A DNA stretch of 56,286 nt from an uncultured Lachnospiraceae bacterium (GTDB lineage Bacteria > Bacillota > Clostridia > Lachnospirales > Lachnospiraceae), in the NCBI GenBank assembly GCA_947086895.1, contig CAMUAR010000019.1, positions 1 through 56,286 of the forward strand, in the 5' to 3' direction. Position numbers and translations under genes: made by a program. Each line of letters starts with the position of its first letter. The stretch's first letter is position 1. Positions 1 through 56,286 of the stretch are shown here, piece by piece. The notes beneath the pieces were generated by a model that ran no database searches, was not told where the DNA came from, and saw only the letters and a program-made list of their open reading frames with translations.

Positions 1-221
1 TCTTCGTCCACCTGTCGGATTATTTCGTTGACTTTCCCCTGTGCCACCAACTCGGCCATCCGGTGCGGATGTAGCTCCATCATATATTTCTTCCACATCC
101 CGCCGAACCTTCCCACGGGCATCAGGCTGGTTTCCATATCCTCGGAAATCTGGATTTGCGGGTACAGCATCCCATCGCTGCCTGTCTGATAAGTGAAGTC
201 CATCAATGGTTCTTTCCTCAT
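1..221 (-). CDS. TnpV-like transposon-encoded protein, partial, overlapping the larger frame
   Basis: An ATG at 221 sits eight bases downstream of a good AAAGGAG site and opens a frame of 73 codons to the window edge. Its translation has the TnpV layout: a short Tyr/Pro beta segment (MLYPQIQIS), then Gly-Arg-Phe-Gly-Gly-Met, a basic KKYMMELHPHRM helix and a GKVNEIIRQVDE helix. These match, by recollection, the conserved G-x-x-G-x-M, YL-x-x-H and GKLNE-x-x-x-x-ID pattern of the family. TnpV proteins (about 110-130 residues) occur next to large helicase/methylase genes in Clostridia mobile elements; their function is unknown. The larger gene is open in another frame over the same bases, so either both are made or the larger frame is read through out of frame here. 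Confidence 0.45.
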   Translation of the reverse strand, partial: MRKEPLMDFTYQTGSDGMLYPQIQISEDMETSLMPVGRFGGMWKKYMMELHPHRMAELVAQGKVNEIIRQVDE

Positions 222-987
222 AAATTTTGCTCCTTTCGTTTTTGATGTCCTGGATTTCCTGGTAAATCTGTTTTAAAATCGGTCGTGCAATGGAGATGGT
301 ATAATTCCCCAATGCCATAAAGAGCGGGAGGCTGTCATAATTCTGGATGTTCTCAAAACTGCCATATTCAAACGGTTCCGTTTGCAACCTACATTTTGAA
401 AATACGGTAAAGGCTACGCTTTCTTCCACCAGTTTTTCCAGTTCTGCCTTCACTGCCCCTTCTGGCATCCCGTAGAGTGGGCTGCCTTCTTCTTCGACCT
501 GGAACCCTTCCAGATAGGCAGGCAGCATTTCCTTTGTACGCTTCCCTGCCAGACCATACAGACAAGCTTCGATGCTGTCCACTGGGAGTTGGTACTTTTC
601 ATGGAAACGTAGCATAATTTCCTGGTAGTACTGTTCTTCCAATTCCCAAAGATATTTTTGCAGGTTACGGTAGGATTGGATACTACCATTTGTATCAAGG
701 AGGTCAAACAGATATTTGATGCTCGCATTCGGATTTACCATATCAATCACTGCAATACTTTTTGCACCTTTGTTGATGCTGCGCCCAATCCGTTTGTCAT
801 GCCATTCATCAAACGTTCCAAGCTGGATTGCATTTGGTTTCTGTGCGTAGATCAATACTACATTGTCAAAGGAGCGTTTATAAAATCTTGCGACACAGGA
901 TAGCAGCCCTTTCCATTCTTCCGGTGTTTTGGTATATTCCTGCACCGACGCTTTGTAAAGGTCGGCCAGTCTGGTCGCTTTCTCCAA
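1..987 (-). CDS. ArdC/LtrC-like N-terminus of a large mobile-element protein, partial
   Basis: The frame opens with TTG at 987, seven bases after a GGGGGTGA ribosome binding site, and stays open to the left edge (about 329 codons seen), so the C-terminus is missing. The first 100 residues (LADLYKASVQEYT, then VLIYAQKP, LGTFDEW and NKGAKSIAVID) look like the ArdC/LtrC-type N-terminal domain found in very large helicase/methylase proteins of Firmicutes conjugative elements. Residues 100-255 are helical. From about residue 256 (base 222) the composition becomes rich in Arg, Gly, Asp and Pro, a linker-like stretch that coincides with an open TnpV-like frame in +1. The gene follows parA and parB on the same strand, which supports a conjugative-element cargo. 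Homology is recognised by eye only, so the exact family is uncertain. Confidence 0.6.
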   Translation of the reverse strand, partial: MEKATRLADLYKASVQEYTKTPEEWKGLLSCVARFYKRSFDNVVLIYAQKPNAIQLGTFDEWHDKRIGRSINKGAKSIAVIDMVNPNASIKYLFDLLDTNGSIQSYRNLQKYLWELEEQYYQEIMLRFHEKYQLPVDSIEACLYGLAGKRTKEMLPAYLEGFQVEEEGSPLYGMPEGAVKAELEKLVEESVAFTVFSKCRLQTEPFEYGSFENIQNYDSLPLFMALGNYTISIARPILKQIYQEIQDIKNERSKIYEERTIDGLHLSDRQRWDAVPANPDFRGYGNQPDARGKVRRDVEEIYDGATSAPDGRVGGTGESQRNNPTGGRR

Positions 988-1045
988 GCAGTCACCCCCA
1001 TTTCTTTATTATTGTTTTAAATCTTTATCCTTCTGCTGTTTCTTT

Positions 1046-2095
1046 CTAAAAAACGGTTTCCTCGTTCTGGCTGTCAAAGTAAAGTTCCAATGCCCGGTCG
1101 ATGATTTCTTCAATCTCTTTCGCGCTCTGTCCCGCCGTGAAATATTTGGTGATAAGTGCAGGTTTTACTTTGATGGGCTGCGGTTTGTTGCTTTTTGGTT
1201 TCCTTGTTTTCTCCCCGGAAAGGATTTGGGTCATTGCAATATCCGTCAGTTTCCTAGCTTCGTAATAATTGCGGAGCAGTTCCGCCTTTTTCATGTCCAG
1301 CTTGTAGCTGTTAGAAGTCATAAGGTCTGCAATCCGCTGCTGTTTTTCAGTATCCTCTATGAAAGACAGGTCGTAGGCGGCGAGGAACGAGATTTCTCCT
1401 GTGTCCACCCTATTTAGCAATTCCGCATTTAATCCTGCCAATCGGATGTAACGTGCTACTTTTGCATGGGAAAGACCATATTCTTCTCCCAATCTTTCAT
1501 CACTCCGCAACTTCGTCACAAGTTGTGACGAAGTTGTATTTTCCCTTGATTCATGCGGGTTTAGGAGTAATTCAATCTCTGTTAAAAGGTCATTCCTCCT
1601 GCCCTGTGACTTCAACGCTTCATAATGTTGCGCCAGGCAATACGCCCTCTCTGAATGGCTCATATCTGCAAAAGAACGTTGCCGCAGGTTTGTTTCTGTC
1701 ACAATCAGGATTGCTTCATCAAGGGTAAGATTCTCCCGGATAATGACTGGACCTTGAGTTAGTCCTGCGAGCATTGCAGCATTGCGGCGGTTATGACCGC
1801 TTAGAATAAGATATTTCCCCTCATCGGTATGCCAGAGGATAATCGGGAGCAGGATACCAAACTGCCGGATACTTTCCACCATGTCGTCAAGCTGTTGTCC
1901 TTCATACAGTTTGAATTTATGTTCCGGGAATTGCTCCATTTGTGAGAAGTCCATTTCCAAAATTCCATTATGTACAGATTCCGTACCCGAAGCTGGAATA
2001 TGTCCTTTTGATACAGGTATCCCCTCATCCTTTTGCTCAAAATTCAACATTTCATCAAAATCAGCAAGGTTGATTTTCGGTCTGGCCAACCGCAT
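1046..2095 (-). CDS. ParB/Spo0J-family partition-type protein of a mobile element
   Basis: A 349-residue protein with the ParB N-terminal nuclease/CTPase-type fold. It contains the box GHNRRNAA at residues 100-107, preceded by a strand reading LPIILWHTDEGKYLILSG, and then a helical DNA-binding region that includes the DMSHSERAYCLAQHYEAL segment and the KVARYIRLAGLN recognition-helix-like segment. ParB proteins bind parS-type sites and work with a ParA ATPase to segregate or stabilise replicons; element-borne versions help maintain the excised circle. The ATG at 2095 lies inside the end of the parA-like gene (35-nt overlap), so the two are translationally coupled. The first 50 residues are poorly conserved in such proteins. 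It is not the chromosomal Spo0J: there is no gid/rnpA/soj context. Confidence 0.85.
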   Translation of the reverse strand: MRLARPKINLADFDEMLNFEQKDEGIPVSKGHIPASGTESVHNGILEMDFSQMEQFPEHKFKLYEGQQLDDMVESIRQFGILLPIILWHTDEGKYLILSGHNRRNAAMLAGLTQGPVIIRENLTLDEAILIVTETNLRQRSFADMSHSERAYCLAQHYEALKSQGRRNDLLTEIELLLNPHESRENTTSSQLVTKLRSDERLGEEYGLSHAKVARYIRLAGLNAELLNRVDTGEISFLAAYDLSFIEDTEKQQRIADLMTSNSYKLDMKKAELLRNYYEARKLTDIAMTQILSGEKTRKPKSNKPQPIKVKPALITKYFTAGQSAKEIEEIIDRALELYFDSQNEETVF

Positions 2096-2903
2096 ACACC
2101 CCTTTCTTCCCTACGGCTTTTTCTTTTTTCAGAAGTTCTTCCGCAAAATTTTCATAAGCAACCGCTGCGGGGTTATCTGGCATATATTCGCAGATTGTTT
2201 TATAGTATAAAACCGCCTCTGCCACCTTGATAGAGCGTGGGATATGTGTCTTGAAAATGGGGACTGTCCCTGCAAACCCCTGTTCAATCAACGTCCGCAC
2301 TTGTGTTGATACAATCGTGTTTGGTGAGTCCATTGTGATCAGGATGCCCTCAATGGTCAGCCCATGGTTACTGTTCTTGCGGATGGTCTGATAATGTTTC
2401 AGCAGTTCCGCCAGCCCCTGTGTGGACAATAATTCCGCCTGTGTTGGGACAATGATGCTGTCCGCACACATCATCACGTTAATCATCGGCGTTCCCATCT
2501 GTGGCATACAGTCGATGATGATATACTGGTATTGTCCGCGGATGGTATCGACATACTGTGATAAGATGCGCTCCCGGAAATCCACGTTGCACAAGTTGCG
2601 CTCCAGGGTAAAGAGTTGTGAGTTGGAGGGAACTACCTCCACACCACTTTTATGTTTTATAATATAGCTGTCCTTTTCTGGAAGCGGCTCGTCCTCGATC
2701 ACCATGCGCAACAATGTGTTAATCGTTACCTCTAATTTGTTCGTGTTTTTTACACCGTAGATAATACTGGAATGCCCCTGACCGTCAAAATCAATCAGAC
2801 AGGTTTTCTTCCCCCGCTTTGCAAGCAGGTAGGCTAAGGTCGTGGCGGTGGCTGATTTGCCAACACCGCCCTTCTCATTCATGATGGCTATGATTTTTGC
2901 CAT
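2061..2903 (-). CDS. ParA/Soj-family ATPase of a mobile element
   Basis: A 280-residue cytoplasmic ATPase. The deviant Walker A motif KGGVGKS is at residues 11-17 with the signature lysine at 11, followed by LIDFDGQGHS at 36-45 (Walker A' region) and the Walker B strand YIIIDCMP ending near Asp131. ParA proteins bind nonspecific DNA as ATP dimers and are driven by ParB to partition DNA. The ATG at 2903 follows AAAGGAG at a good distance. The gene heads the leftward unit parA-parB-ArdC-like. Three copies of a (T/C)TTACCC word lie just upstream and could be an operator. The ten codons after the start (AKIIAIMNEK) are typical of the family. It could help maintain or transfer an integrative element. 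Confidence 0.88.
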   Translation of the reverse strand: MAKIIAIMNEKGGVGKSATATTLAYLLAKRGKKTCLIDFDGQGHSSIIYGVKNTNKLEVTINTLLRMVIEDEPLPEKDSYIIKHKSGVEVVPSNSQLFTLERNLCNVDFRERILSQYVDTIRGQYQYIIIDCMPQMGTPMINVMMCADSIIVPTQAELLSTQGLAELLKHYQTIRKNSNHGLTIEGILITMDSPNTIVSTQVRTLIEQGFAGTVPIFKTHIPRSIKVAEAVLYYKTICEYMPDNPAAVAYENFAEELLKKEKAVGKKGVYAVGQTENQPC

Positions 2904-2929
2904 TCGCTGTTCTCCTTTCGTGGTTTTCT

Positions 2930-2977
2930 GGGTAAAGACTCTCCCATGGGTAAGTGGGGATGGATAAATAGGGTAAA
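2930..2977 (-). repeat. Three direct copies of a 7-bp word upstream of the parA-like gene
   Basis: On the plus strand GGGTAAA (2930-2936), GGGTAAG (2948-2954) and GGGTAAA (2971-2977) recur at spacings of 18 and 23 bases, directly between the parA-like start and the terminator of the neighbouring gene. Read on the minus strand they are YTTACCC boxes in the parA promoter region. Iterated boxes in this position often bind the partition proteins themselves or an element regulator; that function is inferred. Confidence 0.4.
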
Positions 2978-2980
2978 AAA

Positions 2981-3033
2981 TAGGACTTAATCGGTAAAAG
3001 CCTTATAATGAAAGGCTTTCTGATTAAGTCCTA
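2981..3033 (-). terminator. Rho-independent terminator of the Ig-like secreted protein gene
   Basis: A near-perfect stem pairs TAGGACTTAATC...AAGCCTT with AAAGGCTTTCTGATTAAGTCCTA around a short loop. On the minus strand it is followed by TATTTTTTA. It begins 11 bases after the stop codon at 3045, so it ends that transcript and also marks the nearest limit of chromosomal-type sequence before the mobile-element genes. Confidence 0.85.
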
Positions 3034-3044
3034 TTATATCAGTA

Positions 3045-4991
3045 TCATAGTTTCACGCTTTTTGGCGCTTCTTTTACTGTGACTGTGCAGGTCGCTTTTT
3101 TTCCGTTCTCTGTCTTTACTGTTATTTTTGTTTTGCCCTTGCCGACTGCTGTCACTTTTCCATTTTTGTCAACTGTTGCAACTTTCTTATCGCCGCTGGT
3201 CCAGGTGTAAGTTGTAGCAGCACCTTCTGGAGCAAGCGTTGGTTTTAACGTGTACGTTTTCTTTGGATTTAAAGTAAGAGTCTTTTTATTTAAAGAAACT
3301 TTCTCCGGCTGACCGCTTACAACAAATGTAAATTCTTTTGAAACAGTATCATCATAAAGATGCTGAATTGTCAGTGTATATTCCCCGATTTTCTGGAAAG
3401 ATATGATTCCTTTTCTTTCATCAATATATGTAATCTCAATTGCCTCCGGGTCGGAACATTTTAATACAAAATCCTCGTTCATTTCTTTTGCATCAACCAG
3501 CCCATCCCACGAAGGATTAATCCAGTACTCAAGCTTTTCGCCTATCTCAAATGGATTTGAATAATCGGAATAATAATAACCATCCGTCTCCTTTTCTGTC
3601 CTCCACCACATTCCAAAATTCATAGGAGAATTCACTTTTTTCTCTTTTTTGCATTTGGTACATTGCAAAGTGGTAAGATGATTTTTTATCTCTTTCAATT
3701 CAAAAGTATGTCCATTATCCACTGTAATTTTATTTGTCTTTGAAAGATCCTTCTGATCGATCTCATAAAAATCAACGCTGTTGTTCTTCCATGTATACCA
3801 TACAAATTTCTCGTTAAAAACAACTGGAACACAGTCTGACAAGCTTCCTTCCTCACTGTAAATTTCACCGGTTTGTCTGCCGTTCTTATCAATCTCCGTA
3901 TAATATACCAAGTGCTCTCTGCCCCATAACAAAACAAAACGTTCATTATTCAGTTTAACAAACTGCGGCGTGGTCGTTTGACCTTCCTGAAAGTCCGTAA
4001 TCTGATTTATTGTCACTTCGCCTGTCTGCTTTGACACCGACGCAATAAAAATATTTTTCGTATCCTTACTATTCGTCTCAAATTGTTTTAAATCTATCAT
4101 ATTTCCAGCAATAAGATAAGAAGTATCTGAAATTTCAAAACCTCCTACGGTTACGCCTGTATAATTATCCCCGATTTTTCCGGGAATCTCAATAACATTC
4201 GTCGCCTTGCACGGCATCGCACTAAATTCACTGAATTTTCCTGTCTGAACATTGGTACCGTACTGAATCAATACAACAGATCGAGGATAAGCATCTCCAT
4301 GATCTACTGCTGCAATCTTTCCATTCTCAATTTTAATAAACTGATTAAAAGAATGACTGACATAACCGTAAGAAGTATTCATTATAGAAGTAAAGGAATC
4401 TGTAATTTCCATCGTGTCCATGTTTACCTGAATTGTCACATTTGCCTGATGATTTTTTCCATCCTCTGAAGTATACATCTCATGGCAGGTACGAATCAAA
4501 AGAAAATTTCCGTCTTCTGTTATCCGCGCAGAGCCTGCCCGAAACGGTATTGTAGTATTGCAGTCGTAAAGCCCTGCCGATTTTATTTTATTCCAGTCCT
4601 TATCATATTTTGTAATTCGATAGCACTCAACAGACGCAGATTCTTTTTTATTTTTCTGCCCTGTCAGGATAAAATAATAATCTTTTGAAGCATAAAACGC
4701 GCCGAAAATCGGCAGTTCTATATCAATTACTTTTGTATCAAGCAGCTGATAGGAAGCATCATAATACTCTGCGATATAGCCATTATCATCAATATACTGG
4801 AAGCGCATCAACGATCCGTCCTCACAGACTGTCAAATAGGATTTTATGGTGTCCGCCGCATAACCTTTATAATCCTGCTCATTTTTATTGCTTCCCGAAT
4901 ACTCCGCACACTCTGCCGCATTCACATCCATCTCTGGAAGTACAGCCAGCAGCATACACGCTGCAAGCAGTAAAGATAAAATTTTTTTCAT
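3045..4991 (-). CDS. Secreted protein with C-terminal bacterial Ig-like (BIG2) domain
   Basis: A 648-residue exported protein of unknown function. An N-terminal signal peptide (MKKILSLLLAACMLLAVLP, cleavage likely after VNA) leads into about 400 residues of beta-rich sequence with repeated blade-like segments, possibly a propeller-type fold. A short segment near residues 425-455 contains LQCTKCKKE, which resembles the CxxC motif of small repeats common in Lachnospiraceae surface proteins. The last 80 residues form a BIG2 Ig-like domain (VSLNKKTLTLNPKKTYTL ... VATVDKNGKVTAVGKGKTKI). There is no LPXTG or membrane anchor, so it is probably released or held by protein contacts. The start at 4991 is preferred over ATG 4997, because GGAGG abuts the latter and lies six bases from the former. 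It lies 57 nt after ecfT and may be co-transcribed. Confidence 0.8.
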   Translation of the reverse strand: MKKILSLLLAACMLLAVLPEMDVNAAECAEYSGSNKNEQDYKGYAADTIKSYLTVCEDGSLMRFQYIDDNGYIAEYYDASYQLLDTKVIDIELPIFGAFYASKDYYFILTGQKNKKESASVECYRITKYDKDWNKIKSAGLYDCNTTIPFRAGSARITEDGNFLLIRTCHEMYTSEDGKNHQANVTIQVNMDTMEITDSFTSIMNTSYGYVSHSFNQFIKIENGKIAAVDHGDAYPRSVVLIQYGTNVQTGKFSEFSAMPCKATNVIEIPGKIGDNYTGVTVGGFEISDTSYLIAGNMIDLKQFETNSKDTKNIFIASVSKQTGEVTINQITDFQEGQTTTPQFVKLNNERFVLLWGREHLVYYTEIDKNGRQTGEIYSEEGSLSDCVPVVFNEKFVWYTWKNNSVDFYEIDQKDLSKTNKITVDNGHTFELKEIKNHLTTLQCTKCKKEKKVNSPMNFGMWWRTEKETDGYYYSDYSNPFEIGEKLEYWINPSWDGLVDAKEMNEDFVLKCSDPEAIEITYIDERKGIISFQKIGEYTLTIQHLYDDTVSKEFTFVVSGQPEKVSLNKKTLTLNPKKTYTLKPTLAPEGAATTYTWTSGDKKVATVDKNGKVTAVGKGKTKITVKTENGKKATCTVTVKEAPKSVKL

Positions 4992-5048
4992 TGTCATCCT
5001 CCATTCTTAAAAACATTCTTAAAAACATTTGAAAAATCCTTTCCTTTT

Positions 5049-5846
5049 TCAAAGTTTTCTTGTCACCACAACCACTGCCAAAAACATTGCGAGAACAAGC
5101 CACGCAACACCGTCCCGCTTTTTGTAATGCAGCGGTTTCATCTTTGTTCTGCCCTTTCCTCCATGATAGCAGCGTGCTTCCATCGCCATTGCCAAGTCTC
5201 CCGCCCGGCGGAATGCGGAGATAAAAAGCGGCACCAAAAGCGGCACCATCGCTTTTGCGCGCTGAATCAACCCTCCTGTCTCAAAATCCGCACCTCTCGC
5301 CTGTTGCGCTTTCATAATTTTATCGGTTTCCTCCAATAAAATTGGAATAAATCGAAGCGCAATCGACATCATCATCGCCACTTCATGTACTGGAACATGG
5401 AGCTTATTCAAAGGTCGAAGAAGACTTTCCAGCCCGTCCGTCAGCTGATTTGGAGTTGTTGTAAACGTCATAAGCGACGAGCCTAAAATCAGCAAAATAA
5501 GACGAACCGCCATTGCAGCAGCCAGATCAATCCCTTCTTTTGTCACCCGGATAAACTTCCATTCAAATACCGGTGTCCCAGAAGTCAAAAACAAATTGAA
5601 CATTACTGTAAATAAAAGCAAAATAATAACTGCTTTTAATCCTTTGACAATATAGCCAAACGGAACTTTGGAAAGCTTGATTACAGCAGCAAGACAAACT
5701 GCTGCCGCAAGATATCCCCACCAGTTTTTCACAAGAAACAAGCATACAATATACAAAAATGTTCCTGACAGCTTAACGCGCGGGTCAAGCCGATGCAGCA
5801 CCGAATCGGAAGGATAATACTGTCCAATCGTGATATCCCGAATCAT
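5049..5846 (-). CDS. ecfT: Energy-coupling factor transporter transmembrane protein EcfT
   Basis: A 265-residue integral membrane protein of the CbiQ/EcfT family, with five to six hydrophobic segments (for example LSGTFLYIVCLFLVKNW and AVIILLLFTVMFNLFL). The two cytoplasmic coupling helices carry the diagnostic Ala-Arg-Gly-type motifs, AQQARGADFE near residue 185 and AMEARCYHGG near 222. EcfT links the paired ATPases EcfA1/EcfA2 to interchangeable substrate-binding S components that import vitamins or metals; no S component is encoded nearby, so this is a shared group II module. The ATG at 5846 follows AAAGGGG. It lies 26 nt after the ecfA2 stop and is the last ECF gene of the leftward unit. 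Confidence 0.95.
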   Translation of the reverse strand: MIRDITIGQYYPSDSVLHRLDPRVKLSGTFLYIVCLFLVKNWWGYLAAAVCLAAVIKLSKVPFGYIVKGLKAVIILLLFTVMFNLFLTSGTPVFEWKFIRVTKEGIDLAAAMAVRLILLILGSSLMTFTTTPNQLTDGLESLLRPLNKLHVPVHEVAMMMSIALRFIPILLEETDKIMKAQQARGADFETGGLIQRAKAMVPLLVPLFISAFRRAGDLAMAMEARCYHGGKGRTKMKPLHYKKRDGVAWLVLAMFLAVVVVTRKL

Positions 5847-5872
5847 TCCTTATACCCCTTTCTTCGATAGCA

Positions 5873-6724
5873 CTAATCTTTCCGATACCATGCCAGTACC
5901 GCTTCTTTTGCTTCCTCGATTGTCGTCACATTTACATCGACAGGAATCCCTTTGTCCCGAAGCGCGTGCATTGCATAAGTTACCTGCGGCGCCGCAAGCC
6001 CGATCTCTTCCAGCTCTTTGTAATGTGAAAATACATTTCTAGGCGTATCGTCATAAGCAATGCTTCCGCCGTCCATCACAATAATCCGCTCAACATAATC
6101 CGCTACATCTTCCATACTGTGCGACACAAGAACAACCGTGATTTTTCTTTCCTCATGAATCTTTGCTATCTGCCCCAAAATTTCATCGCGCCCTTTTGGG
6201 TCAAGCCCTGCGGTCGGCTCGTCGAGAACCAGCACTTCCGGCTTCATTGCCAGCACCCCGGCGATTGCGACACGGCGTTTCTGCCCGCCGGAAAGTTCAA
6301 ACGGAGAAGCGTCGATCAAATCATCTCCAATCCCAACTTGTTTTAATGCCTCGTAGGAGCGCAGATCTACTTCCAGCGCTGTCAGCCCAAGATTTTTCGG
6401 TCCAAATTGCACATCTTTTAACACCGTTGTTTCAAACAGCTGATACTCTGGATATTGAAATACCAACCCGACTTTTTTTCGCAGCTCTTTTAAATTGTAA
6501 TCCGTATCATAAATATCTGCTCCATTGTAATACACCCCGCCGCTCGTCGCCTTTACCAAACCATTGAAATGCTGAATCAGCGTTGATTTCCCTGAACCAG
6601 TATGCCCGATCAGCCCGATAAATTCCCCGTCCTCGATCACAAGGCTGATATTTTTCAGAGCTTGCTTTTCGTATGCTGTGTTAGGGCTGTAGATATAATT
6701 TATTTTATCCAAAATTATAGACAT
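5873..6724 (-). CDS. ecfA2: Energy-coupling factor transporter ATP-binding protein EcfA2
   Basis: A 283-residue ABC ATPase. Walker A GHTGSGKST is at residues 40-48, with the Q-loop in LVFQYPEYQLFE, the signature LSGGQKRR, Walker B VLVLDEPTAGLDP and a switch histidine in LVSHSMEDV. The YPEYQLFE segment and the C-terminal extension after about residue 235 are typical of EcfA2. It pairs with EcfA1 to hydrolyse ATP for group II ECF importers. A 244-nt gap separates it from ecfA1, much longer than the few bases or overlap usual in this operon; no further gene is seen in that gap. The start at 6724 has a modest GGGG site. Confidence 0.95.
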   Translation of the reverse strand: MSIILDKINYIYSPNTAYEKQALKNISLVIEDGEFIGLIGHTGSGKSTLIQHFNGLVKATSGGVYYNGADIYDTDYNLKELRKKVGLVFQYPEYQLFETTVLKDVQFGPKNLGLTALEVDLRSYEALKQVGIGDDLIDASPFELSGGQKRRVAIAGVLAMKPEVLVLDEPTAGLDPKGRDEILGQIAKIHEERKITVVLVSHSMEDVADYVERIIVMDGGSIAYDDTPRNVFSHYKELEEIGLAAPQVTYAMHALRDKGIPVDVNVTTIEEAKEAVLAWYRKD

Positions 6725-6968
6725 TGTTGTTTCCCCGCATTGAAAAACTGCAGCTGCACAGCATTTTTAACATGGTTGTTTTCAAATCCTTGTCTGCCGC
6801 AGACTACATTCTGTCACCAAAAATTATGTCCTCTATTATTTTTGTGCAATCCTTATTCGCTTATATTTCTCTTTTGTACACGCCCGAAAAAAACTCAACA
6901 TTTTCACTTACCTGAAAAATCCTAATAACCAACCGCTGTCTTGATATGTTATTTTTCGGTCGTCTTAC

Positions 6969-7817
6969 TTATTTTGCACACGCCTGAACAGCCTCAACAA
7001 ATTCCTCGATCGAGAGTATCCCGTCCGGCAATGGCATTCCTGCCTGTTTTAGTTTGTATGCAAGCTCTGTTACCTGCGGCACATCCATCCGGTAGCTTTT
7101 CAGCTTTTCCACCTGAGCAAAAATCTCCCGCGGCGTTCCCTGCATCACAATCTTTCCGTCATCCATCACAATCACTTTATCCGCATAAATTACCTCTTCC
7201 ATATAGTGCGTAATCAAAAGCACCGTCACACCCTCTTTTTGGTTTAGCTCCCGCACCGTCCGAACTACTTCCTTCCGCCCGTTTGGGTCAAGCATTGCCG
7301 TAGGCTCGTCCAGCACAATACACTGAGGTTTCATCGCCATAATCCCCGCAATTGCAACCCTCTGTTTCTGACCGCCGGACAACTTATTCGGCGAATGTTT
7401 CCGATATTCGTACATACCGACTGCCCGCAGACTTTTCTCTACACGCTCCCAGATCTCTTTCGTCGGCACGCCGAGATTTTCCGGTCCAAAGCCAACATCC
7501 TCCTCAACCACCGTCGCAATAATCTGATTGTCAGGATTTTGAAATACCATACCGGCAGCCTGTCGAATCTCCCAGATCTTCTCCTCGTCTTTTGTGTCCA
7601 TTCCATCCACAAAAAGCGTTCCTTCTGTTGGAACAAGCAATGCGTTCATATGTTTTGCAAGCGTTGATTTTCCAGAACCATTATGTCCAAGAATCGCCAC
7701 AAAATCGCCCTTGGAAATTGTGATCGAAACATCATCGAGAGCTTTTGTAATCGATTCTACATTCCCTTCCTCGTCGCGCCTGATATATTCAAATATAAGA
7801 TTTTCCGACCGAACCAT
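6969..7817 (-). CDS. ecfA1: Energy-coupling factor transporter ATP-binding protein EcfA1
   Basis: An ABC ATPase of 282 residues from the chosen start. Walker [10 protein letters not shown] is at residues 44-52, with the Q-loop MVFQNPDNQ, the signature LSGGQKQR, Walker [13 protein letters not shown] and the H-loop [16 protein letters not shown] and the overall length fit EcfA1. An ATG at 7889 in the same frame would add 24 residues of non-family sequence and has no ribosome binding site, so the ATG at 7817 is preferred, although its AAAGGA is about 13 bases away. A good sigma-A-type promoter lies at 8014-8042, giving a leader of about 190 nt. It is the first gene of the ecf unit. Confidence 0.92.
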
Positions 7818-8013
7818 CTTTTCGATTGTGTCCTTTCCTGCAAACTGCTTTTTTCGTCCAAGAACTCTAAAATCTGATTTACAATACATGTTTATTCTTT
7901 ATATCAAAAGCTTTCTCTGGCACTACAGCGCACCTTTTGAAAATCGTCGAAAAAACTTTTTTGGCAGAAGAACATGTAATGATTTTCATTGTTTGTTATC
8001 ACACCCAAAGTAT

Positions 8014-8042
8014 ATTTTATCGAATCCAATAAAAAATTACAA
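8014..8042 (-). promoter_or_regulatory. Sigma-A-type promoter for ecfA1-ecfA2-ecfT
   Basis: On the minus strand TTGTAA (8037-8042) and TAAAAT (8014-8019) are separated by exactly 17 bases. The start would be near 8007, giving a leader of about 190 nt to the ecfA1 ATG at 7817. The rest of 7818-8286 is AT-rich and shows no gene. Confidence 0.6.
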
Positions 8043-8286
8043 GTATATTTTGCATTTTATATCAAAAATATCTTATCATTTTTAAATCTTTTCTTTATTG
8101 TTTAAAATGTATGGTTCTGTTTGTTAAATTTAAAATATTTTTTTACTACAAAATAAGAATCCTTCAAACTGAAAAAGAAACCGTTGCAAAATACAAAACT
8201 TCTTGTTATTCTGCTGCAGTTTCTTTCTAAAATTACGGTTAAAAAATTTTCTTTTTTATATCGGAAAACCATTTTTTATCCGCAGT

Positions 8287-8841
8287 TTATTCGATCAGCT
8301 CTTTTTCAATTTCTCTAAGATCGTCAATGAACAACATTGTAATATACTCCGCAACTTCCTCCACAGAAAATTTTCCCGACCTCAGCATTTTTATTGCTGT
8401 TTCTTCTGTCGCTCTCTCAACAGCTTCTTTTTCTTTTCTTGCTACATAATTTCGCATAACTTGTTCTTCGTCAAATAATGCCATCATAATTGTTATAACC
8501 TTCTTTTCTCTGGCTTCAAGATATTTCTTTAACACATTCTTATTTTTACAAATTCGAATGGTTTCCATAACTGCTTTTCTGGTTCTGCCATACTGTTTCA
8601 GTTGCTCATTATACACTTTTGTAAAATTTACATACTGGCTGATAATATCATTTCCTTTTTCACCATAGAGCATTTTTACTTTCACCTCAACAGCAGATCC
8701 CTGTCCGTCAAAAAATATATCAGTAAGCTCGTTTTCTGTCGTCCTTATATCCTCAGGATGAATGGCATGGTAAAGCTGGATCAAGTATTTTTTCTCTCCA
8801 AAAAGGTTTGTAAAAATACGATCCGTTTTGCATAAGTATTT
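8287..8841 (-). pseudogene. Decayed Rpn-family (PD-(D/E)XK transposase-like nuclease) gene
   Basis: The open frame lacks a sensible ATG. It begins after a stop at 8842-8844 with KTDRIFTNLFGEKKYLIQLYHAIHPED, which looks like the start of Rpn/PDDEXK_2 proteins common in Lachnospiraceae. It then jumps from TENELTDIFFDG straight to VKVKMLYG, QYVNFTKVYNEQLKQYGRT and the typical coiled C-terminus (VMRNYVARKEKEAVERA). The central part with the PD-(D/E)XK nuclease core is missing, so this looks like an in-frame internal deletion. Upstream, YISDKNTYAKRI in another frame suggests a frameshift as well. Intact members are about 280-340 residues and promote recombination and DNA cleavage; this one should be inactive. 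Confidence 0.6.
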
Positions 8842-9142
8842 TTATCGCTTATATACTCCAGCCAAAGAATTTATGCATAAATGGAACATGCATAAAACTA
8901 TCTGTTGTTCTGAAAGAAGTCCGTTGGATGTTATGTAAAATTTCTTAATTGGATTTTTCTGTAAATTTGTGAATTCATGCCGTAGATAGAAAGAAGAACT
9001 ATGTTGTATAATGAAAATACATCTAAATTGCGCCCTGCGGCGGCTTCATTTGCAAGAGCAATTAGATTACTTCCGCAAAATATGGAGGGCAAAGTAATAC
9101 GGTTTTATTCCAAACAAAACCAAGAAAGGAGATTTTTGCACT
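8842..9142. other. Upstream region of the first secreted protein gene
   Basis: No gene is seen in these 300 bases. The block AAGTCCGTT (8917-8925), followed by ATG-TTATG-ATTT spacing, recurs upstream of the second paralog (12218-12226). A TATAAT hexamer lies at 9007-9012 without a convincing -35. It probably holds the plus-strand promoter of the gene at 9143, but the promoter cannot be fixed from sequence alone. Confidence 0.35.
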
Positions 9143-10981
9143 ATGAGCAAAAAGAAGGGATTGGCGTTTTTCCTCGTATTTGTTATGATGTTCGCAATGA
9201 CGGTTCCATCTGTTCCGACATCTGCAGCACAGAAAAACGACATCACAAAGCTTGGTATCAAATCACTGCCAAAAAACAATACAATGGCAGTTGGAGACTC
9301 GTTTAATTTCGATCCCCAGATTATTCAGACCAAGCTTGGAAAAGGAAAAACAACAGGCGTCGTCTGGTGGGAAGTAAACCAGCAGACCAATACCACCGGG
9401 GTTATATCTTCCCGTTACGGGCATGTATATCCTGTCTATGCAGGCAGCTTTGAAATCCGCGCTCTGGCATTCGCAAATACAAAGAACATGAATGCGTGGA
9501 AAAAAGATAAAGCTGCCGGTGAAAAGTACATCACTGCTTCTACCGAATGGGTAAAAATCCAAGTGACAAGCGATAAGGAAGGATATGCTGTAGCGCGCAC
9601 ACAGAGCCAGTTAAATGCTGCTCTTGCAAATCGTGACTGCACCGACATCCATATCGTGACAGACAAGGAAACCAATTTTATTATCAAGCCTTACAACTAC
9701 ACTCGCAGAACACTGACCATCAACGCTCCAAATGCGGATGTCGACAACTCTGGTCGTTTTAAGCAGATCAATGTAGAACAGATCAAAGACTCTACGTTCT
9801 TTGAGCGTGCAGTTGGTAATTTCTTCCGCTTTACTGCACCGAACGCAAGACTTGTTGTCGCAGACAAAGCGCAAGTGAAAAATGTAACTTTCGCACCAAG
9901 TGCTGCAATCGCTGCTCCAAAGCTTAATATTGTCGGCGGTGGCGGAAGCATCTCCAATGTCAGCATCGCTGCAAAAGGTGAGGTAACATTGAGCGGCAGC
10001 ACAAAAGAAGCTGTTCCGGTTGTTGTTGAGGAAACTGCTTCTGGCGCAAAAGTTGCAGCAGAGGTAACAGTAGTACTGAATGTTCATGCTGATGTTGTAA
10101 TTGAAGCTGCAAAAGCAGCAGTGGAAAGCATTATCAACCTGTTAAAGCCAGTAAAAGCAGCGATCCGCGGCGAAGCTTCCGACGTTAAATTAAATGTTGA
10201 GAAGGAAGCGAAAGGTGCTGAAATCACAACAGAAGTTGCTGTTGAAATCAGCGCAAAAGCTGATATAAAACTGGAAGTAAACAAGGGTGCTGAAAATACG
10301 GTAATCCGTCAGGACGCAGGTGTTAAAGTAGAGACCGATAACAAAACAGATCAGGAAATTGTCAACACAGATCTGGACGGCAACAATGCTTCTACTGTAA
10401 AGCCAGGTGAGAACACCACTGTAACAACACCAACCGAAACACCATCTACACCGTCCAATCCATCAACACCATCGAACCCATCCACTCCAACACCGGAACC
10501 AACTCCAAGCGGTACGCCGGAAGAGCCGTCCCCTTCTCCTAGCGGTACACCAGAAGAGCCGTCCCCTTCTCCGAGCGGTACACCGGAAGAACCAGAGCCT
10601 ACATCCCCAACCGTAAAGGTTACAACAAATGTATCTGTTTCCACAGGTTCTTCTATTACTGCAAATCCAGTTGTAAATGGCAACGCTGTTACAATAACTA
10701 CATCTGCTGTTGTAACTGGTGGTTCTATCACTGGTTCTGCATCTGTTACAATGACTGCAGACGTTGAAGGTCTCCCAGAAGGCGCAACAGTAACTTCCTA
10801 CAGCTGGTATCTGGAAGGAGGTACAACTCCAGTTTCTACTTCCGCTTCTTATACGGTTACTGTCAACGAGGCAGGTACAACAGCTTACTTCGTTCAAGTA
10901 ACAATAAAACTGGCAGATGGCACAACGCAGACAATTCCCGCCGCAGATTCTTCCGGCGGAGGAACGGACACAACTCCATAA
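9143..10981 (+). CDS. Secreted surface protein with beta-rich domain, Pro-rich spacer and C-terminal beta-sandwich (paralog A)
   Basis: A 612-residue exported protein of unknown function. A signal peptide (KKKGLAFFLVFVMMFAMTV, cleavage after TSAA) precedes a domain at about 30-150 containing TGVVWWEVNQ and SSRYGHVYPVYAG. Next comes a beta-helix-like region (150-400) with regular short hydrophobic strands such as LTINAPNADVDNSGRF and a long run of alternating Val/Ala strands. A Pro/Thr/Ser spacer (415-485) includes three copies of SGTPEEPSPSP. A Thr/Val-rich Ig-like C-terminal domain ends in TDTTP. There is no sorting signal or membrane helix. ATG 9143 follows AGAAAGGAG. A paralog lies at 12368, and the pair sits in an island between ecfA1 and rplQ. 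A surface adhesin or envelope role is a guess. Confidence 0.85.
   Translation: MSKKKGLAFFLVFVMMFAMTVPSVPTSAAQKNDITKLGIKSLPKNNTMAVGDSFNFDPQIIQTKLGKGKTTGVVWWEVNQQTNTTGVISSRYGHVYPVYAGSFEIRALAFANTKNMNAWKKDKAAGEKYITASTEWVKIQVTSDKEGYAVARTQSQLNAALANRDCTDIHIVTDKETNFIIKPYNYTRRTLTINAPNADVDNSGRFKQINVEQIKDSTFFERAVGNFFRFTAPNARLVVADKAQVKNVTFAPSAAIAAPKLNIVGGGGSISNVSIAAKGEVTLSGSTKEAVPVVVEETASGAKVAAEVTVVLNVHADVVIEAAKAAVESIINLLKPVKAAIRGEASDVKLNVEKEAKGAEITTEVAVEISAKADIKLEVNKGAENTVIRQDAGVKVETDNKTDQEIVNTDLDGNNASTVKPGENTTVTTPTETPSTPSNPSTPSNPSTPTPEPTPSGTPEEPSPSPSGTPEEPSPSPSGTPEEPEPTSPTVKVTTNVSVSTGSSITANPVVNGNAVTITTSAVVTGGSITGSASVTMTADVEGLPEGATVTSYSWYLEGGTTPVSTSASYTVTVNEAGTTAYFVQVTIKLADGTTQTIPAADSSGGGTDTTP
10508..10594 (+). 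repeat. 33-bp coding repeats (SGTPEEPSPSP) in secreted protein A
   Basis: Two full 33-bp units (10508-10540 and 10541-10573) and a partial third (10574-10594) encode SGTPEEPSPSP repeats. The copies differ at few silent positions, which suggests recent slippage or unequal exchange. The spacer of paralog B lacks these units, so repeat number is likely variable between strains. Confidence 0.85.
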
Positions 10982-11035
10982 AATGGTGAATTACCAGAAT
11001 GCCCCCCTGTAGCATTCCTCTTATGGAATCAAAAA

Positions 11036-11065
11036 AATCCCCTATCCTACCAGGGATAGGGGATT
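11036..11065 (-). terminator. Terminator between convergent genes
   Basis: The stem AATCCCCTATCC / GGATAGGGGATT has a short loop. On the minus strand it is followed by seven T residues, so it mainly ends the dehydrogenase transcript (stop at 11078). On the plus strand it may also stop the secreted-protein transcript, though its T-run there is weak. Confidence 0.8.
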
Positions 11066-11077
11066 CAACAAAAAATT

Positions 11078-11977
11078 TTACGATCCGACAATCGTTCCGC
11101 CATTTGGATGCATTACCTGCCCTGTCATATAAGAAGCATCATCCGACGCAAGAAAAACATAACAAGGCGAAACCTCACAAGGCTGACCTGCCCGCATCAT
11201 CGGCACCCGCGATGTTTTTCGACCAAAAGTGGAAACCGCTTCTGCCGAATAAGAAGCCGGAATCAAAGGAGTCCAGATTGGACCAGGCGCAACAGCATTT
11301 ACACGGATTCCTCTCTCAACTAGAGAAAGCGCCAGAGACCTTGTCAGAGAAACCACTGCTCCTTTTGTTGCACTGTAATCGATTAATTCTTTATTTCCTT
11401 CGTATGCTGTTACCGACGTTGTATTGATAATACTGCTCCCTTCTTTCATGTAGGGCAAAGCAGCTTGTATCAAGTAAAAATACGAAATAATATTATTTTG
11501 AAATACCAGCGTTAATTGTTCTGGCGAAATATCAAGAATACTCTGCTGTACAAATTGAACTGCATGATTGTTGACCAGAATATCAATTTTCCCAAAACGT
11601 TTTATCACACAATCAATACACTCTTTAATAAAACATCGCTCTTTTAAATCTCCCTTGATCAACAAATATTCTCCGCCCATTTGTCTAACCTTATCTGCAG
11701 TTTCTTTTGCATCTTGTTCTTCATCGTAATATATTATCGCAACAGATGCACCTTCCCTGACAAAATCATAGACAACAGCCCTTCCAATTCCGCTGTCTCC
11801 TCCTGTAATAACCGCTGTTTTTCCTTTTAACTTTTTTTCGTGCCAAGCCCGTTTCGATATTGGTTTCGGCTCCATGAAATATTCAAATCCTGGTTGTCGA
11901 TCTTGATGCTGCGGCGGAAAAGAAAGTGGTATTTTTTCACATTCTCGTATGTATCCGTAATCATTTTCATGCTGCAT
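11078..11977 (-). CDS. SDR-family oxidoreductase (YhdF/GsiB-neighbour type general stress dehydrogenase)
   Basis: A 299-residue cytoplasmic short-chain dehydrogenase. The NAD(P)-binding motif TGGDSGIG is at residues 58-65, NNHA (variant of NNAG) at 136-139, and the catalytic Ser188, Tyr201 and Lys205 are in YSATK. The 50-residue N-terminal extension rich in Pro/Gln (PPQHQDRQPG ... MEPKP) and the C-terminal PNGGTIVGS are characteristic of the YhdF/YdaD/YhxC group of Bacillus stress-type dehydrogenases; substrates there are poorly defined. ATG 11977 follows GGGGGAGA. It stands alone between two convergent/divergent plus-strand genes and is probably monocistronic. Confidence 0.9.
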   Translation of the reverse strand: MQHENDYGYIRECEKIPLSFPPQHQDRQPGFEYFMEPKPISKRAWHEKKLKGKTAVITGGDSGIGRAVVYDFVREGASVAIIYYDEEQDAKETADKVRQMGGEYLLIKGDLKERCFIKECIDCVIKRFGKIDILVNNHAVQFVQQSILDISPEQLTLVFQNNIISYFYLIQAALPYMKEGSSIINTTSVTAYEGNKELIDYSATKGAVVSLTRSLALSLVERGIRVNAVAPGPIWTPLIPASYSAEAVSTFGRKTSRVPMMRAGQPCEVSPCYVFLASDDASYMTGQVMHPNGGTIVGS

Positions 11978-12367
11978 AAAAAATCTCCCCCTGTTTGCAA
12001 ATATAAATTAGTTATAATAAGTAATATTATCCCAATTTTAGTATTTTACATCCAACTCCGATTTTTCTGTCTTTTCTAGTAACATCCATACTACCCAAAT
12101 TTTTCCTATTCTTATTCCATATCTTAACTATTTTTATGTATTGTGTCTGATAATCTTATCTAAAATTTGTGAAATTTCCCTATATGCATTCATGGCTTAT
12201 ATACAGTATAATTAAAAAAGTCCGTTTTATGCATTATGAGATTTACAATTTCTATATCTTTGTACATAGGTTAAGTCATTTTGCAGGCGGATAAACTCAT
12301 TTTATGGGGAAGGAGGACAAAAAGAAACTAAACAATGATCCAAACAACCAGAAAGGAGATTTTGAAC
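11978..12367. other. Divergent intergenic region between dehydrogenase and paralog B
   Basis: No gene is seen in this AT-rich stretch. It should hold the dehydrogenase promoter (minus) and the paralog B promoter (plus). TATAAT occurs on the plus strand at 12207-12212 and is followed at 12218-12226 by the AAGTCCGTT block shared with the upstream region of paralog A. No good -35 is evident. Confidence 0.35.
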
Positions 12368-14071
12368 ATGAACAGGAAAAAAGGATTGGCATTTTTTCTT
12401 GTGTTCGTAATGCTGCTTGCGATGGCAGTACCGACAAGCCCGGCAGTTTCAGCCGTAGCTGCACAGAAAAATGACATCACAAAACTCGGCATCAAAGCAT
12501 TGCCGAAGGGAAACACAATCATTCTCGACTCCGAGGAAAACTTTTTCAACTTCGATCCTGAAATTATCCAGACCAAACTTGGCAAAGGCAGCACCACTGG
12601 TGTTGTATGGTGGGAAGTAAATCAGGATACTAACACCGCAGGCGTTATTTCCTCCCGCTACGGACATGTATACCCTGTTTATGCAGGCAGCTTTGAGATC
12701 CGTGCTCTTGCTTTCACAAGCACAAAGACTATGGAAGCATGGAAAAAGGACAAAGTTGCAAATGCAAAGTACATCACTGCTTCTACAGGCTGGGTAACAA
12801 TCAATGTAGTAAGTGAGAAGGAAGGATATGCGGTAGCTCGTTCCCAGAGCCAGTTAAATTCTGCCCTTGCAAACCGTGACTGTACAGATATCGTAATCGA
12901 TACTGATAAAGAAATCACATTTACAATCAAGCCTTACAACTATACTCGCAGAACTCTGACCGTAAAGGCTCCGAATGCGGATGTTGACAACTCTGGTCGT
13001 TTTAAGCAGATCAATGTAGAAGAAATCAAAGACAACACATTCTTTGAGCGTGCAATCGGCAACTTCTTCCGCTTTACTGCTCCGAATGCAAGACTTGTCG
13101 TAGCAGAGAAGGCTCAGGTTAAGAATGTAAGCATCGCTTCTAAGGGCAATGTAACCATCAGCGGCGCAACAACAGCACCTGTTCCAGTTGTTGTTGAGGA
13201 GAGCGCAGCAGGTGCAAATATTTCCGCTGAAGTAAAAGTAGTTGTAGATGTAAACGCTGACGTTATTATCAAAGCTGCTGTAGAAGCTATTGTCAACCTT
13301 CTTAAGCCGATTAAAACCGTTCTTACAGGTGAAGCTTCCAACGTAACAGTAAACGTTGAGAAGGAAGCAGCTGGTGCTGAGATTACAACAGAAGTTACTG
13401 TTGAAGTTAATGCAAAGGCTGACGTAAAGGTTGAGGCAAACAAGGGTGCAGAGGATACTGTAATCCGCGCTGACGAAGGTGTTAAGGTAGATACTACCAA
13501 CAATACAGACAAAGAAATTGTCAATACAGACCTTGATGGAAACAATGCTACAACTGTAAAGCCGGGCGAGAGCGCAACTGTAACAACCGCTCCAGAACCG
13601 ACTCCAGATGCACCATTGGTTCCAGCAGTACCTCCTACTACACCAGCTCCAAGCCCAGACCCAGATCCAGAACCGACTCCATCTCTTCCTGAAAAGGTTC
13701 AGATTATGTCGGTAAATGTTACAGCTGTTTCAGGTGCTTCCATTAGCGTTGATGGAAACACAATTGCTACAATAACAGCAACAAAAGAAGATGCCGTATC
13801 TGGTTCTGCTGTAACTGGTACAGTAAATGTAACTTTAACTGCTGGTCCTCTTGAATCTAATGATCCACTGCCAGAAAATGCAACTTATGCTTGGTATGAA
13901 GAAGGCAATTCCACTTCAATTGGCTCTGGAGCTACTTTTGAAACAAAATGGACCTTTGAGATAGCTGCTAATGAAACTACTGCAACAAAGTCCTACTATG
14001 TTGTAGTATCATTAGGTGATGAATCTGTTTCCTCTAAACCATCTACTGGCGAAACGGATACCAATCAGTAA
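12368..14071 (+). CDS. Secreted surface protein, paralog B of the tandem pair
   Basis: A 567-residue exported protein closely related to the one at 9143. The signal peptide (RKKGLAFFLVFVMLLAMAV) is nearly the same, and so are WWEVNQDTNTAGVISSRYGHVYPVYAG and YNYTRRTLTVKAPNADVDNSGRFKQINVE, followed by a Val/Ala beta-strand-rich middle. The block around APSAAIAAPKLNIVGGGGS of paralog A is deleted here. The Pro-rich spacer is shorter (APSPDPDPEPTP) and the C-terminal beta domain has diverged strongly. The ATG at 12368 is chosen over 12335, because AGAAAGGAG lies ten bases before it. The conserved N-terminal half and variable C-terminus suggest a common scaffold with a changing exposed end. Function unknown. 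Confidence 0.85.
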   Translation: MNRKKGLAFFLVFVMLLAMAVPTSPAVSAVAAQKNDITKLGIKALPKGNTIILDSEENFFNFDPEIIQTKLGKGSTTGVVWWEVNQDTNTAGVISSRYGHVYPVYAGSFEIRALAFTSTKTMEAWKKDKVANAKYITASTGWVTINVVSEKEGYAVARSQSQLNSALANRDCTDIVIDTDKEITFTIKPYNYTRRTLTVKAPNADVDNSGRFKQINVEEIKDNTFFERAIGNFFRFTAPNARLVVAEKAQVKNVSIASKGNVTISGATTAPVPVVVEESAAGANISAEVKVVVDVNADVIIKAAVEAIVNLLKPIKTVLTGEASNVTVNVEKEAAGAEITTEVTVEVNAKADVKVEANKGAEDTVIRADEGVKVDTTNNTDKEIVNTDLDGNNATTVKPGESATVTTAPEPTPDAPLVPAVPPTTPAPSPDPDPEPTPSLPEKVQIMSVNVTAVSGASISVDGNTIATITATKEDAVSGSAVTGTVNVTLTAGPLESNDPLPENATYAWYEEGNSTSIGSGATFETKWTFEIAANETTATKSYYVVVSLGDESVSSKPSTGETDTNQ

Positions 14072-14100
14072 CTCTTCTTACAGGTAAATGTTAAAGTCTT

Positions 14101-14139
14101 TTCGCGCTCGCTGCCATTTGGCAGTGGGCGCGAATTTTT
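14101..14139 (+). terminator. Rho-independent terminator of paralog B
   Basis: A 15-bp GC-rich stem (TTCGCGCTCGCTGCC / GGCAGTGGGCGCGAA, one mismatch) with a four-base loop is followed by TTTTTA, 29 bases after the stop codon at 14071. The region 14140-14467 holds no recognisable gene. Confidence 0.9.
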
Positions 14140-14467
14140 AAAGCAAAAACAAAACTTTTTTATCTGATTATACTCTTCTGTTTCCCTTTGATAATTACAA
14201 AATCTAAACTGTATGACCAATATCGATTTTTTGACTTTAATCTAGAAATCATTCCGATCAAGCTTGTCAAGCACTATCAAAATACATTCTGTAAAACAAA
14301 ACACCTCTATACAATTCCGATTGCAAAACCTAAATAAAACCAAACTTTTAGGAAACTGGAACAAGGTACCCCATGCAGCTTTTCAATTAAATTCAATTCA
14401 ATCTCCTGCGCAGTTCTCCAATTTCCCCATATAACTCTGCTTTTCCTATATATCTGTCTTTTTTCCA

Positions 14468-14509
14468 TAAAAAAAAGGATAGCTTATCTCTAAACTATCC
14501 CTTTTTTGC
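14468..14509 (-). terminator. Rho-independent terminator after rplQ
   Basis: On the minus strand AAAAAAGGGATAG pairs with CTATCCTTTTTTTT, 16 bases beyond the rplQ stop. It ends the alpha-operon transcript, so the ecf genes further left are transcribed separately, consistent with their own promoter at 8014-8042. Confidence 0.9.
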
Positions 14510-14524
14510 TCTATTCCAAATACT

Positions 14525-15061
14525 TTATACCAGCTCAATCAGTACCGCCATCGCTGCATCGCCTTTGCGCGGTCCAATCTTTACGATTCTTGTATAACCG
14601 CCGTTGCGATCTACATACTTTGGAGCAATCTCATCAAAAAGCTTGTCTGCAAGTACAACTTTCTTAATACCTTTCTTGCGTCCCGCATTCTCTGCTGGAA
14701 TCTCGGTAACATCATAAAGATATGCAGCCATCTTTCTTCTTGCGGCAAGTCTGGATGGTCTGTCTTTCTTAATTGTCTTTTCAACGGTATCGAACTGATC
14801 TACTTTCTTGCCGTCTACAACCTCTTTTACTCTCTTTCCATCCTTATCCTTGCGCGCTACTTTTGCATTTACAGTAACTGTATCAAAATTATCCTTTTCT
14901 TTTACTGCAAGTGCAATAAAGCCTTCCGCAATGCCGCGGATTTCTTTGGCTCTCGCTTCTGTTGTCACAATCTTTCCATTGTAAAGCAGATTGGTAACCT
15001 GGTTTCTCAACAGAGCTTTTCTCTGGCTTGCAGTCTTTCCAAGTTTTCTATAGCCTGCCAT
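14525..15061 (-). CDS. rplQ: 50S ribosomal protein L17
   Basis: Protein of the large subunit near the exit tunnel. The start [26 protein letters not shown] is the classic L17 opening, and the end ([23 protein letters not shown]) is also canonical. At 178 residues it is about 50-60 longer than E. coli or Bacillus L17. The extra length lies in a charged insertion around residues 60-135 ([20 protein letters not shown] and nearby). ATG 15061 lies 12 nt after rpoA, which it follows in the alpha operon; it is the last gene before a terminator. Confidence 0.97.
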
Positions 15062-15073
15062 GTTATTTCCTCC

Positions 15074-16039
15074 TTACTCATTATTCTCGCCCGGATGGAA
15101 CGATAATCCGAGCTCTTTCAGCTTAGCAATTACTTCCTCAAGGGACTTACGACCAAGGTTTCGAACCTTCATCATATCCTCTGGGGTGCGATTGATCAAT
15201 TCTTCTACTGTATTTATATTTGCCCTCTTCAGACAATTATAAGAGCGGACGGACAATTCAAGTTCATCAATATTCATCTCCAGAACTCTCTCTTTCTGAT
15301 TGTCCTCCTTCTGTACCATAACCTCAGCGGTCTTTGCATTTTCAGATAAGTCAATAAAGGAATTCAGATGCTCGCTCAAAACCTTCGCTGCAAGGCTGAC
15401 AGACTCGTCTGGAGCCAGCGTGCCGTTTGTATATACGTCCAAAGTCAATTTATCAAAGTCTGTAATCTGACCAACGCGGGTATTTTCCACTGTTAAATTA
15501 ACACGCTTTACGGGCGTATAAATGGAATCCACTGCGATCACTCCGATTGGCAGGTCGTCGCTCTTGTTTTTGTCTGCACTGCTGTAACCTCTGCCCCTTG
15601 TGATTGTCAGCTCAATATATAATTTGCTGTCCGCGCCGCCGTTCAGCGTCGCAATCACCTGGTCAGGATTCAGAATCTCGATATCAGGATCTGCCTGAAT
15701 ATCACGTGCTCTGACAACTCCCTCGCCTTCAAAATCAATATAAGCAACCTTTGCTTCACTTGATTCGCTCGTGTTCTTAATCGCCAGGTTTTTGATGTTC
15801 ATAATAATCTCGGTGACATCTTCTTTTACGCCCGGAATTGGCATAAACTCATGTACAACACCATCGATCTTCACATGACTCACTGCCGCGCCCGGCAAAG
15901 AGGAAAGCATAATCCTTCTCAACGAATTTCCTAGAGTCGTGCCATATCCCCTCTCCAAAGGCTCAACAACAAAGCGTCCGTATTTCTTATCTTCGGAAAT
16001 TTCAGCAATTTCAATTCTAGGTTTTTCAAAATCAAACAT
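15074..16039 (-). CDS. rpoA: RNA polymerase subunit alpha
   Basis: A 321-residue subunit that nucleates polymerase assembly. The N-terminal domain carries [22 protein letters not shown] (contact with beta/beta') and a second lobe to about residue 235. The C-terminal domain (about 255-315) has the helix-hairpin-helix [16 protein letters not shown] that contacts UP elements and activators. The ATG at 16063 lacks a ribosome binding site; the ATG at 16039 has AGGG six bases upstream and gives the family start [10 protein letters not shown]. It is separated from rpsD by a 435-nt gap, unusually long for this operon. Confidence 0.97.
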
Positions 16040-16474
16040 CCTGGACCCTGCTACTAAAAACATATTAAAAATATGTTTATGCTAGATGATTCGCTACAAT
16101 CTCACAATTTGCAGTTACTGCACTTTGGCGGACTGCTTGGCTGCCGCAAATCTTTGACAAAGCCACCCGTACATACCTGCAAATATTTTGTAAGCTTTCA
16201 TCTAATTCGCTTTTCCTTTCCTAGATTTTCTTGTTTTGCCCTTGGGTTTCGGGACTTGACCATTGACCAGCTGCACCCACAGACTTCTACATCCTGTTTC
16301 AACGGATAAGGAATTTCTTTCTGCAGCTTGGCCTGCTGTAAAGTCAGCACAAACTATACCTTGGATTTTAGGTACTTTTGAGTATATCCACTCACATTTT
16401 ACGTTCATTTTAATTGTTTAAGTTCCCTTTGGAAAGTATCCCAAACAGATAGAACAATACGCAATAACTGTCTA
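16040..16474. other. 435-nt gap between rpsD and rpoA without a clear gene
   Basis: Within the alpha operon these genes are normally a few dozen bases apart. The minus strand has a 68-codon frame (16202-16408) of basic, Ser-rich composition with no ribosome binding site and no family recognised; it may be chance or the remnant of an insertion. No terminator is evident, so rpoA-rplQ probably remain in the transcript, perhaps with a local promoter. Confidence 0.4.
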
Positions 16475-17071
16475 TTATTTCGAGTACAACTCGACAATCA
16501 GCATCTCGTTTACTGGAACATCGATCTGATCTCTGGTTGGGATCTCTTTTACTGTGCCAGTCAAGTTTTCATGATCTGCCTCCAACCATGCCGGAACGAT
16601 TCTGCCGCCTGTCACTTCAAGAATATCCTTATATCTCTGTGCGGACTTTGCTTTCTCCTTAATGGAGATCACATCGCCTACCTTCACCTGATAGGATGGG
16701 ATATTCACGCATTTTCCATTTACAAGAACATGTCTGTGATCCACAATCTGTCTTGCTTCTGTTCTTGTTCTGCCATAGCCAAGACGGAACATTACATTGT
16801 CAAGACGCAGCTCCAACAAAATCATTAAATTTTCGCCTGTTGTGCCGTATTTCAGTTTCTTCGCCTTGTCAAAGTTATTGCGGAACGGTTTTTCCAGAAC
16901 ACCGTAAATAAACTTTGCTTTCTGCTTTTCACGCAGCTGCAAACCATACTCGCTGACTTTCTTGCCAGCTCTCATAAAATTACGGTTGGATTTTTTATCA
17001 ATGCCAAGGTAACTCGGCTCAAGACCTAACGATCTACATCTCTTTAATACCGGACCCATATCTCTAGCCAT
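16475..17071 (-). CDS. rpsD: 30S ribosomal protein S4
   Basis: A 198-residue primary 16S rRNA-binding protein. The N-terminal region ([23 protein letters not shown]) lacks the four-cysteine zinc knuckle seen in some bacteria. The S4 RNA-binding domain spans about 88-150 ([31 protein letters not shown]). The end MLIVELYSK is canonical. In Firmicutes S4 represses its own synthesis. It lies 16 nt after rpsK, with an AGGAGG site before ATG 17071. Confidence 0.97.
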
Positions 17072-17087
17072 TTTTTCCTACCTCCTA

Positions 17088-17489
17088 TTAGACTCTTCTG
17101 CGTTTTGGCGGTCTGCAGCCATTGTGCGGAACCGGGGTGACATCCTTGATGCTTGTAACTTCAATCCCACATGCCTGAAGCGCGCGGATCGCTGCTTCTC
17201 TTCCCGAACCAGGTCCTTTTACCATAACTTCAACGGATTTTAAACCGTGCGGCAATGCAGCTCTCGCAGCGGTCTCCGCTGCCATCTGTGCAGCGTAAGG
17301 TGTGGACTTTCTCGATCCACGGAACCCAAGCCCGCCTGCACTTGCCCAGGAAATCGCATTCCCCTCGGAGTCTGTAAGAGTAACAATTGTATTATTAAAA
17401 GACGACTGGATATGTGCCTGTCCACGATCGACATTCTTTCTAACACGCTTTTTCGCAGTTTTCTTCGCTGCTACTGTCTTCTTAGCCAT
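17088..17489 (-). CDS. rpsK: 30S ribosomal protein S11
   Basis: A 133-residue protein of the 30S platform that contacts the Shine-Dalgarno helix region. A lysine-rich N-terminus ([18 protein letters not shown]) leads into [43 protein letters not shown], and it ends in the conserved basic tail [11 protein letters not shown]. It is 25 nt downstream of rpsM with AGGAGGT before ATG 17489. Confidence 0.98.
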
Positions 17490-17514
17490 GTCTATAACCT
17501 CCTGTTGGATTCAA

Positions 17515-17883
17515 TTATTTCTTCTTATTCGCTACCGTGCGCTTTGGACCTTTTCTTGTCCTTGCGTTCGTCTTTGTCTTCTGACCGCGAACCGGAAGTC
17601 CTTTTCTGTGACGGATTCCTCTGTAGCAGCCAATCTCCTGCAGTCTCTTGATATTTAACGCGATCTCTCTTCTAAGATCACCTTCCACCTGCATTGTCTC
17701 GTCAATAACGTCGCGAATCCTTGCAACTTCATCGTCCGTCAAGTCGCGAACACGGGTGTCCGGGTTCACATTTGCTTTCGCAAGAATACGGTTGGAGCTT
17801 ACCCTTCCGATGCCATAAATATAAGTAAGCCCGATCTCTACACGCTTTTCTCTTGGTAAGTCCACACCACTAATACGTGCCAT
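17515..17883 (-). CDS. rpsM: 30S ribosomal protein S13
   Basis: A 122-residue protein of the 30S head that bridges to L5 and touches P-site tRNA with its basic tail. The start [27 protein letters not shown] is canonical and ATG 17883 has GGAGGTG nine bases upstream; a longer frame to 17967 is discarded. A helix-two-turn-helix core is followed by [23 protein letters not shown] 462-nt gap with a strong three-tier hairpin (17929-17984) precedes it. Confidence 0.97.
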
Positions 17884-17928
17884 GTGTAATTGCACCTCCG
17901 TAATTTTAATTAAGTAATAAATAAGTTT

Positions 17929-17984
17929 CGCGGTGCAGTGTTCCGCCTGGTGTGTTCTAGCACACACGGCAGTCTTCCACCGCG
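17929..17984 (-). promoter_or_regulatory. Three-tier stem-loop in the rpsM leader
   Basis: On the minus strand CGCGGTG pairs with CACCGCG, then ACTGCC with GGCGG(A), then GTGTGT with ACACAC around the loop GCTAGA. The structure ends 45 bases before the rpsM start and is not followed by a T-run, so it is not a terminator. Position and shape suggest an autoregulatory ribosomal-protein leader or RNA-processing site; no named family was recognised. Confidence 0.5.
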
Positions 17985-18345
17985 CCAGCCGCTTTAAATT
18001 GTGACAGCCCGGCTACTCCGGCACTGAAAGATGGCATATATCCTGCCGTCTAAAGGGACTCTTTGTCCCCCACAATATCACAATTTTGTCCGACATACAC
18101 GCTTTTCCGAACAGCAATTCGAAAGCCGGGCTTGCTAAAGGCCCGTGACGTAAGGTACAGCGGACGATTGTAACGCAGAAAGCAAGAACTGTTTCTATCT
18201 ATATACGAGCAGAGTACTCTCCGCTCGCTGCACAGAACGCATACGGTTCTCTGAGGCGCACTGCACATAAAAAGAAACAATTGCAGCGCCAAGGCTTGTA
18301 CCAGTATGTGGAAACACACACCTTTAACCTCGGCGGCAATTTTCA

Positions 18346-18459
18346 TTATCCCTGTCTCTGCTTGTGTTTCGGGTTCTCACAGATCACTCTGATTGCACCC
18401 TTTCTTTTAATAATCTTGCATTTCTCACAAATCGGTTTTACTGAAGATCTTACCTTCAT
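18346..18459 (-). CDS. rpmJ: 50S ribosomal protein L36 (zinc form)
   Basis: A 37-residue protein, too short for usual length cut-offs. It reads [15 protein letters not shown] at the start and [10 protein letters not shown] at the end, with the zinc ligands Cys11, Cys14, Cys27 and His32 all present. It is the zinc-binding (C+) paralog type. ATG 18459 follows GAGGT at six bases. It lies between infA and rpsM as in most Firmicutes. Confidence 0.97.
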
Positions 18460-18690
18460 TTTTTACCTCATTTCTGCGCGGCTTTGTTGGTTTACAAGTC
18501 TGTGAAGACCACGCGGACACAAACTTGCAGATTGAAAATTTTCATCTTTCTCACACTCTGCCACGACAAATTTTTGTGAAGAAGTATAAAAAAACATTTG
18601 ATCTTCAATCTCTATTTCTTTCGAAAAAAGTCCACTTGCTATTATAACAAAAGCTTATGGAAAAAGCAAGTTGTTTTTTTCCCAGTTTTT

Positions 18691-18749
18691 AGGCTGGTTT
18701 GGGCGGTTTTTTCAGACATTTTGCCAGAAAAAACCGCCCAAACCAGCCT
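18691..18749. repeat. Perfect 23-bp inverted repeat between infA and rpmJ
   Basis: The left arm 18691-18713 (AGGCTGGTTTGGGCGGTTTTTTC) and right arm 18727-18749 are exact reverse complements around a 13-base loop. The stem carries its own T-run but no T-run follows it on either strand, so it is not a standard terminator. It could be a processing hairpin, a REP/MITE-like insert, or a conditional terminator. It occupies the 333-nt gap 18460-18792, where no gene is seen. Confidence 0.8.
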
Positions 18750-18792
18750 GATATACCATATCTTGCAACTTGGCATACCAGGCTGTGTCAGG

Positions 18793-19011
18793 CTACTTAT
18801 CACGCCATATAATTCTTCCTTTTGTCAAATCATAAGGCGACAGCTCAAGCGTCACTTTGTCACCCGGCACAATCTTGATAAAATTCATGCGGAGCTTGCC
18901 GCTGATGTGCGCGAGCACGCGATGGCCGTTCTCAAGCTCCACCTGGAACTTGGCGTTCGGCAGCTTCTCCACCACGGTGCCTTCAATTTCAATAACATCC
19001 GTTTTTGACAT
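18793..19011 (-). CDS. infA: Translation initiation factor IF-1
   Basis: A 72-residue OB-fold factor that occupies the A site during initiation and assists IF-2/IF-3. The sequence [29 protein letters not shown] ... [30 protein letters not shown] is canonical. ATG 19011 has AAGGAGG six bases upstream; a longer TTG-initiated frame is not needed. It follows adk after 21 nt; the map gene that usually lies between them is absent. Confidence 0.98.
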
Positions 19012-19032
19012 GGAAACCTCCTTCAAGCCTAA

Positions 19033-19677
19033 CTACTTATCCAAAATCGCGGTAATATCTCCAAATACCTCCGCAACCTCTTTTGTCCCATCTACTTCCT
19101 TTAAGATCCCCTGTCCTGCATAGTAGTCGATCAGCGGCTGTGTCTGAGTATGGTACACATCAAGACGCTTTGCCACAGTTTCCGGCTTATCGTCGTCACG
19201 CAGAACAAGCTCGCCGCCGCAGGCATCGCACACGCCTTCTTTCTTCGGCGCATTGAATACAACATGGTAAGTACCGCCGCAGGAAAGACATGCGCGCCTT
19301 CCCGACATACGATTCACAATGTTCTCATCTGGAACTTCGACATTGATCGCATAATCAAGCTTGCCGCCCTCGTCAGAAAGAGCCTTCGTCAGTGCTTCAG
19401 CCTGCGGAATTGTACGCGGAAATCCGTCAAGCACATACCCGTTTGCACAATCTGCCTGCTTAAAGCGATCCATAATCAATTCCAAAGTCAGCTCATCCGG
19501 CACAAGTGCGCCCTGATCCATAAATGCTTTCGCCTTTTTGCCTAACTCAGTTCCTTCTTTAATATTCGCACGGAAAATATCTCCCGTTGAAATATGCGGG
19601 ATGCCGTACTTTGACGCGATCATCTTCGCCTGTGTTCCCTTGCCTGCTCCCGGCGCACCAAGCATAACAATCTTCAT
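19033..19677 (-). CDS. adk: Adenylate kinase
   Basis: A 214-residue enzyme that interconverts ATP + AMP and 2 ADP. The P-loop GAPGAGKGT is at residues 7-15, with [15 protein letters not shown], and a LID with the four-cysteine zinc site Cys130, Cys133, Cys150 and Cys153 (CLSCGG ... CDACGG), a Gram-positive feature. The start at 19677 ([10 protein letters not shown]) is preferred over a 38-residue longer frame, because GAGGGA lies just upstream and the extension has no family likeness. It lies beyond a terminator that follows secY, so a local promoter in 19678-19890 is expected. Confidence 0.97.
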
Positions 19678-19890
19678 AATATCCCTCGCTTCTGCGCTGC
19701 TTTCCTTGTATGGCGTTCCCGTGCCAAGCAGCGCGCAGGCAGGAACGCAATTTTCTTGTTGTGTTCCAGAGCATTTTTCGCTCAGGAACATAAAACAGCC
19801 AAATCTACTTCTCTTTTTTTTAAGTTTATTGGCTGCTGTTTACTTCCATGACGACAATCAGCGATTACTTTGATAAATCAAACAGCTTTT

Positions 19891-19923
19891 TAAAAACAGG
19901 GTGGGACAAACTGCCCCACCCTG
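19891..19923 (-). terminator. Terminator/attenuator between secY and adk
   Basis: On the minus strand CAGGGTGGGG pairs with (C)CCACCCTG, followed by TTTTTA, 16 bases after the secY stop. It would end or attenuate the S10-spc transcript before adk-infA-alpha. Confidence 0.8.
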
Positions 19924-19938
19924 GAAGTTTAAATTGCA

Positions 19939-21273
19939 TTAATCATTCAAAAATCCTTTATAGTGGCGCACCAACATCTGGGACTCAATCTGCTTGAGCG
20001 TTTCAAGCACAACGCCGACTACGATGATAAGCGATGTACCACCGAAATTCACGCGCGCGCCAAATGCACCTGCAAAGAAAATAGGAATAACCGATACAAT
20101 GGTGAGACCGATCGCACCAACAAAGATAATATAATTCAGCACTTTGTTTAAATACTCCGTCGTCGGTCTGCCCGGACGGATGCCTGGGATAAAACCGCCC
20201 TGCTTCTTCATATTGTTCGCTATCTCCATCGGATTAAAAGTGATGGAAGTGTAGAAGTATGCAAAGAAGATAATCATTGCAATATAGAATACTGCGCCCA
20301 GGGTGTACTTAAACTCACCAAACTCCTTAAAATTAAACCAGTTTCCCTGATTTAACATATACAGAATCTTGCGCCAGAGCGTTGAACGCTCACCGTGTAC
20401 ACCAAAAAAGGATGAAATAATAATTGGAAACTGCATCAGGGACGATGCGAAAATGACTGGGATCACGCCTGCCGTGTTTACCTTAAGAGGGATAAAAGAG
20501 GACTGTCCGCCGACCATGCTTCTGCCCTGTACCTTCTTTGCGTACTGTACGGCAATTTTTCTCTGCGCATCCTGCAAAAGGATAATCAAAACAACTGTCA
20601 CAAGGATAACCGCGATAATAACAACCGCGCCGATAATACCTGTCCCAACGCTTGACGCGCCTGTGATAAATTTTTCCGTCAAGTTGCTGATATCCGCCGG
20701 CATCTTGGCTACAATGTTGAACAAAAGGATTATGGAAATACCATTTCCAACACCCTTCTCGGTAATACGCTCGCCTAACCACATCAGGAACGCAGAACCT
20801 GCCGTAAAAGCTGCCGTGATAACCACAATATTGGTAAACAGGCTGCCGCTGCTCAACAAACCGGAATTATTGAATCCGATCGTCATGGCGACGGATTCAA
20901 TGATTGCTAGGCCCACTGTGAGATACCTGGATATCTCGGCAATCTTCTTCCTGCCTTCCTCGCCGTCCTTCTGAATCTCTTCGAGTTTCGGAATCGCGAT
21001 GGTCAGCAGCTGCATGATAATGGATGATGTGATATACGGAGAAATGTTCAATGCAAAAATGGACATTTCCGTAAAAGAACCACCTGTTAACGCATCAAGA
21101 AATCCGATATTGTCCCCCATCGTAGATACAAGCCAATTCTGGAAATACTCCCGGTTCACTCCTGGAACCGGGATGAGGCAGCCAAGTCTCACGATCAGCA
21201 ACGCGAAGAGCGTGTAGATGATCTTTGTGCGGATATCTTTGATCTTAAAGGCGTTTCTAAGCGTTTTCAGCAT
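19939..21273 (-). CDS. secY: Protein translocase subunit SecY
   Basis: A 444-residue channel subunit of the Sec translocon with ten predicted membrane helices, beginning MLKTLRNAFKIKDIRTKIIYTLFALLIVRLG. The plug/TM2 region reads SIFALNISPYITSSIIMQLL, and the cytoplasmic loop before TM10 carries GFIPGIRPGRPTTEYL, the conserved SecA/ribosome-contact region. It ends in a short basic tail (MLVRHYKGFLND). It starts one base after the rplO stop, so the two are coupled, and it is the last gene before the terminator. Confidence 0.98.
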   Translation of the reverse strand: MLKTLRNAFKIKDIRTKIIYTLFALLIVRLGCLIPVPGVNREYFQNWLVSTMGDNIGFLDALTGGSFTEMSIFALNISPYITSSIIMQLLTIAIPKLEEIQKDGEEGRKKIAEISRYLTVGLAIIESVAMTIGFNNSGLLSSGSLFTNIVVITAAFTAGSAFLMWLGERITEKGVGNGISIILLFNIVAKMPADISNLTEKFITGASSVGTGIIGAVVIIAVILVTVVLIILLQDAQRKIAVQYAKKVQGRSMVGGQSSFIPLKVNTAGVIPVIFASSLMQFPIIISSFFGVHGERSTLWRKILYMLNQGNWFNFKEFGEFKYTLGAVFYIAMIIFFAYFYTSITFNPMEIANNMKKQGGFIPGIRPGRPTTEYLNKVLNYIIFVGAIGLTIVSVIPIFFAGAFGARVNFGGTSLIIVVGVVLETLKQIESQMLVRHYKGFLND

Positions 21274-21274
21274 A

Positions 21275-21715
21275 TTAGATCACCTCTGCATTTCCACCAA
21301 GTGCCTTAATTTTTTCGATCGCGCTTTCACTGAACGCTGATACCTTTACATTAAGCTTCTTAGTTAATTCTCCGTTTCCAAGAATCTTTACTCCGTCCTT
21401 TGGGTTGCTGATGATGCCGAGTTCCATCATAGACTCAACCGTTACATCAGCGCCGTCCTCGAACCTGTTCAGCATATCAACATTAACAGCGATGATTTCC
21501 TTTGTATTTCTGTTGTGGAAGCCTCTTTTTGGAAGTCTCCTGTACAAAGGCATCTGACCACCTTCAAAGCCTGTTCTCGGAGCGCCGGAACGTGCCTTCT
21601 GGCCTTTGTGACCCTTACCGGCTGTCTTTCCGTTTCCTGAACCATGGCCGCGTCCTCTGCGGAACTTATCGCCCTGCTTAGAACCTTTTGCTGGTCTTAA
21701 TTCTGATAAATTCAT
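21275..21715 (-). CDS. rplO: 50S ribosomal protein L15
   Basis: A 146-residue late-assembly protein of the 50S subunit. The start [44 protein letters not shown] is the typical Gly/Arg/Lys-rich extended tail that threads into 23S rRNA. ATG 21715 is chosen because GGAGGTG lies six bases upstream; the in-frame GTG nine bases earlier is part of that site. The globular C-terminal half has the [14 protein letters not shown] segment. Confidence 0.97.
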
Positions 21716-21738
21716 CGTATACACCTCCTTACTTGGAA

Positions 21739-21921
21739 CTAGATTTCTTCAACTTTCACCAAATGCTTAACCTGCGCCACCATACCTCTTGTGGAAGCAT
21801 TGTCCGGCATCTCGACCACGCTGTTAAGCTTTTTTAAGCCAAGTGCGGCGACGGTGCGCTTATGTTTTGGAATCGCACCAATCGTGGACTTTGTCAATGT
21901 TATTTTCAATTTCTCAGCCAT
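21739..21921 (-). CDS. rpmD: 50S ribosomal protein L30
   Basis: A 60-residue L30. [40 protein letters not shown] is canonical: a ferredoxin-like fold with a basic face for 23S rRNA helix contacts. It lies between rpsE and rplO with a GGAGAGG site before ATG 21921. Confidence 0.97.
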
Positions 21922-21944
21922 TTTTCTACCTCTCCTTTGCTAAA

Positions 21945-22454
21945 TCAGCCCAAAAGCTCATCCACAGAGATGCCGCGGAGCACTGCCACTTCCTCTGGGG
22001 TCTTTAACTGGGCAAGGCCGTTGATGGTAGCGAGAACTACATTCTGCTTATTGTTCGAGCCGAGGGACTTTGTACGAATATTCTTAAAACCTGCAAGTTC
22101 AAGGACATTGCGGGCTGGACCACCAGCGATAATACCAGTACCGTCTGGACTTTTCTTCAGCATCACGCTCGCGCTGCCAAACTTGCCGATAAAATCATGC
22201 GGAACACTGCCATTCTCATCAAGCGGCAGTTCGATCAGCTTCTTCATCGCATCTTCCTTGCCCTTGCGGATTGCTTCTGGAATCTCAGCAGCCTTGCCAA
22301 GTCCAGCGCCGACATGGCCATTCTTGTCACCGACAACAACCAGCGCTGTAAAACGGAAGTTACGGCCACCCTTTACAACCTTTGTTACGCGCTTGATGGC
22401 TACGACTTTATCTTCCAGTTCCAACTGGCTAGCATCAATGATTGTACGTTTCAT
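21945..22454 (-). CDS. rpsE: 30S ribosomal protein S5
   Basis: A 169-residue protein at the mRNA entry side that affects decoding fidelity. It reads [43 protein letters not shown], with the spectinomycin-loop region [11 protein letters not shown] intact, and then [20 protein letters not shown] and a C-terminal S5 domain. The start at 22454 has AGGAGG seven bases upstream; the 46-residue extension of the open frame overlaps rplR and is rejected. Confidence 0.97.
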
Positions 22455-22470
22455 GTGTTTTCCTCCTTGC

Positions 22471-22839
22471 TTAGAAATTAAGCCCTGCTTCACGGGCTGC
22501 ATCGGCCAATGCCTGAACCTTGCCCTGGTAGATAAAACCGCCCCTGTCAAATACGACCTGGGTAATGCCCTTCTCCAGCGCTTTCTTGGCAATTACCTGT
22601 CCCAAATGCGCTGCCGCTGCAACGTTGTTGGTTTTTTCAAGCTCAGCCTTTACGTCTTTGTCAAGGGTGGAAGCAGCTACTAAAGTGTTCCCTACCGTGT
22701 CATCGATCACCTGTGCATACATATGGTTGTTGCTTCTGAAAACGGCCAAACGTGGTCTCTCAGGAGTGCCGGCGAAACGATTGCGCATTCTGTTATGCTT
22801 TTTCACGCGAACTTCACTTCTCGATATCTTACTAACCAT
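22471..22839 (-). CDS. rplR: 50S ribosomal protein L18
   Basis: A 122-residue 5S rRNA-binding protein of the central protuberance. The basic N-terminus ([47 protein letters not shown]) and the end [26 protein letters not shown] are canonical. It lies 28 nt after rplF, with an AAAGAGGT site. Confidence 0.98.
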
Positions 22840-22867
22840 TTTTATACCTCTTTCCTACGATACACAA

Positions 22868-23410
22868 TTATTTCTTGCCAGTCTTACCAGCCTTGCGCCT
22901 AATCACTTCGTCAGCATACTTGATACCCTTGCCCTTATATGGCTCTGGTCTTCTCTTATTCCTGATCTCAGCAGCATACTGGCCAACCTTTTCTTTATCA
23001 ATACCCCTGACAATAATCTTGGTCTGTGCATCCACCGTCGTCTCGACGCCTTCTGGGTCAACCATAATCACAGGGTGAGAATATCCTAATGTCAGTGTAA
23101 GCTCCTTGCCTGCTTTTGCGGCCCTATAGCCTGTACCATTGATTTCAAGAACTTTCTCATAACCGCTTACAACACCGGTCACCATATTTGCGATCAGGGT
23201 TCTTGTCAGACCGTGGAGAGATTTCATTCTCTTTAAGTCGTTTGGTCTGGAAACCAGCACTTCCACGCCTTCCACCTTGATCGTCATCTCTGCAGGCAAT
23301 ACCCTTTCGAGTGTCCCTTTCGGACCTTTTACAGTCACTTTATTATTTTCTGCAACCTCGACTGTCACACCAGCCGGAATTGCGATTGGCATTTTTCCTA
23401 TACGTGACAT
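22868..23410 (-). CDS. rplF: 50S ribosomal protein L6
   Basis: A 180-residue protein near the factor-binding site, made of two repeated L6 domains. It starts [34 protein letters not shown] and carries the C-terminal signature [18 protein letters not shown]. It lies 138 nt after rpsH. That gap contains a small hairpin (GACAGC / GCTGTC) just before the ribosome binding site and no gene. Confidence 0.98.
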
Positions 23411-23548
23411 GCCCGTACCTCCTTATTCAATGTTTGACAGCTCTTTCGCTGTCCCCCGTAGGAAAGAGTATCTAATGGGACAAGGCATCCCGAAAAGACT
23501 TCCTTTCCTTGCCCGGAAAATAAAATTTTTATCACAGCCGGCATCTCT

Positions 23549-23950
23549 TTACCAGATAAATGCCAGCACTTCTCCTCCCACATTCTCCTTCCGCGCTTCC
23601 TTGTCGGTGAGAACGCCCTTGTTTGTGGAAATAATTGCAGTACCAAGTCCTCCAAGAACTCTTGGAAGGTCTTCTTTGCTCGCGTAGACGCGCAGTCCCG
23701 GCTTTGAGATTCTCTTAAGACCAGTGATAATCCTTGTGTTTTTATCTTTGCCGTACTTCAAGGTAACATGGATATTTTTGAAATTTCCAACCTCCTCGAC
23801 CTCGAAGCTCTTGATATATCCTTCTTTCAAGAGGATCTCCGCAATGGAAATCTTCATCTTGGATGCCGGGATATCCACGGTATCATGTTTAGCAGTGTTT
23901 GCATTACGAATTCTTGTAAGCATATCTGCGATCGGATCGTTCATTGTCAT
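23549..23950 (-). CDS. rpsH: 30S ribosomal protein S8
   Basis: A 133-residue primary 16S rRNA-binding protein (helix 21) that is the repressor of spc-type operons in E. coli. It reads [33 protein letters not shown] and ends [26 protein letters not shown], with the conserved STNKG turn. ATG 23950 lies eight bases after AGGAGG, 23 nt after the S14 gene. Confidence 0.98.
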
Positions 23951-23973
23951 GGTATTTGCCTCCTTTCCTAATC

Positions 23974-24159
23974 TTACCAGCTTGCTTTCTTAACACCTGG
24001 TATTTCGCCCTTGTATGCCAGCTCACGGAAGCAGATTCTGCAGATTCCGTATTTTCTTAAATATGCATGTGGGCGTCCACAAATCCTGCAGCGGTTGTAT
24101 TCTCTGGTCGAGAATTTCTGTGTGCGCTGCTGTTTAATCTTCATCGATGTTTTAGCCAT
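23974..24159 (-). CDS. rpsN: 30S ribosomal protein S14, zinc-binding type Z
   Basis: A 61-residue short-type S14 with zinc ligands Cys24, Cys27, Cys40 and Cys43 ([25 protein letters not shown]). It sits between rplE and rpsH as in Bacillus (rpsNA). The long zinc-free form used during zinc starvation would lie elsewhere. Confidence 0.97.
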
Positions 24160-24174
24160 GGACTTTCCCTCCTG

Positions 24175-24714
24175 TTATTTGCTAAATGGCATTCCGAACA
24201 ACGTCAGTAACTCGCGCGCTTCTTCATCTGTCTTCGCGGTTGTCACGAAGATAATATCCATGCCCCTAACCTTATCTACTTTGTCGTACTCGATCTCCGG
24301 GAAAATCAGCTGCTCTTTAATGCCGAGTGCATAATTGCCTCTGCCGTCAAACGCATTTGGATTCACACCCCTAAAGTCGCGGACACGCGGTAAAGACAGA
24401 TTGATCAGGCGGTCAGCAAACTCATACATCTTCTCACCGCGCAGAGTTACTTTACATCCGATCGCAAGTCCCTCCCTGATCTTAAAGTTCGCGATGGATT
24501 TCTTTGCCTTTGTGACCACTGGCTTCTGTCCTGCGATAATCTGCATATCGCGCACTGCGGACTCTAATGCCTTTGCATTTTCCTTCGCCTCGCCGACTCC
24601 CATATTGATTACAATTTTATCAAGCTTCGGGATCTGCATTACATTCTTATAACCGAATTTCTTCTGCATAGCCGGAGCGATTTCATTTTTATATGTTTCC
24701 TTTAAACGAGCCAA
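24175..24714 (-). CDS. rplE: 50S ribosomal protein L5
   Basis: A 179-residue 5S rRNA-binding protein that forms bridge B1b with S13. The start [43 protein letters not shown] and the end [26 protein letters not shown] are canonical. It lies 15 nt before rpsN and 23 nt after rplX, with an AGGAGG site. Confidence 0.98.
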
Positions 24715-24737
24715 CTTGATAACCTCCTTTCCTGGAA

Positions 24738-25058
24738 TTAGTCGATAACCTCACCGGTTGATTTTGCAAAACGCACCTTCTTCGGCTTGCCGTCCTTGCC
24801 GTCAACAGTTTTAAAACCGATTCTGGTTGTCTTGCCCTTGTGAACATACATTACATTCGATGCGTCAATCGGTGCGTCCTTGTGAATAATACCACCCTGC
24901 GGATTCGCCTGAGATGCCTTCGCGTGCTTTACGACGGTGTTGACACCTTCCACTACGAGTCTGCCGTCAGAAACGGAAACGACTTTCCCTTCCTTGCCTT
25001 TATCTTTGCCGGCGATAACCTTCACGGTATCGCCCCTTTTAATCTTTGCTGTTGCCAC
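24738..25058 (-). CDS. rplX: 50S ribosomal protein L24
   Basis: A 106-residue assembly-initiator protein with a KOW motif ([22 protein letters not shown]). The start is GTG at 25058, six bases after GGAGGTG; the in-frame GTG three codons earlier is inside that ribosome binding site. The C-terminal half has KTTRIGFK, typical of the family. It follows rplN after 13 nt. Confidence 0.96.
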
Positions 25059-25071
25059 GTCCGACACCTCC

Positions 25072-25440
25072 TTAAAGTACTTCTGGTGCTAATGAAACGA
25101 TTTTCATAAACTGCTTCTCTCTGAGCTCTCTTGCGACCGGCCCAAAGATACGGGTTCCTCTTGGGTTCTTGTCTTCCTTAATGATAACTGCCGCATTCTC
25201 GTCGAAGCGGATATAAGAACCGTCCTTGCGGCGTGCTCCCTTGACTGTACGTACAACAACAGCCTTCACAACATCGCCCTTCTTTACAACACCGCCTGGT
25301 GTTGCATCTTTGACAGAGGCTACAATAATATCGCCAATATTTGCATACCTTCTGGTTGAACCGCCCATAACACGAATGCAAAGCAATTCCTTCGCGCCGG
25401 TATTGTCAGCAACCTTCAATCTGGTTTCTGTTTGTACCAT
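25072..25440 (-). CDS. rplN: 50S ribosomal protein L14
   Basis: A 122-residue protein at bridges B5/B8 of the intersubunit face. [65 protein letters not shown] is canonical, including the DNTGAK and GGV signatures. It lies 60 nt after rpsQ. Confidence 0.98.
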
Positions 25441-25500
25441 GTCGAATACTCCTTTCGAATTTCTAAGCTAGAATCCCCCCGCAATAACTGCGGCAGGTAA

Positions 25501-25758
25501 TTATTTTGCCTTCTCAATGATCTCGACAAGCCTCCACCTTTTGTCCTTTGACAGCGGCCTTGTTTCCATAACTTTAACCCTGTCGCCGACCTGGCACTCA
25601 TTGTTCTCGTCATGCGCCTTGAGCTTGTAGGTTCTCTTCACGATCTTGTTGTAAAGGGGGTGCTTCACGTTATCTACGACAGCGACGACAATGGTCTTCT
25701 GCATCTTGTCGCTGACTACCTTGCCAACGCGGGTTTTACGAAGATTTCTTTCTTCCAC
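25501..25758 (-). CDS. rpsQ: 30S ribosomal protein S17
   Basis: An 85-residue OB-fold primary binding protein. [26 protein letters not shown] and [34 protein letters not shown] fit the family. It lies 36 nt after rpmC with an AAAGGAG site before ATG 25758. Confidence 0.98.
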
Positions 25759-25794
25759 GGTAAATACTCCTTTCTACTGGAACGTCGCCGGGTT

Positions 25795-25995
25795 CTATTT
25801 GCCCTGTGCGGAAATAACGGTCTGGATTCTTGCGATATTCCTTCTTACTTCTTTAATTCTGCTTGTATTATCCAACTGGTTTGTCGCATTCTGGAATCTC
25901 AAGTTAAAAAGTTCCTTCTTCGCATTTACCAGTTCTTCGTTCAATTCAGCTGCTGACTTTTTTGTTAATTCTTCTACATACTTATTTGTTTTCAC
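25795..25995 (-). CDS. rpmC: 50S ribosomal protein L29
   Basis: A 66-residue two-helix protein at the tunnel exit where trigger factor and SRP dock. The start is GTG at 25995 (GTG-AAA-ACA), six bases after GGAGGTG, in preference to the GTG inside the ribosome binding site nine bases earlier. The gene overlaps the end of rplP by 14 bases. Core: [40 protein letters not shown]. Confidence 0.95.
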
Positions 25996-26422
25996 TGCCA
26001 GCACCTCCTTCTAAATCTTGGCGGGAAACGATCTTGCACTTTACTGGTAACTTGTGAGATGCAAGACGCAATGCCTCTTTTGCGATTTCTTCCGTCACGC
26101 CCGCGATCTCGAACATCACGCGGCCCGGCTTTACAACAGCCACCCAATATTCCAGAGAGCCTTTTCCAGAACCCATTCTGGTTTCTGCCGGCTTTGTTGT
26201 CACCGGCTTATCTGGGAAAATCTTAATCCAAACCTGGCCACCACGCTTGATATAACGTGTCATTGCAATACGAGCTGCCTCGATCTGATTTGACTTGATC
26301 CACGCTGGTTCCACTGCAATAATACCATACTCGCCGTTTGTGATCGTATTGCCTCTCATAGCTTTTCCTGCCATACTGCCACGGAATTGCTTACGGCGCT
26401 TTACTCTTTTTGGCATTAACAT
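25982..26422 (-). CDS. rplP: 50S ribosomal protein L16
   Basis: A 146-residue protein beside the A-site tRNA elbow. The start [25 protein letters not shown] is the family form, so ATG 26422 is kept; it overlaps the rpsC stop in a TAATG junction, so translation is coupled. [27 protein letters not shown] is the conserved mid-region. Confidence 0.98.
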
Positions 26423-27120
26423 TATTTATCACTCCCTTCCTTTTTTGCTGCCTTTGTTGGAAGTACTTCACCGTGGTAAATCCAAACTTTAACGCCGATC
26501 TTACCATAGGTAGTGTCTGCCTCTGCAAATCCGTAATCGATATCTGCACGGAGAGTCTGAAGCGGAATCGTTCCCTCGTTGTAGAACTCAGTACGCGCCA
26601 TATCCGCGCCGCCAAGACGACCGGAGCAGGATACTTTAATACCCTTTGCGCCGCTCTTCATTGTCCTGGACATTGTAGATTTCATCGCACGGCGGAAGGA
26701 AACACGGTTCTCAAGCTGAGTCGCAATGTTCTCCGCAACAAGCTGTGCGTTTGCGTCCGGCTTTTTCACCTCTTTGATTTCAATATTAAGCTTCTTTTTT
26801 GTAAAGCGGGCAAGCTCACCCTTTAAAACTTCAATCTCAGCGCCGGCCTTGCCGATCACTACGCCTGGCTTCGCCGTATAAATAATGATCTTCATTTTGT
26901 CAGAAGCGCGCTCGATATCAATCTTTGAGATACTTGGGTCAATCTTGGCAGAACCGGATTTCGCGGTACCTGCAGCACTGTATGACCTCTCCTTCAGGAA
27001 CTTCCTGATGTTGTAATCTTCTACCAAATTGTCTGCGAAATCAGCTTCTGCGTACCATCTGGAATTCCAGTCGCTGATTACGCCGACCCTCAAGCCATGA
27101 GGATTAACTTTTTGTCCCAT
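26422..27120 (-). CDS. rpsC: 30S ribosomal protein S3
   Basis: A 232-residue protein at the mRNA entry tunnel with helicase-like function alongside S4 and S5. The start [22 protein letters not shown] is invariant. A KH type II domain ([25 protein letters not shown]) is at about 63-95, and the C-terminal domain reads [20 protein letters not shown]. The tail ends in a charged [10 protein letters not shown] segment. It lies 11 nt after rplV. Confidence 0.98.
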
Positions 27121-27131
27121 GATTGCCCTCC

Positions 27132-27518
27132 TTATCTCTCATTCAGCACAATAGTGATATGGCTCATTCTCTTTAAAATCCGGTATGCTCTGCCCTGTGC
27201 TCTTGGATGAATTCTCTTCATCGTCGGCGCGCAGTTCGCATAGCACTCTGCAATATAAAGCTTCGAAGCGTCCATACCATTATTATTCTCTGCGTTCGCA
27301 ATTGCTGACTTCAGTAATTTCTCTATCAAAGTTGAAGCATATCTTGGATTATAAGCTAAAATGCCAAGTGCTGTCTGTACATCCTTGCCTCTGATCGCGT
27401 CGAGTACAAAGCACGCTTTCTGTACAGATACTCTCGCGTAAGATAACTTTGCCGATGGTCTTGTATCCTTGTTTGCGTTCCTCTCTCTCTTGATCTGGGA
27501 TCTATGTCCTTTCGCCAT
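27132..27518 (-). CDS. rplV: 50S ribosomal protein L22
   Basis: A 128-residue protein lining the exit tunnel, whose loop is a macrolide-resistance site. The core reads [40 protein letters not shown] and the loop/end [27 protein letters not shown]. It is separated from rpsS by 139 nt that contain alternative hairpins (27608-27641). Confidence 0.98.
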
Positions 27519-27607
27519 GGATGATACCTCCTTTCAAAATCTAACGGCTCTCCGTTTGTTTGCTTCCAGCAGGCTCATTGCCCGCTTATTCTGTATCAGT
27601 ACCGCAA

Positions 27608-27641
27608 TCTGGCGGACGGTATTCCCGCCTCAAACGCCAGA
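27608..27641 (-). promoter_or_regulatory. Alternative hairpins in the rpsS-rplV gap
   Basis: TCTGGCG (27608-27614) can pair with CGCCAGA (27635-27641), while the overlapping GGCGG (27611-27615) can pair with CCGCC (27625-27629), so two structures compete. No terminator T-run follows. It may be an internal ribosomal-protein regulatory site; no named family was recognised. Confidence 0.3.
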
Positions 27642-27657
27642 CTGTGCGTTATTTCAA

Positions 27658-27936
27658 TTATTTCTTGCCCTTCTTCTCGTCCTTGCCGTGTCCGCGGAAC
27701 GTCCTTGTCGCTACGAACTCGCCGAGCTTGTGACCAACCATATCCTCTGTAATATAAACCGGAACATGCTTTCTTCCGTCATGAACGGCGATAGTCAGGC
27801 CAACCATCTGTGGGAAAATGGTAGAACGGCGGGACCAGGTTTTAATAACCTGCTTATCGCCGGTTTTATTTACAGCCTCGACCTTCTTGAGCAAATGCTC
27901 ATCAGCAAAAGGTCCCTTTTTTAATGAACGTGCCAT
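27658..27936 (-). CDS. rpsS: 30S ribosomal protein S19
   Basis: A 92-residue 30S head protein. [23 protein letters not shown] and [45 protein letters not shown] are canonical. It follows rplB after 20 nt and has an AAGGAGG site before ATG 27936. Confidence 0.98.
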
Positions 27937-27956
27937 ATCGGTTTAACCTCCTTCAA

Positions 27957-28802
27957 CTATTTCGTTAACGCCTTGCCGTCTCTTCTCCGCACAATCAGCT
28001 TATTGGACTGCTTGTTCTTCTTGCGGGTCTTAAGACCGAGTGCCGGCTTGCCCCAAGGGGTTACAGGGCCTGGGCGGCCAATTCCCGTCTTACCTTCACC
28101 ACCGCCGTGAGGGTGATCGTTCGGGTTCATAACAGAACCGCGGACTGTAGGTCGGATACCCATATGACGCTTGCGCCCTGCCTTACCGATATTGATCAAC
28201 TCATGGTCAATGTTTCCAACCTGACCGATTGTTGCACGGCAGCTGATCGGAACCATTCTCATCTCGCCGGATGGCAGACGCAGAGTTGCATACTTGCCTT
28301 CCTTTGCCATTAACTGTGCAGAATTTCCTGCGGAGCGAACCATCTGACCGCCCTTGCCCGGATATAACTCAATATTGTGAATCTCGGAACCAACTGGGAT
28401 GTTCTGAAGCGGCAGGCAGTTGCCAAGCTTTACTTCGGCACTCTCTCCGTTCATAACCGAATCCCCGACATTCAAGCCGTTTGGCGCGAGGATATATGAC
28501 TTCTCGCCGTCTGCATAACAGATCAGCGCAATATTTGCCGTTCTGTTTGGGTCGTACTCAATCGTAAGAACTTTCGCTGGAATTCCGTCTTTCCTTCTCT
28601 TAAAATCCACCAGACGGTATCTTCTTCTGCTGCCGCCGCCCTGATGTCTGACGGTAATTTTACCCTGGTTGTTGCGACCTGCATGTTTCTTCAGGGAAAC
28701 AGTCAGGGACTTTTCTGGTTTCTTTGCTGTAATCTCAGAAAAATCAGATCCTGTCATGTTTCTTCTGGAAGGTGTATATGGGTTATAAGTTTTAATTCCC
28801 AT
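27957..28802 (-). CDS. rplB: 50S ribosomal protein L2
   Basis: A 281-residue protein required for subunit association and the peptidyl-transferase centre. It reads [21 protein letters not shown], with a basic [23 protein letters not shown] stretch and the conserved C-terminal PHGGGEGK (key histidine) and RRRDG. The start at 28802 has AAAGGAG eight bases upstream; a frame 12 residues longer is rejected as it lacks family support. Confidence 0.98.
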
Positions 28803-28892
28803 GATTGTTACTCCTTTCAATCGTAACTTGTCACGCAATAATGAGGTGCGGCCTGAAAGGAAGCCAAGCCGATACCTTTATCTGCGAAATTT

Positions 28893-29192
28893 TTACAGAC
28901 CGGAGAAAATCTCGATCTCCGCACTGTCCTCGGTCAGCTGAACAATCGCTTTTTTCATTTTCGCGGTCTTGCCGTAAGTTGCGCCGCGCCTGCGAGTCTT
29001 GCCGTCCAGGTTCATTGTGTTTACCTTTGCGACCTTTGTGCCGGCAAACATCTTCTCAACCGCTTCCTTCACCTGATTCTTTGTCGCATCCGGGTGAACG
29101 GAAAACGCATATTTCTTCTCGCTCATGGAATTCATCGTCTTCTCTGTTACAATCGGGCGAAGAATCACATCATAATATTTCAAATCAGCCAT
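28893..29192 (-). CDS. rplW: 50S ribosomal protein L23
   Basis: A 99-residue protein at the tunnel exit that docks trigger factor and SRP. MADLKYYDVILRPIVTEKTMNSMSEKKYAFSVHPDATKNQVKEAVEKMF is canonical and KRRGAT-type basic residues follow (RRRGATYGKTAKMKKAIVQL). Its ATG overlaps the rplD stop by one base. Confidence 0.98.
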   Translation of the reverse strand: MADLKYYDVILRPIVTEKTMNSMSEKKYAFSVHPDATKNQVKEAVEKMFAGTKVAKVNTMNLDGKTRRRGATYGKTAKMKKAIVQLTEDSAEIEIFSGL

Positions 29193-29812
29193 TACGCATA
29201 CACCTCCTCAATCTTCGCAACAGCATCCTTCGTGATTACAAGATTGCTGTACTTTAAGATGTCATAGACATTGATCGTATTGCTGAGAGCGGTTCTAACC
29301 GATGGAATGTTCCTTGCAGAAAGGATTACCTTGTCATCCTTCTCGCCAAGAACGATAAGCGCCTTGTCCACATTTAATTTGTCCAGGACTGCTACCATCT
29401 TCTTTGTCTTGATTTCATCCAAGGACAGAGAATCAAGAACATAGAACTTCTGCTCCGCAACGCGGGAGGTCAGTGCAGACTTCAATGCCGCTGCCTTTTC
29501 CTTCTTATTCATCTTGAAGGAATAGTCCCTTGGCTTCGGGGCGAATACAACGCCGCCGCCCTTCCACTGCGGTGCTCTTGTGGAACCTTGTCTTGCATGG
29601 CCTGTACCCTTCTGCTTCCACGGCTTTCTGCCGCCGCCTCTTACTTCCGCGCGGGTCTTCGCACTCTGCGTACCCTGACGCTTGTTTGCAAGATGCAGAA
29701 CAACTGCCATATGCATTAAATGCTCATTTACTTCTACGCCAAAGATTGCATCGTTCAGCTCAAGAGAGCCTACTTCGCTGCCTTCCATATTATAAACCTT
29801 TACGCTTGCCAT
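29192..29812 (-). CDS. rplD: 50S ribosomal protein L4
   Basis: A 206-residue tunnel protein that represses the S10 operon in E. coli. It starts MASVKVYNMEGSEVGSLELNDAIFG. The long tunnel loop includes KTRAEVRGGGRKPWKQKGTGHARQGSTRAPQWKGGG, and the C-terminal half KALIVLGEKDDKVILSARNI. It lies 28 nt after rplC. Confidence 0.98.
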   Translation of the reverse strand: MASVKVYNMEGSEVGSLELNDAIFGVEVNEHLMHMAVVLHLANKRQGTQSAKTRAEVRGGGRKPWKQKGTGHARQGSTRAPQWKGGGVVFAPKPRDYSFKMNKKEKAAALKSALTSRVAEQKFYVLDSLSLDEIKTKKMVAVLDKLNVDKALIVLGEKDDKVILSARNIPSVRTALSNTINVYDILKYSNLVITKDAVAKIEEVYA

Positions 29813-29840
29813 TCTAGTATTCCTCCTTTCCTCAGGCTTT

Positions 29841-30476
29841 CTAGTTTGTGCTCTTTACGGTTTCCTTCAGCATTACAAGTGCCTTTTTCGGTCCTGGCAC
29901 TGCGCCTTTTACAAGGATAATATTGTTGTCCACATCAATGCGAACAACTTCAAGGTTCTGTATGGTTGCCTTTACATGTCCCATGTGTCCCGGCATGTGC
30001 TTGCCTTTAAACACACGTCCCGGAGTTGTGGCTGGACCGTTCGAACCAGCGTGTCTGTGATACTTGGAACCATGACCCATAGGTCCTCTGGAAAGTCCGT
30101 GACGCTTGATCGCACCCTGGAATCCCTTTCCTTTTGTAGTTCCGGTCGCGTCAATTTTATCGCCAGCCGAAAAAATATCAACCTTAATTTCCTGACCTAC
30201 CGTGTAATCTGCAGCGTTCTCAAACTTGAACTCCCTGAGAAACCTCTTGTTTGCAACACCCGCTTTTTTGAAATGACCTGCTCTCGGTTTGTTTACAAGA
30301 ACATCTCTGATGTCGCCAAATCCGACCTGAACTGCATTGTAGCCGTCAGTCTCAACTGTTTTTACTTGTGTTACTGCACAAGGACCAGCCTGCAATACGG
30401 TCACCGGAGTAAGCACTCCGTCCTCACCGAAGATCTGCGTCATGCCAACCTTCGTAGCTAAAATAGCCTTTTTCAT
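29841..30476 (-). CDS. rplC: 50S ribosomal protein L3
   Basis: A 211-residue early assembly protein whose loop reaches the peptidyl-transferase centre. [33 protein letters not shown] and [34 protein letters not shown] are canonical; the latter loop contains the methylated glutamine site. A 223-nt gap without a gene separates it from rpsJ, longer than usual, so an internal promoter or processing site is possible. Confidence 0.98.
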
Positions 30477-30699
30477 AATAACTGCACCTCCTGTTAATCT
30501 ACAGCGGATCGGATTAAAATTCCTTTCCGATCATCCTAGACGGTCTAATACGGAGCTTGTATATAAACCATAAGGATTTCTTACTTTGTTATATAACCTT
30601 TTCAGGCAATTCGTTTTCCTGCTCAAAGCACTGTTTTATCAGCTGGATTTTCAGCAGACCAACCTAGTCTTTGTCGGAAAAACGGATTTCGCTATATTT

Positions 30700-31017
30700 T
30701 TATTTCGCCTTCATCTTGATATCGATGTACACGCCTGCCGGCATCTCAAGTCTTGCCAGAGCGTCAACGGTCTTCTGTGTCGGAGCAATAATATCAATAA
30801 GTCTTTTATGTGTTCTCTGCTCAAACTGCTCTCTCGAATCCTTATATTTGTGTACCGCGCGGAGAATTGTGATAACTTCCTTCTTTGTCGGCAGCGGCAC
30901 TGGTCCGCTCACCTTTGACCCCGTTTTCTTTACCGTCTCAATAATCTTTGCAGCAGATGAATCGATCAACTGATGATCATAAGCTTTCAGCGTAATCCTC
31001 ATTACTTGACTTGCCAT
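30700..31017 (-). CDS. rpsJ: 30S ribosomal protein S10 (NusE)
   Basis: A 105-residue 30S head protein that also acts as NusE with NusB in antitermination. [48 protein letters not shown] and [33 protein letters not shown] are canonical. The ATG at 31017 follows AAAGGAGG (about 11 bases). The open frame extends into the leader for another 78 codons, but that part has no protein likeness. First gene of the superoperon. Confidence 0.97.
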
Positions 31018-31311
31018 AAAAAAAGTCGCCTCCTTTTCGCACTTCATTGCAGTACGACAAGCGGTGACTGTACACTCACCCGTGTGTTTCGCACTTATCG
31101 AATCGAAGTGATTCCTTGGATGCTGTCTAAATTTCAGCAGACAGCACTTGGCTTCATCCCGAAAAAGCCGAGTCCACGGTTCTCTGCATAGCAGAATATT
31201 TATCTGTACAGTGACTTGTCGCCAGTTTTGATAACTTGACATTCGCTCCACGGAAAACCTGCCCTAAACAGGACAGCAACCTCTCGCTTCTACGCTATCA
31301 ACGTCACAACA
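31018..31311 (-). promoter_or_regulatory. S10 operon leader RNA (candidate ribosomal protein leader)
   Basis: About 294 nt between the mapped-by-eye promoter and rpsJ. Several complementary segments occur on the minus strand, for example GCTGTCTGCTGAAATTTAGACAGC (stem GCTGTCT/AGACAGC) and CCTGTTTAGGGCAGG. Firmicutes are known to carry a structured S10 leader in this place; match to that Rfam family was not tested. Confidence 0.55.
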
Positions 31312-31317
31312 GTTGGT

Positions 31318-31346
31318 ATTATACCTTAGAAATTCCCCGATTGCAA
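31318..31346 (-). promoter_or_regulatory. Promoter of the S10-spc-alpha operon
   Basis: On the minus strand TTGCAA (31341-31346) is 17 bases from a perfect TATAAT (31318-31323). It is the only good promoter upstream of rpsJ and is followed by the long leader. The stretch from 31347 to 31540 shows nothing else. Confidence 0.7.
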
Positions 31347-31540
31347 GCATTTTCTCAAGGATTTCTTTCGATTGACAAAACAAAATTTCATGAAATTCCC
31401 ACTGCTTTTTTGTGCAAATTCTCCAATTCTTACCGATATCACTCTACAACAGAACTTTCTTTTACTATCTTCCATAAATTAAACAACAAACCACAGACTT
31501 TGGAACCTGACACAAATCTCGCAATGAAACATTCTTATTT

Positions 31541-32422
31541 TCAATTTTTATCCCTCTGCCATCTTCCAGATGCTCCGCACGGCAGCACAAGCCCGCTCTC
31601 TGTCACTGGCAGCCCGATCTCCTCCGATATTGTCTTTCCTTCAAATGATCTTAACTCCAGACCAAGCAGATAGGACAGCACTGCTGGCTGCAAACCTGTA
31701 GTATAGGAATTTATAAGAAAAAACAGCGGCTGTTCTGTCAGTACGGATGTACATAGTCTAATAAATCCATGAATACTATCCTCGATCTTCCAGATCTCGC
31801 CTTTTGGTCCTCTGCCGTAGGACGGCGGATCCATAATCACAGCGTCATAATGGTTTCCCCGACGGATTTCACGCTCCACAAATTTTTGACAGTCATCGAC
31901 AATATAGCGGATCGGCGCGTTCGAAAGCCCCGATAAAGCAGCGTTTTCCTTCGCCCAGGAAACCATCCCTCTCGATGCGTCCACATGTGTTACCGCTGCG
32001 CCTGCTGCCGCAGCAGCCACAGTTGCGCCGCCTGTGTAAGCAAATAGATTTAATACTTTAATCTCTTTATCAGGATGATTTTCTTTTTCCTTTCGAATCA
32101 GCCCGCCAAACCAATCCCAATTTACCGCCTGCTCTGGAAACAGCCCTGTATGTTTAAATGAGAACGGCTGCAGCTGAAATATCAGACTGCGGTAGCTCAC
32201 CTGCCACTGCTTTGGCAAATCAAAAAATTCCCACTCTCCTCCACCTTTGCTGCTGCGGCGGTAATGGGCATTTCGTTTTTTCCACCCGCCATGTTTTTTT
32301 TCTGTATTCCAAATCACCTGTGGGTCTGGGCGTACAAGCAGATACTTTCCCCACCGCTCTAATTTTTCGCCGTCCGAGGTATCAAGCACCTCGTAATCCT
32401 CCCATTGATCTGCAATCCACAT
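31541..32422 (-). CDS. Class I SAM-dependent methyltransferase, RlmI/RlmK-like (rRNA methyltransferase)
   Basis: A 293-residue cytoplasmic enzyme. The N-terminal 110 residues are a beta-rich substrate-binding part (WIADQWEDYEVLDTSDGEKLERWGKYLLVRPDPQ). The Rossmann fold follows with SAM motif I VLNLFAYTGGATVAAAAAG, acidic motif II HVDASRG, and the catalytic motif DPPSYGRG. The fold and motif resemble RlmI/RlmK-type enzymes that methylate cytosine or guanine in 23S rRNA, but the PUA domain of RlmI is lacking, so the target is open. It lies 28 nt after the lacI-family gene and is probably co-transcribed. Confidence 0.8.
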   Translation of the reverse strand: MWIADQWEDYEVLDTSDGEKLERWGKYLLVRPDPQVIWNTEKKHGGWKKRNAHYRRSSKGGGEWEFFDLPKQWQVSYRSLIFQLQPFSFKHTGLFPEQAVNWDWFGGLIRKEKENHPDKEIKVLNLFAYTGGATVAAAAAGAAVTHVDASRGMVSWAKENAALSGLSNAPIRYIVDDCQKFVEREIRRGNHYDAVIMDPPSYGRGPKGEIWKIEDSIHGFIRLCTSVLTEQPLFFLINSYTTGLQPAVLSYLLGLELRSFEGKTISEEIGLPVTESGLVLPCGASGRWQRDKN

Positions 32423-32450
32423 AAAAATTTATCCCTTCTCTAAAGATTAA

Positions 32451-33479
32451 TCAGGTGCTGTCCCCCTCAATTAAAACTGGTTCCAGCAGGCATGACTCTG
32501 TCTTTCTTCCATTTTGCCGCGCCACAATATTTTCAAAAATCAAACTTCCCATCTTTTCAAAATCAACGGCGACTGTCGTCAGATTCGGGCGCATCATACT
32601 GGCAATATGTATATTATCACTCCCGATACATGCGATATCTTCAGGAACTCTCAGCCCTGCGTCCTTCGCTGCCAAAATAGCTCCGTAAGCCACATAGTCG
32701 TTAATACAGCAGACTGCTCTTGGAAGTTTTTTTTGACCGAGCAAAGCCCGCATTGCCTCCTCGCCGTCTTTTTCATCATAAGACTGCCCATGAATCCATT
32801 CCTGGCGAATTTCAAGACCAGCTTCCCTTGCATACTGATGCAGGCAGTCATACATCAGGGCAGTCGGATACCTCCCGTAAGGTCCGCTCGCGGCTCCTCC
32901 AAGAATTCCAACGGTTCGATAATCTTTTTTGAGCAAATGTTCCACAAGAAGCTTCACTTTCTTTTTCGTGTCTGTATGTACCCCGATACAGCCAAATTTT
33001 TCAGCCTGCTCGCAGCATAAAATACATGGAACACGACGGTTTAACGTATTGATGGCACTCGCGTACTCGGCGTCAATCTCAATCGCGTCAACGCCCCCTC
33101 CCATAATAACAGCAGCTTCCACGCGAACTTCATCAAAGACATTCAATATTCTCCGCTCCGTTCCAGTATCATTTTTTCCATTATATAAAATTGTCATATA
33201 CCCATTGGCTGACGCATGTTTTTCAAATTCATAATATACATTAGAAAAATACTCGTTCCCAATATGCGGAATCATAAATCCAATAATTCTTGTTCTGTTC
33301 CTCTGTAGCCCTCTGGCCATCGCATTCGGACGGAACCCATACTTGTCAATCACTTCTTGTATTCTCGCCCGCGTCTTTTCCGAAACAGATCCTTTGCCCG
33401 AAATTACTCTGGAAACCAGAGACGGGGACACCCCAACCTCAGCGGCAATATCATAGATTGTTATATTCTTCTCTTCCAC
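32451..33479 (-). CDS. LacI-family transcriptional regulator
   Basis: A 342-residue repressor-type protein. The helix-turn-helix is at residues 7-30 (TIYDIAAEVGVSPSLVSRVISGKG), the hinge NAMARGLQRNRTRIIGFMIPHIGNEYFS follows, then a periplasmic-binding-like effector domain with CCINDYVAYGAILAA and VPEDIACIGSDN. It lies just beyond the terminator of the glycan transport operon and on the same strand, so it is the best candidate controller of the genes from 33701 to 53661. A sugar or sugar phosphate should be the effector. ATG 33479 has a weak site (GAG/GTGGAAG). Confidence 0.92.
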   Translation of the reverse strand: MEEKNITIYDIAAEVGVSPSLVSRVISGKGSVSEKTRARIQEVIDKYGFRPNAMARGLQRNRTRIIGFMIPHIGNEYFSNVYYEFEKHASANGYMTILYNGKNDTGTERRILNVFDEVRVEAAVIMGGGVDAIEIDAEYASAINTLNRRVPCILCCEQAEKFGCIGVHTDTKKKVKLLVEHLLKKDYRTVGILGGAASGPYGRYPTALMYDCLHQYAREAGLEIRQEWIHGQSYDEKDGEEAMRALLGQKKLPRAVCCINDYVAYGAILAAKDAGLRVPEDIACIGSDNIHIASMMRPNLTTVAVDFEKMGSLIFENIVARQNGRKTESCLLEPVLIEGDST

Positions 33480-33595
33480 GGCTCTATCCTTAATCTCAAA
33501 AAATTTATAATGAAACCCTCATTTATTTTATAATTTTAACTTATCTATCTTCAAGATGATCATATTGTTTCAATTTAAATATAACTTATCCTATA

Positions 33596-33629
33596 ATAAA
33601 AAGCAAGGGGCAATTTCCCTGCCCCCTGC
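33596..33629 (-). terminator. Terminator of the transport operon
   Basis: On the minus strand GCAGGGGGCA pairs with TGCCCCTTGC around a seven-base loop, followed by TTTTTA. It lies 72 bases after the stop of the binding-protein gene at 33701. Confidence 0.85.
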
Positions 33630-33700
33630 TTTTTCTACTGCAAACTACTTTTGTTAAAACAACCCTTCTTTTAAAAGACAGCGCTTTTTTTGAAAAAGAC

Positions 33701-35203
33701 TTACTCTGCGCCTTCTTCTCCCTCTTCTTCTGGAGGATTAACATAATCATCCTGCAAATCCTGGCTGTAGTCGTGGTTCTTGATATCCTCCATCATTGCA
33801 TCCAGTGCCGACTTATATGCTTCAAGTGCAGAATCTGGAGTATTTGAACCATTTCCAATCGACGAAAATACTTCATTATTCAAGAGTGTGTTCAGATCTT
33901 CAAAACCCATCAGAGGGCTGATCATTACCTTAGGCATTAAGTCAAGGCAGATCTCAACTGCTTTTGCATCGGAAGCGGAAGCCTCGAAATTCGCCGCGAT
34001 GGCATCTTCGTAATCTTCTTCATCCTCAAAAACCTGGAAGATCAAATCAATGATTGTCGCCACTTCCTCCGGCTTGTCAATACCATTTAACATCATCCAT
34101 GGAGAGGACTCTTTCCCATAAGAAACATACTCTTTGCCGGAAGGTCCAAGCGGGAACGGCACAAAGCCCCACTCATCTTTCATACCGGTTTCTTCATCGT
34201 TCAAATAAGAAGTAATCCACCATGCCTCATAGCACATCATCGACTGACCATCGCGGAACGAGTAGATCTGTGCCTGCCAGTCTCCCAGCCAGCCGCCTAA
34301 GTGCGGAACATTCTGCATGAAATCTGCATAAGCTTCCAGAGCTTCCTTTGCCTCCTTTGTGTCGAGTGCAAGTTCAACGCCGGAATCTGTCTTCTTTACA
34401 GCATCTGCACCGTTTGACGCCATAAAGCTCCAGATAAAGTTCTCCCTCTGATTAAAACCGTGGATATCATACTCGCCGTCGCCGTCCAAGTCAACGTTAC
34501 CTTTGATTGCGATATCCTTAAAGTTTTTCCAATTCCATTCGCCCTTGTCATAAAGTTCATACAAATCTGGCAGATTGTACTGTTTAAAGAGCGTCTTGTT
34601 GTAGAAAATACCATACTGTACGTCCGGACCGGTTCTGCCCATCGCATAGACCTTGCCCTTGTAGGTGCTGGCATTTGTTGCCGACTCCTGATACCAAGGC
34701 TTGCTAAAATCAATTACACCAAGGTCACTGATCGGGTAAGCGATACCGCCCTCAATCAATGATGGAAGCAGCTGATAACTTAAAATATAACCGACGTCGC
34801 AGACTGGGTCGCCCGCAAGCACGCTTGTTACATAAGCGCCGACATAATCACCGCCGACATTGACAAACTCGATATTGCAGTTGTAGTTATCTTCCACAAA
34901 CTTGATCCTCTCGGCAAATGCTTTTGCAAACAAATCGCCGTCTGGATCTGGAGTCATCTCCCAGTAGCTTCCGATTCTTACGGTTCTGCCGCCAAAATCA
35001 TAAGCTGGCTCCGGCTCGTCGGTCGGTGTTGGATCGGTCGGATTATCGGAATCCGGCGTGTTTGTTGGAGTTTCTGGTGCGGAGGTCGGTTTTTCCTGAT
35101 CTGCCGGAGTCGGAGTTGGGTCTTCTGCCGGATCTCCCCCGCAGCCTGCCATCGCCATTACCATAGATGCCGACAGCGTCAATGCAAGTAACTTCTTTTT
35201 CAT
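33701..35203 (-). CDS. ABC transporter sugar-binding lipoprotein (family 1 extracellular solute-binding)
   Basis: A 500-residue lipoprotein. The lipobox AMAGC has the lipidated Cys21, followed by an acidic Pro/Thr tether (22-65: DPTPTPADQEKPTSAPETP...) and a two-lobed binding domain. PYGIFYNKTLFKQYNLPDLYELYDKGEWNWKNF and PLGPSGKEYVSYGKESSPWMMLNG are typical of sugar-binding proteins of CUT1 importers. The sugar is unknown. The gene is last in the operon, after two permeases and an intercistronic hairpin that could raise its message level relative to the permeases. The C-terminus is very acidic (NPPEEEGEEGAE). Confidence 0.9.
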   Translation of the reverse strand: MKKKLLALTLSASMVMAMAGCGGDPAEDPTPTPADQEKPTSAPETPTNTPDSDNPTDPTPTDEPEPAYDFGGRTVRIGSYWEMTPDPDGDLFAKAFAERIKFVEDNYNCNIEFVNVGGDYVGAYVTSVLAGDPVCDVGYILSYQLLPSLIEGGIAYPISDLGVIDFSKPWYQESATNASTYKGKVYAMGRTGPDVQYGIFYNKTLFKQYNLPDLYELYDKGEWNWKNFKDIAIKGNVDLDGDGEYDIHGFNQRENFIWSFMASNGADAVKKTDSGVELALDTKEAKEALEAYADFMQNVPHLGGWLGDWQAQIYSFRDGQSMMCYEAWWITSYLNDEETGMKDEWGFVPFPLGPSGKEYVSYGKESSPWMMLNGIDKPEEVATIIDLIFQVFEDEEDYEDAIAANFEASASDAKAVEICLDLMPKVMISPLMGFEDLNTLLNNEVFSSIGNGSNTPDSALEAYKSALDAMMEDIKNHDYSQDLQDDYVNPPEEEGEEGAE

Positions 35204-35280
35204 AATAAATCCTCCTTCTTTTAATATACAACTAAAAAGAATTTATAATAAAGCATCTCGCTCTATTATCTTGAGCAGAT

Positions 35281-35305
35281 CTGGAAACGCAGACTGCGTT
35301 TCCAG
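35281..35305. promoter_or_regulatory. Intercistronic hairpin before the binding-protein gene
   Basis: CTGGAAACGCA pairs perfectly with TGCGTTTCCAG over a three-base loop (GAC), between the permease stop and the binding-protein start. On the minus strand no T-run follows, so it should act as an mRNA-stability or processing element; on the plus strand T7 follows and it could stop antisense transcription. Confidence 0.6.
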
Positions 35306-35317
35306 ATATTTTTTTAA

Positions 35318-36355
35318 TTATCCGACAATACCAGAGCGCGCAATTCCCTCCACAAAATGTTTCTGGCAGGCCAGATACAAAATAACGAGAGGAAGGATTA
35401 CAAGCAGCACGCCTGTGTTGTTCATCATTGAGGCAAAGCCCGGCGTCACAAAATTCATAGACCCGCCCATATCTTTGTACTGCGCTGCAATCGTGGTTGC
35501 AAGCCCGCTCAGCTTATTTGATAAAAGCGCCATCTTAGGCATATACATTCCAGTGTAGAACGAGTCGGTCCACTGCCATACAAATCCAAACAAAAATACG
35601 GTTACCATCATCGGCACTGCAACCGGCATCATAATCTGCACAAATGTCCGAAGCTTGCCGCATCCGTCCACAAACGCAGCCTCCTCAAGTTCCTTCGGTA
35701 TTCCTTTAAAGAACTGGCGCAGCATATAGATATAAAGCCCATTCTTAAAACCGATACAGGTAATCGCCTGAATCAGCACAGGTCCCGCCGTATTTAAAAG
35801 ATTGATGCTCTCTCCTGTCACAGATTTCGCAATACCCAAAATATCAAAGAAACGAAAGTTCATATACATTGGGAGCATTAAAATCTGCGGCGGCACAATC
35901 AAGGTAAAGATCACACAGCCAAAAAATATATTTTTTCCAGGAAAACGGAATCTTGCAAAACCGTAAGCGGTCAGCATACATACAATCAGCTGTAAGAACG
36001 CCACTCCGCCTGAGATCACCGCGGTAAGCAGAAAACTCTTGCCGTACTCCAATCCCTTTAACACCTTTCTATAATTGTCCAATGTGAAAGTTTTTGGCAC
36101 GTACTTTACTGTCGCATCGTATAAATTTGATTCATCCATCAAGGATACGCTCAACTTTACAAAGACCGGATACAAAATCACGTAACAGATTCCAAATACA
36201 ATAACACCGCGCACAATGGAGAGTGCAATCCGCCCAAGTCTTGCCGGCGTAAGCTTCTTTTTTCTGCGTTCCACCCCTGGCGCTGTCTTTTTTCTGGGAA
36301 GTAATTTCTGGAGCGAAAACTTTGCTCCATTGTTTAATTTCCTTACGTCCTCCAA
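35318..36355 (-). CDS. CUT1 sugar ABC transporter permease, MalG type
   Basis: A membrane protein of about 345 residues with six predicted helices and a long basic N-terminus (RKKTAPGVERRKKKLTPARLG). The EAA loop that docks the ATPase is EEAAFVDGCGKLRTFVQIMMPVAVP. The TTG at 36355 is preferred: GGGGGTGG lies six bases upstream, whereas the in-frame GTG at 36364 is part of that site. It pairs with the permease at 36368 and works with the binding lipoprotein at 33701. No ATPase gene is near; such systems use a shared MsmK/UgpC-type ATPase. Confidence 0.9.
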   Translation of the reverse strand: MEDVRKLNNGAKFSLQKLLPRKKTAPGVERRKKKLTPARLGRIALSIVRGVIVFGICYVILYPVFVKLSVSLMDESNLYDATVKYVPKTFTLDNYRKVLKGLEYGKSFLLTAVISGGVAFLQLIVCMLTAYGFARFRFPGKNIFFGCVIFTLIVPPQILMLPMYMNFRFFDILGIAKSVTGESINLLNTAGPVLIQAITCIGFKNGLYIYMLRQFFKGIPKELEEAAFVDGCGKLRTFVQIMMPVAVPMMVTVFLFGFVWQWTDSFYTGMYMPKMALLSNKLSGLATTIAAQYKDMGGSMNFVTPGFASMMNNTGVLLVILPLVILYLACQKHFVEGIARSGIVG

Positions 36356-36367
36356 CTTTGCCACCCC

Positions 36368-37300
36368 CTAATCTGTATAGAATACCTTCCGGCTGATCAA
36401 ACCGCCGACAACAGCGATAATTACAGCGATCAACACGAAGTAAATCCATGCCATTGCGGAACCGAACCCATACTTTACATCGCTGAAGATCGTCTTTTTG
36501 ATCAATGTCATCAGCTCGTTATCCGCGCTTGTGAACGAGTCGATAATTGTGTAAACGGAGTTCACAAGAATCAGCGGGCTGATCATCGGGAATGTGATCT
36601 TCCAGAAATTCTCCCACGCTGTAGCTCCTTCCATATTGGACGCCTCGTAAAGACTTGGAGAAATTCCCTGAAGTCCTGCAAGGAATACAAGAATCTGTAC
36701 ACCTGAAGCGATAACAATATCGTAAATTCCAAGCACTGCCTCCGATAAATAATTAACAAATGTTGCGGGCAGATTTGTATAATTCATCAAAAATTTTGAA
36801 ATATTAAACACTGTTGACGCATCATCTGCGGAAAGCATTCCCTCTGGTCCCAATGTCTGCTGCAATAAGTCCGACGACTCAATACCAAGGATAATCCCCG
36901 AAGTCAGAATCACCGGAAAGAAGAAAATACTTCTCGCAATACCGCGTCCTTTAAATTTCTGGTTCAGCAGGTTCGCGGCAAAAAAGCTGAAAATCAAAAT
37001 CAAAGGCACCTGGATAAACATATCCTTCACAGCGTTCAGCAATTTTAAATTAAAATCCGGATCGATCGTCAGCGCCCGTTTATAGTGTTCCAGTCCGCCT
37101 TCCGCCGCTTTTTGAAGTACATAACCTCCAGTTCCTACCTGCATATTGCTGAAACTGAACGCAATCGACTTAAAAAGCATCGGAAGAAACAACCCGATAA
37201 AACCGACCAGGAAAGGAATGATAAAGCAAAACCCGGCCACCGCTTCTTTACCTCTGAGCGTCATTTTCCGTTTTCCGTTCACTTTGCGCATTGCTTTCAT
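36368..37300 (-). CDS. CUT1 sugar ABC transporter permease, MalF type
   Basis: A 310-residue permease with six predicted helices. EAA loop: LYEASNMEGATAWENFWKITFPMISP. Its first helix (AGFCFIIPFLVGFIGLFLPMLFKS) and overall order match the MalF-side subunit. ATG 37300 lies seven bases after GGAGAGG, which itself is inside the end of the DUF5696-type gene, so translation is coupled. A long periplasm-side loop (about 45-80) contains an aromatic/Gly segment. Confidence 0.92.
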   Translation of the reverse strand: MKAMRKVNGKRKMTLRGKEAVAGFCFIIPFLVGFIGLFLPMLFKSIAFSFSNMQVGTGGYVLQKAAEGGLEHYKRALTIDPDFNLKLLNAVKDMFIQVPLILIFSFFAANLLNQKFKGRGIARSIFFFPVILTSGIILGIESSDLLQQTLGPEGMLSADDASTVFNISKFLMNYTNLPATFVNYLSEAVLGIYDIVIASGVQILVFLAGLQGISPSLYEASNMEGATAWENFWKITFPMISPLILVNSVYTIIDSFTSADNELMTLIKKTIFSDVKYGFGSAMAWIYFVLIAVIIAVVGGLISRKVFYTD

Positions 37301-37304
37301 TCTA

Positions 37305-39860
37305 CTACCTCTCCTTCACAACAACAAAATCGCGCGCTTCCACCGTCTGACCGGCAGCCGACACCGCTTTTTTGTTATAGTTCACGATCACGCAGGTTCC
37401 ATTCTCGTAAGTCGTCGCATACACTTTATCAGCCAGCCGTTCATGCTTTGTAATCCGCTGTCCCTGTACACTTCCCACCGCTGCATTCACTTTTTCGTAG
37501 GTCGAGATTGCTTTCTCCTTCCACGCTGCAAAATTGATGGAATAAAGGGAATCAAAATCTGTATCTTTCAACAGATGGTTATCGCCGTAAATCCATTCAA
37601 AAGACAGTCCGGCTCCACACTCAATACTCTGTAATACCGTCGTCTCAAAATCATCTGACATATTGAGATTTGGTCCTGCAAAATCTTTGTAACCATGCAG
37701 TACAATCGCATAAAATGGTATTGTTTCATCCAGGATTCTGCTGTTATTGCTGTCAAACGGCACCTCGATAATATCAGAAAGCCATGAAAATGCGTAAGCG
37801 TTCGCATTATTGGCAAGTACATTCCCGCCCACCGCTGTATTCAGCAGCTCAATCGCTTCAGAATTATAGCCTGCCGCATGGCTTCGATCTGTGTACCTTG
37901 AGGACGCATAATCCGAAAACAGTTCTGATGCCAAAGTGTTTACCGCCACTCCGGTAAAATCATATTTCTTCACTTTCTTTTCAAAATCCTTCGCCATCTT
38001 TACAACATAGTACGGGCTGATCAGATCAACGTCGCGCTTTACAAGCATTCCATTTGGAATCAGATATTCTCCGGTTCTTACCGTTGATTTGTCATAGTAC
38101 TGCGGTGCGTGCGAACCGGATGCGTACCCGTCGCCTAACGCGCTTTTATATACATACTGCAGCTGTGCAGAATGAAATACGGTAATCCCCTTTGCTGTCA
38201 TATCGGACAAGAACTTCTTTAGAGATACCCCGGAAGCATTTAATTTGGAAAGTGCGGAAGCCGCCTTTGGAGCAGTTCCATGCAATCCGCCTTTTGCCCA
38301 TCCCTGATACTGGATTTTCAGATTGCTGACCCCTGCACTTTGCAGTTCTTCCACAATTTTTTCCGCCTGCGCGTAAGTTGTCAATTCCTGCACTGCGTTA
38401 TATTTAATGCCAAATATAGATTTTGTCTTTTCAATCGCACCGATTAAGTTTGCATAAAACGGCACCGCATTTCCCGCTGTCTGCTTTTTTAACGCCCCTT
38501 GGCTTTCCAAGTACGATTGATAAAAATGCGCCATCCCTGTATAGTTGGCCTCTTCACCGTGCAGGAAATTATAGCGCACACGGAACAGCCCTTCAAACTC
38601 TGCCGGGGAATACATCTGAAATGTCTGAGTTCCCACCACGTCGCCCAGCGAAATCTTCCCGTAACTTAAATAGGAAAAACCTGCGTACACATTATTGTAA
38701 CTGTTTGTCTTTCCGGCATTGTCCGCCGTGATATCCGCCGCAGCCGCATTTTCCTCAATAATTGCAAACCACGCTTTATCGCCTGTTTTCAGACCGTACA
38801 CCGGCATTCTCACAGTCACTGCCTGATCAATTTCCGACTTTGTTTTGCTGTTGAATGTATTGGTGATATCTCTGCCGTACACCGGAGCAAAATACGCGCT
38901 GTCCGTCTTTCCAGAATTCAAATAAATCAAAGCACCGCTTCCATCCGGCACAAAAAGATATCCTTCTTCCTCCGGTCCGGCTGCCCCGAAAAACTCTAAA
39001 AGGTCAAGATCCACAAGGTAATAACCTTCTGTGTTGTACTCTACCTTTTTCGGATCAATCTGCGCAATCAAACTCTCCCCATCCAATTTATACTCAAGCG
39101 TAACATTGAACCAAGGCTTTTCATTTGCTGACAGCACTCCGTTTTCCTCGTTGTCAAACGCCATATCTTCCGCCGTATAACCAACCTTTGTAAAATACCC
39201 TGTAATTTCTTCTTTTTTATAGTCCTTTACGCTGGACTGTAAAACATAGATATTGTGATCTTCAAAGGATGGGTACTGCTCGATATACTCCTGCCGCTCG
39301 GACTCCCTCATACTGGAAGCATCCAGATAGTTGTAAACTCGATCTGTCTTTTTCTTATCGCTTTTATCCATCTGCTCTGTAAATTGCAGATAGCGTTCCT
39401 CGCTGATTGCCTGCGGCAAAATATATTTATCTGCCAGCTCTCCAAGCTGATACAAGATACTTACTCCGTCTGATTCATAAGTAATCTCAAATTGACCGTT
39501 TGCAATGCTGTCCGTATAATTATCCATCTCGGAAGACTGCGCGCTCTCGTTAAAATACCGGATGGAAAACTGGGAGCGCATCAGATCTTTGTGATAGGCA
39601 CTTGCCACTGTATCGCTGTCAACCCCTTCTGGATTGCTGAACCATACATCACCGTTCTTTTTTACCCGAACTGCAACCGCGGTAGTCGCCTCGTCAATGT
39701 AGAGTTCCAACTCCGACGTTGAAGCCGCCAGTTTCATTCCGCTCGGTATGTCCTGCCCTTCCGCCGCGCAAACCTTAAAATCCGGTTTACTGCCGCCCGA
39801 AAAGGCAATGCAGCCTGCCAGCAAAAACGCCGCGGCTCTTTTTATCCATTTCCTTTTCAT
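37305..39860 (-). CDS. DUF5696-type secreted protein, candidate glycoside hydrolase
   Basis: An 851-residue exported protein. The signal peptide contains FLLAGCIAFSGGSK; cleavage or lipidation at that Cys is possible but the box is poor, with cleavage after VCAAE more likely. Residues about 40-480 are beta-rich (SELELYIDEATTAVAVRVKKNGDVWFSNPE), residues 490-770 look like a (beta/alpha)8 barrel with acidic strand ends (VAVNTLASELFSDY and SDIIEVPFDSNN), and the end is a small beta domain (CVIVNYNKKAVSAAGQTVEARDFVVV). This layout resembles GH36/GH101/GH129-type enzymes, but no family catalytic motif was confirmed. DUF5696 genes accompany sugar transporters in Lachnospiraceae and Paenibacillus. 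ATG 39860 (MKRKW) is preferred over a TTG eight codons earlier. Confidence 0.75.
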   Translation of the reverse strand: MKRKWIKRAAAFLLAGCIAFSGGSKPDFKVCAAEGQDIPSGMKLAASTSELELYIDEATTAVAVRVKKNGDVWFSNPEGVDSDTVASAYHKDLMRSQFSIRYFNESAQSSEMDNYTDSIANGQFEITYESDGVSILYQLGELADKYILPQAISEERYLQFTEQMDKSDKKKTDRVYNYLDASSMRESERQEYIEQYPSFEDHNIYVLQSSVKDYKKEEITGYFTKVGYTAEDMAFDNEENGVLSANEKPWFNVTLEYKLDGESLIAQIDPKKVEYNTEGYYLVDLDLLEFFGAAGPEEEGYLFVPDGSGALIYLNSGKTDSAYFAPVYGRDITNTFNSKTKSEIDQAVTVRMPVYGLKTGDKAWFAIIEENAAAADITADNAGKTNSYNNVYAGFSYLSYGKISLGDVVGTQTFQMYSPAEFEGLFRVRYNFLHGEEANYTGMAHFYQSYLESQGALKKQTAGNAVPFYANLIGAIEKTKSIFGIKYNAVQELTTYAQAEKIVEELQSAGVSNLKIQYQGWAKGGLHGTAPKAASALSKLNASGVSLKKFLSDMTAKGITVFHSAQLQYVYKSALGDGYASGSHAPQYYDKSTVRTGEYLIPNGMLVKRDVDLISPYYVVKMAKDFEKKVKKYDFTGVAVNTLASELFSDYASSRYTDRSHAAGYNSEAIELLNTAVGGNVLANNANAYAFSWLSDIIEVPFDSNNSRILDETIPFYAIVLHGYKDFAGPNLNMSDDFETTVLQSIECGAGLSFEWIYGDNHLLKDTDFDSLYSINFAAWKEKAISTYEKVNAAVGSVQGQRITKHERLADKVYATTYENGTCVIVNYNKKAVSAAGQTVEARDFVVVKER

Positions 39861-39937
39861 ACTTCCTCGCATTCCGCCGCACAAACGGCTTTTTAATCAA
39901 AGGAATTCAGTTTCTCCTTTTTCCTGAAATCATTCTG

Positions 39938-40558
39938 CTACCGGAAACGAACTTCCTTGTAAATTGTCATCACGAACGTCGCAATCTGCTGGATCACACT
40001 GAAAAAAAGCAGCCCGATAAAAAGCAGGATCGCCATACCGATAATTGTAAGGAGCGTTGTAAAAAGTGTTTTCTTCACAGAATACTGATGGGTTACCATC
40101 ATCCCTGCCAAAAGCAGCGCGCCTGTCCAGAGATAGCTGATCGTTGTAAATACATAATAAAACGTTCCCTCTTCCGCTGTGATCATATGGCTCATTCCGA
40201 TAAGCGGAAACTGAATCAGCCAGAGAGGAACCAGCGAATAGCCGGTAAAGATGATAATATCCCGCATTTTGCCTTCGCCGTCCATCAGCGAAGTTAAACA
40301 CCAGTTGGACACACACCAGAGAATGCACATCAGACCTACCGATACAATATCAACCATAACATCAATGGTTTCCAGACGGTTCATATTAAACAAAAATGCC
40401 GTATTCTGCTTTTGCACCACGAGCATAAAGATTGTGAGCACAATAAAGGTAAAGGATGCGGCAACGGAACCGCGGTGCTCCTTCTTCAAATCCCAAAAAC
40501 CGTCAAAAGGATGAAAAATAACATAGAAGCCGTATTTTAACGTCCTGAGATATTGCAT
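39938..40558 (-). CDS. YIP1-domain membrane protein
   Basis: A 206-residue protein with five predicted membrane helices (AASFTFIVLTIFMLVV, DIVSVGLMCILWCVSNWCL, DIIIFTGYSLVPLWLIQFPLIG, YYVFTTISYLWTGALLLAGMMV, LFTTLLTIIGMAILLFIGLLFF). The N-terminal HPFDGFWDLKKEHRGS is a YIP1 signature. YIP1 proteins act in eukaryotic vesicle traffic; the bacterial role is unknown. It overlaps the NHL/TPR gene by 22 bases and precedes the DUF5696-type gene, so the three are co-translated or linked. It may help assemble or gate a surface glycan complex. Confidence 0.8.
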   Translation of the reverse strand: MQYLRTLKYGFYVIFHPFDGFWDLKKEHRGSVAASFTFIVLTIFMLVVQKQNTAFLFNMNRLETIDVMVDIVSVGLMCILWCVSNWCLTSLMDGEGKMRDIIIFTGYSLVPLWLIQFPLIGMSHMITAEEGTFYYVFTTISYLWTGALLLAGMMVTHQYSVKKTLFTTLLTIIGMAILLFIGLLFFSVIQQIATFVMTIYKEVRFR

Positions 40559-42039
40559 TTTGCCTCACCTACCCATCTTTTAATTTTTTTGCCCACCACA
40601 AACACAAGAGCAATCACAACAACCCCGGCAATCAGCCCCATATATTTTCCGAAATTGTCCTGCATCAGATCTTTGCGGTAGAATTTAAATGCTTTCGTGT
40701 AATATTTTCGGCTGTTTCCAAGCTCGAAGTATTCCATCGCCTCTTTGTAACGGCCTTCCTTCAAGTACGTTTTTCCGATACCGATATACGCGACCTCGCT
40801 GTTGGCGTTGCGCAGAAGCACCTCCTGCCAAAGTTCATAAGAAAGTGCTTCATTCCCTTCATTATGAGCCTTTAAAGCTCCGAGCAGCGCCTGCCCGTAC
40901 TCTGTAATTTCATAGGTTAAAATACTGCCCAACTGAGAATCAAGGACATAAATCTTTGCCTGATCCTCGCTTAATGCCAGCGACACCGGATTCCTTACAA
41001 GTCCCGCGCGGCTGCCCTTTCCGCCAAAAACAAACAGTGAATTTCCGTCGTAATCATAACAGAAAACCTTGCCTCCGGCATTGTCGAGAATAAAATAACA
41101 CCCGTAATCCGTCGATGCAATATCCGTGAAGGACGACCATGCCGCCTCATCGGTCGCGTTGTACAAATCTCCAATAATAGCTGTATTTCCAAGACGTCTT
41201 AATACATCTGTGCCGGTTGGATTCAGCCTTCTTACGGCATCTGCCCCATTTAAGTGATCCTCGGCGGACAGATTGCTGATTGTCGCATAGACAAAGTTGC
41301 TTTTATCCACAAAAATATTGCTGTATTCTGTTGGAATAATCGTCTCCATCCTCTGCTTCTGCGCGTCGGTAGAAAAATAATTCTTCCAGATATATTCAAA
41401 CATGGATACCGAAACTTGTGTAGCCCCCATAAAACCCTGAAATTCTCCGTTTCGGTCAAACTCCACCAAACCCATATTGATACCGTAAGCAATCACATAA
41501 ATTCTTCCGGCTCCGTCCACAATAACTTTTGTAGGCACATAGTTCTGACTTTCTGTAATCAGCTCGGTTTCCGGTCTTCCAATCTGCCGGATATACTCTC
41601 TGTTCGGAGAGAATTCTACAACTCTTCCATTTCCAGAATCAGCGACATAAATATGCCCTTCCTCCGTCACAAACACGCCCTGCGGGCTTTTTAAACTGTC
41701 CTCAGCTCCATCTGCTGTAAAAGAGGATAATTCCCACAACATTGCCCCTGAAGTATCAAGCGCGACAATTCTGCTGTTCTCCATATCCGCCACATACAAG
41801 GTGTCATGTTTTAAAAACAAGTCCTGCGGATTTTTTAACTTTGTACCCGACTGTATATATGACAATTCTTCTGCATACAAATACGCAGGAGGCTGCAGCA
41901 CATCCTCGCCCCACCAGTCGTAACTGTAAGTGTCGTAAGGCATCGTATCCGCAGAGACTTCGCTTGCAGGGAAAAGCAGGCTTCCCGCCGCTGCAAGCAC
42001 ACAGAGCAGTTTTCCGAACTTCTTCTTCGAATTCTTCAT
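40537..42039 (-). CDS. NHL-repeat / TPR protein with C-terminal membrane anchor
   Basis: A 500-residue protein. The signal peptide is LCVLAAAGSLLFPASEVSA. Next come several NHL beta-propeller repeats (KNPQDLFLKHDTLYVADMENSRIVALD; SPQGVFVTEEGHIYVADSGNGRVVEFS; VRNPVSLALSEDQAKIYVLDS), a TPR-like pair (SEVAYIGIGKTYLKEGRYKEAMEYFELG), and one transmembrane helix (YMGLIAGVVVIALVFVVG) with a short basic tail. The propeller and TPR would face outside. ATG 42039 follows GGGGGGAG. A longer frame to 42132 overlaps the permease and is rejected. It may scaffold the import or hydrolysis machinery. Confidence 0.82.
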   Translation of the reverse strand: MKNSKKKFGKLLCVLAAAGSLLFPASEVSADTMPYDTYSYDWWGEDVLQPPAYLYAEELSYIQSGTKLKNPQDLFLKHDTLYVADMENSRIVALDTSGAMLWELSSFTADGAEDSLKSPQGVFVTEEGHIYVADSGNGRVVEFSPNREYIRQIGRPETELITESQNYVPTKVIVDGAGRIYVIAYGINMGLVEFDRNGEFQGFMGATQVSVSMFEYIWKNYFSTDAQKQRMETIIPTEYSNIFVDKSNFVYATISNLSAEDHLNGADAVRRLNPTGTDVLRRLGNTAIIGDLYNATDEAAWSSFTDIASTDYGCYFILDNAGGKVFCYDYDGNSLFVFGGKGSRAGLVRNPVSLALSEDQAKIYVLDSQLGSILTYEITEYGQALLGALKAHNEGNEALSYELWQEVLLRNANSEVAYIGIGKTYLKEGRYKEAMEYFELGNSRKYYTKAFKFYRKDLMQDNFGKYMGLIAGVVVIALVFVVGKKIKRWVGEAKCNISGR

Positions 42040-42055
42040 TGTTTGCTCCCCCCTT

Positions 42056-42934
42056 CTATTCCTTGATACCGGAAGATGCCATTGTCTCGATAATATTACT
42101 CTGGCTGATAATAAAGATCGCAATCGGCACAACCATCATAATTACCGTTACTGCCGCAGTTGCTCCAGCTCTGGAAATACCTCCTGCCGCAATCTGGGAT
42201 AATGCGTAAGGCAGAGTCTTTAGTTCTTCGCTGTAAATGTAATTTGCGCCCTGCGCATTCCACAAATCCTGGAAGGAAAAGATAATCAGCGTCAGCCATG
42301 CAGATTTTACCTGCGGCATTGCAATTCGGAAAAATGTGTGAATCTCAGTCGCACCGTCAATTCTTGCCGCCTCCAAAAGAGTATCCGGTATCTGCTCCAT
42401 AAACTGTTTCATCAGGAACAGACCGAGCGGTTTTGCAATCGCAGGAACAACGATCGCTACATAATGGTCAAGCCATCCGATCTTGCTCATAATCAGATAG
42501 TTTGGAATCGCTGTGACCTGACCGGAGAACATCAAGGCTGTAACAATAATGCCAAAAATCAGGTTGCGTCCCGGGAACTTATGTTTTGAGAGTGCGTAAG
42601 CGCACATACTGGCAATAATCAAATGACCTGCCGTTCCGGTTACCGTAATAAATACGGTGTTAAATATGTATCTTGAAAACGGCACCCATGACTCGGACAT
42701 CAGCACAAACACATCATGGTAGTTTTTTCCCGTAGGATTTCTCACAAACAACCGCGGCGGGAACACAAACAATTCCTCAAGTGGTTTTAAGGAGTTGCTG
42801 ATGGAAAGTACAAGCGGCACAACCATAAATGCACCCATTAAGATAAGAAGGAACATATTCAGGAAATTACCTGCCGCGGAATGGTTCGGTTTTGCCCGTT
42901 TCTTTTTCTTAAAAACTGCTGAAACTGCACTCAT
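42056..42934 (-). CDS. CUT1 sugar ABC transporter permease, MalG type (second transporter)
   Basis: A 292-residue permease with six predicted helices. EAA loop: LEAARIDGATEIHTFFRIAMPQVK. It begins MSAVSAVFKKKKRAKPNHSAAG with a GGTGGG-type site and starts two bases before the stop of the permease at 42936. It shares an operon with the 977-residue binding protein upstream. Sequence-wise it differs enough from the permease at 35318 to serve a different oligosaccharide. Confidence 0.92.
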   Translation of the reverse strand: MSAVSAVFKKKKRAKPNHSAAGNFLNMFLLILMGAFMVVPLVLSISNSLKPLEELFVFPPRLFVRNPTGKNYHDVFVLMSESWVPFSRYIFNTVFITVTGTAGHLIIASMCAYALSKHKFPGRNLIFGIIVTALMFSGQVTAIPNYLIMSKIGWLDHYVAIVVPAIAKPLGLFLMKQFMEQIPDTLLEAARIDGATEIHTFFRIAMPQVKSAWLTLIIFSFQDLWNAQGANYIYSEELKTLPYALSQIAAGGISRAGATAAVTVIMMVVPIAIFIISQSNIIETMASSGIKE

Positions 42935-42935
42935 T

Positions 42936-43880
42936 TTATTGACCCACCTTTCGTAACAGGAATTGTACCAGCTTGTTGCAGAGTATCATAACGATAAACA
43001 AGAGCGTGGCGATCGCGGAGGCGTAACCCATCTCAAAACGGATTGAGCCGTAATCGACAAGATGTGAGACAACCGTGTGCGCCGCGTAGCTGACGCTTGG
43101 GAAACCTGCGAGAGCCGCCAACTGGTCATGGATGGCAAACGACGAAGTAATTGTCATAACCGCACCAAACATCAGCTGCGGCTTCATGGAAGGAAGTGTG
43201 ATATACCAAAGTTCCTGAAAACGGTTTTTGATACCATCCATATAACCTGCCTCGTACAAAGTGCGGTCCACGTTCTGCAGACCTGCAATAAAGGACAAAA
43301 ACCCTGTTCCCATACTCATCCACAAAACAACGACAATCAAAATCGGCTGAATGTACGTCGCATCCTCAAACCACAGAATTGGTGAATAAATCGCGCCAAG
43401 CTTCATCAGCCAGCCGTTTGCAAAACCGTAAGAGTCACTGGAAAAAATAAACTTCCAGATAAAATACGCCTGCCCTGAAATTGTTGGGGCATAAAAGATC
43501 AGCGTCATAATCGCGCGCAGCACCGGTCTTTTGATCTCATTGATCATCCATGCGATAATCAGTGCCATAAAATAGCCGATCGGTCCGGTAACAACTGCAA
43601 ACAGGAATGTATTCTTTACTGCCGTCAAAAATACATCGTCCGAAAAAAACAAATTTATATAGTTCTGCCAGCCGATAAACCGCGGCGATTCGAGTACATT
43701 GTAGTAGGTGAAGCTCAATCCCATCGAAGTCACGACCGGAACCAGATAAAATACCGTAAAAATAATGCAGTATGGAGCAATAAACAAAAACGATATTTTC
43801 GATTTTTTCATCTGCTTCCAGGTTGCTTTCCACCTTCTTGCAATATCTGCTTTCAGAACATGAATCAAACCCTTCTCCAT
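42936..43880 (-). CDS. CUT1 sugar ABC transporter permease, MalF type (second transporter)
   Basis: A 314-residue permease with six predicted helices. EAA loop: LYEAGYMDGIKNRFQELWYITLPSMKPQ. The N-terminus MEKGLIHVLKADIARRWKATWKQMKKSK is strongly basic and cytoplasmic. It forms the transmembrane pair with the permease at 42056. A 13-bp perfect hairpin (43896-43928) separates it from the binding-protein gene upstream. Confidence 0.92.
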   Translation of the reverse strand: MEKGLIHVLKADIARRWKATWKQMKKSKISFLFIAPYCIIFTVFYLVPVVTSMGLSFTYYNVLESPRFIGWQNYINLFFSDDVFLTAVKNTFLFAVVTGPIGYFMALIIAWMINEIKRPVLRAIMTLIFYAPTISGQAYFIWKFIFSSDSYGFANGWLMKLGAIYSPILWFEDATYIQPILIVVVLWMSMGTGFLSFIAGLQNVDRTLYEAGYMDGIKNRFQELWYITLPSMKPQLMFGAVMTITSSFAIHDQLAALAGFPSVSYAAHTVVSHLVDYGSIRFEMGYASAIATLLFIVMILCNKLVQFLLRKVGQ

Positions 43881-43895
43881 TTCATACCTCGTTTC

Positions 43896-43928
43896 TATAT
43901 AACTGCGGTTCTAAGCCGCAGTTATATA
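43896..43928. promoter_or_regulatory. Intercistronic hairpin between binding-protein and permease genes
   Basis: TATATAACTGCGG pairs perfectly with CCGCAGTTATATA around a seven-base loop. On the minus strand no clear T-run follows, so it is more likely a 3' stabiliser of the binding-protein message than a terminator. Confidence 0.6.
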
Positions 43929-43991
43929 TCGATGATTGACTTGATTTTCAAACTATATTATTTTGAACTTATGTCAGTGTCCGTCTTATTT

Positions 43992-46871
43992 TTATTCCAG
44001 ACCAAACTCAATACGCTTGTTTGTAATCTCATTATTGATTGTCTTAACATAATCCTCAAGCGTTTCTCTCGGATCCTCCTTGGTGTTATACACTGCATAG
44101 AATGCATTTTTCACATGGCGCTCTGTAAAATATCCGCCTGGAATCTCCGGCACGACCTTCACCCATTCCATCTGAGCTTTCAGCTGTTTTAAATCCCTGC
44201 TGGTCCACGGCAGATTTTCCAGCGCCGCTGTATTTGCCGTCGCGACACGTCCCGCAACACCCAGGATATTTTCAACTTCAATGCCGTAGGAAGTCTGCGT
44301 CTCTTCGCTCATCCACCATTTTAAGAATTCCCATGCTCCTTCTTTGCGCTTGGATGTATCCAGAATAATAACCGCCGACTGCCCTGCTAAAACAGAGTGA
44401 TCAACATTGCCCGATTCATCTTCGTAGCCCGGAACTAACGTAAAGCCCCAAAGCCCCTTGATCTCCGGCGCAAATACCGAAAGGTAGCTGTACTGCGTAT
44501 AATCTGCGATTGCCAGCGGCATCTCGCCTGTTCGGAAACGGTTTGCAAAATCATAAGTAACCGGCATACGGTAATCAACATAATTACTCGTCCACTGCGT
44601 GAAGGCCTGCACCGCTTCCTCTGTATCCAACCCGCTCGCCTTACCATCCGGCGAATAATAAGAACCGCCATGCTGGTACAAACACATACCATAAGAAGAA
44701 TAATCAGGACTGATACCAATGTTCATATTATTTTTCTGTATCACTGCCAGACACTCATAGAACTGATCCCAAGTCCGCGGCACGGTTAAACCAAGCTCTT
44801 TTAAAATATCCGCCCGATAAAACAGCATCGGGAAAGAGGAGGTCTGCGGCAGTGCATAAACGCCGTCGTTCAGCCGGAACATATCGAGCGCATTGTCAAA
44901 AAATCTGCTGGAAACTTCGTCAAAGTCATCAAACTGCGTCAAATCTGCCGCCGCTTTGCGGAGCGCGTAATTGACCGGCTCTTTACTTCCAACTCCCAGC
45001 GCAACGTCAGGTCCCTGACCGGCAAGTGTTGCGGACAGCAGGATATCGCGGTTTACAAGTTTTACATTGACTGGGATTCCCTTTGCTTCCACAAAGTAAT
45101 TGTCCACAAGATTTTTTAAAACGGTCGCCTGGTCACGCCCGGAACCGCTCGCACTTGCTGCCGCCGATGCGTCTGCAAGCATCCATACTTCAACAGTGCC
45201 GCTGCCGTACACATTACCGATGCTTTCATAATCTTCTGTAAAGCTTGCGATAAACGCACGCCACTCATGCAGCACCTTCTGCCAGAATCCTGCCTTTGCT
45301 TTTGGCAGTTTTGCATCCGCCTGCTGCAAGAGCAGATAATCAATCTGAAGCGGCTGTTCCTTCATCGAGAGCGTCCAGGAACCAAGCGAAATAATATTAT
45401 CTTTAAATGCCGACCACTGTTTCGCGATGGTTGATGGCTTCTTGGACATATTTCCAAGCTGGATAATCAGGTTGTCAAGCGCTACAGACTCACTTCCGCT
45501 GGAACCTTTCGCGTAAGCCTTCACCCGCGCGGATAAATTCTCAATAATCTGGTGCTGTTCTTTTAAGATTGCAAGAGCCTCTGGCGTCTTGATGTCAAGC
45601 TGATAGTCTCTGAGAGAATCCGGCGAGGAGCCAATTACCATAAGCAGCTGCCTGTATGCCCGGTTCAGTTCAAAAATACTGTTGTCCGCCTCGTTTAGAA
45701 TCTGAGCCATCTCCTCGCCCAGCGCAACTTCCAGAGTCAAGGTATGAGTACCTGCCGTCAAATAAAAACGATAACTTTCCTCATCACTGCCAAACGTTGT
45801 GACATCCCAGTTGTTATCATAGTAAAATCTTAATTCTGCCGCCTCCTGAAATGGAAGTTCCCCATCAATGGAAAGCGAACGTACCACAGTTACACCCTGC
45901 TTTATACTCTGCTTGTATTTCGCTGCAATCTCATAAAAACCATCCTCTGGAACCGACACTTCCCATGTAATCCACTGCCCTGTCTGGTTCCAGTTGTTTC
46001 CGCCGATGCTGTTCATTCGAATCTTGGACGGATGATACGGCTCAGTGAGCGGCGAAGTTCTGTCGTTCACCGGGTAGAGCGTGGAATCGGACTTATATAC
46101 TGCATCCTCGCCCTGAATTTTAACAGCCGCCGCCAGAGCGACATCCTTTGCTCCTTTCGCCGCTGCCGCCGCGTAATAATCCGCATAGCTTGGAATTTCC
46201 GGCTGTTTTGACAAAGTAATCGCGCCGACTGCCATCGGCTCTTTGATTGAGGTTAAAGAAATGGTGTTTGTTCCTTTATTAAAATAAAAATAGTATGCGT
46301 CCGACTCATATCCCGAACTATCCTCGCACCATGCGCTGCGCCAAATTCTCTCCTCGACCTGCGTCGGTCGGATATCATTGCCGCGCGCGTCCATTCGAAC
46401 CTCCGTCTCATTTTTCCAGACCCTTGTAAACTCCAGAGACTGCGCCCCGTCAAACGGAAGTTCTCCATTGATACGAATCTCCCGCTCAATTGTATTGCCC
46501 TTGCCTTCCGTCGGATAATAGTCAAGTTTTACCTGGTACAGTCCCGCTTCCGAAACATCAAACTCCCAGACAATCTCACCTTCCTCCGCGGTCAGTGCAA
46601 CGCTTCCGGCAAAACCTTCATAATTATCCTGACGCGAAAATCCTGCGTCCGCCGTTTTGTAATCGCCGCCTACAATCCTTATTTCGCCTGCTGGATATCC
46701 TGCATCCGAATGGTCTGCCAAGTAATCCCGGTAGCTTTTTGTATCGTAAACGATCGACAAAAGCTCATCTTCCTGCTCCGTTTCACCCGCAGCCTGCATA
46801 GGTCGTGGGAACGCAAGTACCGCAAACGCTGCCGCCAGCAACCCTGCTTTCAACTTTCTTTTCATTGCCAT
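43992..46871 (-). CDS. Extracellular solute-binding protein with appended N-terminal carbohydrate-binding-like domains
   Basis: A 959-residue exported protein, about twice the length of ordinary binding proteins. The signal peptide has no lipobox (LLAAAFAVLAFPRPMQAA). Residues about 45-240 and 245-400 are two beta-sandwich, CBM-like modules (IVWEFDVSEAGLYQVKLDYYP; ITWEVSVPEDGFYEIAAKYK), residues 410-560 are helical, and residues 560-950 are a family 1 solute-binding domain (PDVALGVGSKEPVNYALRK ... FYRADILKELGLTVPRTWDQF). ATG 46871 (MAMKRK) gives GGGGG six bases upstream; nearby in-frame ATG codons at 46874 and 46865 are alternatives. It serves the permeases at 42936 and 42056. Confidence 0.85.
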   Translation of the reverse strand: MAMKRKLKAGLLAAAFAVLAFPRPMQAAGETEQEDELLSIVYDTKSYRDYLADHSDAGYPAGEIRIVGGDYKTADAGFSRQDNYEGFAGSVALTAEEGEIVWEFDVSEAGLYQVKLDYYPTEGKGNTIEREIRINGELPFDGAQSLEFTRVWKNETEVRMDARGNDIRPTQVEERIWRSAWCEDSSGYESDAYYFYFNKGTNTISLTSIKEPMAVGAITLSKQPEIPSYADYYAAAAAKGAKDVALAAAVKIQGEDAVYKSDSTLYPVNDRTSPLTEPYHPSKIRMNSIGGNNWNQTGQWITWEVSVPEDGFYEIAAKYKQSIKQGVTVVRSLSIDGELPFQEAAELRFYYDNNWDVTTFGSDEESYRFYLTAGTHTLTLEVALGEEMAQILNEADNSIFELNRAYRQLLMVIGSSPDSLRDYQLDIKTPEALAILKEQHQIIENLSARVKAYAKGSSGSESVALDNLIIQLGNMSKKPSTIAKQWSAFKDNIISLGSWTLSMKEQPLQIDYLLLQQADAKLPKAKAGFWQKVLHEWRAFIASFTEDYESIGNVYGSGTVEVWMLADASAAASASGSGRDQATVLKNLVDNYFVEAKGIPVNVKLVNRDILLSATLAGQGPDVALGVGSKEPVNYALRKAAADLTQFDDFDEVSSRFFDNALDMFRLNDGVYALPQTSSFPMLFYRADILKELGLTVPRTWDQFYECLAVIQKNNMNIGISPDYSSYGMCLYQHGGSYYSPDGKASGLDTEEAVQAFTQWTSNYVDYRMPVTYDFANRFRTGEMPLAIADYTQYSYLSVFAPEIKGLWGFTLVPGYEDESGNVDHSVLAGQSAVIILDTSKRKEGAWEFLKWWMSEETQTSYGIEVENILGVAGRVATANTAALENLPWTSRDLKQLKAQMEWVKVVPEIPGGYFTERHVKNAFYAVYNTKEDPRETLEDYVKTINNEITNKRIEFGLE

Positions 46872-46894
46872 CATCAACCCCCTTCGGCATTCTT

Positions 46895-48958
46895 TTATCG
46901 TTTCAGCGTCCATTCCTCCTGCCACTCAATCTTCATATCCGTTCCGTCAAAATCGATTGGAAGCCAGACATATCTGGAGTCTGAGAGATTATCGCTGTTC
47001 CAGCGGTCGCCCATATAGACAATCGTACCGTCATCGGTCTGAAAAATACAGGTGCTTTGGGAATCAAACGTCGTCCGCTTATCGTCCCCAATACAAGGAT
47101 CCCCCTTATCTTCCCACTCTCCGAAAATCTCATCTGCAACCCAGTATCTCGCCTGGTTCGGCGCCCATCCGGTCGCGCCGGAAGTCATCATATAATACCT
47201 GCCGTCTTTTTTTATAATCGCCGGCGCCTCTCTCTGCGCACCCGGATACAGACGAATAAAATCTTTGCCGTACACTGCATTTTCTGGTTCTGTGCAGAGG
47301 TAATCATAAGCATCGTTCAGTTTTGATATGTAGATGGTTAAGTTTTCCTCGCTGGAATAGATAATGTACGCCGTGCCGTCATCATCGATAAAGAGGTTCA
47401 TATCGCGCGCCATACCCTTGCTTTGCGGATACATATCTTCCTGATCTTCCGGGCAAGTGTTAAGCCGGTAGCGGTCAACAAAACGGAATGGTCCATAAGG
47501 GGAATCACTGACCGCAAGCCCCGCGCTGGCCGCAGCATAATTTGCGCTGCTCGTTTCCGTCGGACCATCGGCGTGAAACCATATAAGATATTGCTTTGTC
47601 TTTTCATTGTAAATCATCTTAGGACGTTCAATTACAGAAGTTGAATCATTGATGCAGCGATATACATTATCGAGCTGTTCTTTGGTATATCCCGCATAGA
47701 GTTCTTTAAAATATTCGTCCGTGTCAAGCTCCTCACGGCTTGTCACATTGCGCATTACAACACCTTCAAATTTCCAGTTGTAAAGATCGTCGGAACTGTA
47801 GGCGCAAATCCCGCCGCGGTAGCCTTTTGTTTTATCCTCTCCAACCCACCACCACTTCTCTGACGATTCGCCGGTCTCTTTATCGGTCACCGTAAGTTTC
47901 TGCACCTGACCGCCGTGCGCCTGTATTTTATTTCCATCCTGATCCTGCCAAATCTTACCTGGTCGAAATGAACTATATATCATTTTCTTTTCCAACCCTT
48001 CAAATGATTTTTTTAAATTTTCATACGCTGTTCTAATTTCCTGCTCTGAAGCGTTTTCTTTAAGAGCGACCGCCTCCGTTCTCGACTCGATATATCCGCC
48101 GACAGTCGCATCGCGGTATTCTTTTAGTTCCTCGTCGGACAACTCGGTTGCCGAGAGGAGCATCGCGAGCATCTCCCCATTGTACTCTGGCACTGCCCTC
48201 ACAATAATATAGCTTATCTCGGGGTTTTTCATCGCATCTTTTCCACGTTTTGAATTATAGATAAATAAATTTAACTCTCCGTCCTCTACATCCAATTCAA
48301 ACGTGCTTTTTATATCTTGAAATTTCAGAATTTTCTGCTCTTCTACAACCTTTTTCCCCTCCGCTTGAATATCGATGGTTCTCGCGGAAAACGGATTATA
48401 AAAACCACATGTCACCTCATAAGTTCCTGCTGGAACTTCAAAGCTGTATCGGTAGCCTGTATCATCATTGTACTCGACATTATCGGCAAGCACCCACTTT
48501 GCATCTTTGGGACTTTCCCCTTCTGCATCTCCCTCCGCAACCATATAGTCCTGCGGTATATAGCCCCAGATTCTGCCGCTGTTCTCGTCCGAACCATACT
48601 CTTGATCCGGCTTTGTCTGAAACAATCCAAGACCTGTTGAAACGGTATCTGCACGGGAGGCGCAGTTTACAAAATAGAGAAGAAAATCATTTTCAAACAA
48701 AACTTCTTTGGTCGGGAGAGCCTTGACTTCACCAAGTGGTTTCCCCTGCTGACTTTCTGTCGGCGTTGCTTCTGGTGAGGGTTCTTCCGGCTTGTTTGTA
48801 GGATTTGTCTTTTCATCTTGAACAGCATCCCCCGTTCCCTGCGTTTCTATTGTAGGTTTTGGATTTTCCACATCCTCACCCTTCCCGCAGCCTGTCAGCG
48901 CAAATACAGCAGCGGCAAGAAATGATAATGACTTTCTGTAGCTCCTCGCTTTCCACAT
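46895..48958 (-). CDS. Glycoside hydrolase family 43 lipoprotein
   Basis: A 687-residue surface lipoprotein with lipidated Cys24 in LTGC. A Pro/Thr/Glu tether (25-75) is followed by an N-terminal beta domain (85-270) and a GH43 five-bladed propeller (about 330-685). Visible motifs are IQAHGGQVQKL, WWWVGEDKT, ICAYSSDDLYNWKFEG, RPKMIYNEKTKQYLIWFHADG, SKGMARDMNLFIDDDGTAYIIYSSEENL, REAPAIIKKDGRYYMMTSGATGWAPNQARYW and SQSTCIF. These fit the GH43 branch that includes exo-beta-1,3-galactanases, so a galactan-type side chain is possible but unproven. It is the first gene of the long transport operon. Confidence 0.88.
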   Translation of the reverse strand: MWKARSYRKSLSFLAAAVFALTGCGKGEDVENPKPTIETQGTGDAVQDEKTNPTNKPEEPSPEATPTESQQGKPLGEVKALPTKEVLFENDFLLYFVNCASRADTVSTGLGLFQTKPDQEYGSDENSGRIWGYIPQDYMVAEGDAEGESPKDAKWVLADNVEYNDDTGYRYSFEVPAGTYEVTCGFYNPFSARTIDIQAEGKKVVEEQKILKFQDIKSTFELDVEDGELNLFIYNSKRGKDAMKNPEISYIIVRAVPEYNGEMLAMLLSATELSDEELKEYRDATVGGYIESRTEAVALKENASEQEIRTAYENLKKSFEGLEKKMIYSSFRPGKIWQDQDGNKIQAHGGQVQKLTVTDKETGESSEKWWWVGEDKTKGYRGGICAYSSDDLYNWKFEGVVMRNVTSREELDTDEYFKELYAGYTKEQLDNVYRCINDSTSVIERPKMIYNEKTKQYLIWFHADGPTETSSANYAAASAGLAVSDSPYGPFRFVDRYRLNTCPEDQEDMYPQSKGMARDMNLFIDDDGTAYIIYSSEENLTIYISKLNDAYDYLCTEPENAVYGKDFIRLYPGAQREAPAIIKKDGRYYMMTSGATGWAPNQARYWVADEIFGEWEDKGDPCIGDDKRTTFDSQSTCIFQTDDGTIVYMGDRWNSDNLSDSRYVWLPIDFDGTDMKIEWQEEWTLKR

Positions 48959-49037
48959 AAAAAAATCACCTCATAATCGCCCAATTATATTGAATCTTTT
49001 TCTTCTTTTTTAGTACTTATGCCCTAACTACTTTTTC

Positions 49038-49066
49038 AGTATATACCAAAACTATTGTATTGTCAA
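49038..49066 (-). promoter_or_regulatory. Promoter of the GH43-transport operon
   Basis: On the minus strand a perfect TTGACA (49061-49066) lies 17 bases before TATACT (49038-49043). The start would be near 49031, 72 nt before the GH43 ATG at 48958, with GAGGTG as ribosome binding site. AGTACT lies just downstream, a core shared with the palindrome upstream of the GH94 gene. Confidence 0.8.
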
Positions 49067-49304
49067 TCGATTTACCTTAATTTTTTTAGATTTCTTTCAG
49101 TAATTTTTCACAATACTTTATAAAAAATCACTGGTCAGGGCAAAAAACATACACAGCTCCCAAAGAAACCACAGTGGGAATCATACATATTTTCAAGGAT
49201 TAAAACACTCTGAAAAAAACGCTTTATAATAAAAATCTGCGGATACTACTCAAACTTCTCAAAACCGCAGAGATAAATTATTCTGTTGGAAGTATGTTCC
49301 TGCA

Positions 49305-49336
49305 CAGAAAAAAGAATCCTGCTTCACAGGATTCTT
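49305..49336 (-). terminator. Terminator downstream of the GH26-like gene
   Basis: AAGAATCCTG pairs perfectly with CAGGATTCTT over a five-base loop; on the minus strand TTTTTTC follows. It is 393 bases beyond the stop at 49729, so the GH94-GH26-like unit ends here, and the next unit has its own promoter. Confidence 0.75.
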
Positions 49337-49352
49337 CGCCGCAGTGCATTTG

Positions 49353-49481
49353 TTTTATAGGACACAATTTCCTATAAAATAAAAAAGCTGCCGCACAAAG
49401 AATGGCATACACAGAATTTTATAGATTGCATTAATACAAAATCCATACTCTGTATATCTTTCTCTTTGTGCGGCAGCTTTT
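49353..49481. repeat. Two adjacent inverted repeats, the second a 100-bp palindromic element
   Basis: TTTTATAGGA / TCCTATAAAA (49353-49379) is followed at once by a larger palindrome. Its arms AAAAAGCTGCCGCACAAAGA (49382-49401) and TCTTTGTGCGGCAGCTTTT (from 49463) match with one or two changes, and parts of the inner sequence also pair. T-runs at both ends make it a possible two-way terminator, or a small MITE-like insertion. The remainder of 48959-49728 shows no gene. Confidence 0.7.
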
Positions 49482-49728
49482 ATAATCAGCAGTCTGTTTT
49501 ATAACAAAACACTCTTTCAAAATACTGTAGTACTACAGCAGACATTTGCTGCACTTTACAAGTTTTTCAAAAAGTCATAATATAGAATTTATAGAAATAT
49601 AAATATTTATTTTTTAATAATTAAAATGCTAAATTTATATATTTCTTCTATAATATTTCTTTTTTAAAACAATTTAAAAACAAAAACATGCAGACTGGTG
49701 TTTCATTTGGAAAACTGCTCTTAACTTC

Positions 49729-51162
49729 TTAAATTTCCACCGGCTCAAACCGTATTCTCATTTTCGGCAGTGCTGTGATGACGGTGTACGTATTATACAA
49801 TCCATCTTCCAAAGAAAGGTCATTCTCACCGCTTGCTGGCGGCGCGAATATTTTTAATGATAAATCGCATGCTTCTTTTAAAGGCTTTTCAAAAAATGCT
49901 CCCATCAAATCAATCGTTTTTGCTTTCGGAGATTTATAGAACCACTTTCCATTCAGCTCCAGCATTAAGTTTGAATCATCTTCAAATGTAACCTCACAGA
50001 AATGAGGATTGCAGTCAAAGTGCAATGGGATCGCCAGTCCGTCGGCATCCTCCGCACCGCCCCAGCGCAGTGTTGCAGGAAGGGAAACTTCCTCCCCGAC
50101 AGTCATCTCAGGGCTGAAATAATCGTCGTGAATAATCTCTTTGTAAGTGTAAAGCAGCGGCTGCGGAATACCAACCTCCGCGTTATTTGGATCTTCAATT
50201 TCAAGCCCTAATCTGCCGCGGTCACGGAACTGATACATTGAAAAGTTTGTAAACCAAGCTGCATTTTCCTTCTTTATCAAATCGCAGAATTCTTTTACCA
50301 TCGCCGCCTGGTCGTAAGGTCCTGTCACATCTCCATCCGCATTCAGCTCGCTCATCATCATCGGCTTTGCCACGCCGCCGGAAAGCTCCTTAAAACGCTC
50401 GTAAGTGCGCTTTGTGTAGCGGAAAATGTCTTCGATATCGCCTCTGCTGTGCGATTTGCCGCCGCGTTCTGCCACATCGTAAGGCCAGCCCCAGTGAAGT
50501 GCAAAATACCGGTCAATCGACCACATATCTGCATCTCTTACAGCTTGTGCAAAATCCTCTTCCTTCTCGATCTCCGTCTTGCCTTCATCCACACCGCCAG
50601 TACATAAAATAGTCTGTACATTCGGCGCATATTCTTTTAAAACTTTGCAGAAACGACTGTAAAATTCACCGATTTCCTTGTAGCTGGCACGCTTTGTAAA
50701 ACTAAACCAATTTCCTGTACATTCATGATTGATGCGCAGCATCATACGGCCAAATGGCTTTAAATCCTTGGCAATCGCAATAAGATGCTCATCCGATACA
50801 TGCGGGTCGATGGTCAATGTCAGTGTTACATCCTGCCCATGCTTGCGGATATCGCGCATACAATCAAATGGTTCGCCCTCTGTATTTCCGTTCAGACCGC
50901 CCTTATAGGTAAAATAATCATCATAAGGATAATCCCACGCAAAAGAAACATTTGGATTTGCATGAACCACGCTCGCTCTTCCCGGCCATCCTTCATCCAG
51001 CGGATAATAGCAGTACATAAGACTGATACTGCGGTGCGGTCTGCCCAAAATCTGCAAAATATAATCCTGATTTACATACTCTCCACGCTCGGAGCCATCT
51101 CCCAGATCAACCGCGCATTTCGCTTTTCCCTGATGGATGGAATATACTTTTAAATCGCTCAT
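49729..51162 (-). CDS. GH26-like glycoside hydrolase (beta-mannanase-type clan A), cytoplasmic
   Basis: A 477-residue protein without a signal peptide. A (beta/alpha)8 barrel (30-330) shows MLRINHECTGNWFSF with probable acid/base Glu147 beside His146, matching the HE-x-x-GNW motif of GH26, and MMMSELNADGD with probable nucleophile Glu272. WSIDRYFALHWGWP lies between them. A C-terminal beta-sandwich (about 340-477) follows. GH26 enzymes cleave beta-mannans or related beta-glycans; the lack of an export signal suggests action on imported oligosaccharides. It lies 105 nt after the GH94 gene and ends the two-gene unit. Other clan A families cannot be excluded. Confidence 0.7.
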   Translation of the reverse strand: MSDLKVYSIHQGKAKCAVDLGDGSERGEYVNQDYILQILGRPHRSISLMYCYYPLDEGWPGRASVVHANPNVSFAWDYPYDDYFTYKGGLNGNTEGEPFDCMRDIRKHGQDVTLTLTIDPHVSDEHLIAIAKDLKPFGRMMLRINHECTGNWFSFTKRASYKEIGEFYSRFCKVLKEYAPNVQTILCTGGVDEGKTEIEKEEDFAQAVRDADMWSIDRYFALHWGWPYDVAERGGKSHSRGDIEDIFRYTKRTYERFKELSGGVAKPMMMSELNADGDVTGPYDQAAMVKEFCDLIKKENAAWFTNFSMYQFRDRGRLGLEIEDPNNAEVGIPQPLLYTYKEIIHDDYFSPEMTVGEEVSLPATLRWGGAEDADGLAIPLHFDCNPHFCEVTFEDDSNLMLELNGKWFYKSPKAKTIDLMGAFFEKPLKEACDLSLKIFAPPASGENDLSLEDGLYNTYTVITALPKMRIRFEPVEI

Positions 51163-51267
51163 TTTATTTCCCTTCCAGGCAAAGCAAACCTGAAAATTAT
51201 ATCAGATATCTGCTCTGCCCCTATATACTTATGATTTATCAGATTACTCTGCAGCACTTATAAAAAA

Positions 51268-53661
51268 TTACATTACAAGAATTACTTCATTTTCCTCTGC
51301 CATATCCGCTGCTGCCACATAAGGCTTATCCAGTTTCTTTCCATTCAGAGAAAACTCCTGAAAGCCTCCCTCCGCGCCGTTTGGATTCTTTACAACAATA
51401 TGAAGCTTTTTGCCGCGGAACACTTTATCCATCGTAAATTCCTTCCAATCTGCCGGAACTGCCGGGCAGATCCAAAGACCGTCAAGATCCGGGCGCATAC
51501 CGCAGATTCCTTCCACACAGCCAACCATACAGGTGGAAGCTGTTCCGGTCAGCCAATGCACGTGAGAACGTCCCTCAAACGGGGATTCTGTACTCTCAGT
51601 AAACTGTCCATGTACGTAAGGCTCAAGCTTTCTTGTATCCGCATCGTCATTCTGGGAAGCCGGAGAACTCTCCGTAAAGTACTCAAACGCGCGGTTTCCA
51701 TGTCCCATCAGGGCTTCTGCCAGAATAATCCATCCCTGCGGCTGTGAGAAAATACCGCCGTTCTCCTTTGTGGACGGGTTAAACAAAAGTGCCAGCGCGC
51801 CGTCAAACGCATGATCTACATAAGATGGAGCCATCACTCTTACACCGTACTTTGTATTTAACTCGCGGTGTACCGACTCCAGAGCCTTTTCTGCCTGCTC
51901 TTTTGTCGCCAGACCACTGATTACTGCCCAGGACTGCGGGTTCAGCCACATACTTGCCTCCGGGTCATGCTTGGAACCAATCACCTGCCCGTCCTCCTTG
52001 ATCCCGCGGACATAGCGGTCATCTTCCCAGCACTCCTTCTGGATAATATCGCCAAGCTCTTTCTGAGTTTTATCAAGGTACGCAATATATTCCGTATCAT
52101 TTAGATCGCTCGCAAAGCCTTTTAAAACTGTTATTGCATAGTACAGCTGCATTGCCACAAACGTAGACTCGCCCTTTTTGCCAAGACGCAGACAGTCGTT
52201 CCAGTCCGCATGAAGTCCCGCCGGCATTTTATGATCGCCAAGACGCTCCATTGAAAACTGTATCGCGCGCTTTAAGTGATCGTAAACCGTGCCTTCTTCC
52301 TTGTTTGCATAAGGAATCACTTCATTGATAAAATCCTTGTTGCCGGATTCTGACACATACTTCCACACCGTAGGGAACAGCCAGAGTGCATCGTCCGCGC
52401 GGTATGCCGGATGCCCTGTCGCACGCACATAAGAATCGTCGTCCGGCGTATCCTCATGACCCGCATTGTGATCGTACTTTACAAGAGGAAGCCCGCCGCC
52501 GTTATTTACCTGGGCAGAAAGCATAAAGCGAATCTGCTTTAACGCCATCTCCGGGTCAAGGTGAATAATACCCTGGATGTCCTGCACAGTATCGCGGTAA
52601 CCGTAGCCGTTGCGCTGTCCGCAGTAAATGAACGACGCTGCCCTTGACCATGTAAATGTGATAAAGCACTGATAAGCGTTCCATGTATTCACCATGCTGT
52701 TAAACGCTTCATCCGGCGTGCTGACCTGGAAATTTGCAAGTTTTGCATGCCAATAGTCGATCAATTCTTTCTTCTCCTGCTCGATAACCGCAAGATCTTC
52801 ATAACCATTTACAATCTTTGCCGCAGCGGACGGAGTGGTCTGACCAAGAAGAAAAGCGATCTCTTTCGTCTCGCCAGGCTGCAATGTCAGAGCAGTATGT
52901 AATGCGCCGCAGCCGTTGGAATTGTAGTTTAACACATTGTCACATGCGCCGTTCTCAACAGCAACCGGATTGCCGTAAGTGTGATAATTGCCAAGAAACG
53001 CAGCTTTATCGCCGTTGTAGGAAGTCACCGGCGCGCCTGCCATCGCAAAGAAACGCTCCCTCCAGTTGCTGCCTTCCTCGTTCTTGCCGCAATTTTCGTT
53101 GATGCTCTGAACAATCATATTATTTTTAAAGTATGTTCTTGTGATAAACAGCGTATACTGCAAATTCACCTGATCCTGCTCATAATTGCTGTCGTTTGTA
53201 AACTCAGCATAGCCAAATGCAGAAATTTTGCGCACCTTGTCCGTTGTGTTTGTAATCTTCGCGCGCCAAACTTCGTAAGTCTTATTTAACGGTACATAGT
53301 AAAGTACCTCTGAATGGATGCCCGCATAATCCGCAGCGATATTTGTGTAAGCAGTTCCATGACGGCACTCGCTTTTATAAGTATCAAGCGGTTTTGCCAC
53401 CGGCTGCCACGATGCCGACCAAAAGTCCTTTGTCTCGTCATCCCTGAGATAAACATAGCGTCCCGGCGTATCGTCGCTGTTAAAATGATAGCGGATAATT
53501 CGCCCGTTCGCACCGCTCTTTACAAAACTGTAACCCCCCGCATTGTTTGAAATAATTGCGCCGTAAGCCGGAGAGCCAAGATAATTTGCCCATGGTGCCG
53601 GCGTGTTCGGCTTTGTAATTACATACTCTTTTGCCGCCTCATCAAAATAACCGTATTTCAT
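51268..53661 (-). CDS. GH94 beta-glycoside phosphorylase (cellobiose/chitobiose phosphorylase family)
   Basis: A 797-residue cytoplasmic enzyme of full GH94 length. It reads MKYGYFDEAAKEYVITKPNTPAPWANYLG, with the N-terminal beta-sandwich (1-280), a helical linker, and an (alpha/alpha)6 barrel. ADWNDC at 485-490 carries the catalytic acid Asp489; GYGYRDTVQD and NGGIFSQPQGW are typical active-site segments. GH94 enzymes split beta-linked disaccharides with phosphate to give sugar 1-phosphate, saving ATP. The N-terminus looks closest to the cellobiose and diacetylchitobiose phosphorylase types, but the specificity cannot be read from sequence alone. It is the first gene of its unit, with promoter at 53771-53799 and palindromes in its leader. 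Confidence 0.92.
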   Translation of the reverse strand: MKYGYFDEAAKEYVITKPNTPAPWANYLGSPAYGAIISNNAGGYSFVKSGANGRIIRYHFNSDDTPGRYVYLRDDETKDFWSASWQPVAKPLDTYKSECRHGTAYTNIAADYAGIHSEVLYYVPLNKTYEVWRAKITNTTDKVRKISAFGYAEFTNDSNYEQDQVNLQYTLFITRTYFKNNMIVQSINENCGKNEEGSNWRERFFAMAGAPVTSYNGDKAAFLGNYHTYGNPVAVENGACDNVLNYNSNGCGALHTALTLQPGETKEIAFLLGQTTPSAAAKIVNGYEDLAVIEQEKKELIDYWHAKLANFQVSTPDEAFNSMVNTWNAYQCFITFTWSRAASFIYCGQRNGYGYRDTVQDIQGIIHLDPEMALKQIRFMLSAQVNNGGGLPLVKYDHNAGHEDTPDDDSYVRATGHPAYRADDALWLFPTVWKYVSESGNKDFINEVIPYANKEEGTVYDHLKRAIQFSMERLGDHKMPAGLHADWNDCLRLGKKGESTFVAMQLYYAITVLKGFASDLNDTEYIAYLDKTQKELGDIIQKECWEDDRYVRGIKEDGQVIGSKHDPEASMWLNPQSWAVISGLATKEQAEKALESVHRELNTKYGVRVMAPSYVDHAFDGALALLFNPSTKENGGIFSQPQGWIILAEALMGHGNRAFEYFTESSPASQNDDADTRKLEPYVHGQFTESTESPFEGRSHVHWLTGTASTCMVGCVEGICGMRPDLDGLWICPAVPADWKEFTMDKVFRGKKLHIVVKNPNGAEGGFQEFSLNGKKLDKPYVAAADMAEENEVILVM

Positions 53662-53699
53662 ACCTTTACCCCTTTCTATGCATACTGCAAATAATTTTT

Positions 53700-53747
53700 A
53701 TGCAGTACTGCATCATCACAAGTTTGAAATTATGTTTCTTTCAAACT
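53700..53747 (-). promoter_or_regulatory. Palindromes in the GH94 leader, candidate operators
   Basis: ATGCAGTACTGCAT (53700-53713) is a perfect 14-bp palindrome of LacI-operator size, and ATGCATACTGCA lies 20 bases nearer to the gene. AGTTTGAAA / TTTCAAACT (53721-53747) form a perfect 9-bp inverted repeat with a nine-base centre. All lie between the promoter and the start codon, where a repressor would block transcription. Binding by the LacI-family protein at 32451 is inferred. Confidence 0.45.
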
Positions 53748-53770
53748 ATCTTTTTTGAATAGATACTTCT

Positions 53771-53799
53771 ATTTTATATGTTTTTTTTATAACTTGCAA
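53771..53799 (-). promoter_or_regulatory. Promoter of the GH94-GH26-like unit
   Basis: On the minus strand TTGCAA (53794-53799) is 17 bases from TAAAAT (53771-53776). It gives a leader of about 100 nt before ATG 53661, which has GGGG as ribosome binding site. Confidence 0.6.
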
Positions 53800-53945
53800 T
53801 GTATTATTTTATATTCAGAAAATTTTTTCGCCGATTTACGAAATGTTTCGTATAAAAGCAATCAAATATAGAAGCAGTCAAAACAATATCCAAATCACAA
53901 TACTGCAAAAAATAAGAATATTATTGCTGTTTTAGAAAAATACCA

Positions 53946-54983
53946 TTATCGCTTTGGCATCGGTTTTAAACAGAGCAGTGTTTGTCGGATTGCTTCTAAC
54001 TGGCCGCGGACTGCTTTTGCATCTCCCCTCTTTAGTTTTTTCATTAAACTATCTTCTTTCCACTTAATATCCATACTCCAAAAAGCATGAATGATCGCAT
54101 ACAGATAAGGGTACATTCGTTTTTGTTCTTCCGAAAACGGGCGTTCTTTGTTGTATCCTTCTAAAAATGCCGGAAGAATCACACTTTCTGGATCTTTGTA
54201 TTCCTTTGGATACTCCATCAGCCTTGCCTGAAATACTGCTTGCATCACCGCATCACAATACAAATTGTTATCCCCACAGCGGTTAAAATCAAAAACTCCA
54301 AGATGCCCTTCTTTTGTCTGATACAAATTACAATCGCTGAAATCCCCCTGAACCGCATACCGCGGCTTACTTTTTAAAGGAGAAAGCACTTCCATGTATT
54401 CTTTATAAATTTTTGTAATATTTTCATACAAAGGCTGGTCAATCGCTAAAAACTCTTCTGCATGGGATAAAAAGTCCGTGTATGCAAACAAATCATTATC
54501 CGTAAACGGATCAAACAACACACTGTACTCTACATGAAATTGATTTGCTTCTGCAATATTATGTGTTTTTGCCAATAATTCACCCGCCTTTTTGGCAAGA
54601 CAATCATCAATTTCTGAAAGTTCACCATCCACAAACTCCTCCACTGTTACAATCACAGAATATTTATCGATCCAATACCACTTTGCAAAATTCTGCCCTG
54701 TTTTATATAAGATTGGAGTATCAATTCCCGAATCTTTTAACAGCGCGGCAAACTGACTCTGTCTTTCAATCAATTCTATAGACACATCAGGCTCATTTTT
54801 CAGCCGAACCACAACCGACGAGCCGTTTTGTAAATCCGCTTTTACAATAAGTCTTACTTCCCCAGACTCCAAACCATCTTCCTTCGAATCATATCTTTGA
54901 AGTTCCGTATACGAAACTGCTTTGGAAGGAACATGATAATCCTTTAAAATTGCATCTATAGTACATAAAGAAATCTCCAGCAT
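53946..54983 (-). CDS. Phosphotransferase with aminoglycoside/choline-kinase fold
   Basis: A 345-residue cytoplasmic kinase-like protein of the APH family. The N-lobe (to about 110) ends in a hinge VIVTVEEFVDGELSE; the catalytic loop is YAVQGDFSDCNLY (Gln in place of the usual His, Asp and Asn retained), followed by the metal-binding segment GVFDFNRCGDN. Family members phosphorylate small molecules such as homoserine, choline, methylthioribose or aminoglycosides; the substrate here is unknown. The LSPLKSKPRYAVQGDFSDCNL layout is common in uncharacterised Firmicutes proteins. It is monocistronic, with a GGGAGG site before ATG 54983. Confidence 0.8.
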   Translation of the reverse strand: MLEISLCTIDAILKDYHVPSKAVSYTELQRYDSKEDGLESGEVRLIVKADLQNGSSVVVRLKNEPDVSIELIERQSQFAALLKDSGIDTPILYKTGQNFAKWYWIDKYSVIVTVEEFVDGELSEIDDCLAKKAGELLAKTHNIAEANQFHVEYSVLFDPFTDNDLFAYTDFLSHAEEFLAIDQPLYENITKIYKEYMEVLSPLKSKPRYAVQGDFSDCNLYQTKEGHLGVFDFNRCGDNNLYCDAVMQAVFQARLMEYPKEYKDPESVILPAFLEGYNKERPFSEEQKRMYPYLYAIIHAFWSMDIKWKEDSLMKKLKRGDAKAVRGQLEAIRQTLLCLKPMPKR

Positions 54984-55147
54984 AAAAACCCTCCCAAATG
55001 TTTCGCACCTTGATTTTCTATGAATCTAACAAAAATAAGCAAAATTTTAATTTGATTGTAATATAGTGAATTATTTTTATAAATTAAACTATTATATACC
55101 GCATTTTATAGGCTTTTCAAAAGCTAGATATAATATCTATACACAAG

Positions 55148-55221
55148 TTACACTGTTCAAATATACTTTTCTACAAGACATAAATTACACTGTTCAAATA
55201 TACTTTTCTACAAGACACAAA
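55148..55221. repeat. Two tandem 37-bp direct repeats
   Basis: The 37-bp unit starting TTACACTGTTC at 55148-55184 is repeated at 55185-55221 with a single T/C change. It lies in an AT-rich gap (54984-55340) without a gene. Only two copies with no spacers, so this is not a CRISPR array. Confidence 0.9.
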
Positions 55222-55340
55222 TTATCAAAATATTCACTTTATTTCACTTAATTATAAACTTATTATTATATCATATTATTTATGTTTTTTCAAGCAAAAA
55301 ATGGTATCAATTTTTTTGAAAAAACAGCACCCTTTTTTGT

Positions 55341-55370
55341 TTGACAGAGTATTATTTTTTTTGATACAAT
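55341..55370 (+). promoter_or_regulatory. Strong plus-strand promoter with extended -10
   Basis: A perfect TTGACA (55341-55346) lies 18 bases before TACAAT (55365-55370), which is preceded by TGA, making an extended -10 (TGnTAnAAT form). Transcription would start near 55377, exactly where a stack of hairpins begins. Confidence 0.8.
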
Positions 55371-55376
55371 AACAGC

Positions 55377-55640
55377 ACAAGTTACAGTACAAAAGAAACT
55401 TGTTTTGTAGATAACTTGTTTGTATTTTGGAGCATTGGAACTGACATAATAAGTCTGGTTCGTCCAATGCCTGAACCCAATCTGCGCGCGGCGCGGGCAA
55501 ATAACTACCATAAACAGAGCAGCCAAGCAGAATAAATACAAGGTCAAGATGCTTATACGGAATGTAATAGTTGGTATTAAAGATAAGGTCTTGCAACACG
55601 CTTGGCTGGGGTAGGGAGGAAAAGAGGGTTGAAGGGATAC
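55377..55640 (+). ncRNA. Structured transcript: 5' leader or independent non-coding RNA
   Basis: From the predicted start, P1 pairs ACAAGTTA (55377-55384) with TAACTTGT (55412-55419) and TACAAAA with TTTTGTA inside it. P2 pairs GCATTGG (55432-55438) with CCAATGC (55464-55470), continued by AAC/GTT and GAC/GTC. A GC-rich mini-hairpin follows at 55483-55499. A long arm pairs CTACC with GGTAG, CAGCCAAGC (55519-55527) with GCTTGGCTG, then CAAGA/TCTTG and CTTAT/ATAAG. AACCC (55474-55478) can pair with GGGTT (55627-55631) to close a junction. G-tracts follow at 55607-55636. No terminator T-run is evident, so it may be the leader of the gene at 55691. No known class was recognised with certainty. 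Confidence 0.55.
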
Positions 55641-55690
55641 GAAAAATATTTTAAACTTAAACACCAAAATTAAAAAGGAGGTCAACTGAC

Positions 55691-56281
55691 ATGCCAAACA
55701 ATCTTTTTAAACTACGAACTTTAAAGAAACTTATGGCTGGAATACTGACAATATTTTTATGTATGTCAAAAATTCCAGTAGCAGTATTAGCTAATAACAC
55801 TTTACCAGATTATACTGACACAGGAATTAGAATCGTTAAAGATAATGAAGTTGAATTAGTAGAACAACTGATAAATGAAAAATATATTTTATATTCCGAA
55901 CTTTTATCTACAGAAGATGAAAATAAAAAGAACGATTTACAAAAAAGATATACTATAATATGTCAGAAACTGCAAAAACTTGGAGTAAGTGAAGAGCTCC
56001 TTGAGGATATTCCATTAATAAATAATCCTGAATTTGCTCCTTACGCCACTCTTCCTAGTTTTGAAGCACTGGAGCAATTGTTTAAGTTTGATACATTCTA
56101 TCAATACGGCTATGTTGGGTCAACCGTTTACAAATTTTATAATGTACTGGTTCATGATAAAAATGGAAGTAAATTACATAGCACAAAAAAAGACAGTATT
56201 ATTTTATGCGGCTCTTTATCAAATGTAAATCAACGTGAGTTCGATGAGCATACTTATGCAAAAGTCATATTTCCAGTATGA
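55691..56281 (+). CDS. Small secreted protein of unknown function
   Basis: A 196-residue protein. A signal-peptide-like N-terminus (KLMAGILTIFLCMSKIPVAVLA) is followed by a helical charged region (VELVEQLINEKYILYSELLSTEDENKKNDLQKRYTIICQKLQKLG) and a Tyr/Phe-rich C-terminal half (FDTFYQYGYVGSTVYKFYNVLVHDKNGSKLH). No family is recognised. ATG 55691 follows AAAAAGGAGG at a good distance. Base composition is more AT-rich than the carbohydrate locus. It lies downstream of the strong promoter and structured RNA, which may control it. The stop is at 56279-56281, five bases before the window edge. Confidence 0.75.
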   Translation: MPNNLFKLRTLKKLMAGILTIFLCMSKIPVAVLANNTLPDYTDTGIRIVKDNEVELVEQLINEKYILYSELLSTEDENKKNDLQKRYTIICQKLQKLGVSEELLEDIPLINNPEFAPYATLPSFEALEQLFKFDTFYQYGYVGSTVYKFYNVLVHDKNGSKLHSTKKDSIILCGSLSNVNQREFDEHTYAKVIFPV

Positions 56282-56286
56282 ATTGA

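Follow-up and report, generated by a model that had tools for sequence, protein, structure and literature searches.

The aprE and ompA leaders are structured mRNA leaders that set transcript stability, and raiA, ROOL, GOLLD and OLE are RNA families included in Rfam. Published screens for structured RNAs look for long GC-rich intergenic regions (PMC8723152). The locus described here lies close to the end of the window, by which we mean the whole stretch of 56,286 nucleotides that was analysed, and its central feature is a 233-nt unit that is present twice in its own genome, each time in front of an open reading frame (ORF). The likeliest reading, which we put forward tentatively, is that this unit is a candidate for a lineage-restricted, cis-acting leader RNA. 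The features of the window locus are as follows, P1 to P6 being the helices of a drawn fold.

55341-55370, plus strand: sigma-70-type promoter-like site with 11/12 consensus matches, a consensus match only
55377-55419, plus strand: predicted 5'-terminal hairpin, in the minimum-energy and centroid folds
55412-55644, plus strand: shared unit, 233 nt, with a second copy on contig C61 of the same genome (G000), at 2000-1856 plus 1680-1595, minus strand
55419-55428, plus strand: 5' arm of P1, drawn with 55634-55643; 10/10 pairs the same in copy 2
55432-55470, plus strand: P2 hairpin, 55432-55439 with 55463-55470 and, inside it, 55443-55445 with 55453-55455
55474-55478, plus strand: 5' arm of P3 (AACCC), drawn with GGGTT at 55626-55630
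55481-55497, plus strand: P4 hairpin, 55481-55487 with 55491-55497; 7/7 pairs the same in copy 2
55505-55509, plus strand: 5' arm of P5 (CTACC), drawn with GGTAG at 55610-55614; 5/5 pairs the same in copy 2
55514-55600, plus strand: variable middle of the unit (alignment columns 103-190), where 25/84 columns differ and where the 175-bp repeat of copy 2 sits
55520-55608, plus strand: P6, 55520-55528 with 55600-55608
55675-55681, plus strand: ribosome-binding site AAGGAGG, read in the sequence
55691-56281, plus strand: downstream ORF of 196 aa, with a signal-peptide-like start judged by eye; not an intact gene
56232-56286, plus strand: repeat forming the last 55 bp of the window, common to the ends of contigs C36 and C132, judged by eye

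The promoter-like site consists of TTGACA, an 18-nt spacer and TACAAT, with a TG before the second hexamer, in line with the TTGACA and extended -10 promoter that the first-pass annotation had read at this place. It predicts a transcript start at about 55377, and the unit starts 41 nt downstream of the site. Upstream of the promoter, in AT-rich DNA, a 37-bp tandem repeat is present in 2.3 copies (55141-55224); its CACAAGTTACA is found again at 55376-55386, where the transcript is predicted to start. At the other end, the unit is separated by 46 nt from the ATG of the downstream ORF at 55691. No riboswitch expression platform was recognised: there was no terminator-like site in 54950-56286, and GGAG (55677-55680) of the ribosome-binding site was unpaired at 0.89-0.98 in the predicted ensemble. 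Switching off by an intrinsic terminator or by a masked ribosome-binding site is therefore not indicated.

The gene that follows had been described as one for a small secreted protein. It has a ribosome-binding site, an ATG and a start that looks signal-peptide-like by eye, but the gene is not intact: its last 55 bp are the repeat that closes the last ORF of the window. This 53-55 bp repeat is found at three contig ends (window 56232-56286; G000:C36:1-55; G000:C132:3316-3368, with two differences), as expected of a repeat where the assembly broke, and it probably represents the end of an insertion element. The window protein had no homologue at E 0.001 among 126 candidates, and the model built from its lone sequence was of unusable quality (pLDDT 49.6). 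Contig C90 carries a paralogue of the window gene, an ORF of 334 aa whose product matches residues 49-178 of the window protein at 35% identity and which is not preceded by the unit. This paralogue is the first in a group of three ORFs (334, 263 and 172 aa), each with a hydrophobic start (G000:C90, L112:2678-5204), and it had one relative besides itself in a protein search. On the other side of the unit, a gene of the phosphotransferase family (APH, PF01636) adjoins it at 53946-54983 on the minus strand. Among five other genomes of the genus, two had a match to this kinase-like neighbour, one at 39% and the other, a partial one, at 33%, so that no empty site could be read.

The second copy of the unit was detected by a DNA search of the same genome, on the minus strand of contig C61, at about 83% identity, and no further copy was found there, which gives two in total. 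It consists of a first part, 2001-1878, with 88% identity, and a second, 1680-1595, with 82%, the first extending over 2000-1856 with looser settings. The parts are split by a 175-bp insert (1681-1855 in L004, G000:C61) with 23-bp inverted ends (91%) and 30 matches across the genome, counting itself, many of them partial; these ends and matches indicate that a repeat entered an already existing copy 2, and the insertion lies in the variable middle of the unit. Copy 2 is on the sense strand, upstream of an ORF that also has a signal-peptide-like start by eye, and is 67 nt from its likely ATG (1527), the ORF list starting at 1542. Its promoter-like site, with 12/12 matches, is about 500 nt away, and between the two lies a 255-bp element with 70-bp inverted arms (L004:2154-2408, G000:C61), of which the genome holds no other full copy and one 33-nt match, on contig C10. 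The window and C61 proteins are unrelated to each other. The C61 protein belongs to a family with 99 members listed, itself included; it had no Pfam match at cut-off, a fold search gave no match with an E of 0.001 or lower, and in 250 family genomes it had two matches besides its own, one of them partial, whose fetched loci were without the unit. The unit is thus not tied to either protein family, as both the C90 paralogue and the two relatives of the C61 protein are without it.

With the insert removed, the two copies align across the whole unit with four gapped columns. Substitutions affect 38/229 columns, as 28 transitions and 10 transversions, and are uneven: from 5' to 3', they occupy 8/102, 25/84 and 5/43 columns (chi-square p 0.0002 for blocks chosen after looking). 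In a permutation scan, the crowding in the middle had p 0.0012 and the longest run of identity, of 35 nt, p 0.036. The ends of the unit accordingly look constrained, and this comparison provides moderate evidence for constraint between the two copies. Base composition also sets the unit apart, with a GC content of 0.425 in 55412-55651, as against 0.226 for the upstream flank, 0.261 for the spacer and 0.293 for the ORF, and, for copy 2, of 0.366 and 0.384 versus 0.239, 0.149 and 0.296 in its flanks and ORF; the GC content of the whole window is 0.44, and other non-coding stretches of it reach 0.5.

The arms named in the first-pass annotation are indeed in the sequence, including the 9-bp CAGCCAAGC/GCTTGGCTG, CTACC/GGTAG and AACCC/GGGTT, and single helices are well supported in the modelled ensemble of the window copy. 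In the 5'-terminal hairpin, 55377-55384 pair with 55412-55419 and, inside, 55388-55394 with 55403-55409, its 5' strand lying outside the part common to copy 2. The closing helix TTTGTATTTT/GGGATACGAA has ten pairs, four of them G-U. Pairing of P6 reached 0.97-1.0 in the window copy's own ensemble, and 7/9 of its pairs are kept in copy 2, two of them via G-U, while for P4 both copies give a pairing of about 0.6 in their ensembles. P5 pairs at 0.82-0.84 in the window ensemble versus 0.09 in that of copy 2; P2 has 3/8 outer pairs broken and 3/3 inner pairs kept in copy 2; and P3, which had been seen as an AACCC/GGGTT closure, has 1/5 pairs broken there and a pairing near zero. When copy 2 is folded by itself, P2, P3 and P5 hardly form, and 6/47 of the drawn pairs in all are broken in its sequence. 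The drawn fold is one candidate only, and the evidence for this particular fold is weak.

The claim of much more structure than in an ordinary leader did not hold up against dinucleotide shuffles. Over 55412-55651, taken as the shared unit, the folding energy gave z -0.96 (34/200 shuffles at least as stable), with similar values for 55419-55642 (z -1.10; 28/200) and 55377-55690 (z -1.55; 7/100). Adding the 5' hairpin to the unit (55377-55651) brought z to -2.73 (2/200), a value that was reached by 5/60 random 275-nt stretches of the window, each compared with 30 shuffles. The minus strand of 55412-55651 gave z -2.31, lower than the plus strand (200 shuffles), and its consensus energy was ordinary (z -0.77). 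Copy 2, joined without its insert, gave z -0.02 (200 shuffles). From these models, structure beyond chance is mostly not indicated.

The comparison of the two copies leads in the same direction with regard to covariation in homologs, for which no signal exceeded that of shuffled alignments, two sequences having little power. In the drawn fold, paired columns differ less often than unpaired ones (10/94 versus 32/142, p 0.023, for a fold drawn from one copy), and no pair is changed on both sides. An unconstrained consensus fold has 51 pairs, with seven one-side changes and one both-side change that keep the pairing; its energy is ordinary (z -0.67; 39/150 shuffles as low), and its kept and compensated changes were equalled by 276/400 and 238/400 shuffled alignments, for two copies only. 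A C-G to A-U change at columns 59 and 206 of this consensus fold looked promising but was set aside, as shuffled alignments do equally well.

Known RNA classes were searched for with Rfam release 15. The whole window has one match, an S10-Clostridia ribosomal protein leader at 31216-31300 on the minus strand (84.2 bits). None was found in the leader region at the gathering threshold, and in 55200-55750, at E up to 10, there were 14 weak matches, largely to eukaryotic families, each below its gathering score. The suggestion of a raiA-like or ROOL-like RNA is therefore not supported, as neither these nor the GOLLD and OLE families matched the unit at the gathering or E-value thresholds. In the titles and opening lines of abstracts on orphan riboswitches, ornate RNAs, RNA screens and leader-set stability, the unit is not described; the tables of PMC8040213, a screen of the human microbiome, could hold it.

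Relatives of the unit were likewise restricted to its own genome, both among 98 relatives searched by DNA and among six genus genomes searched by pattern. With a covariance model, the sole convincing match among 295 relatives, 392 genomes of the order and 391 of the class was in its own genome, these samples being overlapping and these searches using stricter filters; one 25-bit hairpin (E 0.06, genome G120) was taken as chance. When 397 family genomes were searched by DNA with E up to 1, at least 288 of them gave a match, its own included, the best one outside its own genome having E 8e-4 among the matches listed. Thirty of these loci, the window itself among them, were realigned, and eight were read around the match, which was short and accompanied by no other part of the unit; we take these short matches in the family genomes as chance. 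In a collection of 84,980 species, which may lack records very close to the window's genome, a 21-mer gave no stretch and a 16-mer gave 57, among which the covariance model had one weak match (13.6 bits, E 2.4); one of these stretches (L065) is of 393 bases only, and some matches are near the end of their locus. These scans need exact words, so that diverged relatives could be missed. Six patterns gave 2, 0, 3, 0, 1 and 0 stretches in viral contigs, with 0/6 matched by the covariance model, and no relative of the unit was found in plasmids and phages.

The proposal of a riboswitch, a cis-acting leader or a free RNA gains from the second same-sense copy and from the uneven constraint, and loses from the lack of an Rfam class and of covariation beyond shuffled alignments. 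A leader, or a new non-coding RNA, is still the best reading because the second copy lies in the same sense before a signal-peptide-like gene and because constraint is uneven. The ORF behind it is unrelated to that of the window, and the GC contrast, the loss of reading frames between copies, the location of copy 2's repeat in the variable middle, the promoter-like site ahead of the unit and the lack of a terminator-like site in 54950-56286 point the same way. Against a leader stand the ordinary energy of the unit, the z of -2.73 for the longer stretch being equalled in 5/60 random stretches, the absence of covariation beyond shuffles, the pairs broken in copy 2, the near loss of P2, P3 and P5 in its ensemble, the distance of copy 2 from its promoter with a 255-bp element between, the lower z of the minus strand, and the paralogue and two relatives of the C61 gene without the unit; two copies are a small sample for this case, and the signal peptides were judged by eye. 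The main rival, which we consider rather unlikely, sees in the unit a non-coding DNA element, duplicated or mobile, or the relic of one, lying before two genes and having no function as RNA. The abrupt ends of similarity between the copies, with unrelated flanks, would fit such an element, as would the repeats near both loci, the AT-rich and repeat-rich stretches around them, and again the ordinary energy and lack of covariation. It is less easily reconciled with a total of two copies in the genome, with the same sense of both and their similar distance before ORFs, or with the uneven constraint. Of seven inverted pairs in 54990-55700, none joins the ends of the unit, though short ends with mismatches may escape this comparison, and by eye there was no sign of a target duplication.

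A free-standing non-coding RNA of about 230-270 nt, starting from the promoter at 55341, cut or ended before the ORF and acting elsewhere, seems more improbable still. The shared part ends at 55644, one base beyond the drawn closing helix, and the downstream genes are unrelated, as expected of an RNA working by itself; yet both copies precede ORFs with ribosome-binding sites, no terminator-like site follows the unit, the only one at copy 2 lies inside it (1689-1673), and Rfam gives no match. That the unit would be a decayed or short protein-coding stretch on either strand is very improbable. The window copy does contain open frames on the plus strand (53 codons) and on the minus strand (107 and 135 codons), but reading frame is not kept between the copies, copy 2 having stops or frame changes in those frames, and substitutions by codon position number 19, 14 and 9 in 78-79 columns each. 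At the protein level, the 53-residue frame had no Pfam match at cut-off, the two minus-strand frames had none in PHROGs, and the longer of them had none in plasmids.

If the unit is a cis-acting leader RNA, it would likely be transcribed as a folded 5' leader from the promoter at 55341-55370, and would adjust, in cis, the level of the downstream protein, possibly through an effect on mRNA lifetime or ribosome loading. One may go further and see in it a new, narrowly distributed class of leader RNA, a folded module, rich in GC, that is duplicated or carried along with secreted-protein genes which are AT-rich and probably acquired, whereby unrelated protein families would get the same post-transcriptional control; taken as a whole, this wider reading is doubtful. 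A leader RNA would mean that two unrelated secreted proteins of one genome are served by a common folded module, as a layer of control shared among accessory secreted proteins, and that an RNA family is seemingly restricted to a very narrow lineage. Otherwise, the locus illustrates how easily long perfect arms pass for an ornate RNA, and how the energy test, the second copy and the shuffled alignments together strip away most of the apparent evidence for structure.

The closest described systems each share part of this arrangement. Like MITE-type repeats, the unit is non-coding, occurs more than once and lies in an AT-rich, repeat-rich neighbourhood; unlike them, it has two copies and no terminal inverted repeat was found, in contrast to the 175-bp repeat inside copy 2 with its 30 matches. 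With raiA, ROOL, GOLLD and OLE it has in common a non-coding, multi-helix drawing, and it differs from them in having no match in Rfam release 15. Its position before an ORF is that of orphan riboswitch candidates and of Clostridial leaders such as S10-Clostridia, and a GC-rich patch in an AT-rich intergenic region is a signature on which published screens rely (PMC8723152); by contrast with these candidates, the unit is without covariation support or a recognised expression platform, and precedes unrelated genes in one genome only. Compared with the aprE and ompA leaders, the conserved part is here the 233-nt unit and not the 5' hairpin, the 5' strand of which lies outside the part shared with copy 2; in line with those leaders, the locus has no terminator-like site in 54950-56286 and combines a promoter-like site, a predicted 5'-end hairpin, a long leader and a ribosome-binding site that is predicted to be open.
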